Positions 1-49,312 of a stretch of 49,312 nt of DNA are shown here, piece by piece (positions within the stretch are counted from its first letter, which is position 1; each line of letters opens with the position of its first letter). Location of the stretch: assembly GCA_020627655.1 (NCBI GenBank), contig JAHDGM010000018.1:1-49312 (forward strand). The letters run 5' to 3'. Below the pieces are notes generated by a model. That model was not told the DNA's origin, did no database searches, and worked only from the letters and a program-made list of their open reading frames with translations. Source of the stretch: Hellea sp. (GTDB lineage Bacteria; Pseudomonadota; Alphaproteobacteria; Caulobacterales; Maricaulaceae). The position numbers and the translations under genes were made by a program.

Positions 1-738
1 GCTTGTGAAAGTAAAGAAGGCGACAGGAAGCTTATCGGGACAGGTATAAGCGGCGCGGCTGGTGCATTGGCTGGAAGCGAACTGATTGGCGGCACCAAGG
101 GTACAGTTATCGGCGCAGTAGTAGGAGGCGCAGCAGGATACGGAATTGCAGACAAGACCATTGATTGTGACCCCGCTCCAGTTCAGGCCCAATCTTATAA
201 TCACACGACCACCTCTCAATATGTGCCAGCCCAAACAGTCACGACCTATAGTGAATACCCGGCTGGCGGAACATATTCAGCCAGCACAACGACGACAGCG
301 CCTTCTGAAACGGCAACAGTTAGCAAAGAATATTCGGCTCCTACAGACCAAGCTTATGATGATACATTTGGAACCCCGGGCTATCATGCCATGCAAGCAA
401 ATGGAGAAATTGATCAGACCTCAATCACCGCTTCAAATACGGCTCAAGCCATCGCCCCAACCGAAGCAGCACCATCTGTAGCTGCGGCATATCCACAATA
501 TGATCAGGTTACCGCGCCTGTAGCGGCCTCAGCATCAGCCCCGACCAATTACGGCAGTTCAGCCACCACGGCGATAGGCAACACAACACAACATGAAGTC
601 GTTGAAGGCGATACAGTCTATTCCCTGTCACGAAAACTTTGCGTTGGCGTAACTGACATTCAGACCTTGAATGGTCTCGACGCTAATTTCTCGATTGGCT
701 TAGGCGAAATGATTCAGCTCCCCGCCTCCCGCTGCTAA
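1..738 (+). CDS. Glycine-zipper / LysM surface protein, 5' truncated by window edge
   Basis: The reading frame is open from the first base, so the gene begins before the window; 245 residues are visible. The second visible residue is a Cys after Ala, which could be the end of a lipobox, so this may be a lipoprotein (inference). Next comes a Gly/Ala-rich glycine-zipper segment (visible residues about 12-55, with GAVVGGAAGYGIAD) like that of the 17-kDa surface antigen family, which inserts in or packs against membranes. A long Ser/Thr/Ala/Gln-rich linker follows. The last 50 residues form a LysM-like module (HEVVEGDTVYSLSRKL...TLNGL...IQLP), a peptidoglycan-binding fold. A cell-envelope protein tying membrane to wall is the likely role. 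The glycine-zipper segment resembles those of three genes at 32840-35748. Confidence 0.75.
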   Translation, partial: ACESKEGDRKLIGTGISGAAGALAGSELIGGTKGTVIGAVVGGAAGYGIADKTIDCDPAPVQAQSYNHTTTSQYVPAQTVTTYSEYPAGGTYSASTTTTAPSETATVSKEYSAPTDQAYDDTFGTPGYHAMQANGEIDQTSITASNTAQAIAPTEAAPSVAAAYPQYDQVTAPVAASASAPTNYGSSATTAIGNTTQHEVVEGDTVYSLSRKLCVGVTDIQTLNGLDANFSIGLGEMIQLPASRC

Positions 739-816
739 GATTATATAAGACTAGCCACATCACCAGCTTCCCATTAAGTTCTTTCAGAATGACTGGCCTT
801 TTACACAATCACCATG

Positions 817-834
817 TATGACAGCGCTGTCATA
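817..834. promoter_or_regulatory. 18-bp perfect palindrome in the pyk leader, LacI-type operator candidate
   Basis: TATGACAGC is followed directly by its exact reverse complement GCTGTCATA. The site ends 16 bases before the pyk GTG codon. A central CG with symmetric TGACAG/CTGTCA arms fits the general pattern of LacI-family operators. Control of pyk by a LacI-family sugar regulator is known in other bacteria (Cra acts on E. coli pykF), but the regulator here is unknown. The palindrome has no loop, which favours a protein-binding site over an RNA terminator. Confidence 0.5.
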
Positions 835-850
835 ACCAAAAGGATTCATT

Positions 851-2263
851 GTGAAACATCGGTTCACTAAAATACTGGCCACTGTGGGCCCAGCCAGCGC
901 AGCTCCGGATACCTTACGGCTGTTACACGAAGTCGGGGTCAATGCTTTTCGTTTAAACTTTTCACATGGTTCCCATGATGACCACGCAAAGTCCGTCAAA
1001 CACATCCGTGATATTGCTGAGTCTATTGGTAATGCTATTTGCATTGTTGCGGATATGCAGGGACCAAAGCTACGAGTTGGTCCATTTAAAAACGAATCTA
1101 TTGAGCTGCGTTATGGGAGCACGGTAACTCTCAAACTTGGCGAAGGCGAAGGCGATAAAGACACTATTATGGTGCCCCACCCCGAATTGTTCCAAGCTCT
1201 GGAGCCCGGGCATATTCTCAAATTCGATGACGGCAAACTCCAAGTCACCGTGAAAAGTAATGACGGTAAGAACATAAAAGCTAATGTGGACGTGCCTGGA
1301 AAGCTCTCCAGCCGTAAAGGCCTCAACGTCATCAATACTGTTCTTCCCATGTCGGCCATGACCGACAAAGATAGAAAGGACATGGCCTTCGCCCTGTCGC
1401 AGAATGTGGATTATATTGCGCTTTCATTTGTGCAAACCGCTGATGATGTCAAAGAGGCCCGCGAAATTATTGGCGACAAAGCTGGCATTATAGTCAAAAT
1501 CGAGAAACCATCTGCCGTTGAGGAACTTGATGAGATTCTAAAATACACAGATGCCGTTATGGTCGCACGCGGGGATCTAGGCGTTGAACTACCATTGGAA
1601 CGGGTACCTGTTGTGCAGCGTCAAATCATCCGCAAATCCCGCTCCTTGGGCAAACCGGTTATTGTAGCCACTCATATGCTGGAATCCATGATCGACAGCC
1701 CAACCCCTACCCGTGCAGAGGCTTCAGATGTTGCCACAGCCGTCTATCTTGGAACCGATGCCGTTATGTTATCGGCCGAAACAGCCGTTGGCCGCCACCC
1801 GGCGACTGCCGTGGCGATTATGGACCGCATCATCCGCGCCGCGGAAACTGATCCTGAATATTGGGACTATTTCCGCAACCGCCGCCTACCCCATGATGCC
1901 ACATCTGAAGATGCCATCAGTCATTCTGTACGCGGCATAGCCGAAATTATGAATTGTAAAGCTGTCTTTGGATATACGGCCTCCGGGTCCACAGTGCAGC
2001 GCATATCCCGCGAGCGTCCACCTTGCCAAATCGTCGGCATTACGCCTCATCAACCCACAGCCAACCGTATGGCCCTGAGCTGGGGCGTCAGTCCGCTCAA
2101 AACCATGGATCCTGCAAATTTCGATGAAATGCTCCGCCATATTCAGCATCTGGCCCGGGATTATATCGGCCTAGAAAAAGGCGACAAAATCATGATCTCA
2201 GCCGGCATTCCTTTTGGACGGCCAGGATCAACCGACACCCTAAAAGTCGCAACGGTCGATTAA
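851..2263 (+). CDS. pyk: Pyruvate kinase
   Basis: This 470-residue protein transfers phosphate from phosphoenolpyruvate to ADP, the last step of glycolysis, in the cytoplasm. Family motifs are intact: RLNFSHG (Arg34, Asn36), ADMQGPKLR around Asp68, the catalytic Lys216 in VKIEKP with Glu218, VARGDLGVELP with Asp242, and the LSAETAVGRHP segment. Its length is normal for the family. The GTG start at 851 is preceded by AAAAGGA at a good distance; the palindrome at 817-834 lies just upstream and may govern expression. The gene is convergent with the antiporter, leaving 34 bases between them and no clear terminator. Confidence 0.95.
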   Translation: MKHRFTKILATVGPASAAPDTLRLLHEVGVNAFRLNFSHGSHDDHAKSVKHIRDIAESIGNAICIVADMQGPKLRVGPFKNESIELRYGSTVTLKLGEGEGDKDTIMVPHPELFQALEPGHILKFDDGKLQVTVKSNDGKNIKANVDVPGKLSSRKGLNVINTVLPMSAMTDKDRKDMAFALSQNVDYIALSFVQTADDVKEAREIIGDKAGIIVKIEKPSAVEELDEILKYTDAVMVARGDLGVELPLERVPVVQRQIIRKSRSLGKPVIVATHMLESMIDSPTPTRAEASDVATAVYLGTDAVMLSAETAVGRHPATAVAIMDRIIRAAETDPEYWDYFRNRRLPHDATSEDAISHSVRGIAEIMNCKAVFGYTASGSTVQRISRERPPCQIVGITPHQPTANRMALSWGVSPLKTMDPANFDEMLRHIQHLARDYIGLEKGDKIMISAGIPFGRPGSTDTLKVATVD

Positions 2264-2297
2264 AATTCGAGTTCGAACCGAGGTTTCTGCAACAAAC

Positions 2298-3698
2298 CTA
2301 AAACAACTCAGGATCCACACATTTCTCAACGACTTTTTTGATGGTTAGCCCCTGAACAATAATTGAGAAGACAACCACACCATATGTGGCCGCAAGAATA
2401 ACAGGGTAATACTCATTCGCAGCGCTAGTCCCATCAGCCATTTTTATCTGGCTAGGCAATGAAAGCGCCAAAGCCACTGAGATACCGCCGCGAACTCCGC
2501 CCCATGTCAGAACAGGTATAGCGCCCTTGGTAAATCTCTTAAACATGCCCAAAAATCGCATAGGTATGGAAACAGCAGTGAAGCGCGCAAACAAGACAAG
2601 AGGGATAGCTAAAATCGCAATAAACACATAGTATCGAGTAACTGACCCTTCAGCGCCGAAAAGCACCATGAGTTCAAGACCTATAAGCAAAAACAGAACT
2701 GAATTCAAAATCTCATCAATCATTTCCCAAAACCCGAACAAATAGGTTTTAGTCCTTTCACTCATAGAAAATTCAGCGCCTTTATTTCCGATCATCAAGC
2801 CTGCAACGACTACAGCCAGTGGCCCGGAAAGATGATGGCCAAGAATTTCGATACGGGATGCCAGTGCGTATGTTCCGGCCACTGCGCCAAGAGTAATCAG
2901 AATTTCAATGGCATGATCATCCAGCTTTGCCATAGCGCGATAGGTTACCCAGCCGGCAATTAACCCAAGAATAGCACCGCCGACAGCTTCGACAAGGAAG
3001 AGTTCTATAACCCCCATAACACCTTCCGGCCCATGACCGCTGCCTGCGCCCAATGAACCAACAGCCAAAGCAGCAACTATGGAAAACACGACAACCCCAA
3101 CCCCGTCGTTGAACAGGCTCTCTCCGGCGATCTTGGCTTCTAAGGCATGAGGCATATTCACTGTCTTCAATATAGATAAAACCGCGACTGGGTCTGTGGG
3201 GCTGATAAGCGCTCCAAAGACCAGCGCCCAAATAAAGGGCATCTCCACCCCAAAGACTTTACAAATATAATAAAACCCAGTGCCAACTATAAAGGTCGAC
3301 ATGATAACGCCGAGGGTTGCCATAGAGCCAATGGCCCATTTTTCAGATCGTAAAAAGCTCATATCCACGTGAAGAGCTCCGGCGAATAGGAGGAAACCCA
3401 ACATGCCTTTCATGAGCGCTTCATTAAAATCGATCTGCCCGATAGCACCCTGCAACATGTCCGTCATACCAAGTGACGGAATAGCCATCTCAAGCCCTAA
3501 TAATACCATGGACGCAATCAGCGCTATAACCAGAAGGCCGATCGTGTGTGGAAGCTTGAAATAAACTTTGTTCAGCCATGAAAACAAAGCCGACAAAACC
3601 AATAGCAAAGCCACAATTTCAAAGATGGACAAACCTGTGGCCGTAGCCCCTCCTGCCGTAGCAGCACCAGCGGCCATTAACATTAAACTTCCAGACAT
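2298..3698 (-). CDS. CPA1-family Na+/H+ antiporter (NhaP-like)
   Basis: This 466-residue integral membrane protein has about 12 hydrophobic segments and the CPA1 signature pair: ALISPTDPVAVLSILK in the mid-N-terminal half, then GESLFNDGVGVVVF. These carry the Asp residues that bind and exchange cations. It probably exports Na+ (or K+) in exchange for protons across the inner membrane. A longer reading to 3761 is possible, but the ATG at 3698 has AAGGGA six bases upstream and gives a usual N-terminus (MSGSLMLM). There is no C-terminal regulatory domain beyond the membrane part. Substrate choice among NhaP and Nhe-like members cannot be read from sequence alone. Confidence 0.88.
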   Translation of the reverse strand: MSGSLMLMAAGAATAGGATATGLSIFEIVALLLVLSALFSWLNKVYFKLPHTIGLLVIALIASMVLLGLEMAIPSLGMTDMLQGAIGQIDFNEALMKGMLGFLLFAGALHVDMSFLRSEKWAIGSMATLGVIMSTFIVGTGFYYICKVFGVEMPFIWALVFGALISPTDPVAVLSILKTVNMPHALEAKIAGESLFNDGVGVVVFSIVAALAVGSLGAGSGHGPEGVMGVIELFLVEAVGGAILGLIAGWVTYRAMAKLDDHAIEILITLGAVAGTYALASRIEILGHHLSGPLAVVVAGLMIGNKGAEFSMSERTKTYLFGFWEMIDEILNSVLFLLIGLELMVLFGAEGSVTRYYVFIAILAIPLVLFARFTAVSIPMRFLGMFKRFTKGAIPVLTWGGVRGGISVALALSLPSQIKMADGTSAANEYYPVILAATYGVVVFSIIVQGLTIKKVVEKCVDPELF

Positions 3699-3858
3699 GA
3701 TGATTCCCTTATTTGCTACATTTAATACGGGGCCTGAAAGCACGGGGCAATGTCTTTTCAAAAAATCTAGTCATTGCAAGTCTGTCATTACGGCTTGAGA
3801 TTGGGGCCGACTAGGTATAAAAGAGAGGCTGGGGGAACAAGAGAGAGATCATAAGATC

Positions 3859-4251
3859 ATGTTTACACATGACGACATATTAATGCCGTTAGCCTTAACG
3901 GTAATGATCGATAATAAGATCAAAGATTTAGAATTGAAAGAGTTTAGAAGTCAGGCATCTGCCTTACTCAATCTCTTCGAACTGGATTCTATGGACGAAC
4001 ACGCCTTAATTTCGTGGTTCGAGACCAAGGAGTCTGAGCTTAAAGACACGCTGCATGGTCGTCGCAAAAACACAGAAATTCTTAGAGCTCTCACCCGGTT
4101 TAGTGATGACGCCCATGTAGAGGCCATGTTTGACGCTATGGTGACAATTTCCGTCTCTGACAAAGAATATCACCGGGAAGAATCTGATCTAATCAAATCA
4201 GCAGCCTCAATATGGGGATTTCAGCGACCACCTCTTAAGATCGTTGACTAA
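3859..4251 (+). CDS. TerB-like helical protein
   Basis: This is a 130-residue soluble, helical, acidic protein with no signal peptide. The C-terminal part (about residues 85-122, MVTISVSDKEYHREESDLI) matches the TerB/tellurite-resistance-like pattern of a hydrophobic helix followed by a D-x-E-x-x-x-E-E segment that can bind metal. Family members are linked to stress responses, but the specific job is unknown. The stop codon overlaps that of the opposing gene by four bases (4248-4251). A possible promoter, TTGAGA at 3795 and TATAAA at 3816 with a short 15-base spacer, lies upstream and is weak evidence only. Confidence 0.6.
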   Translation: MFTHDDILMPLALTVMIDNKIKDLELKEFRSQASALLNLFELDSMDEHALISWFETKESELKDTLHGRRKNTEILRALTRFSDDAHVEAMFDAMVTISVSDKEYHREESDLIKSAASIWGFQRPPLKIVD

Positions 4252-4547
4252 AGCGGCGGATCAGGCGGCGTGCCAGTTAAATGCATTTGCCCTTTCTTAC
4301 GGTCATGAATGATTTCCCCCCGCGCTTCCATATCCAGCTTTACTGTGACTGAATACCAAGCCCCGGAACCTTCCATTCGGCCCTTCAGGGCAGCACCAAC
4401 AGCGTCAAACATTTGCATGGGTTTAAGCTGAGGGTTTTCAGTCATCGACTTAATAACTTCTGCCCTGACCAAATCATATTTGGCGCGGTCTATATTAACA
4501 CCTTTTTTGGCAGGGTCAGGGTGCAGAGTTTGGATTTTACCGCCCAT
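4248..4547 (-). CDS. Small conserved hypothetical protein (DUF6958-like)
   Basis: This is a 99-residue soluble protein. The pattern KIQTLHPDPAKKGVNIDRAKYD, then a helical stretch, WYSVTVKLDMEARGEI and a basic tail resembles a widespread family of small proteins with a winged-helix-like profile that I recall as DUF6958; I could not check this. The ATG at 4547 shares its A with the TGA of the upstream lipoprotein gene (TGATG), so the two are probably translated together. The function is unknown; a nucleic-acid-binding fold is a guess. Confidence 0.7.
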   Translation of the reverse strand: MGGKIQTLHPDPAKKGVNIDRAKYDLVRAEVIKSMTENPQLKPMQMFDAVGAALKGRMEGSGAWYSVTVKLDMEARGEIIHDRKKGQMHLTGTPPDPPL

Positions 4548-4939
4548 CAATCAACGCAAAGCGTACCGACGATGACGCCTTCATTTACCAATGTTGTGCA
4601 ACCAAAATAATCATCCGTAGCTTCGCACACACCGTCCATAACCGTTCCTGGAGCTGGTTCGGAAATCGCATCAACGATAACACAGCGTCCAAGGCAATCA
4701 CTATCGTCTGAACAGACTTCGCCGGCATCCGGTAAATCTTGAACGCAGTGTTCCGCGCCCAATTTTCCGGTTCTTATGACCTCGCCTCCGGCTTTTTCGC
4801 ACATAGCCCGCTCAGAACTTGTTGCCTTAACGCCTTCAAACTGAATAGGCTTGTATGCCATCTCATCACTTGGCCCCGAGGCTTGAGTACTACATGCCGC
4901 TAATATTAAAACGCTCACGCAAACTATATATTTTCTCAT
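4547..4939 (-). CDS. Cysteine-rich lipoprotein of unknown function
   Basis: The 130-residue product starts with a lipoprotein signal (MRKYIV...LILAAC) with the lipidated Cys at residue 16. The mature part contains eight further cysteines, enough for four disulfides, consistent with a stable periplasmic or outer-membrane domain. No catalytic motif is recognised. The ATG at 4939 is chosen over an in-frame start four codons earlier because GGAGAAGG lies a few bases before it. It overlaps the following small gene by one base, so the two form a pair. What it binds is unknown. Confidence 0.75.
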   Translation of the reverse strand: MRKYIVCVSVLILAACSTQASGPSDEMAYKPIQFEGVKATSSERAMCEKAGGEVIRTGKLGAEHCVQDLPDAGEVCSDDSDCLGRCVIVDAISEPAPGTVMDGVCEATDDYFGCTTLVNEGVIVGTLCVD

Positions 4940-4963
4940 AACCTTCTCCATCGGGCTACTCTA

Positions 4964-5977
4964 TCACGGTTTTTTATACTGAACGACCTTATTGTGAATT
5001 CGGCCGAAAATAGATTTACCCTTGGCATCCTTCATTTCTATCGAAACCGTATCACCAAAACTCATAAACCGGGTTTTAAATTCACCAGTCTGAATTTTCT
5101 CAATCATCCGAATTTCCGCGATACAGCTATAGCCAACGCCTCCGTCTTCAATTTTCTTACCTTCGCCGCCCTCGAACTTATTGGAAACAGTCCCGGAACC
5201 GACAATAGTCCCGGCGCTCAGTTGGCGGGTTTTCGCAGCATGAGCCACAAGTTCGCCCATGTTGAATGTCATATCCGTTTTGACATTGGCCTTACCGAAA
5301 GGCTCCCCGTTATACTCCACCAATAAAGGAAGATCGATTGTCCCTTTAGCCCACTTTTTACCCAGTTCATCCGGCGTAACTGCAACTGGCGAAAAAGCGG
5401 ACGAAGCCTTTCCGTGTAAAAAACCGAACCCTTTACGCAGTTCATTGGGAATTAACCCCCGTAAAGACACATCATTTACAAGCATTATCAGCTTAATGTG
5501 CTTCATGGCCTCCTTCGGCGTGACCGCCATTGGGACATCATCTGTAATAACCGTAAGTTCGGCTTCCATATCAATACCGTAGTCTTCGCTTTCTACTACA
5601 ATATCGTCCCGCGGTCCTATAAATGTATCGCCTGCACCTTGATACATAAGAGGATCAGAATAGAAGCTTTCCGGCACGTCAGCGCCGCGGGCCTTGCGCA
5701 CAAGTTCCACATGATTGAGATAAGCTGAGCCATCCACCCACTGATAAGCCCGCGGTAAAGGAGACGCGCAGGCCTCCTCGTGAAAATCAAAAAGGTCACC
5801 CTCGCCTTTATTTACTTCGTCATACCGGGCCTGCAATTGAGGCTCAACCTCATCCCAGCGGTCAAGGGCATCCTGCATGGAGCCAGCGATATCGCCAGCG
5901 CTCGCCGCTTTGGTTAAATCACGAGAAACGACGATCAAATGACCGTCGCGTTCAAATTTCAGGGAAGCAAGTTTCAT
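4964..5977 (-). CDS. Fumarylacetoacetate hydrolase family protein
   Basis: This 337-residue cytoplasmic enzyme of the FAH family cleaves carbon-carbon bonds in fumarylacetoacetate-like diketo acids using a divalent metal. Family features are the IDMEAELTVI acidic metal-site strand, NDVSLRGL, KASSAFSPVAVTPDEL, and a GTIVGSGTVSNK loop. It is the last gene of the hppD operon, so it most likely yields fumarate and acetoacetate at the end of tyrosine breakdown. A longer frame to 6088 exists, but the ATG at 5977 with AAGGAA upstream gives the conserved N-terminus (MKLASLKFERDG). Only 13 bases separate it from the VOC gene. Confidence 0.88.
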   Translation of the reverse strand: MKLASLKFERDGHLIVVSRDLTKAASAGDIAGSMQDALDRWDEVEPQLQARYDEVNKGEGDLFDFHEEACASPLPRAYQWVDGSAYLNHVELVRKARGADVPESFYSDPLMYQGAGDTFIGPRDDIVVESEDYGIDMEAELTVITDDVPMAVTPKEAMKHIKLIMLVNDVSLRGLIPNELRKGFGFLHGKASSAFSPVAVTPDELGKKWAKGTIDLPLLVEYNGEPFGKANVKTDMTFNMGELVAHAAKTRQLSAGTIVGSGTVSNKFEGGEGKKIEDGGVGYSCIAEIRMIEKIQTGEFKTRFMSFGDTVSIEMKDAKGKSIFGRIHNKVVQYKKP

Positions 5978-5990
5978 TATTTTTCCTTTT

Positions 5991-6539
5991 TTAGCTTTCT
6001 TCAGCAATTTTTTCATGAAGCCAGGCCGCGTGACGCGGGGCTTTTTTTGTTTCTGACCACTCCTTGAGCATAGCCGGTGCAACGTCATGGAGCTGTTTCA
6101 TTTGCTCCGGGGTACCTATATCAGCAGCCAACTCTAATCGATGTCCATTTGGATCGAAGAAGTAGATGGACTTGAAAATACCGTGATGGGTTGGCCCCAA
6201 GACTTCAATCCCGTTTTCTTCAAGATAAGTCTTAGTTTCCAATAACGTCTCAAGGCTCTCAACCCGCATGGCGATATGCTGCACCCAGATCGGAGTGTTA
6301 CGATCCCGGTCCATATCCGGCTGTTCTGGAAGTTCAAAAAACGCCAAAACGTTATCATTCCCGGCATCCAGAAAAATATGCATATAAGGATCATAGGCAC
6401 CTGTTGACGGCACATGATCTTCGGCGATGGCCAGCTGAAAATCCATTCCCAAAATGCCGTTATAAAACTCAACCGTTTCTTTGGCGTCCTTACAGCGATA
6501 GGCGACGTGGTGAAAACCTTGGATGTTGGGTTTAGTCAT
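5991..6539 (-). CDS. VOC-family metalloprotein in tyrosine-catabolism operon
   Basis: The 182-residue protein holds two vicinal-oxygen-chelate modules (about residues 6-72 and 83-140). Likely metal ligands are His10 or His11 (GFHHVAY), Glu69 (AFFEL), His88 (WVQHIAM) and Glu136 (HRLELA), a set compatible with glyoxalase I or with a single-domain extradiol dioxygenase. It sits between hppD and the FAH gene, the place where ring cleavage or isomerisation enzymes might be expected, and is 9 bases downstream of hppD. Its reaction is not known from sequence. A basic, Trp-containing tail follows the second module. Confidence 0.8.
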   Translation of the reverse strand: MTKPNIQGFHHVAYRCKDAKETVEFYNGILGMDFQLAIAEDHVPSTGAYDPYMHIFLDAGNDNVLAFFELPEQPDMDRDRNTPIWVQHIAMRVESLETLLETKTYLEENGIEVLGPTHHGIFKSIYFFDPNGHRLELAADIGTPEQMKQLHDVAPAMLKEWSETKKAPRHAAWLHEKIAEES

Positions 6540-6548
6540 GACTACCCC

Positions 6549-7637
6549 CTATTGCCTGGCGACTTCAAGCACGCCCCGATTAATCTGGTCACGCTCGATC
6601 GATTTAAACAGAGCCTTGAAATTGCCCTCCCCAAAGCCCTCTTTGTAATCACCTTTACGCTGAATAAACTCAAAGAAAACCGGCCCTATTTTGGGCTCAG
6701 CAAAGATCTGCAGCAATAGGCGCGGCTCGTCATTTTCAGTCGTTCCATCCAGCAAAATACCACGAGCCTGCAGTTCACCAACAGGCTCACCGTGACCGGG
6801 CAAGCGTTCGCCCAGCATTTCATAATATGTGTCCGGCGGAGCGGTCATTAATTCAACCCCTCCGGCACGTAATTTATCCACGCAGCCAATAAGATCATCA
6901 CAGGCCAGCGCGATGTGCTGAATACCCTCACCGCGATGTTCAAGCAGGTATTCCTGAATTTGCCCTTTGCCATTTTCCCCTTCTTCATTGAGCGGAATAC
7001 GAATGCGGCCATCAGGTGCTGTCAAGGCGCGGCTCGTTAATCCCGTATATTCGCCTTTAATGTCAAAATATCGAATTTCCCGGAAATTAAACAGGCGTTC
7101 GTAATATTCAGCCCAGTAATCCATCCGGCCCTGATAAACATTATGCGTTAGGTGATCGACAACATTAAAACCATACCCGACCGGGTTTTGGTCTACGCCT
7201 TCAATTTCATTAAAGTCGATATCATAAATATTCAGGTCGTCCCCATATCGATCGATCAGATAGATCACGGCGCCGCCGATCCCGCGAATAGCAGGAATGG
7301 ATAACTCCATAGGGCCAGGATGATTTTTAACAGGCTCTGCTCCGCGCTTAACCAGTTCTGCATAAGCTAATGCAGCATCCTTAACCCGAAAACCCATTCC
7401 GCAAGCAGATGGGCCGTGTTCCCGGCAGAAATACCCAGCCGGTGATTTTTCCTCATAATTAGTGATCAGGTTGATATCGCCCTGTTTCCAAAGATCAACA
7501 TCCTTAGATCGGTGCGTGGCAGTTTTAACAAACCCCATAGCCGAGAATATCTTCTCCAAATGGCCACGCTCCGGTGCAGAAAACTCAATAAACTCGAAAC
7601 CGTCCAGCCCAATCGGGTTTTCAAATAAATCCGCCAT
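6549..7637 (-). CDS. hppD: 4-hydroxyphenylpyruvate dioxygenase
   Basis: This 362-residue enzyme converts 4-hydroxyphenylpyruvate to homogentisate using Fe(II) and O2, the second step of tyrosine degradation. Iron ligands are visible as His162 (VVDHLTHNV), His241 (GIQHIAL) and Glu323 (FFEFIQR), within one residue of the Pseudomonas enzyme as I recall it. The C-terminal [15 protein letters not shown] helix that gates the active site is present. The ATG at 7637 has GGAGTGAG upstream and gives the usual N-terminus ([10 protein letters not shown]). It leads a three-gene operon and is divergent from a MarR regulator whose probable operators lie in the leader. Confidence 0.95.
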
Positions 7638-7654
7638 AATCTCACTCCATATTT

Positions 7655-7668
7655 GTTGTGATGACAAC
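7655..7668. promoter_or_regulatory. Probable MarR operator box 1 (hppD leader)
   Basis: GTTGT and ACAAC form an inverted repeat around GATG, between the hppD Shine-Dalgarno and the second, stronger box. The half-sites TTGT/ACAA are typical of MarR-family operators. Binding here would block hppD transcription or early elongation. Confidence 0.5.
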
Positions 7669-7678
7669 TATATGAATT

Positions 7679-7696
7679 TAGTTGTAATTGCAACTA
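7679..7696. promoter_or_regulatory. Probable MarR operator box 2 (18-bp near-perfect palindrome)
   Basis: TAGTTGTAATTGCAACTA matches its reverse complement at 16 of 18 positions. Its centre lies 26 bases from the centre of box 1, and the facing half-sites (ACAACTA at 7664, TAGTTGT at 7679) also form a palindrome with an 8-base spacer. Four half-sites thus sit in 42 bases between hppD and the regulator gene, as expected for an autoregulating MarR repressor. Confidence 0.6.
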
Positions 7697-7716
7697 TTTT
7701 TTGGCAAGCAGGATTT

Positions 7717-8151
7717 ATGTCCCAAGATTCAATTATCAAGCTTGATGAATACTGGCCTTATCAGGTTACCGTGCTGGCTGACTTGATTTCGCGGCATACT
7801 ACATCGGTTCTAAAAACGCATGGCGGGCTTAACTTGTCCCAATGGCGAGTTTTAGCGGCAGTCGCCGAAAAACCTGGCCGCACTGCAGCGGATGTCGTCA
7901 CCGTTACCCCCATGGACAAGGGTATTGTAAGCCGGGCAACAGCATCGTTGGTATCGAATGGTCTTTTGGAAAAAATTGCCGATGCCGATGATAAGCGGCG
8001 CTCCCGATTATATATGACACGCATCGGTGAGGCCACCTATTTGCAGGTCTCTAATGCCTTGACTACGCAAACAGGATCAATCGCCGTTTCTGATAAGCTG
8101 AATGAACATTTGCTTACAGTTATAGACAAAATGACACTGCTGAACGACTAA
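7717..8151 (+). CDS. MarR-family transcriptional regulator of the hppD operon
   Basis: This 144-residue protein has the MarR winged helix-turn-helix: LSQWRVLAAVAEKPG, AADVV, DKGIVSRATASLV, and the wing DADDKRRSRLYMTRIG. Such proteins bind palindromes as dimers and release DNA on binding aromatic ligands. Its position divergent from hppD suggests that it represses tyrosine catabolism and senses homogentisate or a related acid (inference). The ATG at 7717 follows CAGGA; an in-frame ATG at 7672 lies inside the operator array and would add 15 hydrophobic residues, so it is rejected. Confidence 0.85.
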   Translation: MSQDSIIKLDEYWPYQVTVLADLISRHTTSVLKTHGGLNLSQWRVLAAVAEKPGRTAADVVTVTPMDKGIVSRATASLVSNGLLEKIADADDKRRSRLYMTRIGEATYLQVSNALTTQTGSIAVSDKLNEHLLTVIDKMTLLND

Positions 8152-8227
8152 ACTGATGGAATAATTGCTGGACTTTCAGCCCATTTCCCCTAAAGGGGCC
8201 GCGAATTCCCTTTTATTGGAAACGACC

Positions 8228-10081
8228 ATGACCGACTCGATCGAATTTTTGCGCAATGTGGCTATCGTAGCCCATGTTGACCACGGCAAGACCACATTAG
8301 TGGATCAACTCCTCCGCCAATCAGGTACGCTTGAAGAACGCGGCGAACAGGCTGAGCGCGTTATGGATAGCGGCGACATCGAAAAAGAGCGCGGCATTAC
8401 CATTTTAGCCAAAAACACGGCTATTCGCTGGACTGATTCAAATAAGCAAGAATGGCGTATTAATATTGTCGATACGCCGGGACACGCCGATTTTGGCGGC
8501 GAGGTAGAGCGTGTTCTCTCAATGGTGGACTCAGTTGTATTGCTAGTGGACGCTGTAGAAGGCCCCATGCCCCAAACAACATTCGTCACCAAAAAAGCGC
8601 TTGCCCAAGGCCTCAAACCTATTGTTGTCGTCAACAAAGTTGATCGTCAGGGCGCACGTCCAGATTGGGTTGTTGATCAAACTTTTGATCTCTTTGACCG
8701 CTGCGGCGCAACGGATGAGCAGCTCGACTTCCCTGTTGTTTATGCATCCGGCCTTAACGGCTGGGCATCTACAGATGTTGATGCAACCGATGGTGACATG
8801 ACGCCGCTTTTTGAAACCATCACTAAGCATGCGCCTGTGCCGGATGTGGACCCGAATGCGCCCTTGCAGTTACAGGTCTCCGCACTGGATTATAATAGCT
8901 ATCAAGGCGTGATCGGTATAGGCCGGGTTGTCCGCGGCAAACTCGGTAAAAACCAGCAAGTTGTCATTGCCTCACCAGACGGAACTGAGCGCAAAGGTAA
9001 AATCCTGCAATGCTACGGTTTTATGGGTCTGGACCGGGTTGAAATGGATACTGTTTCTGCCGGTGATATTGTAGCGTTTAATGGTATTGATGGTCTGGGA
9101 ATTTCAGACACGATTTGCGCACCCGACCATGTGGAACGCCTGGAAGCCCTATCTGTGGACGAACCAACCATGTCCATGACCTTCCAGGTGAATGACAGCC
9201 CTTTTGCCGGCAAGGAAGGCAAATATGTCACCTCTCGCAACATCAAAGACCGCCTGGATAAAGAGTTGATCCATAATGTCGCCCTGAAAGTCGAACAATT
9301 GGACGATGCTGACAAATTCCGCGTGTCTGGCCGAGGCGAACTTCACCTGTCGATCCTGATTGAAAACATGCGCCGCGAAGGGTTCGAGCTGGCAATCTCA
9401 CGACCGCAGGTCGTGAATAAGGAAATTGACGGCGAGCTTTGCGAACCATGGGAAACGCTTACTGTTGACGTAGAAGAAGAGCATCAGGGCTCAATCATGG
9501 AAAAGCTTGGTGAACGCAAAGGCCAACTTAAAGACATGGTCCCTGACGGTAATGGCCGCGTACGTCTGGACTATGACATCCCGACCCGTGGCATGATTGG
9601 CTTTCGGTCAGAATTTCTGACCCTGACATCGGGCTCCGGTCTTATGTATCATATATTTGACCGTTATGCGCCGCGCACTAAAGCCGGAATTGGCCGCCGT
9701 CAAAAAGGCGTTTTGATTTCCAAAGAACAAGGCAAAGCCGCAGGTTACGCCCTTTGGAACCTGCAAGAGCGCGGTAAAATGTTCATCGGTCATGCAGCGG
9801 AAGTTTATGCCGGCATGGTTATTGGCATTCACGCCCGTGATAACGACCTGACTGTTAACCCGCTCAAAGGTAAACAGCTCACCAATGTTCGGGCATCCGG
9901 TACAGACGAAGCCGTGGTCCTCACTACGCCGATCAATGTAACGCTCGAATACGCTCTGGAATTCATCAATGATGATGAGCTTGTCGAAGTCACCCCTGAA
10001 AGCATTCGTATCCGCAAGCGTTACCTTCTCGAGCACGAACGCAAAAAGGAACAGCGCCGCATGGAAGCGATGGAGAGCTAG
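8228..10081 (+). CDS. typA: Ribosome-associated GTPase TypA/BipA
   Basis: This 617-residue translational GTPase resembles EF-G and LepA. It binds the ribosome and helps 50S assembly and growth under stress such as cold. G motifs are clear: AHVDHGKTT (residues 15-23), the switch segment KERGITI, DTPGHADFGGEV, and NKVDR. Elongation-factor domains and the TypA-specific C-terminal part (IHARDNDLTVNP, KGKQLTNVRASG, then TPESIRIRKRYL) follow. The ATG at 8228 with GGAAA upstream gives the family N-terminus. Its 76-base leader contains CCCCTAAAGGGG and other small inverted repeats of doubtful meaning. Confidence 0.95.
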   Translation: MTDSIEFLRNVAIVAHVDHGKTTLVDQLLRQSGTLEERGEQAERVMDSGDIEKERGITILAKNTAIRWTDSNKQEWRINIVDTPGHADFGGEVERVLSMVDSVVLLVDAVEGPMPQTTFVTKKALAQGLKPIVVVNKVDRQGARPDWVVDQTFDLFDRCGATDEQLDFPVVYASGLNGWASTDVDATDGDMTPLFETITKHAPVPDVDPNAPLQLQVSALDYNSYQGVIGIGRVVRGKLGKNQQVVIASPDGTERKGKILQCYGFMGLDRVEMDTVSAGDIVAFNGIDGLGISDTICAPDHVERLEALSVDEPTMSMTFQVNDSPFAGKEGKYVTSRNIKDRLDKELIHNVALKVEQLDDADKFRVSGRGELHLSILIENMRREGFELAISRPQVVNKEIDGELCEPWETLTVDVEEEHQGSIMEKLGERKGQLKDMVPDGNGRVRLDYDIPTRGMIGFRSEFLTLTSGSGLMYHIFDRYAPRTKAGIGRRQKGVLISKEQGKAAGYALWNLQERGKMFIGHAAEVYAGMVIGIHARDNDLTVNPLKGKQLTNVRASGTDEAVVLTTPINVTLEYALEFINDDELVEVTPESIRIRKRYLLEHERKKEQRRMEAMES

Positions 10082-10174
10082 TTAACTAACAATCAAGTTC
10101 TGATTGCCCTGTATACTCAATCGAAAAGTCCTAGCTACTACCTCTTGCCTTTTGCTCTGTAATCGCCATTTTAC

Positions 10175-10191
10175 AGGCTCCATAGGAGCCT
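10175..10191 (+). promoter_or_regulatory. Hairpin that encloses the pepN Shine-Dalgarno
   Basis: AGGCTCC and GGAGCCT form a perfect 7-bp stem with a three-base ATA loop, three bases before the pepN ATG at 10195. The AGGAG ribosome-binding sequence (10184-10188) lies in the loop edge and 3' arm, so it would be hidden while the hairpin is closed. This suggests translational control of pepN; no T-tract follows, so a terminator is unlikely. Confidence 0.5.
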
Positions 10192-10194
10192 TAA

Positions 10195-12765
10195 ATGCGT
10201 ACAGACACAGCCCCAACGCCCACCCGACTTTCAGATTACACACCACCAAACTTTACGATTGATAGCGTATATCTGGATTTTGTCCTGGACCCCACAGCAA
10301 CACGGGTGAAATCCCGCATGCAAGTAACACGCAGGTCCAGCGGCGCATTAGAGCTAGATGGTGAGGATATCACCCTTAAATCTGTGAAAATCGATGGTGA
10401 AAGCCTGCAGCGCTCTCGATATCGGCTTACTCAAAACAGGCTTATATTAGAAAATCTGCCCGATAGCTGCACACTCGAAATCGAGACTGAGTGTAACCCG
10501 AAGGCAAATTCCACACTAATGGGGCTTTATGTATCTGGCGGCCGCTTTTGTACGCAATGTGAAGCCGAAGGCTTTAGACGTATAACATATTACATAGACC
10601 GTCCTGACGCCATGAGCGTGTTTAAAGTGCGTATTGAGGCGGACAAAAAATCCTATCCCTATCTTCTCGCCAATGGTAATTGTATAGATGGCGGCGACTT
10701 ACCCGGCGGCAAGCATTATGCAATCTGGGAAGACCCGTTCAAGAAACCGGCTTATTTGTTTGCCCTCGTAGCCGGTGAGTTTGATTTACTCGAAGATAGT
10801 TTCACGACAATGAGCGGACGCCACATTCCGCTAACTATTTATGTGGACCCAGGTGACGCGCCCAGAGCAGAATATGCCATGGACAGTCTCAAACGGTCTA
10901 TGAAATGGGACGAAGAAGCTTTCGGCCGTGAATATGATCTTGACCGATTCATGATTGTCGCCGTACGCGATTTCAATTTTGGGGCCATGGAAAACAAGGG
11001 GCTGAATATATTCAACTCAGCGCTTCTACTCGCAGATGCCGCAACCGCAACTGACATGAATTTTGAACGCATTGAAAGCGTCGTTGCTCATGAATATTTC
11101 CATAACTGGACGGGCAATCGCATTACATGTCGGGATTGGTTTCAGCTATGCCTTAAAGAGGGCTTTACTGTGTTCCGTGACCAGGAATTTTCCGCAGATA
11201 TGAGAGGCGCTACGGTTCAGCGCATCAAAGACGTACGTGCGCTACGCGCCAGACAATTCCCGGAAGATGCAGGCCCTCTCGCTCACCCTGTCAGGCCCTC
11301 AGAATATTTGAAAATAGATAACTTTTATACTGCAACAATATATGAAAAAGGCGCAGAACTCATCCGAATGCTCAAGACCATATTGGGGGCTGAGACGTTC
11401 CGAAGAGGCTGCGATTATTATTTCGACACTCTTGACGGCACAGCATCCACAGTCGAACAGTTTGTCCGTTGTTTCGAACATGTTTCAGGACAAAACTTAA
11501 CGCAGTTCATGCGATGGTATGAGCAGGCAGGTACGCCGCATATTCATATCAAAAAATCCGGTCAAAATATTGAAATTAAACAAAAAAATAAACCGACGCC
11601 CGGGCAACCCAAAAAAGACCATAAAGTCATCCCCATTAGCTGGGCCAACATCAGCTCAACGGGTCAAAATAGCGCCGAACAATTAACATTACTTGATGGT
11701 CCTAGCATCAGTTTACTGACGGAAGGAACGCCGTCCTTGTTCAGGAACTTCTCTGCGCCAATTGTCCTTCATACAGATTTCAACACGAAAGATTATCTAC
11801 GCCTGATGGCTCATGACACCAATGGATTTAACCGCTGGGAAGCAGGTCAAACTATTGCTCGAAATCTGCTTTGTCACATGACTCGCGCTATACAATTGGG
11901 CATAATCCCTGCGGTCGATCCAGCTCTAAAATCTTATACAAAGGCTCTTGGTGACACGCTTGCCGATGACGCATTTGATCCGGCTTACAAAGCACTCGTT
12001 TTAACTCCGCCAACAGAGAGTGAAATATTACAAAGCCTTTCCGATGTCGACCCAATCGCCATCCGTCTTGCGTCGCGGTGGCTATCACGAGCCATAGGAG
12101 AGCACTTACGCAACCCCCTATTACGGGCGTATCACGAACTTAAAGCTGACGGCCCCTTCAGCCCATCAGCAGAAGCGGCTGGGCGACGCGCTCTTCGCAA
12201 TCGCGCTTTAGGATTATTAGCTGCCAGTAAACACGCACAAGCCGCACCGCTTGCAATTTCGCAACTGGGGTCGGCAACCAATATGACTAATGAATTATCA
12301 GCCCTGATAACGCTAACACGTCTTGGCGGTCGACGCATCGATCAATCCATGGAAGATTTTTACGAAAAGTGGAAAAACAATCCACTTGTCATTGATAAAT
12401 GGTTTGCTGTTGGCGCGGCCCGTCCCGGACATAATGCTTTAGATCGGGTTATTGGCCTTACAACTCACGAAGCATATAACAACAGCAACCCTAATCGGGT
12501 CCGGGCATTAATTGGTACATTTGCCATGAACAACCCCGAAGGTTTCCATCGCTATGACGGCAGTGGATATGACTTTTTCACTGATCAGATCATGGATATG
12601 GATAGTCGTAACCCATCAGTAGCTGCCCGTCTGCTAGGGGCTTATGAAATATGGCCTAAGCTCGATAAGGCACGGCAAAGGCTTATCCGCGACCAACTCG
12701 CAAAAATCATTCGTGCTAAACCTTCCAAAAACGTGTTGGAAATTGCGACAAAAATCCGAGGATAA
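10195..12765 (+). CDS. pepN: Aminopeptidase N (M1 family zinc metallopeptidase)
   Basis: This 856-residue cytoplasmic zinc peptidase removes N-terminal residues from peptides. It has the exopeptidase motif GAMEN (263-267), the zinc motif HEYFHNWTGNR (His299, Glu300, His303) and the third ligand Glu322 in LKEGFTVFRDQEF. Length and motif positions agree with E. coli PepN (about 870 residues, zinc motif near 297). The C-terminal helical domain is complete. The ATG at 10195 has AGGAG six bases upstream, held within a hairpin. It lies 113 bases after typA and is probably its own transcription unit. Confidence 0.95.
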   Translation: MRTDTAPTPTRLSDYTPPNFTIDSVYLDFVLDPTATRVKSRMQVTRRSSGALELDGEDITLKSVKIDGESLQRSRYRLTQNRLILENLPDSCTLEIETECNPKANSTLMGLYVSGGRFCTQCEAEGFRRITYYIDRPDAMSVFKVRIEADKKSYPYLLANGNCIDGGDLPGGKHYAIWEDPFKKPAYLFALVAGEFDLLEDSFTTMSGRHIPLTIYVDPGDAPRAEYAMDSLKRSMKWDEEAFGREYDLDRFMIVAVRDFNFGAMENKGLNIFNSALLLADAATATDMNFERIESVVAHEYFHNWTGNRITCRDWFQLCLKEGFTVFRDQEFSADMRGATVQRIKDVRALRARQFPEDAGPLAHPVRPSEYLKIDNFYTATIYEKGAELIRMLKTILGAETFRRGCDYYFDTLDGTASTVEQFVRCFEHVSGQNLTQFMRWYEQAGTPHIHIKKSGQNIEIKQKNKPTPGQPKKDHKVIPISWANISSTGQNSAEQLTLLDGPSISLLTEGTPSLFRNFSAPIVLHTDFNTKDYLRLMAHDTNGFNRWEAGQTIARNLLCHMTRAIQLGIIPAVDPALKSYTKALGDTLADDAFDPAYKALVLTPPTESEILQSLSDVDPIAIRLASRWLSRAIGEHLRNPLLRAYHELKADGPFSPSAEAAGRRALRNRALGLLAASKHAQAAPLAISQLGSATNMTNELSALITLTRLGGRRIDQSMEDFYEKWKNNPLVIDKWFAVGAARPGHNALDRVIGLTTHEAYNNSNPNRVRALIGTFAMNNPEGFHRYDGSGYDFFTDQIMDMDSRNPSVAARLLGAYEIWPKLDKARQRLIRDQLAKIIRAKPSKNVLEIATKIRG

Positions 12766-12827
12766 ATGGATAGATTTTTACCCAAATGTAAGGACTTTAT
12801 TTAGGCCTGTCTCTTAAAAGGGTCGCC

Positions 12828-13559
12828 ATGGTCGATCCACTCACATTTCAGGGATTTCGGGAACATATATCCGAACAAATGTTCACCGTCATGAAACAGC
12901 CCATCATGAACCTGCATGATGATAGTATAGCTCACTATGAATGGCTTGTAAGATTTGAGCATGAAGGCGGCGTTCAGGGCGTTTTACGCCCTGCTGAGCT
13001 GTCAGGTGCCATTAAGGATTTGGACCTTTCAATGTTGGCCCGCGCTGTTCTGACGCTAAATGCCGATCCTGAAGGCCCAGGAATGGCAATCAATTTATCC
13101 GGCGCATCCATAGACCTTCCTGGATTTGAACACGCTCTTCTGGCCTGCCTATCCGCGCTGCAAGGCCCTGCTCATAAATTAATCATTGAGCTCACTGAGA
13201 CTTGGGATCTTGAAAACCTTCACAAAGCCAAAGATATTCTTGGGAAATTACAAGACAGAGGCCATCCTGTCTGTTTAGATGATGTCGGCGCTGGTGCTGC
13301 ATCGATACGGTATCTGCGAGCCTTACCAGCCAACTGGTTGAAAATTGATGGTGAATTTGTGGTATCTGCCATGTCGAGTGCACGTGAACACGCCATTTTG
13401 AAATCGCTTTTTACCTTAAGAGAACCTCTGGGTGTTAAATATATCGCTGAAGGTGTCGAAACGGAACAAATCCTGGATTTTGTCAGAGAATGCAATTTCG
13501 ACGCAGCCCAAGGTTACGCTATAGGTAAACCCACGCCTGAAACACAGATGGATAACTAA
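12828..13559 (+). CDS. Stand-alone EAL-domain c-di-GMP phosphodiesterase
   Basis: This 243-residue soluble protein consists only of an EAL domain, which hydrolyses cyclic di-GMP. The signature reads EWL instead of EAL, but the metal and catalytic residues are kept: Glu38, Asn89 (NLSG), Glu121 (ELTET), Asp151-Asp152 (DDVGAG, usually DDFGTG), Lys172 (LKIDG), Glu208 (AEGVET) and Gln228. Activity is therefore likely, though the altered loop 6 leaves room for a sensor role. AAGGG precedes the ATG. It lies 85 bases upstream of a PleC-like kinase gene on the same strand, which suggests joint action in the motile-to-sessile switch (inference). Confidence 0.82.
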   Translation: MVDPLTFQGFREHISEQMFTVMKQPIMNLHDDSIAHYEWLVRFEHEGGVQGVLRPAELSGAIKDLDLSMLARAVLTLNADPEGPGMAINLSGASIDLPGFEHALLACLSALQGPAHKLIIELTETWDLENLHKAKDILGKLQDRGHPVCLDDVGAGAASIRYLRALPANWLKIDGEFVVSAMSSAREHAILKSLFTLREPLGVKYIAEGVETEQILDFVRECNFDAAQGYAIGKPTPETQMDN

Positions 13560-13644
13560 AAACAAGTCTCTAAAATATAAGCATAATATGTTCGGTTATC
13601 GCCCAAATTACGCTAAAAAGGATACTGATTCGTAAGGGGATTGA

Positions 13645-16449
13645 TTGACTACGCCATCAGGACATATGCCGCATAATATGCATGTATCTGCCCAATCAGG
13701 TCTTCCGGCACATGAATCTGCTGTGCCGGCATATGCGCCTGCGAGTCAAAATGCAGCTTCTGTCGCCGCACCCCCTATGCCAAACAGCGCACCGCAACGC
13801 CCCACTTTGAGATCAAACAATTATGAACCCAACCGCGTTGAAGTGGAAGATCGGCGTAAAACCAGCTTTTTGAATGCATCCACTGGTGATTATGACGCTA
13901 ATACCATGCGATTGCTCTCCTATACCATATTGGGCTTTTTAGCGTTCTTCTTACTGATTTCGGCACTTGTAGTTAATGCGCAGCGTCAAGATGAAGCCCA
14001 GCAATCTGAACAACAGATGCAGTCTGATATGTTCATAGCCCGCACTCAGATCGAAAGCACTATGAACAGTGAGCTCATCCGGATTGATGCGGCACTGGGA
14101 CAACGTGCAAGCGCCAGTCAGGTCGTCTCCATGATCGCCGGTGGTGAAAACGTTGTCGGCGTTGCCATCATCGACGGTAGCAACAACCTTATACAAGGCA
14201 CGCCCAATGCGGAAGCCCTGACGAGTTTGAATATCCAAAGCGTCCCTCAATCGGGCGTCATGATCTCCTCCTTGGTTGGCAATGACGGAACCATAAACCC
14301 TGTTATTGTTCGCAAGCTTAACGATGCCACACTGGTAACCGCGCTAAAACCGGGGACATTTACAGGCCGAACAAATAGCGGGCTAGCTTTAATTGAGGCA
14401 AATGGCCGGGCAATTGATGGACCAAGAGCACTCGGCAGTTCGACCAGCGCACGCTTCTTTAACATACCCGCTGATCAGCTAAAGTCCCTGATCAGTTCGA
14501 CGGAGACAGGCATCCGTTCCCATAAAATAAACGGCAAAAAACAATGGCTGGGGCACAGTGCCATTCCGCATTCATCCTTAACGGTCATGTCTGCTCAGCC
14601 CATGAACAGCAGGAGTCGCTGGCTAAGTACTCTCAGTTATTTGTCGCTTCTGTTCCTTGGTGCTATCTTCACATTTTTATTCTTATTTCGCAGCACGCGA
14701 AAACAGGCCAAAAAGGTTGAAAACTCTCATGTTCTCAATCAGGTTTCACAACAAAGATATCGCGCTGCACTAGAGGGTTCCCGAGGCGGGGTCTGGGAAG
14801 TAAACTTAGCAGAAAATATTGCCTATATTAGTCAATCCTTGGCACGACTTTTAGGACTGCCAAATGGTGAGCATACTATTCCTGTGCCGCAATTCCTATC
14901 CCTTTTTAATGAGTCAGATCGGGAACGACTTTTGCACCATATACGGCGGGCCCATATGTCAGGTGAATTTGATCTGGATGTGAATGCGGCGCGCTTGCCC
15001 CTAACACTTGCTTGCCGAGGTCGCCCTTCAACCCGCGGGTCCGATCACGCACGTGTCGTCATCGGGATGGGATTGGATGTCACAGAACAACGTGGCGCGC
15101 AAATGCGGCTGCAGTCTGCTGAAGCCAGGCTTCACGATGCTTTAAGAGCTATGAATGACTCATTCGTTATTTGGGATCAACGTGATCAATTAACTTTATG
15201 GAACAATAAATTTGAAGATTTTTTCAACTTTCTTCCAGGGCAATTACAGCCCGGCACCCCCCATGCGACTGTGAGCTACCATGCTGAAAACGCAATTGAA
15301 GAACGCTATGTAATTGATAATAGCATTGGGTATGAACTCCAATTAAAAGATGGACGCTGGATAAGATATTTGGAAACACCGACAGCCGATGGAGGCCGCG
15401 TATCCATCGGAACAGAGATTACAGCTATTCGTACGCGCGAACATCAACTTCGTGAGAATGAACAGGCCTTACAGAAAACGATTGATGTTTTGCGGCAATC
15501 TCAATCTCGTATTGTCGAACTAGCCGAAAGTTATGAGCAGGAGAAAATCCGCGCTGAGGAAGCAAATCAGTCCAAGAGTGAGTTTTTGGCCAATATGAGC
15601 CATGAGCTCAGAACCCCCCTAAATGCCATTAACGGGTTTTCTGATATCATGAAAAAGGAAATGTTCGGCCCTCTGGGTGACCCGCGCTACAAAGAATATG
15701 TCGGGGACATTCTGTTCTCAGGTCAACACCTACTGTCTTTAATCAATGACATATTGGATATGTCCAAAATTGAAGCAGGTAAGATGACTTTGCATGTTGA
15801 AAGCATGGATGTCAGCACGCTTATTCAACAGGTCATCCGTATTGTAAGGGGCCGGGCAGAAGATAATGGCCAAAAGCTGATGTATGATCCGCGCGAAACT
15901 AAAGAGATTGAGGCAGACCCAAGAGCTGTAAAGCAGGTATTGTTGAACCTTATTACAAACGCCATAAAATTCACCCCTGAAGGCGGAGTTGTGAGCGTTG
16001 ATGTCAGCGTAAAATCAGCCGGTGTTATAGTTCAAGTATCTGACACGGGTATCGGCATAGGCCCAGAAGACTTGAAGCGCCTGGCACAACCTTTTGAACA
16101 AGTCGAAAATAAAGAGACCCGTCAAGTTGAAGGAACAGGTCTTGGCCTTGCGCTGTCTAAGTCACTCGTGGAACTACATGGCGGTAATTTCAGAATAGAA
16201 TCAACTGTAGGGCAAGGTACAAGTGTTATCTTCACCCTGCCTAATCAGCCTATCAAAAAAGTAGAGCCTGAAACCGACACAGAAGTTGCAGATGAAATTT
16301 CCCGGCTGGCAAAGGATATCGCTGATGTTCTTCAGGCTGGAAGCCCTACGACGCCAAATGTTGTGCAGCCTGCGGCAGATCAACAACCGGCCTATATGCC
16401 ACAAACAAACGTATCCCCACCGCAAGCAAATAATCCATACGCAGCTTAG
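13645..16449 (+). CDS. pleC: PleC-like membrane sensor histidine kinase with PAS domains
   Basis: The 934-residue protein has a Pro/Ala-rich cytoplasmic N-terminus (1-90), a membrane helix (91-111), a periplasmic domain (about 112-326), a second helix (327-350), PAS-like segments, and the kinase core. The H-box is SHELRTPLNAINGF with phospho-acceptor His653, and the following EMFGPLGDPRYKEY...SGQHLLSLIND region resembles Caulobacter PleC, a kinase/phosphatase for DivK and PleD. An ATP-binding domain (N, G1, G2 boxes; GTGLGLALSK) and a Pro/Gln-rich tail follow. The TTG start at 13645 has AAGGGGA upstream; ATG codons at 13666 and later are alternatives. PleC identity is likely, but DivJ/PdhS-type relatives are possible. 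The stop overlaps that of glnE by four bases. Confidence 0.75.
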   Translation: MTTPSGHMPHNMHVSAQSGLPAHESAVPAYAPASQNAASVAAPPMPNSAPQRPTLRSNNYEPNRVEVEDRRKTSFLNASTGDYDANTMRLLSYTILGFLAFFLLISALVVNAQRQDEAQQSEQQMQSDMFIARTQIESTMNSELIRIDAALGQRASASQVVSMIAGGENVVGVAIIDGSNNLIQGTPNAEALTSLNIQSVPQSGVMISSLVGNDGTINPVIVRKLNDATLVTALKPGTFTGRTNSGLALIEANGRAIDGPRALGSSTSARFFNIPADQLKSLISSTETGIRSHKINGKKQWLGHSAIPHSSLTVMSAQPMNSRSRWLSTLSYLSLLFLGAIFTFLFLFRSTRKQAKKVENSHVLNQVSQQRYRAALEGSRGGVWEVNLAENIAYISQSLARLLGLPNGEHTIPVPQFLSLFNESDRERLLHHIRRAHMSGEFDLDVNAARLPLTLACRGRPSTRGSDHARVVIGMGLDVTEQRGAQMRLQSAEARLHDALRAMNDSFVIWDQRDQLTLWNNKFEDFFNFLPGQLQPGTPHATVSYHAENAIEERYVIDNSIGYELQLKDGRWIRYLETPTADGGRVSIGTEITAIRTREHQLRENEQALQKTIDVLRQSQSRIVELAESYEQEKIRAEEANQSKSEFLANMSHELRTPLNAINGFSDIMKKEMFGPLGDPRYKEYVGDILFSGQHLLSLINDILDMSKIEAGKMTLHVESMDVSTLIQQVIRIVRGRAEDNGQKLMYDPRETKEIEADPRAVKQVLLNLITNAIKFTPEGGVVSVDVSVKSAGVIVQVSDTGIGIGPEDLKRLAQPFEQVENKETRQVEGTGLGLALSKSLVELHGGNFRIESTVGQGTSVIFTLPNQPIKKVEPETDTEVADEISRLAKDIADVLQAGSPTTPNVVQPAADQQPAYMPQTNVSPPQANNPYAA

Positions 16450-19178
16450 AAAATTTTATTTTGAACGAGCCTATCAATTTTCTTGCAATGACGCTTGAGT
16501 TGCCGTTGCATATCTTTGGTGGATTTAAAACCTAACAAATCTGTTATGGCGTTAAGCTCGGAGTCATCAACATGCTCAAGGCGTCCACCAAAACAAGCGG
16601 AAAATATCTGCAGCATACCCATATAATCGTCATAGGCATTTAATGTCGACATTAGCTCATCTTTAGACAATTTCATGTTTCCAGCCGCCGAAATTATATC
16701 GCGAGTAGTAGGAATATCTTTTTCGATGAACCCCATCCGATCACTTAGGAATAGTTTTTGTGCTATAAATTCTACATCCCTAAGACCACCCTGCATATTT
16801 TTTATATCCCAATCATGACGGGCGGGTTTTTCCCTGCGAAGCCTTTCAAGCATATCCACAATGTCAGAGTTAAAATCTAAATCCGGCCGTTCAGACAATA
16901 AGGCGGAAACTCTCAGCTTTTCCAAACTGTTAAAAAATTCAACACGACTGCTTGCAACAATACGAGATCGTGACAACGCCATGAACTCCCAAGTCCAGGC
17001 TTTTTCAGCATAATACCGCTTGAACGCTTCGGTAGAAACCGCAACTGGGCCAGCCCGCCCCGAAGGACGCAAAGCCATATCAACTTCATATAATGTCCCT
17101 TCTTCTGTTACCGCAGACAGGGCATTTATCAAACGCTGTGTGACTTTTGCGTAGATATGTTGAGCATTATCCTCGTCAGCTCCCGCTTCATAGACAAGCA
17201 TAATATCTAAATCGGATGTCAAGCTCAGCTCATAGCTACCAAGCTTTCCAAGCCCAATAACCCCTACTGAGCCTGATAACTGCCCATGCTTACGTTCGAC
17301 TTCAGTAACTGCAAAGGGCAGCAAAACGGCGATTGTCCGCTCTGCCAAAATAGTGAAAAAGCGTGCGGCTTCTAATGGCATGAGCCGCTTGCTCAATAAG
17401 GCGGCGCTTAATCGGAAATGTTCTTCACGCACCCATCTCCGCGCCCCGTTTATGGCATCTTCAAAACAGGTCGCCGCGACAACCTGTTCCTGACCCCCTA
17501 GTAAGCGATCTTCTGTAACCTCTAAAAATTCAGGATCCGATAGAGCGTCGAGAATTGCAGGCGTACGTGCAATCGCTTCGGCTATTTGCGGCGACTTTGA
17601 TATCAGAGAAATCACATATTTCAGGCGTTCAGGTTCTTTTTCGAACATTGATAACAGGGCTACGCCGCCTGAAACTTGTGTGAAAAACCCGCCAAAAGCC
17701 TTAAAGGCTTTATCTGGAGTTCCTGTATCAGAACAAAATTCTATGATGATCGGCGCAAGTTTGGTCAATAATTCCCGAGCACGTTCCGTTCGTGTAGCCC
17801 GAATTCGTCCCCCGAGCCACTCGGCCATATCACGCCAGATTGATTTTCCATCATGATAACCCAGACGGGTTAAAGCTCCCAAAGTCTCAGGGTCCGCCTC
17901 AACACCAGTAAAAACCATATTTCCTTCACGAGAGGCAAGGCTTTGAGCTTCTGGAAACAATTCTGAATAAATGCGATGAACATCTAAAAGTCTGGCTTCA
18001 AGGTCTTTTTCGAAATCTTTACAATTTTCATATCCTGCCAATCTTGAGAACTGCATTCTTTTATCATCATCTTCAGGAACAATATGTGTTTGCGCATCAT
18101 CAATCATCTGCGCAATATGTTCCAGCTTCCTTAAAACCGAATAATGCGCTGTCAGAGCATTGGCATCGTTCTCGGTTATAAATCCACCATTTGATAATCC
18201 TGCTAAAGCTTCGACGGTACGCAAACTTCGAAGTTCAGGGTGACGTCCGCCTAAAATTAATTGTTGAACTTGTGCGTAAAACTCCACCTCTCGAATACCG
18301 CCCGCGCCAAGCTTTAAGTGATGTCCTGGAATTTCGATGGTAGTCCGGCCAAGACGGCTGTGAATTTGCCGTTTAATTGCGAGAATATCTTCAATTGCCG
18401 CATAGTTTAAATTTCGCCGCCATATAAACGGGCTTAATGTGTTTTTGATAAACAACTCGCCCACTGACTGATCTCCCGCACACACTCTGGCTTTGATCAT
18501 TGCGGCGCGTTCCCAGTTTTGCCCCAGGCTTTCATAATAACGCTCAGCCGTTAAGGTAGATACAGCTACAGCATTTGATCTGGGGTCGGGACGTAATCGA
18601 AGATCTGTTCTGAAAATGTAGCCATCGACGGTAATGGCCTCCATACCTTTAACAATAGAACGAACGAGACGGATAAGTACGCGCTCAGCCCTTGAAGGAT
18701 CTGGCATGACAATTTTCTCAGGGTCATAAAATACGTTGAAGTCAATATCGCTTGAATAATTCAACTCTCGCGCGCCATATTTCCCCATCGCTAATATAAA
18801 TAAACCCGGGACAGGGTTCTCATCAGAGCTCAGCAATCCTTGTACACGCGCCGATGCTACAAGAATACGCTGTAAACAAAAATCAGCCAACTGTGTGAGG
18901 CATTCAGTCACTTCAACCCAAGACCAGTGACCACTTATATCGCTAAGCGCGATTACCAAATGGCATTTGCGTTTTAAAATCCGCAACATTGACATTTCAC
19001 TGTTAAGTTCCCCGATAACGGCAGGAACCTCTGCAAACAAAACTTCAAGAATCTTCGCTGGATCAGACATTAAGAACTGCTCAACGAGCGGCGGGTATAA
19101 GGCGATACTTTCAGCCAAATAAGGCGCATTCTCCAGCGCCCTTTTTACAGCTTCCTCTTTGCCCAGAATGGGAGACAT
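16446..19178 (-). CDS. glnE: Bifunctional glutamine synthetase adenylyltransferase/deadenylylase
   Basis: This 910-residue enzyme adds and removes AMP on glutamine synthetase in response to nitrogen state through PII. Two nucleotidyltransferase halves are visible: the N-terminal deadenylylase with MGKYGARELNYSSDIDF (residues 131-147, Asp144/Asp146) and the C-terminal adenylylase with GLGKLGSYELSLTSDLDI near residue 645. Each is followed by the RLRPD- or ALRPSGRAG-type second motif. The length is slightly below the usual 940-1000. The ATG at 19178 shares a base with the stop of the upstream kinase (TAATG), so it is the last gene of a degP-RR-HK-glnE operon. Confidence 0.95.
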   Translation of the reverse strand: MSPILGKEEAVKRALENAPYLAESIALYPPLVEQFLMSDPAKILEVLFAEVPAVIGELNSEMSMLRILKRKCHLVIALSDISGHWSWVEVTECLTQLADFCLQRILVASARVQGLLSSDENPVPGLFILAMGKYGARELNYSSDIDFNVFYDPEKIVMPDPSRAERVLIRLVRSIVKGMEAITVDGYIFRTDLRLRPDPRSNAVAVSTLTAERYYESLGQNWERAAMIKARVCAGDQSVGELFIKNTLSPFIWRRNLNYAAIEDILAIKRQIHSRLGRTTIEIPGHHLKLGAGGIREVEFYAQVQQLILGGRHPELRSLRTVEALAGLSNGGFITENDANALTAHYSVLRKLEHIAQMIDDAQTHIVPEDDDKRMQFSRLAGYENCKDFEKDLEARLLDVHRIYSELFPEAQSLASREGNMVFTGVEADPETLGALTRLGYHDGKSIWRDMAEWLGGRIRATRTERARELLTKLAPIIIEFCSDTGTPDKAFKAFGGFFTQVSGGVALLSMFEKEPERLKYVISLISKSPQIAEAIARTPAILDALSDPEFLEVTEDRLLGGQEQVVAATCFEDAINGARRWVREEHFRLSAALLSKRLMPLEAARFFTILAERTIAVLLPFAVTEVERKHGQLSGSVGVIGLGKLGSYELSLTSDLDIMLVYEAGADEDNAQHIYAKVTQRLINALSAVTEEGTLYEVDMALRPSGRAGPVAVSTEAFKRYYAEKAWTWEFMALSRSRIVASSRVEFFNSLEKLRVSALLSERPDLDFNSDIVDMLERLRREKPARHDWDIKNMQGGLRDVEFIAQKLFLSDRMGFIEKDIPTTRDIISAAGNMKLSKDELMSTLNAYDDYMGMLQIFSACFGGRLEHVDDSELNAITDLLGFKSTKDMQRQLKRHCKKIDRLVQNKIF

Positions 19179-20650
19179 TAGCTTTTATCTTTTAGGGAGG
19201 GTTTTAGGTGCCGTCGTCTGGGAAAGATGATTTGTACTGAAAGTCCTGTCCCGTTATCAGAGGTCATACCATCAGCTAGCACAAAATCAGCCTCGTGTAG
19301 CGTTGCGATTGCGTCCACCATTGCCAGCCCAAGTCCAGAACCAGGCTTCGTACGGCTTTTATCAAGCCGAACAAATCGTTCCTTCACACGTTCACGTTCC
19401 GCATTCGGAATACCGGGCCCGTCATCAGTCACAGCAATAACTACGCGGTTGTCTTTATTCCGATATAATTCAATTTTTACCTGACCACCCGCAGGGGTAT
19501 ATTTAATGGCATTTTCAACCAGATTAGAAACGGCCTGGGATAACAGTCCACGATCCGCCAATATAAGATGACCCGCAGCAATATCAGCTTGAAAACCAAG
19601 CTTGGCGTCCTCACAAGCAGGCTCGTAAAACTCTGCCATATCATCCAGAACAGCTTTAGGGTCCAGCTCCTGAAGCATTTCGCGCTGCTCGCCCGCTTCA
19701 AGCCGGGCAATCCGCAAAACTTTATCAAAGGTTCCTAACAGTTCATCAGCGTCTTCAGCCGCTGACCATAAAGCATCAGATGCAGCCTCATTTTTCACTT
19801 CAGAAGCCGTACTTTCCAGACGAGTCCTAAGCCGTGTTAGCGGTGAGCGTAAATCATGAGCAATTGAATCACCAGCATAGCGCATGGCCTTCATCAATCG
19901 ATGAATATGATCAAGCATGGCATTTAAATGTTCTGCCAGAAGGTCAAGTTCGTCCTCAGAGTAATTCCGAGGGGCGCGACGATCTAACTGCCCTGCCCGC
20001 ACATCTGTCGCCAGGCGGTTAAATCCGTCAATACGGCGTGTGAAACGCCGCGAGACATATATACTTGAAATAAGCCCTAATATTAAGGCGATCAATGATG
20101 ATGTAATGATCGCGTTTTTAACACGGTCCGCCGTACGCATAATATCCTCGACGTCGCGGCCAATAATTAATCCTGCAACCGCTTCCCCTTCGGAGTTCAC
20201 CAGAAAGCCCGATAGGGCGCTGATTCGCCGATCTTGTAGATCTTCTAACTCCCCGTCCTCAAATTTGTAGCTGAACTGCATGGGGACGAAAGGTTTATTA
20301 GGCTCACCTTCAATAAGCGATAAGGGAACATAGTCATCGCGCTCCATTTCGGCAGAGCCCAAATTACCGACAAACCAGTTTTGAGTCTCCAGTAAATAGC
20401 GCCCTTCAAATCCTGCTGACCTTTGAATTACAGCCCTCTGAACACCTGCAAATCCTGTTGAGTTATAAGTTTCCTGAAACTCAGCAGCTTCTGCTTGCAA
20501 AGTCTTCTCAACAGTTCTGAGTTCAGAAGAAATTGTTGCAAAATAGACGTAGCCTAAACTCACAAATAAGGAGACGACAAACAGAACCGCGCCCAGCAGG
20601 CTGAGCCTGAACAGGGTATTGCGATAAAGTTTTCCGATCGCCTTCAGCAT
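19178..20650 (-). CDS. Sensor histidine kinase (HAMP, OmpR-partner type)
   Basis: This 490-residue inner-membrane kinase has two membrane helices (about 13-37 and 180-200) around a periplasmic sensor domain, a HAMP linker, the H-box SIAHDLRSPLTRLR with His265, and an ATPase domain (NLVENAIKYTP, DDGPGIP, GSGLGLAMV). It is 23 bases downstream of its response-regulator gene and overlaps glnE by one base. Next to degP, envelope stress sensing is a reasonable guess, but the ligand is unknown. I recall the degP-regulator-kinase-glnE order from other alphaproteobacteria. Confidence 0.85.
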   Translation of the reverse strand: MLKAIGKLYRNTLFRLSLLGAVLFVVSLFVSLGYVYFATISSELRTVEKTLQAEAAEFQETYNSTGFAGVQRAVIQRSAGFEGRYLLETQNWFVGNLGSAEMERDDYVPLSLIEGEPNKPFVPMQFSYKFEDGELEDLQDRRISALSGFLVNSEGEAVAGLIIGRDVEDIMRTADRVKNAIITSSLIALILGLISSIYVSRRFTRRIDGFNRLATDVRAGQLDRRAPRNYSEDELDLLAEHLNAMLDHIHRLMKAMRYAGDSIAHDLRSPLTRLRTRLESTASEVKNEAASDALWSAAEDADELLGTFDKVLRIARLEAGEQREMLQELDPKAVLDDMAEFYEPACEDAKLGFQADIAAGHLILADRGLLSQAVSNLVENAIKYTPAGGQVKIELYRNKDNRVVIAVTDDGPGIPNAERERVKERFVRLDKSRTKPGSGLGLAMVDAIATLHEADFVLADGMTSDNGTGLSVQIIFPRRRHLKPSLKDKS

Positions 20651-20673
20651 AGCTCAGGCTTATAATCGACCTG

Positions 20674-21345
20674 TTAAACCTGCAAGCGATATCCTGCGCC
20701 GCGAACCGTGTGCAGCATTGGTGTTTCAAAGTCTTTGTCTATCTTGCCCCGCAAACGGGAAATATGAACGTCAATCACATTGGTTTGAGGGTCAAAGTGA
20801 TAATCCCAAACTTTTTCCAGAAGCATTGTCCGTGTCACCACTTGCCCGGCATTGCGCATAAGACATTCAAGCAACCTAAACTCACGAGGCTGCAACAAAA
20901 TATTTTGATCATCCCGCCTGACAGTCCTAGCCAATAGATCCATTTCCAAAGTCCCGACTTTTAGCTTGGTTACGGCAGCTGTTGGGTCACTTCGTCTTCC
21001 AATGGCTTCAACCCGTGCCAGAAGTTCAGTAAAGGCATAGGGTTTAGCCAGATAATCATCACCACCAGCTCGCAAACCTTCAACCTTTTGATCAACCTCG
21101 CCAAGCGCAGATAAAATCAAGACGGGTGTCTTATCGCCTGCTTCACGCAAGGATTCTAGGAGCTCCAGGCCATTGAGTTTTGGCAGCATACGATCAAGGA
21201 TCATGGCGTCATAATCAGCTGCACGGGCCATTTCCAAACCCAGATCACCATCGGGAGCCAAGTCAACAACATGACCGGCTTCCATCAGACCTTTGCGAAC
21301 ATAATCCGCAGCAACCTCATCATCCTCAACCACCAAAATTCGCAT
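20674..21345 (-). CDS. OmpR-family response regulator downstream of degP
   Basis: This 223-residue protein has a receiver domain (acidic VEDDE pocket, phospho-acceptor Asp51 in MILDRMLP, Lys in YLAKPY) and a winged-helix DNA-binding domain (LLQPREFRLLECL, TRTMLLEKVW, VDVHISRLRGKI, TVRGAGYRL). It should be phosphorylated by the kinase encoded immediately downstream. It starts 11 bases after the degP stop, so degP and the regulatory pair are likely cotranscribed and degP may be a target as well as a neighbour (inference). Confidence 0.9.
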   Translation of the reverse strand: MRILVVEDDEVAADYVRKGLMEAGHVVDLAPDGDLGLEMARAADYDAMILDRMLPKLNGLELLESLREAGDKTPVLILSALGEVDQKVEGLRAGGDDYLAKPYAFTELLARVEAIGRRSDPTAAVTKLKVGTLEMDLLARTVRRDDQNILLQPREFRLLECLMRNAGQVVTRTMLLEKVWDYHFDPQTNVIDVHISRLRGKIDKDFETPMLHTVRGAGYRLQV

Positions 21346-21356
21346 TCCTGTCTCCT

Positions 21357-22823
21357 TTAATCGGGCTTGTAGACCGCCCTACCTGCAAAATAATCTGTCA
21401 GCGGTAATACCGCATAATTTTCGCTGCCGTTTTCCAGCCGCACTAATAAAAGAACTTCGTTTTGACCGCTTTCTGCTGCCTTTTGCAACATGGTGCTAAG
21501 ATGGGCCACACTGGGTACATCTTGCTGATCAACTTCCATAATCACCATATTGGCGGTTAATCCGATGCCGGCTGCTGTACTTCCTGGGGTTATGCTTTCC
21601 ACATAAACACCTACCTGATCGGGCCTCATGCCAATATTTTGACGAAAAGAGGCCGATAAATCCACAGCCATGATACCCGCAGCGTTCAAGTTGGATCTGG
21701 CACCGGGCGGCACAGCCGGTCTTGTCTCATAAGACGGCGAAGACGGCGTGCTTTGCTGCGGCGCGGCAGGTAAGTAGCTCTGGCCTGCCATCGCCCGTTC
21801 AACATCATCCTTGCTGGGGCGTTCAGCCATCTGAACAGTCACTGTCATGGGCTGCTCATTACGTTCAATTTCCATTGTAACCCGAGCATCTGGACCAAGC
21901 CGGCCAATTATGCGTGTGGCTTCGACAGCGTTTGTTACAGGTTTTCCGTTAATACTGGATATGATGTCGTCAATTTGCAGCCCCGCTAAATGGGCCGGGC
22001 TTCCAGCAACAACATTATTGATATTTGCACCGCCGCCTGTCGTGCCTCCGCTGAATTCAGCAGTCCGCAATCCGGCACCAAGCCAACCCCGCCGCACGCG
22101 CCCATCTTTACGGAGCGCATTAATAACTTCTTCGGCTGTCTGATGCGGAATGGAAAATCCAATCCCTACACTCGCGCCAGTGGGTGAGAAAATAGCCGAG
22201 TTGACGCCAATGACGTCACCTTGCGGGTTGAATAATGGCCCGCCCGAATTACCCCGGTTAATGGTGGCATCAGTTTGAATATAATCAACATAGGCACCGC
22301 TCTCGACCCGATCACGGCCTATAGCAGAGATAATTCCCAGACTTGTCGATTGACCTATGCCAAATGGATTACCAATCGCGATCACCCAATCGCCAATCCG
22401 AATGGGATCACCCTTATACCAAGGCACATGGCGAAATGGTGCGTTTCCGCGAATTTTTAGAAGCGCCAGATCTGTTTCTTCGTCAGTTCCAACAATCGTG
22501 GCCGGAAATCTCACACCATTGTTGAAAACCACTGTAATTCGACTACCACCGTCAATCACATGATAATTCGTAACGATCTCACCATCAGGTGAAATTACAA
22601 ATCCGGAGCCTTGTCCTTCTGACGTGGTTTCGCCATCTTCTGTCGTCACAACAATATTGACCACTGCCGGGCTGACATGTTCAACAAGGTCAGCAATTGA
22701 GGTCTGCTTACTCAGAACCGATTGGGCTTCAACCGAAGTCGAAACAAGCGGCGACCCTATGCTCAACGCCAACGCAGCGCTGACAAGCAAGTTAGTGGTG
22801 AATTTTTTGGACTGTGGGATCAC
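21357..22823 (-). CDS. degP: DegP/HtrA-type periplasmic serine protease
   Basis: The 488-residue protein has a signal peptide ending near SVEA-QS, a trypsin-like domain with the triad His88 (TNYHVI), Asp118 (DEETDLALLK) and Ser193 (NRGNSGGPLF), and two PDZ domains, the first with AHLAGLQIDDIISSINGK. It degrades or refolds damaged envelope proteins. The start is uncertain: the GTG at 22823 has AGGAG six bases upstream, while the in-frame ATG at 22829 lies directly against that sequence and is too close. It begins the degP-RR-HK-glnE operon. Confidence 0.92.
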   Translation of the reverse strand: MIPQSKKFTTNLLVSAALALSIGSPLVSTSVEAQSVLSKQTSIADLVEHVSPAVVNIVVTTEDGETTSEGQGSGFVISPDGEIVTNYHVIDGGSRITVVFNNGVRFPATIVGTDEETDLALLKIRGNAPFRHVPWYKGDPIRIGDWVIAIGNPFGIGQSTSLGIISAIGRDRVESGAYVDYIQTDATINRGNSGGPLFNPQGDVIGVNSAIFSPTGASVGIGFSIPHQTAEEVINALRKDGRVRRGWLGAGLRTAEFSGGTTGGGANINNVVAGSPAHLAGLQIDDIISSINGKPVTNAVEATRIIGRLGPDARVTMEIERNEQPMTVTVQMAERPSKDDVERAMAGQSYLPAAPQQSTPSSPSYETRPAVPPGARSNLNAAGIMAVDLSASFRQNIGMRPDQVGVYVESITPGSTAAGIGLTANMVIMEVDQQDVPSVAHLSTMLQKAAESGQNEVLLLVRLENGSENYAVLPLTDYFAGRAVYKPD

Positions 22824-22902
22824 AATCATCTCCTCATATAGGCGCAATGTGAGTGCGGGCGACTATCCTAATTCTTACTAAAACATGACAAAATAGTCAT
22901 AT

Positions 22903-23553
22903 TTACCCATTACGGTGCGAGAAGACCAGAATTCGGTTATTTTTCGGCATTTCGATCCGGGCGCTTAGATTAAAGCCTACATCTGCAAATATATGCTTAA
23001 CAGAATCTAACGATCTGACGCCCCAAAGAGGGTTTCGATCTTTGAGGTTTGCATCAAATTCCAGATTGGATAGCGCCGTATCAGCGCCTTCGAGAAAGGG
23101 GCCATATAAAATAGCGACACCGTCACTACCTAATAGATGCTGAGCCCCAGCAGCATAGCCCAGCGCAGCCTCCCAAGGCGCAATATGAATCATATTGGCA
23201 CAAAATAGCGCCTTATAAGATTCAAGACCATTCCACCAATCCGGTTTAGTCGTATCAATCGCAAGGGACTCCTGCATTTGCTCAGGAATCTCTGTGCGCC
23301 AGGCATTTTGACTTTGGCGTGATCTCTCGTCCGGGTCAGACGGTCGCCACATAATATCCCGCCGTGCTTTACACGATGCAACAGCATGCTCACCCGTTCC
23401 CGAAGCAATTTCCAAAACATTTGCATGTTCAGGCAAAATCGATGCGAGCTGCTCAGCTATAATAGCAGAATTTCGACCTGCAGATGGGGATTGCAGTCGC
23501 AATCCTTCATGAGGATCACGCCTTTCCAAATGAATAGGATGTTTTTTACTCAT
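22903..23553 (-). CDS. DUF938 SAM-dependent methyltransferase-like protein
   Basis: This 216-residue cytoplasmic protein has the DUF938 pattern: SPSAGRNSAIIAEQL, the SAM-binding loop LEIASGTGEHAV, WRPSDPDE, FCANMIHIAPWEA, ILYGPF, WGVRSL and MPKNNRILVF. These have a Rossmann-type methyltransferase fold; the substrate is unknown. The ATG overlaps the stop of the upstream sensor-kinase gene (ATGA), so the two are translationally coupled, which is unusual for this family and may link its activity to the two-component system. A weak hairpin (ATGAC...GTCAT, 22886-22900) follows the stop. Confidence 0.85.
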   Translation of the reverse strand: MSKKHPIHLERRDPHEGLRLQSPSAGRNSAIIAEQLASILPEHANVLEIASGTGEHAVASCKARRDIMWRPSDPDERSRQSQNAWRTEIPEQMQESLAIDTTKPDWWNGLESYKALFCANMIHIAPWEAALGYAAGAQHLLGSDGVAILYGPFLEGADTALSNLEFDANLKDRNPLWGVRSLDSVKHIFADVGFNLSARIEMPKNNRILVFSHRNG

Positions 23554-24953
23554 AATCGTCCCGGAAGTGTCAGGGTGATGCTCAATCCGCCCAAATCAGA
23601 CCGGCCCAATTTAAGAGACCCTTTATAAGCCCGCGCCAGATCATCAACTATTGGCAGGCCGAACCCGGTTCCCGGTGTCGCTTCGTCCAGGCGCGCCCCG
23701 CGCTTAAGGGCCTCTTCATACTGATCTTTCTCAAGCCCAGGCCCGTCATCTTCTACGCGCAGGGTAAGCTGACTTTCATCCCCCTCTAAAGGCTCAGCAG
23801 TTACTAACACCCGCGCCTTGGTCCACTTACAGGCATTGTCCAGCAGGTTCCCAACCATCTCTTCAAGGTCACGTTTTTCACCTCGAAACATGAGCCCAGG
23901 AGCAATTTGAATATCAAAATCGATGTCTTTATCCCGGTAAATACGCTCCAAAGTACGCGCCAAAGGAGTTACCGTATCATCAATAGGCGTCGAAACACCA
24001 ATCACCTGCCCCCTCGCCGCTGCCCGTGCACGCTCCAAATGATGATCAACCTGATGCTTCATGGTCTTAGTTTGCCGCAAGACAATATCTGATAGTCCAG
24101 ATCGGGAACTCTCAGCTTCATTTTGTAAAACCGCAATTGGAGTTTTCAGGCCATGCGCGAGGTTAGCCACATGGGTACGGGCACGCTCCACAATATCACG
24201 ATTGTGGTCAATCAAACTGTTGAGTTCACCAGCAAGCGGGGCGATTTCTGAAGGATAAGTGCCATCAACACGGTTTGCTTTCCCTTCCCGAACGTCAACG
24301 ACCTTTTCTCTGAGTGCAAAGATCGGCTTTAGGCCAAGCCGCACCTGCCAGAACACTGCAAATACTAATCCCGCGGATAAAAGCAGCATTAGCCCGCCAG
24401 CTATTGCCGCAAAGCGACGCACATCACGCTGTGCATCTCGGATATCGGCTCCCGCTAACATAATAACCGGATCACCATTTGGCAGGATCACTGAACGAGC
24501 CAATACCCGTAAAGGTTCGTCTGCATCAGGGCCTTCTGCCGTCGTCCGAAATTCAGATTGGCTCTTGTTATCAATTGCCTTTCTGACCGCAATGGGCAGG
24601 TTAAGTGTCTCGCCTGACAATGACCGAGATGCTTGAACCGGCAAAAGCGTACCATCCGCTTGATAACGCCCAATCATCCAATAACGCCCGGAAAGGGCGC
24701 GCTGATAGCGCGGATCAATAGGCTCACGTGTTAAAAACAAGTCAGAGCCCGTATTATCATTAGTTTCCACAGCGGCTATGAGATCCGTAATGGCGTTTTC
24801 CAACGGATCATCAAATAACTTGTATGTGGATTGTCTGTAAAACCAGGTTAGAGCAATAGTTACGACGGCCAAAACCGGTACAATCCATAAAACTGCACTG
24901 CGTACAAGCCGCGTAACCAGCGAAGGATTATTCTTATCCGTCCCCGCGTTCAC
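23550..24953 (-). CDS. PhoQ/FeuQ-like sensor histidine kinase
   Basis: This 467-residue membrane kinase has two helices (about 18-38 and 183-203), a periplasmic domain of about 140 residues, a HAMP-like linker, and the H-box NLAHGLKTPIAVLQNE with His267. The Gly-Leu-Lys version of the H-box is typical of PhoQ and FeuQ. An ATPase domain (NLLDNACKW, EDDGPGL, GTGFGLPIV) follows. GTG is the start, six bases after the regulator stop and without a clear Shine-Dalgarno, so coupling is likely. In Sinorhizobium FeuPQ responds to osmotic conditions; the signal here is unknown. Confidence 0.85.
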   Translation of the reverse strand: MNAGTDKNNPSLVTRLVRSAVLWIVPVLAVVTIALTWFYRQSTYKLFDDPLENAITDLIAAVETNDNTGSDLFLTREPIDPRYQRALSGRYWMIGRYQADGTLLPVQASRSLSGETLNLPIAVRKAIDNKSQSEFRTTAEGPDADEPLRVLARSVILPNGDPVIMLAGADIRDAQRDVRRFAAIAGGLMLLLSAGLVFAVFWQVRLGLKPIFALREKVVDVREGKANRVDGTYPSEIAPLAGELNSLIDHNRDIVERARTHVANLAHGLKTPIAVLQNEAESSRSGLSDIVLRQTKTMKHQVDHHLERARAAARGQVIGVSTPIDDTVTPLARTLERIYRDKDIDFDIQIAPGLMFRGEKRDLEEMVGNLLDNACKWTKARVLVTAEPLEGDESQLTLRVEDDGPGLEKDQYEEALKRGARLDEATPGTGFGLPIVDDLARAYKGSLKLGRSDLGGLSITLTLPGRL

Positions 24954-24959
24954 ACAGGT

Positions 24960-25640
24960 CTACTTTTTCTGAGGGGCGTTATCCGGGTCAATCAGACGAT
25001 ATCCCAAACCGCGGACCGTTTCGATCCGGTCTGTTCCGATTTTACGGCGCAAACGACCTACAAACACTTCAATTGTGTTTGAGTCCCGATCAAAGTCCTG
25101 ATCATAAATATGTTCAACCAGTTCTGTCCGTGAAATCACCCGACCCTTATGCATGGCCATATATGACAAGAGACGAAACTCATGGGATGTCAGTTTTATG
25201 GGCATTCCATCGACAAAGCAGCGCGCGGCGCGATTATCCACATGCAGTCCGCCAATCTCGATAGAATCTGTTGTATGACCTGCAGCACGGCGTAGAAGCG
25301 CGCGCAGGCGGGCTAGTAATTCTTCCGTATGAAATGGTTTGGTCAGATAATCATCGGCACCGGCATCAAATCCTGACACCTTTTCACTCCACTGATCACG
25401 AGCAGTTAGTATCAGCACTGGAAAACTCTTGCCGTCCGCCCGCCATTTTTGCAGGACACTAATACCGTCAATGATCGGCAAGCCCAAGTCTAGAACAACT
25501 GCATCATAAGGCTCTGTATCACCCATGAAATGCCCGTCTTCACCATTATCGGCAACATCAACAGCATAGCCTGTATCTTTCAGAGCTTCAGCTAACTGAC
25601 GAGACAGGTCTGGATCGTCTTCAACTACTAAAATTCGCAT
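24960..25640 (-). CDS. OmpR-family response regulator (PhoP/FeuP-like)
   Basis: This 226-residue regulator has a receiver domain with the VEDDPD pocket, Asp51 in VVLDLGLP, and a Lys in YLTKPF. Its winged-helix output domain shows LTSHEFRLLSYM, ISRTELVEHIYDQDFDRDSNTIEV and ETVRGLGYRL. The DLGLP...LQKWR receiver style and the EHIYDQDFDRDSN recognition region resemble PhoP/FeuP-type regulators. It lies between a PepSY gene upstream and its kinase downstream and is expected to be phosphorylated by that kinase. Confidence 0.9.
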   Translation of the reverse strand: MRILVVEDDPDLSRQLAEALKDTGYAVDVADNGEDGHFMGDTEPYDAVVLDLGLPIIDGISVLQKWRADGKSFPVLILTARDQWSEKVSGFDAGADDYLTKPFHTEELLARLRALLRRAAGHTTDSIEIGGLHVDNRAARCFVDGMPIKLTSHEFRLLSYMAMHKGRVISRTELVEHIYDQDFDRDSNTIEVFVGRLRRKIGTDRIETVRGLGYRLIDPDNAPQKK

Positions 25641-25673
25641 GAAATTTACCCCGATTCAGAATTATTAGGGCTG

Positions 25674-26015
25674 TTATCGGATACGACCCGACTGTGCGTC
25701 AATCAAAACATCGACAATTCTGCGATTTTGCAGAACTAAACGGACTCTGTAAGTGTTCCCATTTAAAGAAATATCGACCACTTCGGCCCCGGGATAACGA
25801 GAGCGGGCAATCGATTTTGCCTTACTATAAGAAATTCTCTGTTGTGCCCATTGCGGCGCAGCCCGATCAGATGGCCGGAATGACTGAGACATAGACGACC
25901 TGAAGAAATCGTCTACTTTCTTGCCCTTAGGCTTCGCAGCCGCCGGAGTTGCAGTCACAATACTGGCCGCAATCAAGGTCGCGATGACAGGGATATGTCG
26001 TAATATTTGCTTCAT
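25674..26015 (-). CDS. Periplasmic PepSY-domain protein
   Basis: The 113-residue product has a signal peptide (cleavage likely after TPAAA), a basic linker, and a PepSY domain (about 62-113: ISYSKAKSIARSRYPGAEVVDISL...YRVRLVL...VDVLIDAQSGRI). PepSY domains are small modulators of proteases and kinases. It is the first gene of the operon with the PhoP/PhoQ-like pair, 33 bases upstream of the regulator, so it may act as a periplasmic modulator of the kinase, similar in position to FeuN in Sinorhizobium (inference; sequence relationship not tested). Confidence 0.82.
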   Translation of the reverse strand: MKQILRHIPVIATLIAASIVTATPAAAKPKGKKVDDFFRSSMSQSFRPSDRAAPQWAQQRISYSKAKSIARSRYPGAEVVDISLNGNTYRVRLVLQNRRIVDVLIDAQSGRIR

Positions 26016-26085
26016 TAAACCGCTTCTACGACATGGCCCCTGAATAAATTCTGAATGACAAGTTCAGGTTTCAGCAAGTTTGCAA

Positions 26086-26988
26086 TCACAGCAGATTATC
26101 CCTTGGATCAAACATATCTTCCTGATCTGTTGCCGTTGCCCACGCCAATAAGTCTTTGTTTTTAGGGTCTTCCAGTACAATTTGCGTTGTAACCAACAAG
26201 TCACCACCCTTTATGCCCTTACCTTTAAGACGCAGTGTTTTCCCTGAATTTGTTCCAGCCGGTAATGTTAGATTTACAGATCCACCCGGCATTGGGACTT
26301 TGATTTTGCCGCCGCGAACCGCCTCTTTTAGTGAAATCGGCAAGCTCAGGCGAAGATTCTTGCCATCACGTGTGAAATATTTATGGGTACCTACCGTTAT
26401 ATCCACTTTCGCATCGCCTGCTGGACCACCGTTCACACCAGACTGACCTTTCCCGCGCAGCCTTAATGTCGTCCCATCTTCAACGCCGACAGGTATCTTT
26501 ACGCTGAGCGCCTTACCATTTGCCATACGGACTTTCTTGGTACCGCCCTTTAGCGCATCCAAAAATGAAAGTTTCAGTTTATAGCGGACATCAGCGCCTT
26601 TTTGAGGACGCGCCCGCGCATACCCACCGCGATTAGGGTTCATTCCGCCCATATTCATGCCAAACAATGATGAAAAAAGGTCAGACATATCATCCATGCC
26701 GCCTGGCCCGCTCGCTGTACGTTGGAAACCGCCAAAACCTCCACCTCCAAAAGGATTTTGCTGTTGTCCAGAGGCATCGACCTGCCCGCTATCGTAACGG
26801 GCCCGTAAATCCTTATCAGATAAAAGGTTATAGGCCGCCGTTACTTCCTTAAACCGGGTTTCAGCTGCCTCATCGCCCGGATTAACGTCCGGATGCAGTT
26901 TCTTTGCTAGGGCCCTATAGGCTTTCCTAATTTCCGCATCCGTGGCCTTTTTTGACACGCCCAGCAATTTATATGGATCTTTAGCCAT
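26086..26988 (-). CDS. Class B DnaJ/CbpA-like cochaperone
   Basis: This 300-residue cytoplasmic protein has an N-terminal J domain (residues 4-66, with KKLHPDVNPG carrying the HPD motif that stimulates DnaK), a Gly/Phe-rich linker, and two beta-rich substrate-binding domains (GADVRYKLKLSFLDAL, VEDGTTLRLRGKGQ, AVRGGKIKVPMP, GKTLRLKGKGI). There is no zinc-finger domain, so it is class B rather than DnaJ proper. AGGAG lies six bases before the ATG. It is divergent from the acyl-CoA dehydrogenase, 119 bases away. Confidence 0.92.
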   Translation of the reverse strand: MAKDPYKLLGVSKKATDAEIRKAYRALAKKLHPDVNPGDEAAETRFKEVTAAYNLLSDKDLRARYDSGQVDASGQQQNPFGGGGFGGFQRTASGPGGMDDMSDLFSSLFGMNMGGMNPNRGGYARARPQKGADVRYKLKLSFLDALKGGTKKVRMANGKALSVKIPVGVEDGTTLRLRGKGQSGVNGGPAGDAKVDITVGTHKYFTRDGKNLRLSLPISLKEAVRGGKIKVPMPGGSVNLTLPAGTNSGKTLRLKGKGIKGGDLLVTTQIVLEDPKNKDLLAWATATDQEDMFDPRDNLL

Positions 26989-27107
26989 AAATTCTCCTGC
27001 TCCCTATTTAGGCAGGCGCGACGATTTCGCAATGTCCCCGGTTAAAAATTCATATTTACCCATCTGCATAAATTTGCATATGATGAACCTGAGACAAAGG
27101 ACATGGC

Positions 27108-28268
27108 ATGGATATTTATACCGATACGCACCGCGAAATTCAGCGCACTATGCGCAAAATCATAGAAAAGGACATCAATCCTTATGTGGATCAGTGGGAA
27201 AAGGAACGCATCTTTCCAGCTCATGAAGTCTTTAAAAAACTGGGTGATGCGGGCCTTTTGGGCATTCAAAAACCTGAAAAATATGGCGGGATGGGACTGG
27301 ACTACACCTATCAAGTTGCGGCAGTTGAAGCGCTTGGAGATATCAACTGCGCCGCTATTCCCATGGCCATTGGCGTTCAAACCGACATGGCTACCCCCGC
27401 ATTGGCCCGATATGGCAGTGAAGAACTTTGCGAAGAATACTTACGACCTGCGATAATCGGTGAAAAAGTCGCCTGTATTGGTGTTTCAGAGCCTCATGCA
27501 GGCTCCGACGTGGCAGCTATTAAAACCAAAGCTGTGAAAGACGGCGACGATTACATCATTAACGGCGGCAAGATGTGGATTACCAATTCATTTCAAGCCG
27601 ATTTTATGGTGGCGCTTTGCAATACCAGTGACGGCCATCGACATTCCAATAAAAGCCTGATCGTCATTCCTATGGATTCACCCGGCGTAGTCCGCGCGAA
27701 AAAACTTGAAAAAATGGGTAACCACGCCTCAGATACCGGGCAAATATTCTTCGAAGATGTCCGCGTGCCTCAACGCAATCTAATCGGTCAAGAAGGCGCA
27801 GGTTTTATCTATCAAATGCAGCAGTTTGAAGAAGAGCGCCTATGGGCAGTCGTTTCAACCGTCTCCGGCCTGCAAGCCTGTATAGACGAAACCATTGATT
27901 ATACCCGCGAGCGAAAAACATTCGGCAAGCCAATTCTCGACAATCAAGTGGTCCATTTCCGATTGGCCGAACTGCAGATAGAGGTAGAGCTTTATCGCGC
28001 ACTTATGGAAAAATGCGTTCGACAGCACGCCGAAGGTGAAAACATCACAAAGCTTGTTTCAATGCTAAAGGTAAAATCGGGCCGGCTGATGCGTGAAGTC
28101 ACAGATACATGTCTGCAATATTGGGGCGGTATGGGCTATATGGACGAAACTCTTATATCACGTCGCTATCGGGATGGACGGCTGGCTTCAATTGGCGGCG
28201 GAGCCGACGAAGTCATGCTGGGCGTAGTTTGTAAAATGCTCGGAACCTTACCGGGGCGTAAATCCTAA
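27108..28268 (+). CDS. Acyl-CoA dehydrogenase (LCAD/AtuD-like subgroup)
   Basis: This 386-residue FAD enzyme forms a double bond between C2 and C3 of an acyl-CoA. Signature regions are IGVSEPHAGSDVA, INGGKMWITN, YTRERKTFGKPI and QYWGGMGYMDE. The usual catalytic Glu site near the C-terminus reads IGGGADEVM with no Glu, so the base is probably Glu in the MQQFEEERL helix, as in long-chain and isovaleryl types. Overall wording resembles citronellyl-CoA dehydrogenase AtuD, so branched or terpenoid acyl-CoA is possible, but substrate is unproven. AAAGGA precedes the ATG. It stands alone, convergent with the DUF1499 gene. Confidence 0.9.
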   Translation: MDIYTDTHREIQRTMRKIIEKDINPYVDQWEKERIFPAHEVFKKLGDAGLLGIQKPEKYGGMGLDYTYQVAAVEALGDINCAAIPMAIGVQTDMATPALARYGSEELCEEYLRPAIIGEKVACIGVSEPHAGSDVAAIKTKAVKDGDDYIINGGKMWITNSFQADFMVALCNTSDGHRHSNKSLIVIPMDSPGVVRAKKLEKMGNHASDTGQIFFEDVRVPQRNLIGQEGAGFIYQMQQFEEERLWAVVSTVSGLQACIDETIDYTRERKTFGKPILDNQVVHFRLAELQIEVELYRALMEKCVRQHAEGENITKLVSMLKVKSGRLMREVTDTCLQYWGGMGYMDETLISRRYRDGRLASIGGGADEVMLGVVCKMLGTLPGRKS

Positions 28269-28276
28269 CTCTTCTG

Positions 28277-29086
28277 CTATTTAAGAGCGCTCATTAACCC
28301 TCGAATTCGCTCTGCGTTTTTACCAATGTCTGAGCCGCCAACGCGGCTGATAGATCGCATATCGACTAGAGTTCCACCCCCCTCAGAAGGCCGAATACGT
28401 ATAATCACGTCATCTTTGAAACCATACCAGAATGTAGTGTCGGTAGCTTCGATAATTCCGGCATTACTATCTTCTGTTTCTATTTTCCAACTTTGCCCTT
28501 TCGCATAAGCCAGAACCTCTCCAAAAACCACATCGGGAGCTTCACTCAATACCAAAGGACGAATATCCGGATAGGCTCTGGTCTGCAAAACAGACACTAA
28601 AGTCCCCTTAGGATCAGTCTTACCTACATAGTTTAGCGGGTTAGTTTTGCCATCGGCCCCACGTGCCTCAACTATAGCCGTTGTGAATTCTGGTGGGTTC
28701 TGAGTATCAGTCGTAACGTCATGGATAAATGGTAATTGGCTGACCTTGGACTTTACAGTTGTCAATTTTAAAAGACCTGCTGCTGGCACAAGCGCAATCA
28801 GAGCAGCCACGACAACTCCTTTTCGAGGCTTCACCCAAAACGCCATAATAAGGGCAGCCACCCCTGTAATCAGAGCTAAAAGCAAAACAAGCGGGCCAAT
28901 CTTCATTGTCATCAGCCCAAGTCCGAATTTCCAACTCCAAAGCCCCAGTTTTGTTCCTATGGCCCCTAGTATAAATGCCGTGGGACCTAAAACGGCCAAG
29001 ACAGTACCAATTTTTAACAGTGCATTACGTAAGCGATGGCGCTTGGTTGGGATCAGATCTGGGCGGGTCGTCAAGGCCGTATTCAT
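28277..29086 (-). CDS. DUF1499 membrane protein
   Basis: This 269-residue protein has three hydrophobic segments in its first 110 residues, then a soluble DUF1499 domain (about 120-269) with WKIETEDSNAGIIEAT, TFWYGFKDDVIIRIRP, VDMRSISRVGGSDIG and NAERIR. DUF1499 function is unknown; the domain probably lies on one face of the inner membrane. The ATG at 29086 shares its A with the TGA of the upstream membrane-protein gene, and AGGA is eight bases upstream, so the two form a translationally coupled pair. Confidence 0.85.
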   Translation of the reverse strand: MNTALTTRPDLIPTKRHRLRNALLKIGTVLAVLGPTAFILGAIGTKLGLWSWKFGLGLMTMKIGPLVLLLALITGVAALIMAFWVKPRKGVVVAALIALVPAAGLLKLTTVKSKVSQLPFIHDVTTDTQNPPEFTTAIVEARGADGKTNPLNYVGKTDPKGTLVSVLQTRAYPDIRPLVLSEAPDVVFGEVLAYAKGQSWKIETEDSNAGIIEATDTTFWYGFKDDVIIRIRPSEGGGTLVDMRSISRVGGSDIGKNAERIRGLMSALK

Positions 29087-29502
29087 CAATTCATTCCTAA
29101 ATCTGCGGGTATTCTGGATAATATATATAGCGCGATTAATCCAAGCCCAATAAAAAGTATAACATTTCGTCCGGTCAATAGCCCCGGCCCTTGTCGAGAG
29201 CCCCAGTCATAACTTCGGTTGCGATTCTTATCGCCTGGATTTCGAACCTTATCGGATCGGCCGTCTTTGTAATCTTGAATCTTGTGTTTAAGCTCACGAG
29301 CGGCTTTTTGACGGGCCCATGTTTGCGCTGCATCGACACCTTTAGCTTCAAGACTCTTGCGACCTCTTTCTGTCGGCGACATGGCATCACCGCTTGGTTT
29401 CCATGGTTGTTTATGGCGCTTTTTAGGCCCCGCTTTTTTCGATGCCGACGACAAAACGTTGAACATGATTACAATTATAAAAAATATGAACAAACCTTCC
29501 AT
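29086..29502 (-). CDS. Orphan membrane protein with basic central region
   Basis: I do not recognise this 138-residue protein. It has an N-terminal helix (about 3-18), a long hydrophilic, Lys/Arg-rich middle (20-105, with TERGRKSLEAKG and WARQKAARELKHKI) and a C-terminal helix (about 110-130). This gives a hairpin-like topology with a basic loop that could contact nucleic acid or phospholipid. It overlaps the DUF1499 gene by one base and follows pdxH on the same strand by 24 bases. A separate frame on the other strand (29191-29757) is judged a shadow. Confidence 0.7.
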   Translation of the reverse strand: MEGLFIFFIIVIMFNVLSSASKKAGPKKRHKQPWKPSGDAMSPTERGRKSLEAKGVDAAQTWARQKAARELKHKIQDYKDGRSDKVRNPGDKNRNRSYDWGSRQGPGLLTGRNVILFIGLGLIALYILSRIPADLGMN

Positions 29503-29526
29503 AACGAATGCCTACTCTATAGCCGC

Positions 29527-30207
29527 TTACGGGAAAAGCCTTTCCTTACGCCAATCATTGCCGTTCCTATGAAAAACAAGGCGGTCATGCAGCCTGAAAG
29601 GCCTGTCGCGCCAAAACTCGATTACATCCGGTTTTACGCGCCAGCCACCCCAATGCGGTGGACGGGGAATCAAAGCATCCTGATCATACTCTGCATTCGT
29701 TGCAGCAAGCCGGGCTTCAAACTCTTCTCGGGTTTTAAGGGGACGGGATTGGTCTGAAGCCCAGGCACCAATTTGAGAACCCCGGGCACGGCTCGCAAAA
29801 TATGCGTCGGCTTCCTGTTTCGTAACCCGCTCAACATTACCGCGAGCTCTTATCTGTCGGCGAAGTGATTTCCAGTGCAGGCAAAGCGCTGCAACAGGGT
29901 TGTGGGATAGCTGTTGTCCTTTGGAGCTTTCTTCATTGGAATAAAAAACGAACCCCTCTTCATTAACGGTTTTCAACAACACTATTCGAACATCAGGACG
30001 CCCGTCAGCATCTACAGTTGCCAATGACATAGCATTAGAATCGTTCAGCTCTTGAGCTCTAGCTTCCACCATCCATTCACTGATCAAGCCAAACGGCTCA
30101 TCTCGGTCAAAGATAGGGGCTGAATTTCCATCAGCCTGCTTTTTATAATCCGGATCCTGGGTGTAATCTTTGCGACTTGGGCTGGGCGGAATGACTGAAT
30201 CGCTCAT
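29527..30207 (-). CDS. pdxH: Pyridoxamine 5'-phosphate oxidase
   Basis: This 226-residue FMN enzyme oxidises pyridoxine or pyridoxamine phosphate to pyridoxal phosphate. Family segments are [37 protein letters not shown][17 protein letters not shown], [23 protein letters not shown] and the C-terminal [15 protein letters not shown]...RLFP. Slightly longer than average because of an acidic N-terminal extension. GAGG lies just before the ATG. The gene is divergent from a mini J-domain gene; the 124-base gap holds CtrA-like half-sites. Confidence 0.95.
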
Positions 30208-30228
30208 TTTTACCTCGTAAACGTGAAA

Positions 30229-30258
30229 TTAACCATAAATATCAGTAGGTTGTTAACC
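30229..30258. promoter_or_regulatory. CtrA-like half-sites between pdxH and the mini J-domain gene
   Basis: TTAACCAT (30229-30236) and TTAACC (30253-30258) match the half-site of the CtrA cell-cycle regulator of dimorphic alphaproteobacteria. The two do not form the full TTAA-N7-TTAA box. The sequences are AT-rich and could occur by chance. Confidence 0.25.
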
Positions 30259-30331
30259 TTGATAGGCTTTTAATAATCACCTGTTAAGGGGCTTTACCTT
30301 CAAAGCGTGATAATAAAAGGGGATTTCGCAC

Positions 30332-30547
30332 GTGACACGTCAAGACGCATTGATGACATTAGGTCTTAGCATGGCGGCTCGCGAACCCGATATCCGTATG
30401 GCCTGGAGGAAAAAAGCCAAGTTTTTTCACCCGGACAGTCCTTATGCTAATTTGCAAGCCTTCATGCAGGCAAAAACCGCATATGAAACCCTCATCCCGC
30501 CTGCTCCGAAAGCTTACCGTGTTCAAGCCGGATCACGCGCCTTTTAA
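30332..30547 (+). CDS. Mini J-domain protein
   Basis: The 71-residue protein is little more than a J domain. Helix I (QDALMTLGLS), helix II with the HPD motif (IRMAWRKKAKFFHPDSP) and helix III (FMQAKTAYETLI) are visible, so it could recruit and stimulate DnaK. There is no substrate-binding or membrane part; a short basic tail follows. GTG is the start, with AAAAGGGGA upstream. It is 42 bases upstream of aroC on the same strand and may be cotranscribed. What it delivers to DnaK is unknown. Confidence 0.75.
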   Translation: MTRQDALMTLGLSMAAREPDIRMAWRKKAKFFHPDSPYANLQAFMQAKTAYETLIPPAPKAYRVQAGSRAF

Positions 30548-30589
30548 AAACCACTAGCCACTCTCTCCTGCCCCCGCTATTACCGCGGG

Positions 30590-31663
30590 ATGTCACATAA
30601 TACATTTGGCCATTTATTCAGATTTACGACGTGGGGCGAAAGCCATGGCCCTGCTATCGGCTGCGTTGTTGACGGATGCCCGCCCGGTCTTGAGCTCAGC
30701 GAAGCTGACATTCAGCCCTTTATGGATGCCCGCAAGCCAGGCACTAGCCGTTTCGTGACACAGCGCAAAGAACCTGATGAGGTCAAAATTCTATCCGGCA
30801 TCTTTGAAGGTAGAACGACGGGCACGCCGATCAGCCTGCTGATTGAAAACAAAGATCAGCGCAGCAAAGACTATTCCGAGATTAAAACGCGTTATCGACC
30901 AGGCCATGCCGACTTTACCTATGATGCCAAATACGGCATCCGGGATTACCGCGGCGGAGGCCGGTCCAGTGCCCGCGAAACCGCAAGCCGTGTTGCTGCA
31001 GGAGCTATCGCCCGCAAAATCATTGGCAGCAACATTCAAATACGCGGAGCGGTCATTCAAATAGGCACATCCATGATTGATGGTGATAACTGGGACTGGA
31101 AGCAAGTATCCCAAAATCCCTTTTGGTGCCCTGACGCAGCAACAGCAAAAGACTGGGAAAACTATTTGGATGAAACCCGAAAATCCGGAAATTCCATTGG
31201 CGCGATCGTCGAGGTTCATGCTGAAGGTGTTCCGGCCGGTTGGGGTGAACCGGTTTATGGCAAACTTGACAGTGATATAGCAAATGGCCTGATGTCCATA
31301 AACGCTGCCAAAGGCGTTGAGATTGGCGCAGGATTTGCCAGTGCAGCTTATACGGGCGTAGAAAATGCCGACGAAATTCGCATGACTGATGGCAAGCCAC
31401 AGTTTTTGACCAATAATTCTGGCGGCATTCTGGGCGGTATTTCCAATGGCGATACAATTATCGCCCGCATGGCCATCAAACCAACATCCTCTATTTTAAC
31501 CGAGGTCCGCTCTATCAATGCTCAAGGGGACGAGATTGATGTCAGAACCAAAGGGCGTCACGATCCATGTGTTGGTATTCGGGCCGTCCCAGTCGCTGAA
31601 GCCATGTTGGCCTGTGTGCTGGCCGATCACAAGCTACGACATCGCGGCCAAACCGGAAGATAA
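30590..31663 (+). CDS. aroC: Chorismate synthase
   Basis: This 357-residue FMN-dependent enzyme converts EPSP to chorismate, the last common step to aromatic amino acids. Conserved segments are [76 protein letters not shown] and [17 protein letters not shown]. Its length is normal. The ATG at 30590 gives the family N-terminus, but only a weak ribosome-binding sequence precedes it. The hydrolase gene starts two bases after its stop. Confidence 0.95.
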
Positions 31664-31665
31664 AT

Positions 31666-32709
31666 ATGCTTTTTACGAAATTCGCCCTCATGGGCAAAAA
31701 CCTGTCCAAATATGACCGAAACTGGCCTGCCACATTCGAAACCGACCCCAATTCTGATGGGGCAAAGGCTGTTAAAGCTTATTTGATAGAGAACTTTATC
31801 AAGCCTGCGTCCGGGAGCGGGACTATGGCGGAAAAACTTGCTGCAAAACGTGACCGATTTGAACGCAATGGCTTAACGCGAAAATTTGATGCAAAGTTTC
31901 ATGATGATGTTGCTGAATTTGGCGGGAAAAGCGTTACCGGCGAATGGACCATAGCCAAAGGCGCTGATCCTAACAAACGTATACTCTATATACATGGCGG
32001 CGCGTTTACTGTGGGCAGCGCCATTAGTCACCGGGCTATTACAAGCAACCTTTCAATAAAAACCGGCTGTTCTGTATTTGCGCCAAATTATCGGCTGATG
32101 CCTGAAAACCCGCGCATGGCCAGCATTGAAGACTGCCGGACAGCTTATCGATGGATATTAACTAACGGACCAAACGGCCCTGAAAAAGCCGAGAAGCTTG
32201 CCGTTGCCGGGGATTCAGCTGGCGGAAACCTTACACTCGTCACAGCTCAATGGGCCAGAGATACAGGAATCCGGCAGGCCGATGCTATCGTTGGGATTTC
32301 TCCAGCTACAGACAGCACTCTTGAAAGTCCCTCGGTTAAGCGTAATTTTGAAACAGATTTTATGCTCAAACCCCTAGTAGCCCCGCTCCTGAAAATACCT
32401 CGCCCTGTTTTAGTGTGGCTGTCATGGCAACAGTTGAAAATCCGGCCATCCCATCCTTTAGTTTCCCCCTTAAGAGGTGATTTATCCGGTCTGCCCCCAA
32501 CACTTTTACATGCCAGTACAGCAGAAATGATCTATGATGACAGCGCCCGTTATGTTGCCAAAGCTAAAGATCAAGGCGGCGACGCAACCCTGCAAAGCTG
32601 GTCACATATGTGCCATGTCTGGCATATCTTTGACGAAATGTTGCCCGAAGCGCATCACGCTCTTGACGAGATAGCTGCATTTTTAAAACAGCATGGTGTT
32701 GCTGGTTAG
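31666..32709 (+). CDS. Alpha/beta hydrolase of the hormone-sensitive lipase family
   Basis: This 347-residue predicted esterase has the HSL oxyanion motif HGGAF (residues 110-114), nucleophile Ser184 in GDSAGG, an Asp in the TAEMIYDDSARY segment and a His in HVWHIF. It probably hydrolyses short-chain esters; natural substrate unknown. There is no signal peptide, so it is cytoplasmic. It starts two bases after the aroC stop and is thus coupled to it, though no functional link is evident. A 5-bp hairpin (GCCTG/CAGGC) follows the stop, without a good T-tract. Confidence 0.85.
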   Translation: MLFTKFALMGKNLSKYDRNWPATFETDPNSDGAKAVKAYLIENFIKPASGSGTMAEKLAAKRDRFERNGLTRKFDAKFHDDVAEFGGKSVTGEWTIAKGADPNKRILYIHGGAFTVGSAISHRAITSNLSIKTGCSVFAPNYRLMPENPRMASIEDCRTAYRWILTNGPNGPEKAEKLAVAGDSAGGNLTLVTAQWARDTGIRQADAIVGISPATDSTLESPSVKRNFETDFMLKPLVAPLLKIPRPVLVWLSWQQLKIRPSHPLVSPLRGDLSGLPPTLLHASTAEMIYDDSARYVAKAKDQGGDATLQSWSHMCHVWHIFDEMLPEAHHALDEIAAFLKQHGVAG

Positions 32710-32798
32710 CCTGCAACAGGCATTGTAATGTTCCTGAACTGAAAATGAATTTTGACCTCAGAAACGCTTCAGGGAATCGCTGCTAGATAGCTCCTATA

Positions 32799-32819
32799 CG
32801 GATTGGACAGGCCGATCCG
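32799..32819 (+). promoter_or_regulatory. Stem-loop in the leader of the first glycine-zipper gene
   Basis: CGGATTGG and CCGATCCG pair over 8 bp (one G-U in RNA) with a five-base loop, 20 bases before the ATG at 32840 and just upstream of the AAAGGAG ribosome-binding sequence. A 5' stabilising hairpin, as seen for abundant envelope-protein mRNAs, is plausible; as DNA it could equally be an operator. Confidence 0.35.
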
Positions 32820-32839
32820 AGAGACGAAAGGAGCACATC

Positions 32840-33583
32840 ATGAATACGTTCTCTCGCAAAAATACAATGGCCGCTGTTATCTTAGCCGCGGCAACTGTTG
32901 GACTACCAACTATGGCTCAGGCCGGAAACGCTAGTTCAGCCGCTTATCGTTATGAAGAATGTAAAAAGAAAGATACCGAGAACCAAGTCTTGGCCGGACT
33001 GGCTGGCGCGGTCATCGGCGGTGTTACTGGGTCACAAGTAGCCGGTAGTGGTGCTCGATCAGAAGGATCTGCTCTGGGCGCAGCAATCGGAGCCGCCGCA
33101 GGTGTCGCTATCGCTGATAAAGACTGTAAGGAACGAGCCGGTTATCGGAGTAATTATTACCCAACCAGCAATACTTACCGTAACAACAATTATTACGGCG
33201 GGAATACTTACCGGACACATGGTACATATGGGCATTCAAGCCATCACCCTGTAACCCGCACACCGGGCCGGGCATATGGTAATCGTCATGTCCATAATAA
33301 CCGTGGTTATACCCCATACCAACGTAGCAACCACGTTTGCCGGAACAATGAATCCCGCCTGGAGCATATCAAATGGGAAATCAGAGAGTTACGTGAAGAA
33401 CGTAAATATTTGGAACGCGAACGCCGCTATTCTCGATATGATCGTAGAATTGACCGCAGACTCCGCAAAATCGGTTATAAAATAGCTGAATTGAAGCGAG
33501 AGAAACAGTGGATCAAAGATAGACGCCATGATCGCGATTATTATCGCGACCGCGATCGGGATCGCTATTACTCTTACTACTAG
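32840..33583 (+). CDS. Exported glycine-zipper protein with charged helical tail
   Basis: The 247-residue product has a signal peptide (cleavage likely after TMAQA), a glycine-zipper module (about 50-92, LAGAVIGGVTGSQVAGSG...ALGAAIGAAAG), an Asn/Tyr/Gly/His-rich linker, and a C-terminal highly charged helical segment (about 165-240, REERKYLERERRYSRYDRR) rich in Arg, Lys, Glu and Tyr that may form a coiled coil. An envelope location is likely. It is the first of three tandem genes sharing the zipper module but with different tails. AAAGGAG lies six bases before the ATG and a strong terminator follows. Confidence 0.78.
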   Translation: MNTFSRKNTMAAVILAAATVGLPTMAQAGNASSAAYRYEECKKKDTENQVLAGLAGAVIGGVTGSQVAGSGARSEGSALGAAIGAAAGVAIADKDCKERAGYRSNYYPTSNTYRNNNYYGGNTYRTHGTYGHSSHHPVTRTPGRAYGNRHVHNNRGYTPYQRSNHVCRNNESRLEHIKWEIRELREERKYLERERRYSRYDRRIDRRLRKIGYKIAELKREKQWIKDRRHDRDYYRDRDRDRYYSYY

Positions 33584-33600
33584 AATTTAATTCAGAATTT

Positions 33601-33624
33601 GCCCGGCTTTCGAGCCGGGCTTTT
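33601..33624 (+). terminator. Rho-independent terminator after the first glycine-zipper gene
   Basis: GCCCGGCT and AGCCGGGC form a perfect 8-bp GC-rich stem around a TTCG tetraloop, followed by TTTTG. It ends the transcript of the gene at 32840, so the three glycine-zipper genes are separate units. Confidence 0.88.
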
Positions 33625-33760
33625 GATTATCGGCTCCTGTTCTACCGCCCGTATACTGCTAAAATATTTCGCGGATAAGGCGAATAGCATTTACAATTTT
33701 CGGCGGGCTAGCCATTATTGCCCAGTCAACGACATAAAAAGATACTCAAACAGAGTCGCA

Positions 33761-33778
33761 TTGGCGTGAAAGTTGCAC
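33761..33778 (+). promoter_or_regulatory. Sigma-54 (RpoN) -24/-12 promoter candidate
   Basis: TTGGCGTGAAAGTTGCAC matches 11 of 13 positions of the sigma-54 consensus YTGGCACG-N4-TTGCW, with GG (33763-33764) and GC (33775-33776) exactly ten bases apart. Transcription would start near 33788, giving a 30-base leader with GGGAG before the ATG at 33818. No sigma-70 promoter as good is seen in the gap. An activator such as a FlbD- or TacA-like protein would be needed. Confidence 0.6.
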
Positions 33779-33817
33779 GTTTGGCATCAAATAGGTGAAT
33801 TTAGGGAGCTTTAAGCC

Positions 33818-34987
33818 ATGAACCGTTTTATTATGACAGCCGCCAGTGCGGCGCTGCTGGCTGTGCCGTGCACAGCGCAAGCACAAATTCTAGGCCTTGA
33901 TGGCAATGAACTCGCTGGGGCAGCGATCGGTGCTGGAATCGGAGGGGCCATCGGATCTAACCTTGCAGGCGGCGGTGTCCAGGACGAAGGAACGGCAATT
34001 GGAGCCGCTCTTGGCGGCCTGGTAGGCTACGGCATTGCTAATCAGCGCAACCGTTCGCGCTATGGTAATCACAGCGGTGGAAACCATTATAATGGTGGAT
34101 ATGGCCATAACACTGGTTACGGCTACAATACCGGTCATGGTTACAATGGCGGATACAGCCACGTTGGAACTGGCCACAATGGCGGCTATTACCAAGGGTC
34201 TTCTCGTTATGGTTCTGCGCCATATAATATTCCAGGACGCAGCCGTTATGGATATAGCTATGAGTATTCTTATGGCGGTCAAGGTGGATATGCCGCGCCA
34301 GCTGTAGCTGCACCGTCATATGTTCATAGTGGCCAATACATTACCAATACATATACCGTGCAACCAGCTTATCGTCAGGTAACCGTTCAGCGTCCCGTCG
34401 AAGTCAGTAAAGAAGTAACCGTCATGAAGCCGGTTACCACTATGAAACCTGTCACGATGACACGCGAAGTGACAAAGTCACGTCCGGTTACGAAAAACCG
34501 CGCTGTTACAAAAACCCGTCCAGTTACGCGTACACGTTCTGTTACGAAAACCCGCCCGGTAACGAGAACACGTCCCGTCACGCGGACTCGTGAAGTTACA
34601 GTCATGAAACCTGTAACCGTTATGAAACCAGTCACTGTCATGAAGCCTGTAACTGAAATGCAGCCGCATACAGAGATGGAAAATTACACTGATCATGAGA
34701 CCTATACCGATCATGAGTCTTACACTGCTCAAGAATCCTATACGGATCAGGAAACATATACAGATTACGAATCTTATACAGATTACGAATCATATACGGA
34801 TGTTGAAACTTATACGGATATGCAGGCTCACACTGAAATGCAGCCGCATACAGAAATGCAGACACAGACCATCATGCAGAATGAAACGGTGATGCAGCCG
34901 GTCGGCTCCAGCCACGGCGAAGTCTATTGTTACGCTGGCAGCTCCAAACGTTACGATAATATGGGTAAAGTCATCAGCTGCAATTAA
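33818..34987 (+). CDS. Exported glycine-zipper protein with 29 charge-segregated hexapeptide repeats
   Basis: The 389-residue protein has a signal peptide (cleavage after about residue 22), a glycine zipper (about 32-75, containing GSNLAGGGVQDEGTAIGA), a Gly/Tyr/Asn/His-rich region (80-183), then 29 uninterrupted hexapeptides (185-358) and a short C-terminal part with Cys371 and Cys388. Repeats have the form x-x-P/x-V/Y-T-x. The first sixteen are basic (MKPVTV, TRPVTR), the rest acidic (HETYTD, YESYTD), with net charges of about +18 and -19. I recognise no such family. A surface, structural or adhesive role with the two blocks pairing is an inference. The repeats differ mainly at synonymous sites, so the protein sequence is selected. 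It stands behind a sigma-54-like promoter and ends at a terminator. Confidence 0.8.
   Translation: MNRFIMTAASAALLAVPCTAQAQILGLDGNELAGAAIGAGIGGAIGSNLAGGGVQDEGTAIGAALGGLVGYGIANQRNRSRYGNHSGGNHYNGGYGHNTGYGYNTGHGYNGGYSHVGTGHNGGYYQGSSRYGSAPYNIPGRSRYGYSYEYSYGGQGGYAAPAVAAPSYVHSGQYITNTYTVQPAYRQVTVQRPVEVSKEVTVMKPVTTMKPVTMTREVTKSRPVTKNRAVTKTRPVTRTRSVTKTRPVTRTRPVTRTREVTVMKPVTVMKPVTVMKPVTEMQPHTEMENYTDHETYTDHESYTAQESYTDQETYTDYESYTDYESYTDVETYTDMQAHTEMQPHTEMQTQTIMQNETVMQPVGSSHGEVYCYAGSSKRYDNMGKVISCN
34370..34891 (+). repeat. Coding tandem array of 29 degenerate 18-bp units
   Basis: The units encode the hexapeptides of the gene at 33818. Thr occupies position 5 in 28 of 29 units. Neighbouring units that give the same peptide (for example two YESYTD, three MKPVT) differ at third codon positions, so this is an old array kept by selection and not a recent slippage expansion. 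It is not a CRISPR array: there are no spacers and the reading frame is continuous. Confidence 0.9.
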
Positions 34988-35002
34988 TCAGCACTCAATT
35001 TC

Positions 35003-35029
35003 AAAGCGGCCTAAAAGGGCCGCTTTTTT
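35003..35029 (+). terminator. Rho-independent terminator after the hexapeptide-repeat gene
   Basis: AAAGCGGCC and GGCCGCTTT pair over 9 bp around a six-base loop, and the T-run continues to TTTTTT. It lies 15 bases after the stop codon. Confidence 0.88.
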
Positions 35030-35056
35030 GTTGAATAATCCATGTGTAACTGGGCT

Positions 35057-35088
35057 TTGATTTTTTCAATTTCTTAATGCATAGTTAA
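35057..35088 (+). promoter_or_regulatory. Sigma-70-like promoter overlapped by a CtrA-like box
   Basis: TTGATT (35057-35062) and CATAGT (35080-35085) are 17 bases apart and fit a sigma-70 promoter at 4 of 6 positions each. TTAA-TGCATAG-TTAA (35074-35088) has the exact TTAA-N7-TTAA spacing of a CtrA site and covers the -10 region. Such a site is expected about once in a window this size by chance, so its position is the main argument. Confidence 0.42.
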
Positions 35089-35145
35089 TCGCAAGGGGAA
35101 GCTCACAGGGGAGCCGGGACGCACGCCTGTTAAAAGGAGATCAAT

Positions 35146-35748
35146 ATGAAGTTCAAAATTGCATTTGTTTTAGGCGCCGCCGTCACTATGGCAGCGATGC
35201 CAATAACGGCATCAGCTCATGATAATGGGTATCATCACCGTCATCAGAATAGCGGCGACAACGGATTAATAGGTGCTGCTATCGGCGCTGTAGCCGGTGG
35301 TGTTTTAGGTTCAAATCTCGCTGGCGGAGGCGTTCAAGACGAAGGTACTGCGATAGGTGCTCTCATAGGCGGCGTCGCGGGTTATGCGATCGCCAGTGAT
35401 GGAAGTAACTCTCGTCACTATTATGGCAATAATAACGGGTATTATAATAACTCTTATTATGGAAGTAACGGGTATTATAGCGGAGGATATAACAACTACC
35501 CTTCTTATGGGCATAGTACTTATTATACCTCACCGCCTCGCTACTATAGCCAGCCACACTATTATACGACCTCACATTACGGGTCACCATATTACGGCGG
35601 AAGCTATTATAATCGTCCGGGTGTGAGCCTGACAATTTCAAGCGGTAATTACGGCAGTTACGGCGGAAACCATTACTATAGACCTCGCTATCGTAAAAAG
35701 TATCGTCATCGTAATCACCATAATCATAATCACTATTGCCGTCATTAA
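35146..35748 (+). CDS. Exported glycine-zipper protein with Tyr/Gly-rich and His-rich tail
   Basis: The 200-residue product has a signal peptide (cleavage likely after TASA), a His-rich start, a glycine zipper (about 38-84) sharing the 17-residue block SNLAGGGVQDEGTAIGA with the protein at 33818, then a Tyr/Gly/Asn/Ser-rich tail with many YY pairs, and a final basic, His-rich segment (KYRHRNHHNHNHYCRH) that could bind metal. An envelope or surface location is likely; function unknown. AAAGGAG precedes the ATG at good spacing. The shared block shows it is a paralogue of the gene upstream with a different tail. Confidence 0.78.
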   Translation: MKFKIAFVLGAAVTMAAMPITASAHDNGYHHRHQNSGDNGLIGAAIGAVAGGVLGSNLAGGGVQDEGTAIGALIGGVAGYAIASDGSNSRHYYGNNNGYYNNSYYGSNGYYSGGYNNYPSYGHSTYYTSPPRYYSQPHYYTTSHYGSPYYGGSYYNRPGVSLTISSGNYGSYGGNHYYRPRYRKKYRHRNHHNHNHYCRH

Positions 35749-35762
35749 TCGGCCTAATTAAA

Positions 35763-35791
35763 AACCCGGCCTTGGCGCCGGGTTATTTTTT
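35763..35791. terminator. Bidirectional terminator shared with tlyA
   Basis: AACCCGGC and GCCGGGTT pair over 8 bp with a six-base loop. On the + strand ATTTTTT follows; on the - strand TTTTTAATT follows. It can end both the glycine-zipper gene and the leftward lepB-tlyA operon, and it overlaps the tlyA stop codon (35783-35785). Confidence 0.85.
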
Positions 35792-36511
35792 GCAGGCGTG
35801 TAACAAAAATTCAGTATTACCATCACCGCCTTTTATGGGTGATTGATCTGTTGAAATCACGCGCCAGTTCTCTATCTCTAACCATTGTGAAAAATCGCGT
35901 AAAGCCTGATCTGCTAATACTGAATCTTTGACGATGCCGCCTCTGCCAATATTGTCACGACCGACTTCAAACTGAGGTTTAACCAAAGTGACAAGATCAG
36001 TCCCAGTAGGACTTAAAATCAAGGGCTGCTTCAATACTTTTGCGGCTGAAATGAAACTCGCATCACATACAACTAATTCCCACGGCATATCAAACATTTC
36101 GGCGCTTAAGTCACGGGCATCCGTGCCTTCCATGGAAACAACTCGGGTGTCACCCTTGAGCTTTTGGTGAAGCTGGTCACGCCCCACATCCACAGCGTAT
36201 ATTTTCTGAGCGCCTCGCGATAACAGAACATCAGTAAACCCGCCTGTTGACGCGCCGACATCCAAACAAACGCGCCCAGTCACATCCAGATTAAAAGTCA
36301 TCAACGCATGATCTAGTTTCACCCCACCCCGCGAAACCCACGGATGCTCAGCTGATGCCTCAATCACATTATCATATGAAACTTTTTCCGAAGGCTTTCG
36401 GGCAGGCCGCCCATCAACAATGACTTTCCCAGCTTTAATGGCAGATGCGGCGCGAGACCGCGTCTCATAATATCCACTCTCGACTAAGAAATTATCAAGG
36501 CGTGTTTTCAT
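35783..36511 (-). CDS. tlyA: TlyA-family S4-domain 2'-O-methyltransferase / hemolysin-like protein
   Basis: The 242-residue protein has an N-terminal S4 RNA-binding domain (about 3-60, TRLDNFLVESGYYETRSRA and AGKVIVDGR) and an FtsJ/RrmJ-type SAM methyltransferase domain (LDVGASTGGFTDVLL, VDVGRDQL, VCDASFISA, LVKPQFEVG, GNTEFLLHA). TlyA proteins methylate ribosomal RNA in actinobacteria; the exact site here is unknown. A GTG at 36514 directly precedes the ATG and either could start. It is the last gene of the lepB-xseB-ispA-dxs operon, 14 bases after dxs. Confidence 0.9.
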   Translation of the reverse strand: MKTRLDNFLVESGYYETRSRAASAIKAGKVIVDGRPARKPSEKVSYDNVIEASAEHPWVSRGGVKLDHALMTFNLDVTGRVCLDVGASTGGFTDVLLSRGAQKIYAVDVGRDQLHQKLKGDTRVVSMEGTDARDLSAEMFDMPWELVVCDASFISAAKVLKQPLILSPTGTDLVTLVKPQFEVGRDNIGRGGIVKDSVLADQALRDFSQWLEIENWRVISTDQSPIKGGDGNTEFLLHACKK

Positions 36512-36525
36512 CACGGATTTCAGAG

Positions 36526-38436
36526 CTAAGCTATAACACTCTGTGTGTGGAATTCCCGTCCCAGAATACTAAAGACCTGTTCGACAATTCCATCAGCGTG
36601 GAGACCAGCCTGTTCATACATTTTTGCTGGACTATCCTGATCAATGAATAGGTCAGGCAGAACCATATTGCGAACCTTAAGACCATAATCCAGACGACCT
36701 GCTTTCGCTAGTTCCTGCAAAACAAAGGCACCAAACCCGCCCATGGAACCCTCTTCAATTGTGATCAGAACTTCATGTTCATCTGCCAATCGGGAGACAA
36801 GCTCCATATCAAGGGGCTTAGCAAAGCGTGCATCGGCAACTGTGGTTGAAAGACCTAAACTTTCAAGCTGATCAGCTGCCTGCAGGGATTCGCCTAGGCG
36901 CGTGCCATATGATAGCAGAGCAATCCGTGACCCTTCCCGTAATATGCGTCCTTTACCAATCTCCAAAGCCTGGGGGTCAGACGGTATTTCAATTCCCGTT
37001 GCTTCGCCGCGCGGATATCTAAAAGCGATAGGCCCGCTGTCATGCTGCGCCGCAGTAACAACCATGCGCGCAAGCTCCGCTTCATCTGCAGCCGCCATTA
37101 AAACAAAATTTGGAAGACATCCCAAATAGGCAATATCAAAGGCGCCCGCATGTGTTGGACCATCCGCTCCAACCAATCCTGCACGATCAAGAGCAAAACG
37201 AACCGGTAGGTTCTGTATGGCCACGTCATGCACCACCTGATCATAGCCGCGCTGCAAAAATGTCGAATAAATAGCCGCAAAAGGCTTATAACCATCAGCT
37301 GCTAACCCTGCCGCAAAAGTTACGGCATGTTGTTCTGCAATGCCTACATCAAACATACGATCAGGGAACTTATCAGCAAAAAGACTGAGGCCTGTCCCGC
37401 CCGGCATAGCTGCCGTGATACCAACGATTTTATCATCCTTTTCGGCTTCTTTAATCAGCTGATCGGCGAAGACGCGCGTATATTTAGGCGCATTTGCAAT
37501 GGTCTTGCTTTGCTCGCCAGTAATGACGTTGAATTTGGAAACGCCGTGATATTTATCAGCAGAGTTCTCGGCAGGTGCGTAACCTTTACCTTTTTGAGTT
37601 ACAACATGGATCAAGACAGGCCCGTTTTTCATGTCTTTGACATTTTCTAAAACCGGTAAAAGGTGATCAAGATCATGACCATCAACTGGCCCAACATAGT
37701 AAAAACCTAATTCTTCAAACCAGGTTCCTCCGGTTACCATACCGCGGCTGTATTCTTCGGCCTTTTTCGCGGTCTCAAATACAGGGCGCGGAGCATCTTT
37801 TACGATACTTTTAGCAAAACCACGAACAGCTTGATAGCTATGCGAAGAAACCATTCGGGCAAGCAGAGCGCTCATGGCTCCAACTGGCGGAGCGATAGAC
37901 ATGTCATTGTCGTTTAATATGACAATCATGCGAGAGTCAGATGCCCCGGCGTTATTCATCGCCTCATAGGCCATGCCTGCCGTTATGGATCCGTCACCGA
38001 TAACGCTGATGATGTGATTTTCACCATTTGATAAATCCCTAGCCGTTGCAAAACCAAGTCCAGCGGAAATAGACGTCGATGAATGGGCAGCGCCAAACGG
38101 ATCGTATTCACTTTCGGCGCGTTTCGTAAACCCTGACAAGCCCCCACCCTGACGCAAAGTACGGATGCGGTCACGCCGACCGGTTAGCACTTTATGGGGA
38201 TAGCATTGATGCCCGACATCCCAAATTAACTTGTCATCAGGTGTGTTAAAAACGTGATGGATTGCAACGGTCAGCTCAACCACGCCAAGCCCTGCGCCAA
38301 GGTGCCCACCCGTTACGGAAACTGCATCTATAACTTCTACGCGCAGTTCATCAGCAAGCTGTTTTAGTTCATCCCGCGAAAAATCACGCATGTCTGCCGG
38401 ATATTTTACCTTATCCAGTAACGGCGTATGGACCAT
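36526..38436 (-). CDS. dxs: 1-deoxy-D-xylulose-5-phosphate synthase
   Basis: This 636-residue thiamine-diphosphate enzyme joins pyruvate and glyceraldehyde 3-phosphate, the first and often limiting step of the non-mevalonate isoprenoid pathway. Visible motifs are [34 protein letters not shown], the ThDP motif [34 protein letters not shown] and [18 protein letters not shown]. Length agrees with E. coli Dxs (about 620). It lies 25 bases after ispA, the usual xseB-ispA-dxs order, so supply of precursor and chain elongation are coordinated. Confidence 0.96.
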
Positions 38437-38461
38437 ATCACACTCTTTTTTATCTTCCGGG

Positions 38462-39355
38462 CTATGTATCCCGTGTCAGCACATAGTCAACCGTGCTGGC
38501 TAATATGTGGCCCTTTTCCCCATAAGGTTCAAGGCGGCCTTTTGCCCTACCTGCTAGAGCTCTGGCTTTATCTTTAGCGCCCTCAAGGCCAAGAATTGAC
38601 ACAAATGTGGCTTTTCCAAGGTTTTCGTCCTTACGCGCCGCCTTACCCATACGCGCGGCATCACCTTCAATGTCCAGAATATCGTCCGTGATCTGGAATA
38701 ACAGACCTAGATCATCTGCATAGGCTGTCAGATTATCCCGATCGGCTGTATCACTCTCAGATATGAGAGCACCAAAACGCACAGCGCATCGGATGAGCGC
38801 TCCGGTTTTTAAAGCTTGAAGCCTGTTGATCAGAGTTTCGTTGCGATCATGTTCTGCGGCCATAATATCGATTACCTGCCCGCCAACCATCCCATAGACT
38901 CCTGACGCCCGCGTAAGCTCTTGGATAAGTGACAAACGAATAGACTCGGATGTATTAAGATGGCTGATAATATCAAAGGCTGTTGTTTGCAGAGCATCTC
39001 CTGCGAGCACCGCTATAGCTTCGTCATAAGCCTTGTGAACCGTTGGTCGCCCCCGCCGTAAATCATCATCGTCCATGCAAGGCAGATCATCATGTATCAA
39101 AGAGTAAACGTGGATACATTCGAGGCCAGCAGCCGCCCTCCATATAACTTCGGTCTCACTTCCCAAAAGACGCGCCGTTTCTATGGCCAGAAAAGGCCTA
39201 AGACGCTTGCCACCATCCAAAGCCGCATAGCGCATAGCTTCCATCACAATGGCTTGTTCGCCATCAGCTTTAGGCAGAATATCAGAAAGCACGCTTTCCA
39301 TCCGGGACTGAACACCGGAAAGACGCTTTAGAAAACTTTCAGTTTGCTGGCTCAA
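38462..39355 (-). CDS. ispA: Farnesyl diphosphate synthase (polyprenyl synthetase)
   Basis: This 297-residue enzyme condenses isopentenyl and allylic diphosphates to farnesyl diphosphate. The Asp-rich motifs are [17 protein letters not shown] and FQITDDILD, with GGKRLRP near residue 48, [15 protein letters not shown] and KTGALI. The start is uncertain: a TTG at 39355, three bases after the xseB stop, gives the E. coli-like length. A TTG at 39406 would overlap xseB by 50 bases, and an ATG at 39301 would remove a helix. No clear Shine-Dalgarno precedes any of them, so coupling with xseB is likely. Confidence 0.92.
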
Positions 39356-39356
39356 T

Positions 39357-39593
39357 TTAATTGTCGAGTGGCTCGGTACTCGCCTGCCCTTTACCGTCAA
39401 GGACAATTTTTTCGACCTTTAGCTGGGCATTTTTGAGCTTAGACTCACAATGAGACTTCAGCTGAGCGCCGCGTTGATAAATATTGATACTTTCCTCAAG
39501 AGGCGCATCACCACGCTCCAGCTTTGCAACAATGGATTCCAGTTCTTCCAGGGCTTCTTCGAAGCTCATTTCTGCGATATCTTTAGCGCTCAT
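39357..39593 (-). CDS. xseB: Exodeoxyribonuclease VII small subunit
   Basis: The 78-residue helical protein has the family pattern [27 protein letters not shown], then [15 protein letters not shown]. Several copies bind the large subunit XseA to form a single-strand DNA exonuclease; xseA is not in this window. It lies between the histidine-phosphatase gene (one base apart) and ispA, an order kept in many proteobacteria. Confidence 0.93.
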
Positions 39594-39594
39594 T

Positions 39595-40176
39595 CTATTT
39601 CTCTTTCACTATGCGTTCAAACTGGCGATGGGACCAATGCAAATCACCATTTTGGCTCACACATTTCCAGCCCATATCCATCAATGATCCCTTTAACATT
39701 CGATTATACCAGCCATGGGCTGTGACCAAAACAGTTTTTCCGCCCTCGGCATGCTTGGCAAGTTTTGCCGCCATTTTATTGGCGCGGATGCGCGCATTCT
39801 TATGGGACTCCATACCATCCGACCAGCCCACAAACCAAGCCACACGAGCAAAGGTTCCCCAGGCTTTCGGCCTGAATTTAAAGTTCCCCAGATGAGGCGG
39901 CGGTAGGGCCGCTTCAATCAAGTCCTCATCAATAAGGTCGGGATCGCGGCCAATTAGAAGACGCGCACTTTCTACGGCGCGGCGTAGCGGACTGGAAATC
40001 ACCAGATCTGCTGTCTCAGCCAATGCCTGAAGCTTTCGAGGAATTTTTTGAGCTTCAGCCAAACCACCGACATCATAAGCTTTCCACCATTGCCGAAAGT
40101 CTTTCCACGTCAGCCAAACTGATCGCGAAAGCGCGGGCTTTCCATGCCGGACAATAATGATGACATCTTTTTCCAT
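39595..40176 (-). CDS. Histidine phosphatase (phosphoglycerate-mutase-like) family protein
   Basis: The 193-residue cytoplasmic protein has the RHG catalytic motif ([13 protein letters not shown]) and a second His in VTAHGWYNR, with [16 protein letters not shown] supplying phosphate-binding Arg residues. The substrate is unknown; the family removes phosphate from sugars, proteins or nucleotides. A longer frame to 40236 would overlap lepB, so the ATG at 40176, two bases after the lepB stop, is preferred although its ribosome-binding sequence is poor. Its place in the operon suggests a housekeeping role. Confidence 0.82.
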
Positions 40177-40178
40177 TA

Positions 40179-40994
40179 TTATATGGGTGAAATGAAACGC
40201 CGCTTCGGACAATGAAAACCAGCTTCCTTTTTGCATCGTTTCAAGGAAAACATAATAAGATCAGCGCGGCCGATCAGATGGTCTAACGGGACAAAACCCG
40301 GACCTGTACTATCGCCTAGAGCTGGTCCAAATGGAGCCCGGCTATCGGTGGAATTATCCCGGTTATCACCCATAAAAAAAACAGTGCCGTCAGGCACAAC
40401 AAATTCACCGGCCCGATCCAGCTTATGCCTGTCATCAACCTCGTAAATTATATGCGGTTCTTTTTCGCCCGGGAAAATTTCATTATAAACGGTTACATTG
40501 GTTGGCTGCTTATATTTGTGGTCCCGATAAGTCAGCTTGTCTATTTCTGTTCGTTCAATGGGCTGTCCATTAATTGTGTAGCGGCCATTATTCACAACAA
40601 CCACATCGCCCGGTAATCCAGCGACACGCTTAATCATGACCATATCCGTATACTGATTTCGAAATACTGCAACATCACCACGCTTAGGCAGTTTGGAAAA
40701 TATTTTCCCCCGTTCAGGCACAAACGGCAATTTATGCAATCCAATCGGCAAGGAGTGTCTGGAATATCCGTAAGCAAATTTTGAGACGTAAAGGTGATCG
40801 CCTACTTCCAGTGTAGGCTGCATGCTTTCGCTTGGAATTTTGTAATTCCCAAAAATCGTCGTCCAAAAAACAATTAGAAAAACGGCAAGACCCGCAAAGA
40901 ATTTTAGTTCGCCGATAACTTTTTCTTTCAAGGTCCGGTTATCTTCTACCGCTTCCTTTTCGGATATTTCAGCTTTGTTTTTCTTTTTAAACAT
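40179..40994 (-). CDS. lepB: Signal peptidase I
   Basis: This 271-residue inner-membrane protease cuts signal peptides from exported proteins. It has one membrane helix (about 33-50), nucleophile Ser57 in KIPSESMQPTL, general base Lys122 in MIKRVAGLPGD, and the conserved GDNRDNSTDSR segment. The ATG at 40994 gives a basic N-terminus, MFKKKNK; longer frames lack support. It is the first gene of the leftward operon, divergent from a Sua5-type gene. Confidence 0.95.
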   Translation of the reverse strand: MFKKKNKAEISEKEAVEDNRTLKEKVIGELKFFAGLAVFLIVFWTTIFGNYKIPSESMQPTLEVGDHLYVSKFAYGYSRHSLPIGLHKLPFVPERGKIFSKLPKRGDVAVFRNQYTDMVMIKRVAGLPGDVVVVNNGRYTINGQPIERTEIDKLTYRDHKYKQPTNVTVYNEIFPGEKEPHIIYEVDDRHKLDRAGEFVVPDGTVFFMGDNRDNSTDSRAPFGPALGDSTGPGFVPLDHLIGRADLIMFSLKRCKKEAGFHCPKRRFISPI

Positions 40995-41066
40995 ATTCTG
41001 CCGACTTATAAAAAAAATGTCATGATTCCCGTAGGAATTTCTTTGGCAACCCCTTATAGGCAAGCC

Positions 41067-42035
41067 ATGCGAGACGCAACGACATTTGCACCCGTAATGG
41101 AAGCTGGCCCAAATAGCTATGCCCACGCTGTTGAGATATTACGCGGCGGAGGTCTTGTCGCATTGCCTACAGAAACAGTTTACGGCTTGGCAGCGGACGC
41201 CGCCAATGACAAAGCTGTAATGAGGATCTATGCCGCCAAAGGTCGGCCAAGCCACAATCCTTTAATCGCACATATTTTTGAGCCCAAAGACGCCAGGTCA
41301 CTCGTAAAAATATCGCCATTAGCGCAGTGCCTGATGGACAATTTCTGGCCAGGACCGCTTACCCTGGTTCTACCAAAAATTACAGATAAAATCAGCGGCG
41401 CAGCTGGCGTGGGTCTTGATACACTCGCGATCAGATGCCCCGCGACCTCATGGGTTTCTGCATTCCTAGAGTTAGGCTTTCACGGCCCTATTGTCATGCC
41501 AAGCGCTAATCGTTCGGGACATATCAGCCCGACAACAGCCCGGCATGTAGCCGATGATCTTGGCGATAAAGTCGATCTGATTATTGATTCGGGTGAATGC
41601 CCTAATGGCATCGAGTCGACCGTATTGAAAATTGAAGATGATCACACGGTTCTCCTTAGGCCTGGGGCCATTCCTGCAGAAGACTTCGTGCCTTATATTT
41701 CGGATTTAAGGTTACCGGGAATTACATTCCCAGCAAGCGCGCCGGCAGCGCCCGGCATGCTGAAAAGCCACTACGCCCCTAAAGCTTCTGTACGTTTAAA
41801 CGCCCTGAGCAAACGTCCCGGAGAAGCCTACCTGGCTTTTGGCCCATCTACTATCGAATATGATTACAATCTATCGCCTGAAGGTGATCTGATTGAAGCC
41901 GCACGCAACCTTTACAGCGCGCTAAGAGCTCTTGATAAAGTTGATACTATCGCCATTGCGCCCATCCCTAAAAAAGGTCTCGGCGAAGCCATTAATGACC
42001 GTTTACGCCGCGCCGCCGCTGACAGAGATGCATAA
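41067..42035 (+). CDS. sua5: Sua5-type threonylcarbamoyl-AMP synthase (two-domain)
   Basis: The 322-residue enzyme makes threonylcarbamoyl-AMP for the t6A modification of tRNAs reading ANN codons. An N-terminal YrdC domain (GGLVALPTETVYGLAADA, KGRPSHNPLIAH, WPGPLTLVLP, MPSANRSGHISPT, STVLKIED) is followed by a C-terminal Sua5 domain (about 200-322, PGMLKSHYAPK). The start is uncertain between ATG codons at 41022, 41067 and 41097; 41067 leaves room for a promoter before lepB. Its TAA shares a base with the ATG of the next gene. Confidence 0.88.
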   Translation: MRDATTFAPVMEAGPNSYAHAVEILRGGGLVALPTETVYGLAADAANDKAVMRIYAAKGRPSHNPLIAHIFEPKDARSLVKISPLAQCLMDNFWPGPLTLVLPKITDKISGAAGVGLDTLAIRCPATSWVSAFLELGFHGPIVMPSANRSGHISPTTARHVADDLGDKVDLIIDSGECPNGIESTVLKIEDDHTVLLRPGAIPAEDFVPYISDLRLPGITFPASAPAAPGMLKSHYAPKASVRLNALSKRPGEAYLAFGPSTIEYDYNLSPEGDLIEAARNLYSALRALDKVDTIAIAPIPKKGLGEAINDRLRRAAADRDA

Positions 42036-43420
42036 TGACTGGATTTGAGCATTTAAAGTCTGCATTACCAGCTAATAGCTGGACTGATGATCAGGATCTT
42101 ATAGCGCCCTGGCTTAAGGAATGGCGGGATAAATATTTTGGGCAGACGCCTCTTATGGTTATGCCTGGCTCAACAGAGGAAACTGCGAAAGTTGTTAAAA
42201 TCTGCCGCGAGCATGAATTGAAAATCATGCCTCAGGGCGGCAATACAGGACTGGTTGGCGGAAACACACCCCAAGGCGAAATATTGCTCTCAACCCGCCG
42301 AATAAATAAAATTCGTAACACTAACCCGGTGACTAACGCCATGATCGTCGAAGCCGGGGCAACACTTTTATCAGTGCAAGAAGCTGCCAAAAAAGCTGAC
42401 CGCAAATTTCCACTATCTTTGGCTTCTGAAGGCTCCTGCACCATCGGTGGTAATCTTTCGACCAATGCTGGCGGCGTGCATGTTCTGAAATACGGCACGG
42501 CCAAAGACCTGGTTTTTGGCGTTGAGGCCGTCCTGCCAAACGGTGAGATTTACAATGGCCTGACCGACCTTCGAAAAGACAATACGGGCTATGACCTCTC
42601 CAGATTATTTCTGGGGGCCGAAGGAACTCTCGGGATCATTACAGCGGCCAGTCTTAAGTTATTTCCGCGTCCCGGACATGTTCAGCGCGCAATAGCTGGT
42701 GTGAAAAGCGCCGATGATGCGGTTAAACTTCTTGATTACTGCCGCACCGGCAACGCCCTGTCCATGTTCGAAGTGATACCGAGGATAGGCTTGGAACTGG
42801 TGACGCGGCACATTCCGGACCAGCGTGACCCCTTTGAGCAAGTTCATGAGTGGTACGCTATTATTGACTGGGAAACCGACGACTCCGCCCTGGGTCAATC
42901 CGTAGCCGAGCAATGCCTAATGTCAGCCGCAAAAGCCAGGGTGGTTGATGACGCGGTTATTGCACAAACGGAAATACAAGCAGCGAACCTGCTGGCTTTA
43001 AGGGAACATATGTCTGCCGCGCAAAAACATAATGGCGCATCAATCAAGCAAGACATAACAGTACCCATTGATAAAATCCCTGAATTTCTGCGCCAAGCCG
43101 ATAAAGCTGTTATGAAAATCGTAGCAAATTGCAGGCCCGTCGCCTTTGGCCACTTTGGTGATGGTAATATTCATTATAACATAGCGCAGCCTGAAGACGC
43201 TGATCGAAAAGAGTTCCTGACCTATTGGAATGATATTTCCTGTGTTGTTTTCGACATAGTCGACAGCCTCGGCGGATCAATTTCCGCTGAACACGGTATT
43301 GGAATTATGAAAAAAGGCGAACTCGCCCAGCGCACAGAGCCTGCTAAAATGATGATGTTAAGAACCATCAAACAATCCCTAGATCCAGATAATATCATGA
43401 ACCCGCGGGTGATGATTTAA
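42035..43420 (+). CDS. FAD-linked oxidase of the D-lactate / D-2-hydroxyglutarate dehydrogenase family
   Basis: This 461-residue flavoenzyme has a VAO-type FAD domain (MPQGGNTGLVGGNTP, LASEGSCTIGGNLSTNAGG, KYGTAKDLVFGVEAVLPNG, GAEGTLGIITAASLKL) and a C-terminal substrate/cap domain with HFGDGNIHYN and AEHGIGIMKK. It oxidises a D-2-hydroxyacid; D-lactate, glycolate or D-2-hydroxyglutarate are all possible. The start codon overlaps the Sua5 stop (TAATG), so the genes are coupled, though no common pathway is evident. Confidence 0.88.
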   Translation: MTGFEHLKSALPANSWTDDQDLIAPWLKEWRDKYFGQTPLMVMPGSTEETAKVVKICREHELKIMPQGGNTGLVGGNTPQGEILLSTRRINKIRNTNPVTNAMIVEAGATLLSVQEAAKKADRKFPLSLASEGSCTIGGNLSTNAGGVHVLKYGTAKDLVFGVEAVLPNGEIYNGLTDLRKDNTGYDLSRLFLGAEGTLGIITAASLKLFPRPGHVQRAIAGVKSADDAVKLLDYCRTGNALSMFEVIPRIGLELVTRHIPDQRDPFEQVHEWYAIIDWETDDSALGQSVAEQCLMSAAKARVVDDAVIAQTEIQAANLLALREHMSAAQKHNGASIKQDITVPIDKIPEFLRQADKAVMKIVANCRPVAFGHFGDGNIHYNIAQPEDADRKEFLTYWNDISCVVFDIVDSLGGSISAEHGIGIMKKGELAQRTEPAKMMMLRTIKQSLDPDNIMNPRVMI

Positions 43421-43438
43421 AACTCACACATCTGTGTT

Positions 43439-43467
43439 TTGACAGCTGGCCAACTTGCCCCTATATC
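43439..43467 (+). promoter_or_regulatory. Sigma-70 promoter of the yaaA operon
   Basis: A perfect TTGACA -35 (43439-43444) is 17 bases from TATATC (43462-43467). Transcription would begin near 43474 and give a leader of about 48 bases with AGGAGGA (43508-43514) before the yaaA ATG. In E. coli yaaA responds to OxyR; I see no clear OxyR site here. Confidence 0.6.
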
Positions 43468-43521
43468 TTTTCTCGTACCCACGCGTACAGACAATCACGT
43501 CGACGTTAGGAGGAAACAGAT

Positions 43522-44307
43522 ATGTTGACACTTTTATCCCCTGCTAAAAAATTAAACTTTGATCCTGCCGCAACCGGCCTGAACACAACGCCTCTATTGC
43601 TACCAAAAGACACGCGAGAGCTTGCGAAGGTTGCAAAAAAACAAAGCCCAGCTGATCTGAAAAAGCTTATGCATTTGTCAGATAATTTGGCCAACCTTAA
43701 TGCCGAACGCTTTAAAAGCTTTAATTTAGAAGGCCAAAGCAATAGCGCCAAAGCTGCCGGGCTCGCCTTTGACGGAGATGTTTACTGGGGCCTTGATGCC
43801 AATAGCTGGACTGATGATGATTTAAGTTATGCACAAGGTCATTTGCGTATTCTATCGGGCCTTTACGGCGTATTACGACCCATGGATGCCATACAGCCTT
43901 ACCGTCTCGAAATGGGTACAAAACTTGTGACTAAACGCGGAAAAAGTCTTTATGACTTTTGGGGCTCTACAATTGCTGACACTCTAAAAACGGATATCAG
44001 CACACATAAAGACCAAACCGTGGTCAATCTGGCCTCTTACGAATATTTCAAAGCGATTGATAAATCCGTCTTGGATAATCCGGTCATCAATTTTAAATTT
44101 CTGAATATCAAAGACGGTAAGGCCCGTAACCTGATGTATTACGCCAAATATGGTCGTGGCCTTATGGCAAAATGGGTCATGCAAAACCGGATTGAAAGCG
44201 CTGATGAATTAAAGGGCTTTAATTTAGAAAACTATAAGTTCGACAAGTCCCTATCCGAAGAGTCAACCATAGTCTTTACGCGTAAACAACCTCCGCCCAA
44301 GAAATAA
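43522..44307 (+). CDS. yaaA: YaaA family (DUF328) peroxide-stress protein
   Basis: The 261-residue cytoplasmic protein has the family pattern: MLTLLSPAKKLNFDP at the start, FDGDVYWGLDA, LRILSGLYGVLRPMDAIQPYRLEMGT, NLASYEYFKAI and FKFLNIKDGK. In E. coli YaaA limits damage from hydrogen peroxide by lowering free iron. A near-ideal ribosome-binding sequence (AGGAGGA) and a good sigma-70 promoter precede it, so it may be strongly expressed. It leads a likely operon with the MAPEG and TfoX-N genes. Confidence 0.93.
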   Translation: MLTLLSPAKKLNFDPAATGLNTTPLLLPKDTRELAKVAKKQSPADLKKLMHLSDNLANLNAERFKSFNLEGQSNSAKAAGLAFDGDVYWGLDANSWTDDDLSYAQGHLRILSGLYGVLRPMDAIQPYRLEMGTKLVTKRGKSLYDFWGSTIADTLKTDISTHKDQTVVNLASYEYFKAIDKSVLDNPVINFKFLNIKDGKARNLMYYAKYGRGLMAKWVMQNRIESADELKGFNLENYKFDKSLSEESTIVFTRKQPPPKK

Positions 44308-44320
44308 AGCAGGAATGCTT

Positions 44321-44776
44321 ATGGAAAACTTTCTCACACCCGTACTAGCCTTGATCTTGTGGACCTTTGTGATGTGGACCTTGATGTATATACGCCGTAT
44401 CCCTGCCATGAACGCGATCACCAACAACACGCAACGTTTCATCGAAGAACCCGAACTGGCAAATCAAATACCAGCAAAAGCAAGATGGGCAGCTGATAAC
44501 TACAACCATTTGCATGAACAGCCGGTTATTTTCTACGCGCTCATGTTTTATCTATATCTGAACAAGCTTACACCTGATTGGATATTATATTTGGCTTGGG
44601 CTTATGTAGCCATTCGGGTCATTCACAGTCTGGTACAAGTCAGTCAAAACAAAGTTTTAATTCGCTTTAGTCTGTTTGCGCTCGGCTCTGTCTGTTTAAT
44701 TATAATGGCACTTTACGCAGCTGGTTATTTGGTCGGCGGCGTGCTGGTAAGCTCTGGAGTTATTAATGGCGCATGA
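44321..44776 (+). CDS. MAPEG-family membrane protein
   Basis: The 151-residue protein has four hydrophobic helices and MAPEG family residues: RWAADNYNHLHEQPVIFYAL and YVAIRVIHSLVQ. Eukaryotic members are membrane glutathione transferases or leukotriene synthases; bacterial ones are mostly uncharacterised. An ATG at 44315 lies directly against AGGA, while the ATG at 44321 has it six bases upstream and is preferred. It follows yaaA by 13 bases and overlaps the TfoX-N gene by 11. Confidence 0.85.
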   Translation: MENFLTPVLALILWTFVMWTLMYIRRIPAMNAITNNTQRFIEEPELANQIPAKARWAADNYNHLHEQPVIFYALMFYLYLNKLTPDWILYLAWAYVAIRVIHSLVQVSQNKVLIRFSLFALGSVCLIIMALYAAGYLVGGVLVSSGVINGA

Positions 44777-45113
44777 TGAAGGCCTTGCGCAAATTCTAGC
44801 TGATGACCTAAGCGATCATGCCGAGATTACATCTAAAAAGATGTTTGGCGGGCTTTGCTTTTTGAACCATGGGCACATGCTTTGCGGCGTTCATAAATCT
44901 AAAGACAAAACGCAGGATATGGCCATGTTTCGTGTAGGGCCAGATCACTATGAAAGCGCTTTGAAACTCGACAATGTAATGGAGCTTGGCTTTACAGGCC
45001 GTCCTATGAAAGGCTTGGTGGAAACAAATTCCATGGTATTTGAAGATGACAAACTCCGAAGTAAACTTTTGGAAATGGCTTTAGAATTCACAAATAGCCT
45101 TCCACCAAAATAG
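44766..45113 (+). CDS. TfoX N-terminal domain protein
   Basis: The 115-residue protein is a single TfoX_N domain: KKMFGGLCFLNHGHMLCGVH, MAMFRVGPDHYESAL, ELGFTGRPMKGLVETNS. The N-terminal domain of TfoX is tied to competence regulation in gammaproteobacteria, but the stand-alone version in alphaproteobacteria has no known role. It starts inside the MAPEG gene with GGAG six bases upstream, so the two are coupled. Confidence 0.85.
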   Translation: MAHDEGLAQILADDLSDHAEITSKKMFGGLCFLNHGHMLCGVHKSKDKTQDMAMFRVGPDHYESALKLDNVMELGFTGRPMKGLVETNSMVFEDDKLRSKLLEMALEFTNSLPPK

Positions 45114-45149
45114 ACTGTGTTTTTTCCTATATTGGTGTAAACGGCCCCT

Positions 45150-46193
45150 ATGACTGAACGACTCATAATCAAACGCCCGGATGATTGGCATGTGCATTTA
45201 CGCGACGATGCAATGCTCGAAGCTGTTGTTGACTATACAGCCCGTCAATTTGCCCGTGCTATTGTCATGCCGAATCTTGCGCCGCCCGTTACAACCGTTA
45301 AAGCCGCCTCAGATTATCGTGATAGAATTTTAAAAGCGGTCTCACCTGATTTAAACTTCACTCCGCTCATGACATGTTATTTAACGGATAATGCTTCTCC
45401 AACCGAGCTTTCCGAGGGTCATGATGAAGGCGTGTTTACCGCCGCAAAACTTTACCCGGCCAATGCAACTACGAACTCTGCGCATGGGGTCACGGATATA
45501 AAAAACATATATCCTGCTTTAGAAGCCATGCAAAAATCTGGCATGCCTCTACTCGTTCACGGAGAAGTCACCCATTCGGATGTCGATATTTTTGATCGTG
45601 AAGCCGTTTTTATTGAGCAGGTTTTATTGCCGCTCTTATCCGATTTCCCTGAACTTAAAACCGTATTTGAACATATAACCACCAAAGAAGCGGCTGAGTT
45701 TGTAACTGAAGCCGGGTCAAATATTGCAGCTACCATCACCCCCCATCACTTGGAATTTAACCGCAACGCCATCTTCCAGGGAGGTATTCGGCCCCATTAT
45801 TACTGCCTGCCTGTAGCCAAACGGGAAAAACATCGTCTCGCCCTGCGCAAAGCCGCCACATCAGGATCTGAAAAGTTTTTCCTAGGGACGGATTCGGCCC
45901 CTCATGCTATTGGTAAAAAAGAAGCGGCCTGTGGCTGCGCTGGTCTTTTTAACGCGCCTTGCGCTTTGGAGAGCTATCTCAAAACCTTTGATGAAGAAAA
46001 TGCTTTGGATAAATTTGAAGCATTCGCCTCAATTAATGGGCCAAGATTTTACGGACTGCCGGTCAATAGCGAGACAATCACCTTGGTGCGTCAGACAACC
46101 GAAATTCCTGAAACTGTGTCGGCAGATGGCACGCATATTGTCCCGTTCCACGCTGCTGAAGAATTGGAATGGCGGTTAGTCTCTAACACCTGA
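45150..46193 (+). CDS. pyrC: Dihydroorotase (class II, PyrC type)
   Basis: The 347-residue zinc enzyme closes carbamoyl aspartate to dihydroorotate in pyrimidine synthesis. Metal-site residues are His14 and His16 in [10 protein letters not shown], the carbamylated Lys in [12 protein letters not shown], and [17 protein letters not shown] and LGTDSAPHA. Its length agrees with E. coli PyrC (348). It lies 36 bases after the TfoX-N gene and may belong to the yaaA operon. No ribosome-binding sequence of note is visible. Confidence 0.96.
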
Positions 46194-46196
46194 CAC

Positions 46197-46613
46197 TTAG
46201 TCCCAATCCCGCCGAACCAAGCTTAAGAGCTCTGAACCGTCTTCTGCAAACACTTTGAGCCTGAGATGCGTCGCCTCAACGTGATGGGCGTTTTGCAATG
46301 ACGATAAAAACTGCCGCTCCGTTTCCATAGCTGGGCCAATACAGGCTTTTTTGGTGCTGGCTAAAGGCCCTAGGATTAGCCGGTCGCCATTTTGCTCATA
46401 TGTACCAAAGAAATTATTACAGCCCCCGGATCCGCTCACTTCACCTTTGGCCCGAAATTGAACAAATGGACCATCCACTCCATCAAAACCCCATTCTGAT
46501 CCTGCAAGTGACGACAAGGGCCGTGTATTATCATGAGCCTGTTTAACCGCTTTTGCACACGCAACTAAAACAGGCACGCTCATTAACAATGGAAGAAGCC
46601 TCAAGAAACTCAC
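46197..46613 (-). CDS. META/HslJ-domain lipoprotein
   Basis: The 138-residue product has a lipoprotein signal (SVPVLVAC, lipid Cys19) and a META domain (about 35-135): LAGSEWGFDGVDG, VQFRAKGEVSGSGGCNNFFGTYEQNG and GPLASTKKACIGPAMETERQFL. The domain is common in lipoproteins such as HslJ; its role is unclear, though outer-membrane stress tolerance has been suggested. The GTG start lies one base after the DUF2385 stop, with GGGAG seven bases upstream. Confidence 0.85.
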   Translation of the reverse strand: MSFLRLLPLLMSVPVLVACAKAVKQAHDNTRPLSSLAGSEWGFDGVDGPFVQFRAKGEVSGSGGCNNFFGTYEQNGDRLILGPLASTKKACIGPAMETERQFLSSLQNAHHVEATHLRLKVFAEDGSELLSLVRRDWD

Positions 46614-46614
46614 T

Positions 46615-47034
46615 TTAATGCTCCCGATAAGGGTCGCCCAGCATGGCTGCCAGATTTCGACCGTTCTCAGCTAAAGCCGCTACGTCCAGAGTTACAGATT
46701 CGCTACAGGTACTGTGCCTGTCCTGTTCCAAATGATAGCCACTATTATAAGCTTGAATCATATTGCTTCGGCGGGATGGGTCGAGTGTGGATTCCAGGTC
46801 CATCATTTGACTCGCATAGTTTCGCCATTTTTGGTCCGAAAAGCCAAAACAAAGCTGCCGGAGATAATGGAGCTGCCCAAGGTTTTTAGCCATAGCTTCC
46901 ACAATGGAATTCATCTGAACCATATCCGCTTCGACCCTAAGCTCGGCTGCTTCGCGTGCTTTATCAGCGTCTGGGGCTTGGGCGTTTACAGGAATTGCTA
47001 AAAACAACAGGATTATGGCGCTTAGGCGTTTCAT
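46615..47034 (-). CDS. DUF2385 (TIGR02301) exported protein
   Basis: The 139-residue product has a signal peptide (cleavage likely after PVNAQA) and a helical domain with NLGQLHYLRQLCFGFSDQKWR, MMDLES, RRSNMIQAYNSGY and a late Cys. This matches an alphaproteobacterial family of unknown function with two conserved cysteines. The ATG at 47034 is chosen over an upstream in-frame start because it directly precedes a normal signal peptide. It forms a pair with the META lipoprotein. Confidence 0.85.
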   Translation of the reverse strand: MKRLSAIILLFLAIPVNAQAPDADKAREAAELRVEADMVQMNSIVEAMAKNLGQLHYLRQLCFGFSDQKWRNYASQMMDLESTLDPSRRSNMIQAYNSGYHLEQDRHSTCSESVTLDVAALAENGRNLAAMLGDPYREH

Positions 47035-47078
47035 GGCAATATGATAGAAAAAAAACAAACGTCTGGAAACGATCTTTT

Positions 47079-47501
47079 TCAGTTTGACTGCTCAGAATAT
47101 AACATTTCATAGGCCTTACGGATTATCCGCTCTGTTTCCGTCCACATACCAAATGTCTCAATATCATCCAAAGATACGAAACAAGCCTCTACAGCATCAT
47201 CTCCAGCCATTGGCTTGGCCCTAATCCAACGGGCCACATAATCATGCAAATGATAGGTTTTTTCATCAATCTCCGTAATAACTGTCTCGATCTTCTCTAT
47301 CAGTTCTGCCTGAACCGATGTTTCTTCAGTAAGCTCTCGCAACGCAGCGGTCTTCTCGTTTTCATCCGGCTGTATTCGTCCCCCTGGAATTGACCACTGT
47401 CCAGCTCTTGGTGCCTGCCCTCGTCTAATAAGCAAGACCTCATTTTCGCGAAAACAAACAACACCTACGCACTCGATCGGACTTTTATTTTGGTCAGTCA
47501 T
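47079..47501 (-). CDS. Nudix hydrolase
   Basis: The 140-residue cytoplasmic enzyme has the Nudix box GGRIQPDENEKTAALREL, then TEETSV, where the usual Gly near the end is Ser; the catalytic RE..EE residues are intact. It hydrolyses a nucleoside diphosphate linked to another group. Substrate unknown. It is divergent from the SRAP gene with only 17 bases between start codons. Confidence 0.88.
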   Translation of the reverse strand: MTDQNKSPIECVGVVCFRENEVLLIRRGQAPRAGQWSIPGGRIQPDENEKTAALRELTEETSVQAELIEKIETVITEIDEKTYHLHDYVARWIRAKPMAGDDAVEACFVSLDDIETFGMWTETERIIRKAYEMLYSEQSN

Positions 47502-47518
47502 ATCCTATCGTTCCTATC

Positions 47519-48190
47519 ATGTGCGGACGCTTTGCCCTATATAAAAAACTCGCTGAAATTGCCGCTCGCTATCATGCGGCAATCGGAAATGACGGCCTAT
47601 GGGATTGGGAACCTAACTACAATATTTCGCCCGGCACTGTAATTCCAGTTATCGCGCTGGACGGTCGCCGCACCGCCAAAGTTGTCCCTATGCGCTGGGG
47701 CCTGCACCCCCATTGGAAAAAATCTCCTCCAGAAGGGCGGCCCTTATTTAATGCACGCGTAGAAACGGCGGATGAAAAACCGAGTTTCCGAACTCCTTTT
47801 AAGCGGAGGCGGGCTTTAATTCCCGCAAATGGCTGGTATGAATGGGACCGATTTGAGGGCTCCAAAAGACCTTTTTTCATCCATGAAAAAGACGAGGAAA
47901 TATGTGCTTTTGCGGCTCTTTGGGATCAGTGGCGTGTTGATGAAGGTATCACACTTTTATCCGCTACAATTCTGACCACTGCCGCCGATGGCGAGATGAA
48001 ACATCTACACCACCGCATGCCGGTCAGGCTCCCGGAAGAACATTGGGATAGCTGGCTGGATTGGGACAGCAAACCCACCCGCATATTGCAAGACATGAAA
48101 GATAGCTCAGACCTTGTCTGGCACGAAGTATCTGATGTGGTAAATTCAGGGCGCGCGCGAGGGAAAGACCTTATTGAGAAACAATCTTAA
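47519..48190 (+). CDS. SRAP-domain (YedK/HMCES-like) abasic-site protein
   Basis: The 223-residue protein has the four SRAP active-site features: Cys2 (MCGRFA), Asn in LFNARVET, Glu in NGWYEWD, and His in HHRMPVRLP. SRAP proteins bind single-strand DNA and form a covalent bond with abasic sites through Cys2, shielding them from breakage. The start is fixed by the requirement for Cys at position 2. No Shine-Dalgarno is visible, so a leaderless or very short leader mRNA is possible. Confidence 0.92.
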   Translation: MCGRFALYKKLAEIAARYHAAIGNDGLWDWEPNYNISPGTVIPVIALDGRRTAKVVPMRWGLHPHWKKSPPEGRPLFNARVETADEKPSFRTPFKRRRALIPANGWYEWDRFEGSKRPFFIHEKDEEICAFAALWDQWRVDEGITLLSATILTTAADGEMKHLHHRMPVRLPEEHWDSWLDWDSKPTRILQDMKDSSDLVWHEVSDVVNSGRARGKDLIEKQS

Positions 48191-48285
48191 ACGACTTAGT
48201 AACGATAAACTGATTTCGGTAATCCTTGCCATAAACCTGCCACACTCATCCCTTATGTTATCGCACTAATCATAAGACGGAAAAC

Positions 48286-48753
48286 ATGCTGCGCAATTAT
48301 ACATTAAAACAGCCTGCGAGACGACATGCTCGAATTGGTGCCTTTTATGCTTCGGTTTTGCCCATAATCATTGGGCTTTTGATCATGTCGGGTGCATTTG
48401 GCACTATGAATTATGCTGATCGTAGCGTTAGCCTTCCTGTGGCACTAACATTTTTACTAGGCGCGCCCCTTGTTGCAATCATTAGTCAGTCAATCATTGC
48501 CAAACGACAAAAAATAGATTTTTGGAATGTCGTGGAGGTCAGCCTGATCACCGCAACGGTCATGCAGATTGCCTTTGGAACCCTCTACATAATCGTCTAC
48601 GCACTCACTGCTGATACTGATCCCGGTTTTACGTATCTTATCAGCACTTCACTGGCCATTCATGCAATTTTCTGGTTCATTTTGACAGTGCCAATTACAC
48701 TGCTTTGCGCCCTTATTTTCAGGCTGAGCGCTTTGCGTCCTATATATGGCTAA
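48286..48753 (+). CDS. Four-helix membrane protein of unknown function
   Basis: The 155-residue protein has a basic N-terminus and four hydrophobic segments (about 20-37, 48-68, 82-106 and 120-146). I recognise no family. It lies alone between the SRAP gene and gyrB on the same strand, with 95 bases upstream and 118 bases downstream. Some features, such as a short cytoplasmic loop with AKRQK, fit inner-membrane positive-inside topology. Confidence 0.72.
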   Translation: MLRNYTLKQPARRHARIGAFYASVLPIIIGLLIMSGAFGTMNYADRSVSLPVALTFLLGAPLVAIISQSIIAKRQKIDFWNVVEVSLITATVMQIAFGTLYIIVYALTADTDPGFTYLISTSLAIHAIFWFILTVPITLLCALIFRLSALRPIYG

Positions 48754-48871
48754 TACGGCCTGAAAATCATGTATTTACTGGGTTTTTTGAGATCTCTCAC
48801 CCTCGCTTTTCAGCTATAAATCTATTATATTGGCAGGGTAATTTTAACGTGATTCGACGAACGGATTTTTC

Positions 48872-49312
48872 ATGGCAGACCCCGCCCAGAATTCTGAAGA
48901 AAATCAAGCCGAATATGGCGCCGACAGCATCAAAGTTCTCAAAGGACTCGATGCCGTCAGAAAGCGTCCCGGCATGTATATCGGCGACACGGATGACGGC
49001 TCAGGACTGCATCATATGGTCTATGAAGTCGTTGATAATTCGATTGATGAAGCCTTGGCCGGCCATGCTGACCGGGTTTTAGTAACACTGCATCCTGACG
49101 GTTCCTGTTCAGTTCGTGACAATGGGCGCGGTATACCGGTTGCCATCCACGAAGAGGAAGGCATCTCAGCCGCTGAAGTCATCATGACCCAGCTTCACGC
49201 TGGCGGGAAGTTTGATCAAAATTCTTACAAAGTATCGGGCGGGCTACACGGCGTTGGTGTATCCGTTGTGAACGCTTTATCTGTATCTTTAGATCTTACA
49301 GTATGGCGTGAC
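48872..49312 (+). CDS. gyrB: DNA gyrase subunit B, 3' truncated by window edge
   Basis: The first 147 residues are visible. They show the GHKL ATPase start: [63 protein letters not shown] and [13 protein letters not shown]. The wording, with the [11 protein letters not shown] loop, favours GyrB over ParE. Gyrase introduces negative supercoils using ATP. An acidic N-terminal tail of about 15 residues precedes the core. A GATTC (CcrM-type) site lies at 48851-48855, just before the start codon. Confidence 0.93.

Follow-up and report, generated by a model that had tools for sequence, protein, structure and literature searches.

A hexapeptide-repeat array in a secreted protein of Hellea, probably a giant beta-hairpin whose two arms change length in step

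Extended, charge-segregated rods of the bacterial envelope are exemplified by the proline-rich linker of TonB, whose EP and KP segments are built of X-Pro dipeptides, not hexads; we know of no length matching between these two segments. Rods whose length is set by repeat copy number are represented by the periscope proteins (SasG, Rib and SHIRT-domain proteins), which, according to the available text of PMC8201768, consist of tandem repeats in the envelope, as does the array described here. Short Thr/Val-rich repeats in secreted proteins are likewise shared with the YTV family (PF07639), which, judged by sequence, appears to be the family nearest to the array; YTV proteins, however, are described in the accessible part of PMC8567305 as cell-wall proteins of planctomycetes, whereas the relatives of the array belong to Hellea and a sister genus of the Alphaproteobacteria, and the array studied here is devoid of Cys. 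The N-terminal base of the protein under study resembles SlyB, Rick_17kDa_Anti and TraT in possessing two short glycine-zipper segments. TraT additionally has two membrane helices and a long beta-hairpin (residues 180-205), which, in the available portion of PMC12658005, joins neighbours in a ring sheet, whereas the predicted strands of the array comprise 86 residues each. Long twisted beta-hairpins, called potentially novel, have also been reported among predicted repeat proteins (PMC13055192, available in part); there the repeat unit itself is the hairpin (four units), whereas here the whole array would form a single one.

The gene in question is located within a window of 49,312 nucleotides from Hellea sp., this being the whole stretch of DNA that was analysed, and its parts are listed in Table 1. 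Three glycine-zipper genes occur in a row and in the same direction between 32840 and 35748, of which only the middle one harbors the array. The designation of its product (here, the window protein) as a glycine-zipper protein in the first-pass annotation is reasonable, although the protein itself falls below the Pfam cut-offs: glycine-zipper models were its only Pfam matches, with PF13441 at E 3.2e-4 and 20.8 bits (cut-off 28.9), PF05433 at E 1.8e-3 and 18.6 bits (cut-off 24.2), and PF13488 at 16.7 bits (cut-off 25). The zipper also matched SlyB of the PDB at E 0.02, and both flanking paralogues exceed the PF05433 cut-off (25.0 and 29.1 bits). The glycine-zipper base probably anchors the protein in a membrane. 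The C-terminal motif of the window protein contains CYAGSSKRYD.

Table 1. Coordinates of the array gene, its parts and its neighbors in the window
Feature	Position	Strand	Basis
Array gene in full, 389 aa, product a secreted glycine-zipper protein bearing the hexads	33818..34987	+	
Probable cleavable signal peptide, residues 1-22, without clear lipobox	33818..33883	+	By eye from sequence
Glycine-zipper, residues 30-75, two short membrane-type segments	33905..34042	+	Sub-cut-off Pfam matches, SlyB (PDB)
Gly/Tyr/Ser-rich linker, residues 76-184	34043..34369	+	Sequence
Left (basic) arm, residues 185-270, one continuous predicted strand	34370..34627	+	AlphaFold2, hexads
Tip loop, residues 271-275 (PVTVM), apex at residue 273	34628..34642	+	AlphaFold2, covariation peak
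Right (acidic) arm, residues 276-361, one continuous predicted strand	34643..34900	+	AlphaFold2, hexads
Conserved tip block, residues 239-304, most alike between both genera	34532..34729	+	Sequence comparison
C-terminal motif GEVYCYAGSSKRYD..G, residues 367-389, also present in relatives of the base protein that lack the array	34916..34984	+	
Upstream glycine-zipper paralogue without hexads	32840..33583	+	
Downstream glycine-zipper paralogue without hexads	35146..35748	+	

The array had been described as an unbroken run of 29 hexads in which Thr occupies position 5 in all but one, with a net charge (Lys/Arg minus Asp/Glu) of about +18 in hexads 1-16 and about -19 in hexads 17-29. A recount returned these same values for residues 185-358 (34370-34891), and the resulting charge split of 37 was reached by none of 100,000 shuffles of the hexad order. 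The outer hexads are weakly charged, as had also been claimed, but there is no simple inward rise; each block instead follows a weak-strong-weak course, the strong hexads being 7-12 (+2 each) and 18-19 and 21-25 (-2 each), while hexads 13-17, which adjoin the boundary, are weakly charged again. Across the 13 array proteins introduced below, every proline of the array (241/241) occupies hexad position 3, and glycine is absent from all of the arrays.

A whole-protein search of the window's genus produced matches in nine of 10 genomes, its own included (genome G003 gave none), and the array was present in eight of the 10. In genome G005, an intact base protein without the array is encoded (L012), and the module is thus dispensable there. 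An array profile matched 13 of 137 genomes of the family, in two of its 19 genera, and five of 398 genomes of the order, all within these same two genera. A named collection contained 12 loci, from Hellea sp., uncultured Hellea or uncultured Caulobacterales and including Hellea balneolensis DSM 19091; the organism names of these loci span both genera, and the assignment of the second genus (g7) as that of H. balneolensis rests on the identity of the array protein of genome G023 to that of DSM 19091. Once identical proteins were merged, 13 distinct array proteins remained, the window protein included: eight from the window's genus, all carrying the glycine-zipper base, and five from g7, which are stand-alone, secreted proteins with a different N- and C-terminus and no zipper. 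G023 also encodes a base protein without the array (L032). Because the array is borne by a glycine-zipper protein in one genus and stands alone in the other, and because the base protein also occurs without it, sequence comparison marks the array as a portable module, with two distinct kinds of carrier. Among the seven other array-bearing genomes of the window's genus, glycine-zipper matches lie on both sides of the array gene on the same contig in four and on one side in three.

In other genera, the inserts borne by the same glycine-zipper base protein, with its YCYxG..RYD-type ending, are of quite another kind: L031 has VVEYVDRP-type repeats and L047 repeats of approximately 31 residues with CPAGTTDLGNGTCQEP, while L012 and L032 have no array. 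Judged from these sequences, the insert position resembles a site at which repeat modules are exchanged. Beyond the order, the array profile matched 12 other genomes among 385 of the class (best E, 5.6e-13; loci retrieved from nine, L088-L096) and, at E 1e-5 or better, seven others among 398 of the phylum (best E, 1.3e-18; loci retrieved from five, L097-L101). In the frames inspected at these 14 loci, from 14 of the 19 matching genomes, the central block that typifies the array (see below) was absent, the frame inspected at L093, L096 and L098 possibly differing from the actual profile match. The frames inspected were unrelated simple repeats, such as the 938-residue frame of L097, in which KPVTAD is repeated, or other hexad proteins. 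L091 and L095, from another alphaproteobacterial family, encode secreted-looking proteins with hexads of the YPVTVQ/QQPVVM type.

The first-pass annotation had recognized no known family, and at curated cut-offs this holds for the window protein, while a fragment of an orthologue (the left arm of L007) passes those of YTV and Cementoin. NCBIfam returned for the window protein a glycine-zipper match and weak array matches (EntC, E 0.005; EntB, E 0.0057; a ribonuclease, E 0.2), all far below cut-off. Among PHROGs, one family without a known function matched residues 181-218 (E 2.5e-4), and two more, at 0.012, matched elsewhere than in the array. Neither a plasmid search with the window protein nor a search of PDB sequences with the array profile gave a match. 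The left arm of L007 scored 38.8 bits against Cementoin/trappin (PF10511; cut-off 27), a repeat associated with transglutaminase substrates, those of L008, L009 and L010 remained below, the window segment gave no Cementoin match, and one of the five stand-alone g7 proteins matched at E 0.0059; the match of L007 probably reflects shared hexad composition only. The passing of both cut-offs by this one fragment is a case of low-complexity models meeting by hexad composition.

The arms were compared through a central block common to all 13 proteins, T(R/K)(E/Q)VTVMK....V(M/L)KPVTVMK....E(M/L)QP, on the left, hexads were counted from the conserved first one up to this block, and on the right from there to the conserved end. 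The left/right counts in the window's genus were 16/13, 16/13, 15/12, 22/19, 21/18, 26/23, 24/21 and 26/23, and those in g7 were 20/18 once and 17/15 four times. Across proteins the arms thus range from 15 to 26 hexads before the block and from 12 to 23 after it, with totals of 27 to 49 in the eight window-genus orthologues, a variation which lies between species, not strains. The left-minus-right difference is nonetheless constant, being 3 in 8/8 window-genus proteins and 2 in 5/5 g7 proteins, the end markers being different in the two genera. When the right-arm counts of the eight window-genus proteins are permuted, one of the 10,080 distinct orders yields a constant difference; given that the proteins are related, this probability and the z-scores reported below are overstated. 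A MAFFT alignment made with no constraint on the arms gave equal gap totals left and right of the core in 11/11 rows, nine of them gapped: 48/48, 48/48, 54/54, 12/12, 18/18 and 0/0 for the window's genus (alignment A3, comprising six of the eight orthologues, with L009 and L011 left out) and 18/18 four times and 0/0 once for the five g7 proteins (A4). By parsimony, the six length states of the window's genus require at least five changes and the two of g7 at least one, none of which is unmatched, the tree of the eight window-genus proteins being poorly supported at its base (two of five inner branches starred). Arms measured to the outer markers QR(A/E)VTV and YK(S/T)ETV differ by 2 in all seven proteins having both (the window protein is without the right one), so that in each arm the extra hexads sit outside the core but inside the same outer block. 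Recent DNA duplication was considered as the cause of the matched arms and is unsupported, since identical hexads mostly differ in their codons (mean nucleotide identity of 0.72 to 0.93 for hexads with at least three copies; the three copies of TRPVTR in the window array have three DNA versions, at 0.72) and since the consensus hexads of the two arms differ.

For each trial apex, the mutual information of residues placed symmetrically about it was set against that obtained with shuffled right arms. If the residue that opens the MQPHTE hexad is called c, apex c-8 falls on residue 273 of the window protein. Before any model was made, the window's genus gave its highest value at c-8 (z 36.6), with c-9 second (27.7), and c-7 (22.7) and c-8 (22.6) were level in g7. 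When near-duplicates were removed (5 and 3 proteins) and a circular-shift null was applied, c-8 came first in both genera, as it also did among all 13 proteins, and none of 300 circular shifts reached it; the shifts equally failed to reach c-6, c-7 and c-9, and this test was made after the models had been seen. Earlier placements of the apex, first on V4 of MKPVTV (offset 3) and then at offset 2, were replaced by c-8 following the residue scan, and the E5/R3 partners of L009 and L011 at offset 3, which are not opposite one another in the final register, were dropped as support. Because apices c-6 and c-9 outscore c-8 when only charge pairs are considered, and because the contact score of the window protein is flat (31-33) for apices 270-277, the register may be taken as certain, on these sequence comparisons, to about two residues.

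One partner rule stands out most clearly. For left-arm hexads of the window's genus with Lys/Arg at position 6, the right-arm hexad at offset 2 has Glu/Asp at position 2 in 26 of 30 cases, versus 1 of 112 where Lys/Arg6 is absent; in g7 the figures are 16/17 versus 7/61, the rule being equally good there at offset 3 (16/17 versus 7/56). This rule belongs to apex c-6, and at c-8 it becomes merely a diagonal contact. In the c-8 register, position 5 pairs with 5, 2 with 2, 4 with 6 and 1 with 3, and the resulting Thr-Thr ladder would explain why Thr5 is the most invariant residue; of the 86 direct pairs of the window array, eight are opposite in charge and one is like. The window's genus (the window array and L005-L011) has 142 mirrored cases, and in 71 of these Lys2 faces Gln2; g7 has only seven such pairs. 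Lys-Gln cross-links between the arms were considered and set aside, the pair being rare in g7.

The window protein has a same-face charge score of 32. Shuffling its hexads without restriction gives a mean of 0.7 (0/5,000 reach 32), and shuffling them within each arm a mean of 27.9 (21/5,000 reach it). Because the within-arm shuffles average so high and the score is flat across the apices given above, the charge fit stems mostly from the block layout and to a lesser part from local order. Among the 13 array proteins, the right block is always negative (-6 to -19), the left block varies from 0 (L034) to +18, and the net charge of the array from -13 to +4, on which ground charge balance was rejected as the cause of the matched arms. 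Of the pairing of a basic with an acidic strand that the first-pass annotation had envisaged, the acidic right block was found throughout, whereas opposite net charge is not strictly kept, as L034 (left 0, right -12) still has matched arms; homologues without charge segregation had been named as evidence against the idea, and L034 comes close to being one. In these sequences, arm length and local partners are conserved more strictly than charge balance.

Structure prediction, which had been named as a check, was performed on monomers only, using AlphaFold2 with residues 161-389 of the window protein and alignment A3 and with the H. balneolensis protein and A4. In both models the arms pair as an antiparallel hairpin which closes a five-residue turn at the apex. 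For the window protein, strands 25-110 and 116-201 of the segment correspond to residues 185-270 and 276-361, with the loop at 271-275 and the apex at residue 273 (c-8); 13 of 18 ten-residue array blocks exceed pLDDT 90, the loop block has 72 and the pTM is 0.28. The predicted paired region thus reaches residue 361, slightly past hexad 29, and its apex does not coincide with the charge boundary at 280/281. For the H. balneolensis protein, strands 42-144 and 150-252 flank apex 147 (also c-8), with blocks mostly at pLDDT 73-86, 59 and 69 at the loop, and a pTM of 0.23; the low pTM values may be due to the thinness of the ribbon. A Foldseek search of the PDB with the window model gave at best E 6.2e-4 (TM 0.08), and VIA gave at best Z 3.8 for the H. 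balneolensis model. Overlaps with the stem hairpins of pore proteins, phage collars and flagellar rings are partial only, with very low TM or Z values, and neither these nor the viral matches were accepted as relationships. Matches to viral models (BFVD) reached TM 0.31 of the query, and the top ones include unnamed human herpesvirus 6 proteins, which we suspect to be predicted hairpins from translated simple repeats and hence a warning about AlphaFold2 on repeats. The midpoint of residues 185-361 is also 273, and the program may simply fold any array at its midpoint. For this reason, and since confident false folds are known for repeats (PMC11795689, in its available part), the models are regarded as agreeing with the covariation, not as proof.

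We propose, at a probability of roughly 0.6, that the array forms one giant antiparallel beta-hairpin, likeliest serving as a length-variable mast. Folding back through beta pairing of the two blocks, as conjectured in the first pass, is strongly supported by the matched arms of 13/13 proteins, the mirror covariation and the two models, and we hold the antiparallel pairing of the arms to be real with little reservation; judging from the models, the pairing probably occurs within one molecule. Residues 185-270 would run outward and residues 276-361 back, paired about residue 273, to give a ribbon of approximately 27 nm in the window protein and 25 to 47 nm in its relatives, assuming 0.33 nm per residue. 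The face formed by even positions is predicted to bear R/K-E, R/K-Y and V-D partners, and that formed by odd positions the Thr-Thr ladder together with Pro opposite Met, His or Gln. Prolines confined to one parity could all point away from the partner strand, an arrangement which a two-stranded ribbon would need and a wider sheet would presumably not tolerate; their restriction to odd positions therefore fits a two-stranded ribbon whose outer edges cannot take up further strands.

When the two genera are compared, the 12 residues flanking the apex on each side show an identity of 0.75-0.92; over the following 18 it drops to 0.48-0.79, and farther out to 0.21-0.61, a fall which is partly due to unaligned inserts; the comparison thus points to a conserved tip and a shaft variable in length. 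Both ends of the array would lie at the base, with the glycine-zipper probably in the membrane and the most conserved sequence at the tip, and so the simplest function would be that of a rigid mast carrying this tip away from its membrane base, its length tuned by hexads gained or lost in both arms together. We put forward this function tentatively, at somewhat less than even odds, and the conservation of the tip may reflect a mere folding nucleus. The longest ribbon would exceed the usual periplasm. The family of Hellea includes prosthecate bacteria (PMC11556061, as far as available).

Four other explanations have to be weighed against the hairpin mast. Matched arms and covariation would equally be expected if identical molecules paired with one another, as domain-swapped dimers or as head-to-tail chains building a fibre or mesh, and the K/R and E/D partners hold either way; the five-residue turn closed in both models, which are of monomers only, and the conservation of the hinge region, which exceeds that of all other parts and is well explained by a tight turn, argue for pairing within the molecule and render this alternative quite unlikely. 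The hairpin could also be a building block, its ribbons stacking into a lamina or cell-wall-like matrix as has been suggested for planctomycete YTV proteins, whose hexad style is similar to that of this array. The left-arm fragment of L007 exceeds the Pfam YTV cut-off (24.2 versus 21 bits), and YTV proteins have been found in cell-wall preparations, according to the accessible part of PMC8567305. The left arm of L008, however, scored 12.5 bits, below the cut-off, those of L009 and L010 gave no match, longer segments of six orthologues gave a best E of 0.028 in one of the six, and the window protein had no YTV match at E up to 10. YTV proteins are, furthermore, described as cysteine-rich, and the 29 hexads of the window contain no Cys; regular prolines would also be expected to hinder edge-to-edge growth, and we regard such a matrix as unlikely, if deserving of some weight.

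The two remaining explanations have no defined pairing of the arms. In the first, the array is a disordered block polyampholyte governed by its overall charge balance alone, as in a condensate or a salt-dependent complex; this would be in keeping with the extreme segregation of the window protein and with the negative right block of all 13 arrays; against it stand the position-specific covariation and the exact matching of the arms despite the wide range of net charge and the uncharged left block of L034, and we consider it extremely improbable. A beta-solenoid, polyproline-type rod or other extended repeat, with the hairpin as an AlphaFold2 artefact, is favored by the viral matches, among them the human herpesvirus 6 proteins suspected to be artefacts of this kind. 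It also draws on the errors of the program on repeats noted above. The matched arms and the mirror covariation, however, are independent of AlphaFold2, and neither would have a reason without pairing; a fold of this type is accordingly thought very improbable.

When repeat proteins differ in length, the usual interpretation is drift or a rod that has merely become longer. Here, two separate stretches of one gene change their copy number in step, which constitutes direct evolutionary evidence for the fold and offers a natural experiment in the origin of compensating length changes. If the ribbon is confirmed, the array would represent a minimal nanoscale rod, simple in its genetics and adjustable in length, with an apparent built-in aggregation block, and the role of the module in the envelope of prosthecate marine bacteria would become testable. 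Among the matches listed in open full-text literature, available in part, no single two-stranded ribbon of this sort was found. The array may be a previously undescribed architecture, in which the repeat copies of the two arms are matched much as bases are in an RNA stem; we give an even chance to the fuller claim of a novel, portable architecture in which a single two-stranded ribbon of up to approximately 47 nm gains and loses hexads only in equal numbers at mirrored places and holds up a conserved tip as a mast of adjustable length.

The array has both common and differing features with the periscope proteins, as these are described in the available text of PMC8201768. Both they and the array, in its inferred role as a mast, would hold something functional at a distance from a base. 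The periscope rod, however, is a string of folded domains, with its N-terminal ligand domain and its wall attachment at opposite ends, whereas the array consists of six-residue units predicted to form one ribbon, has both termini at the base in the models and bears no separate domain at its tip. The repeats of periscope proteins are highly similar, whereas the identical hexads of the array mostly differ in codons. In the array, moreover, repeats have to be gained or lost at two sites simultaneously. By this analogy, the array would be a variable-length envelope rod of new construction, one which works like the periscope proteins and is built differently.
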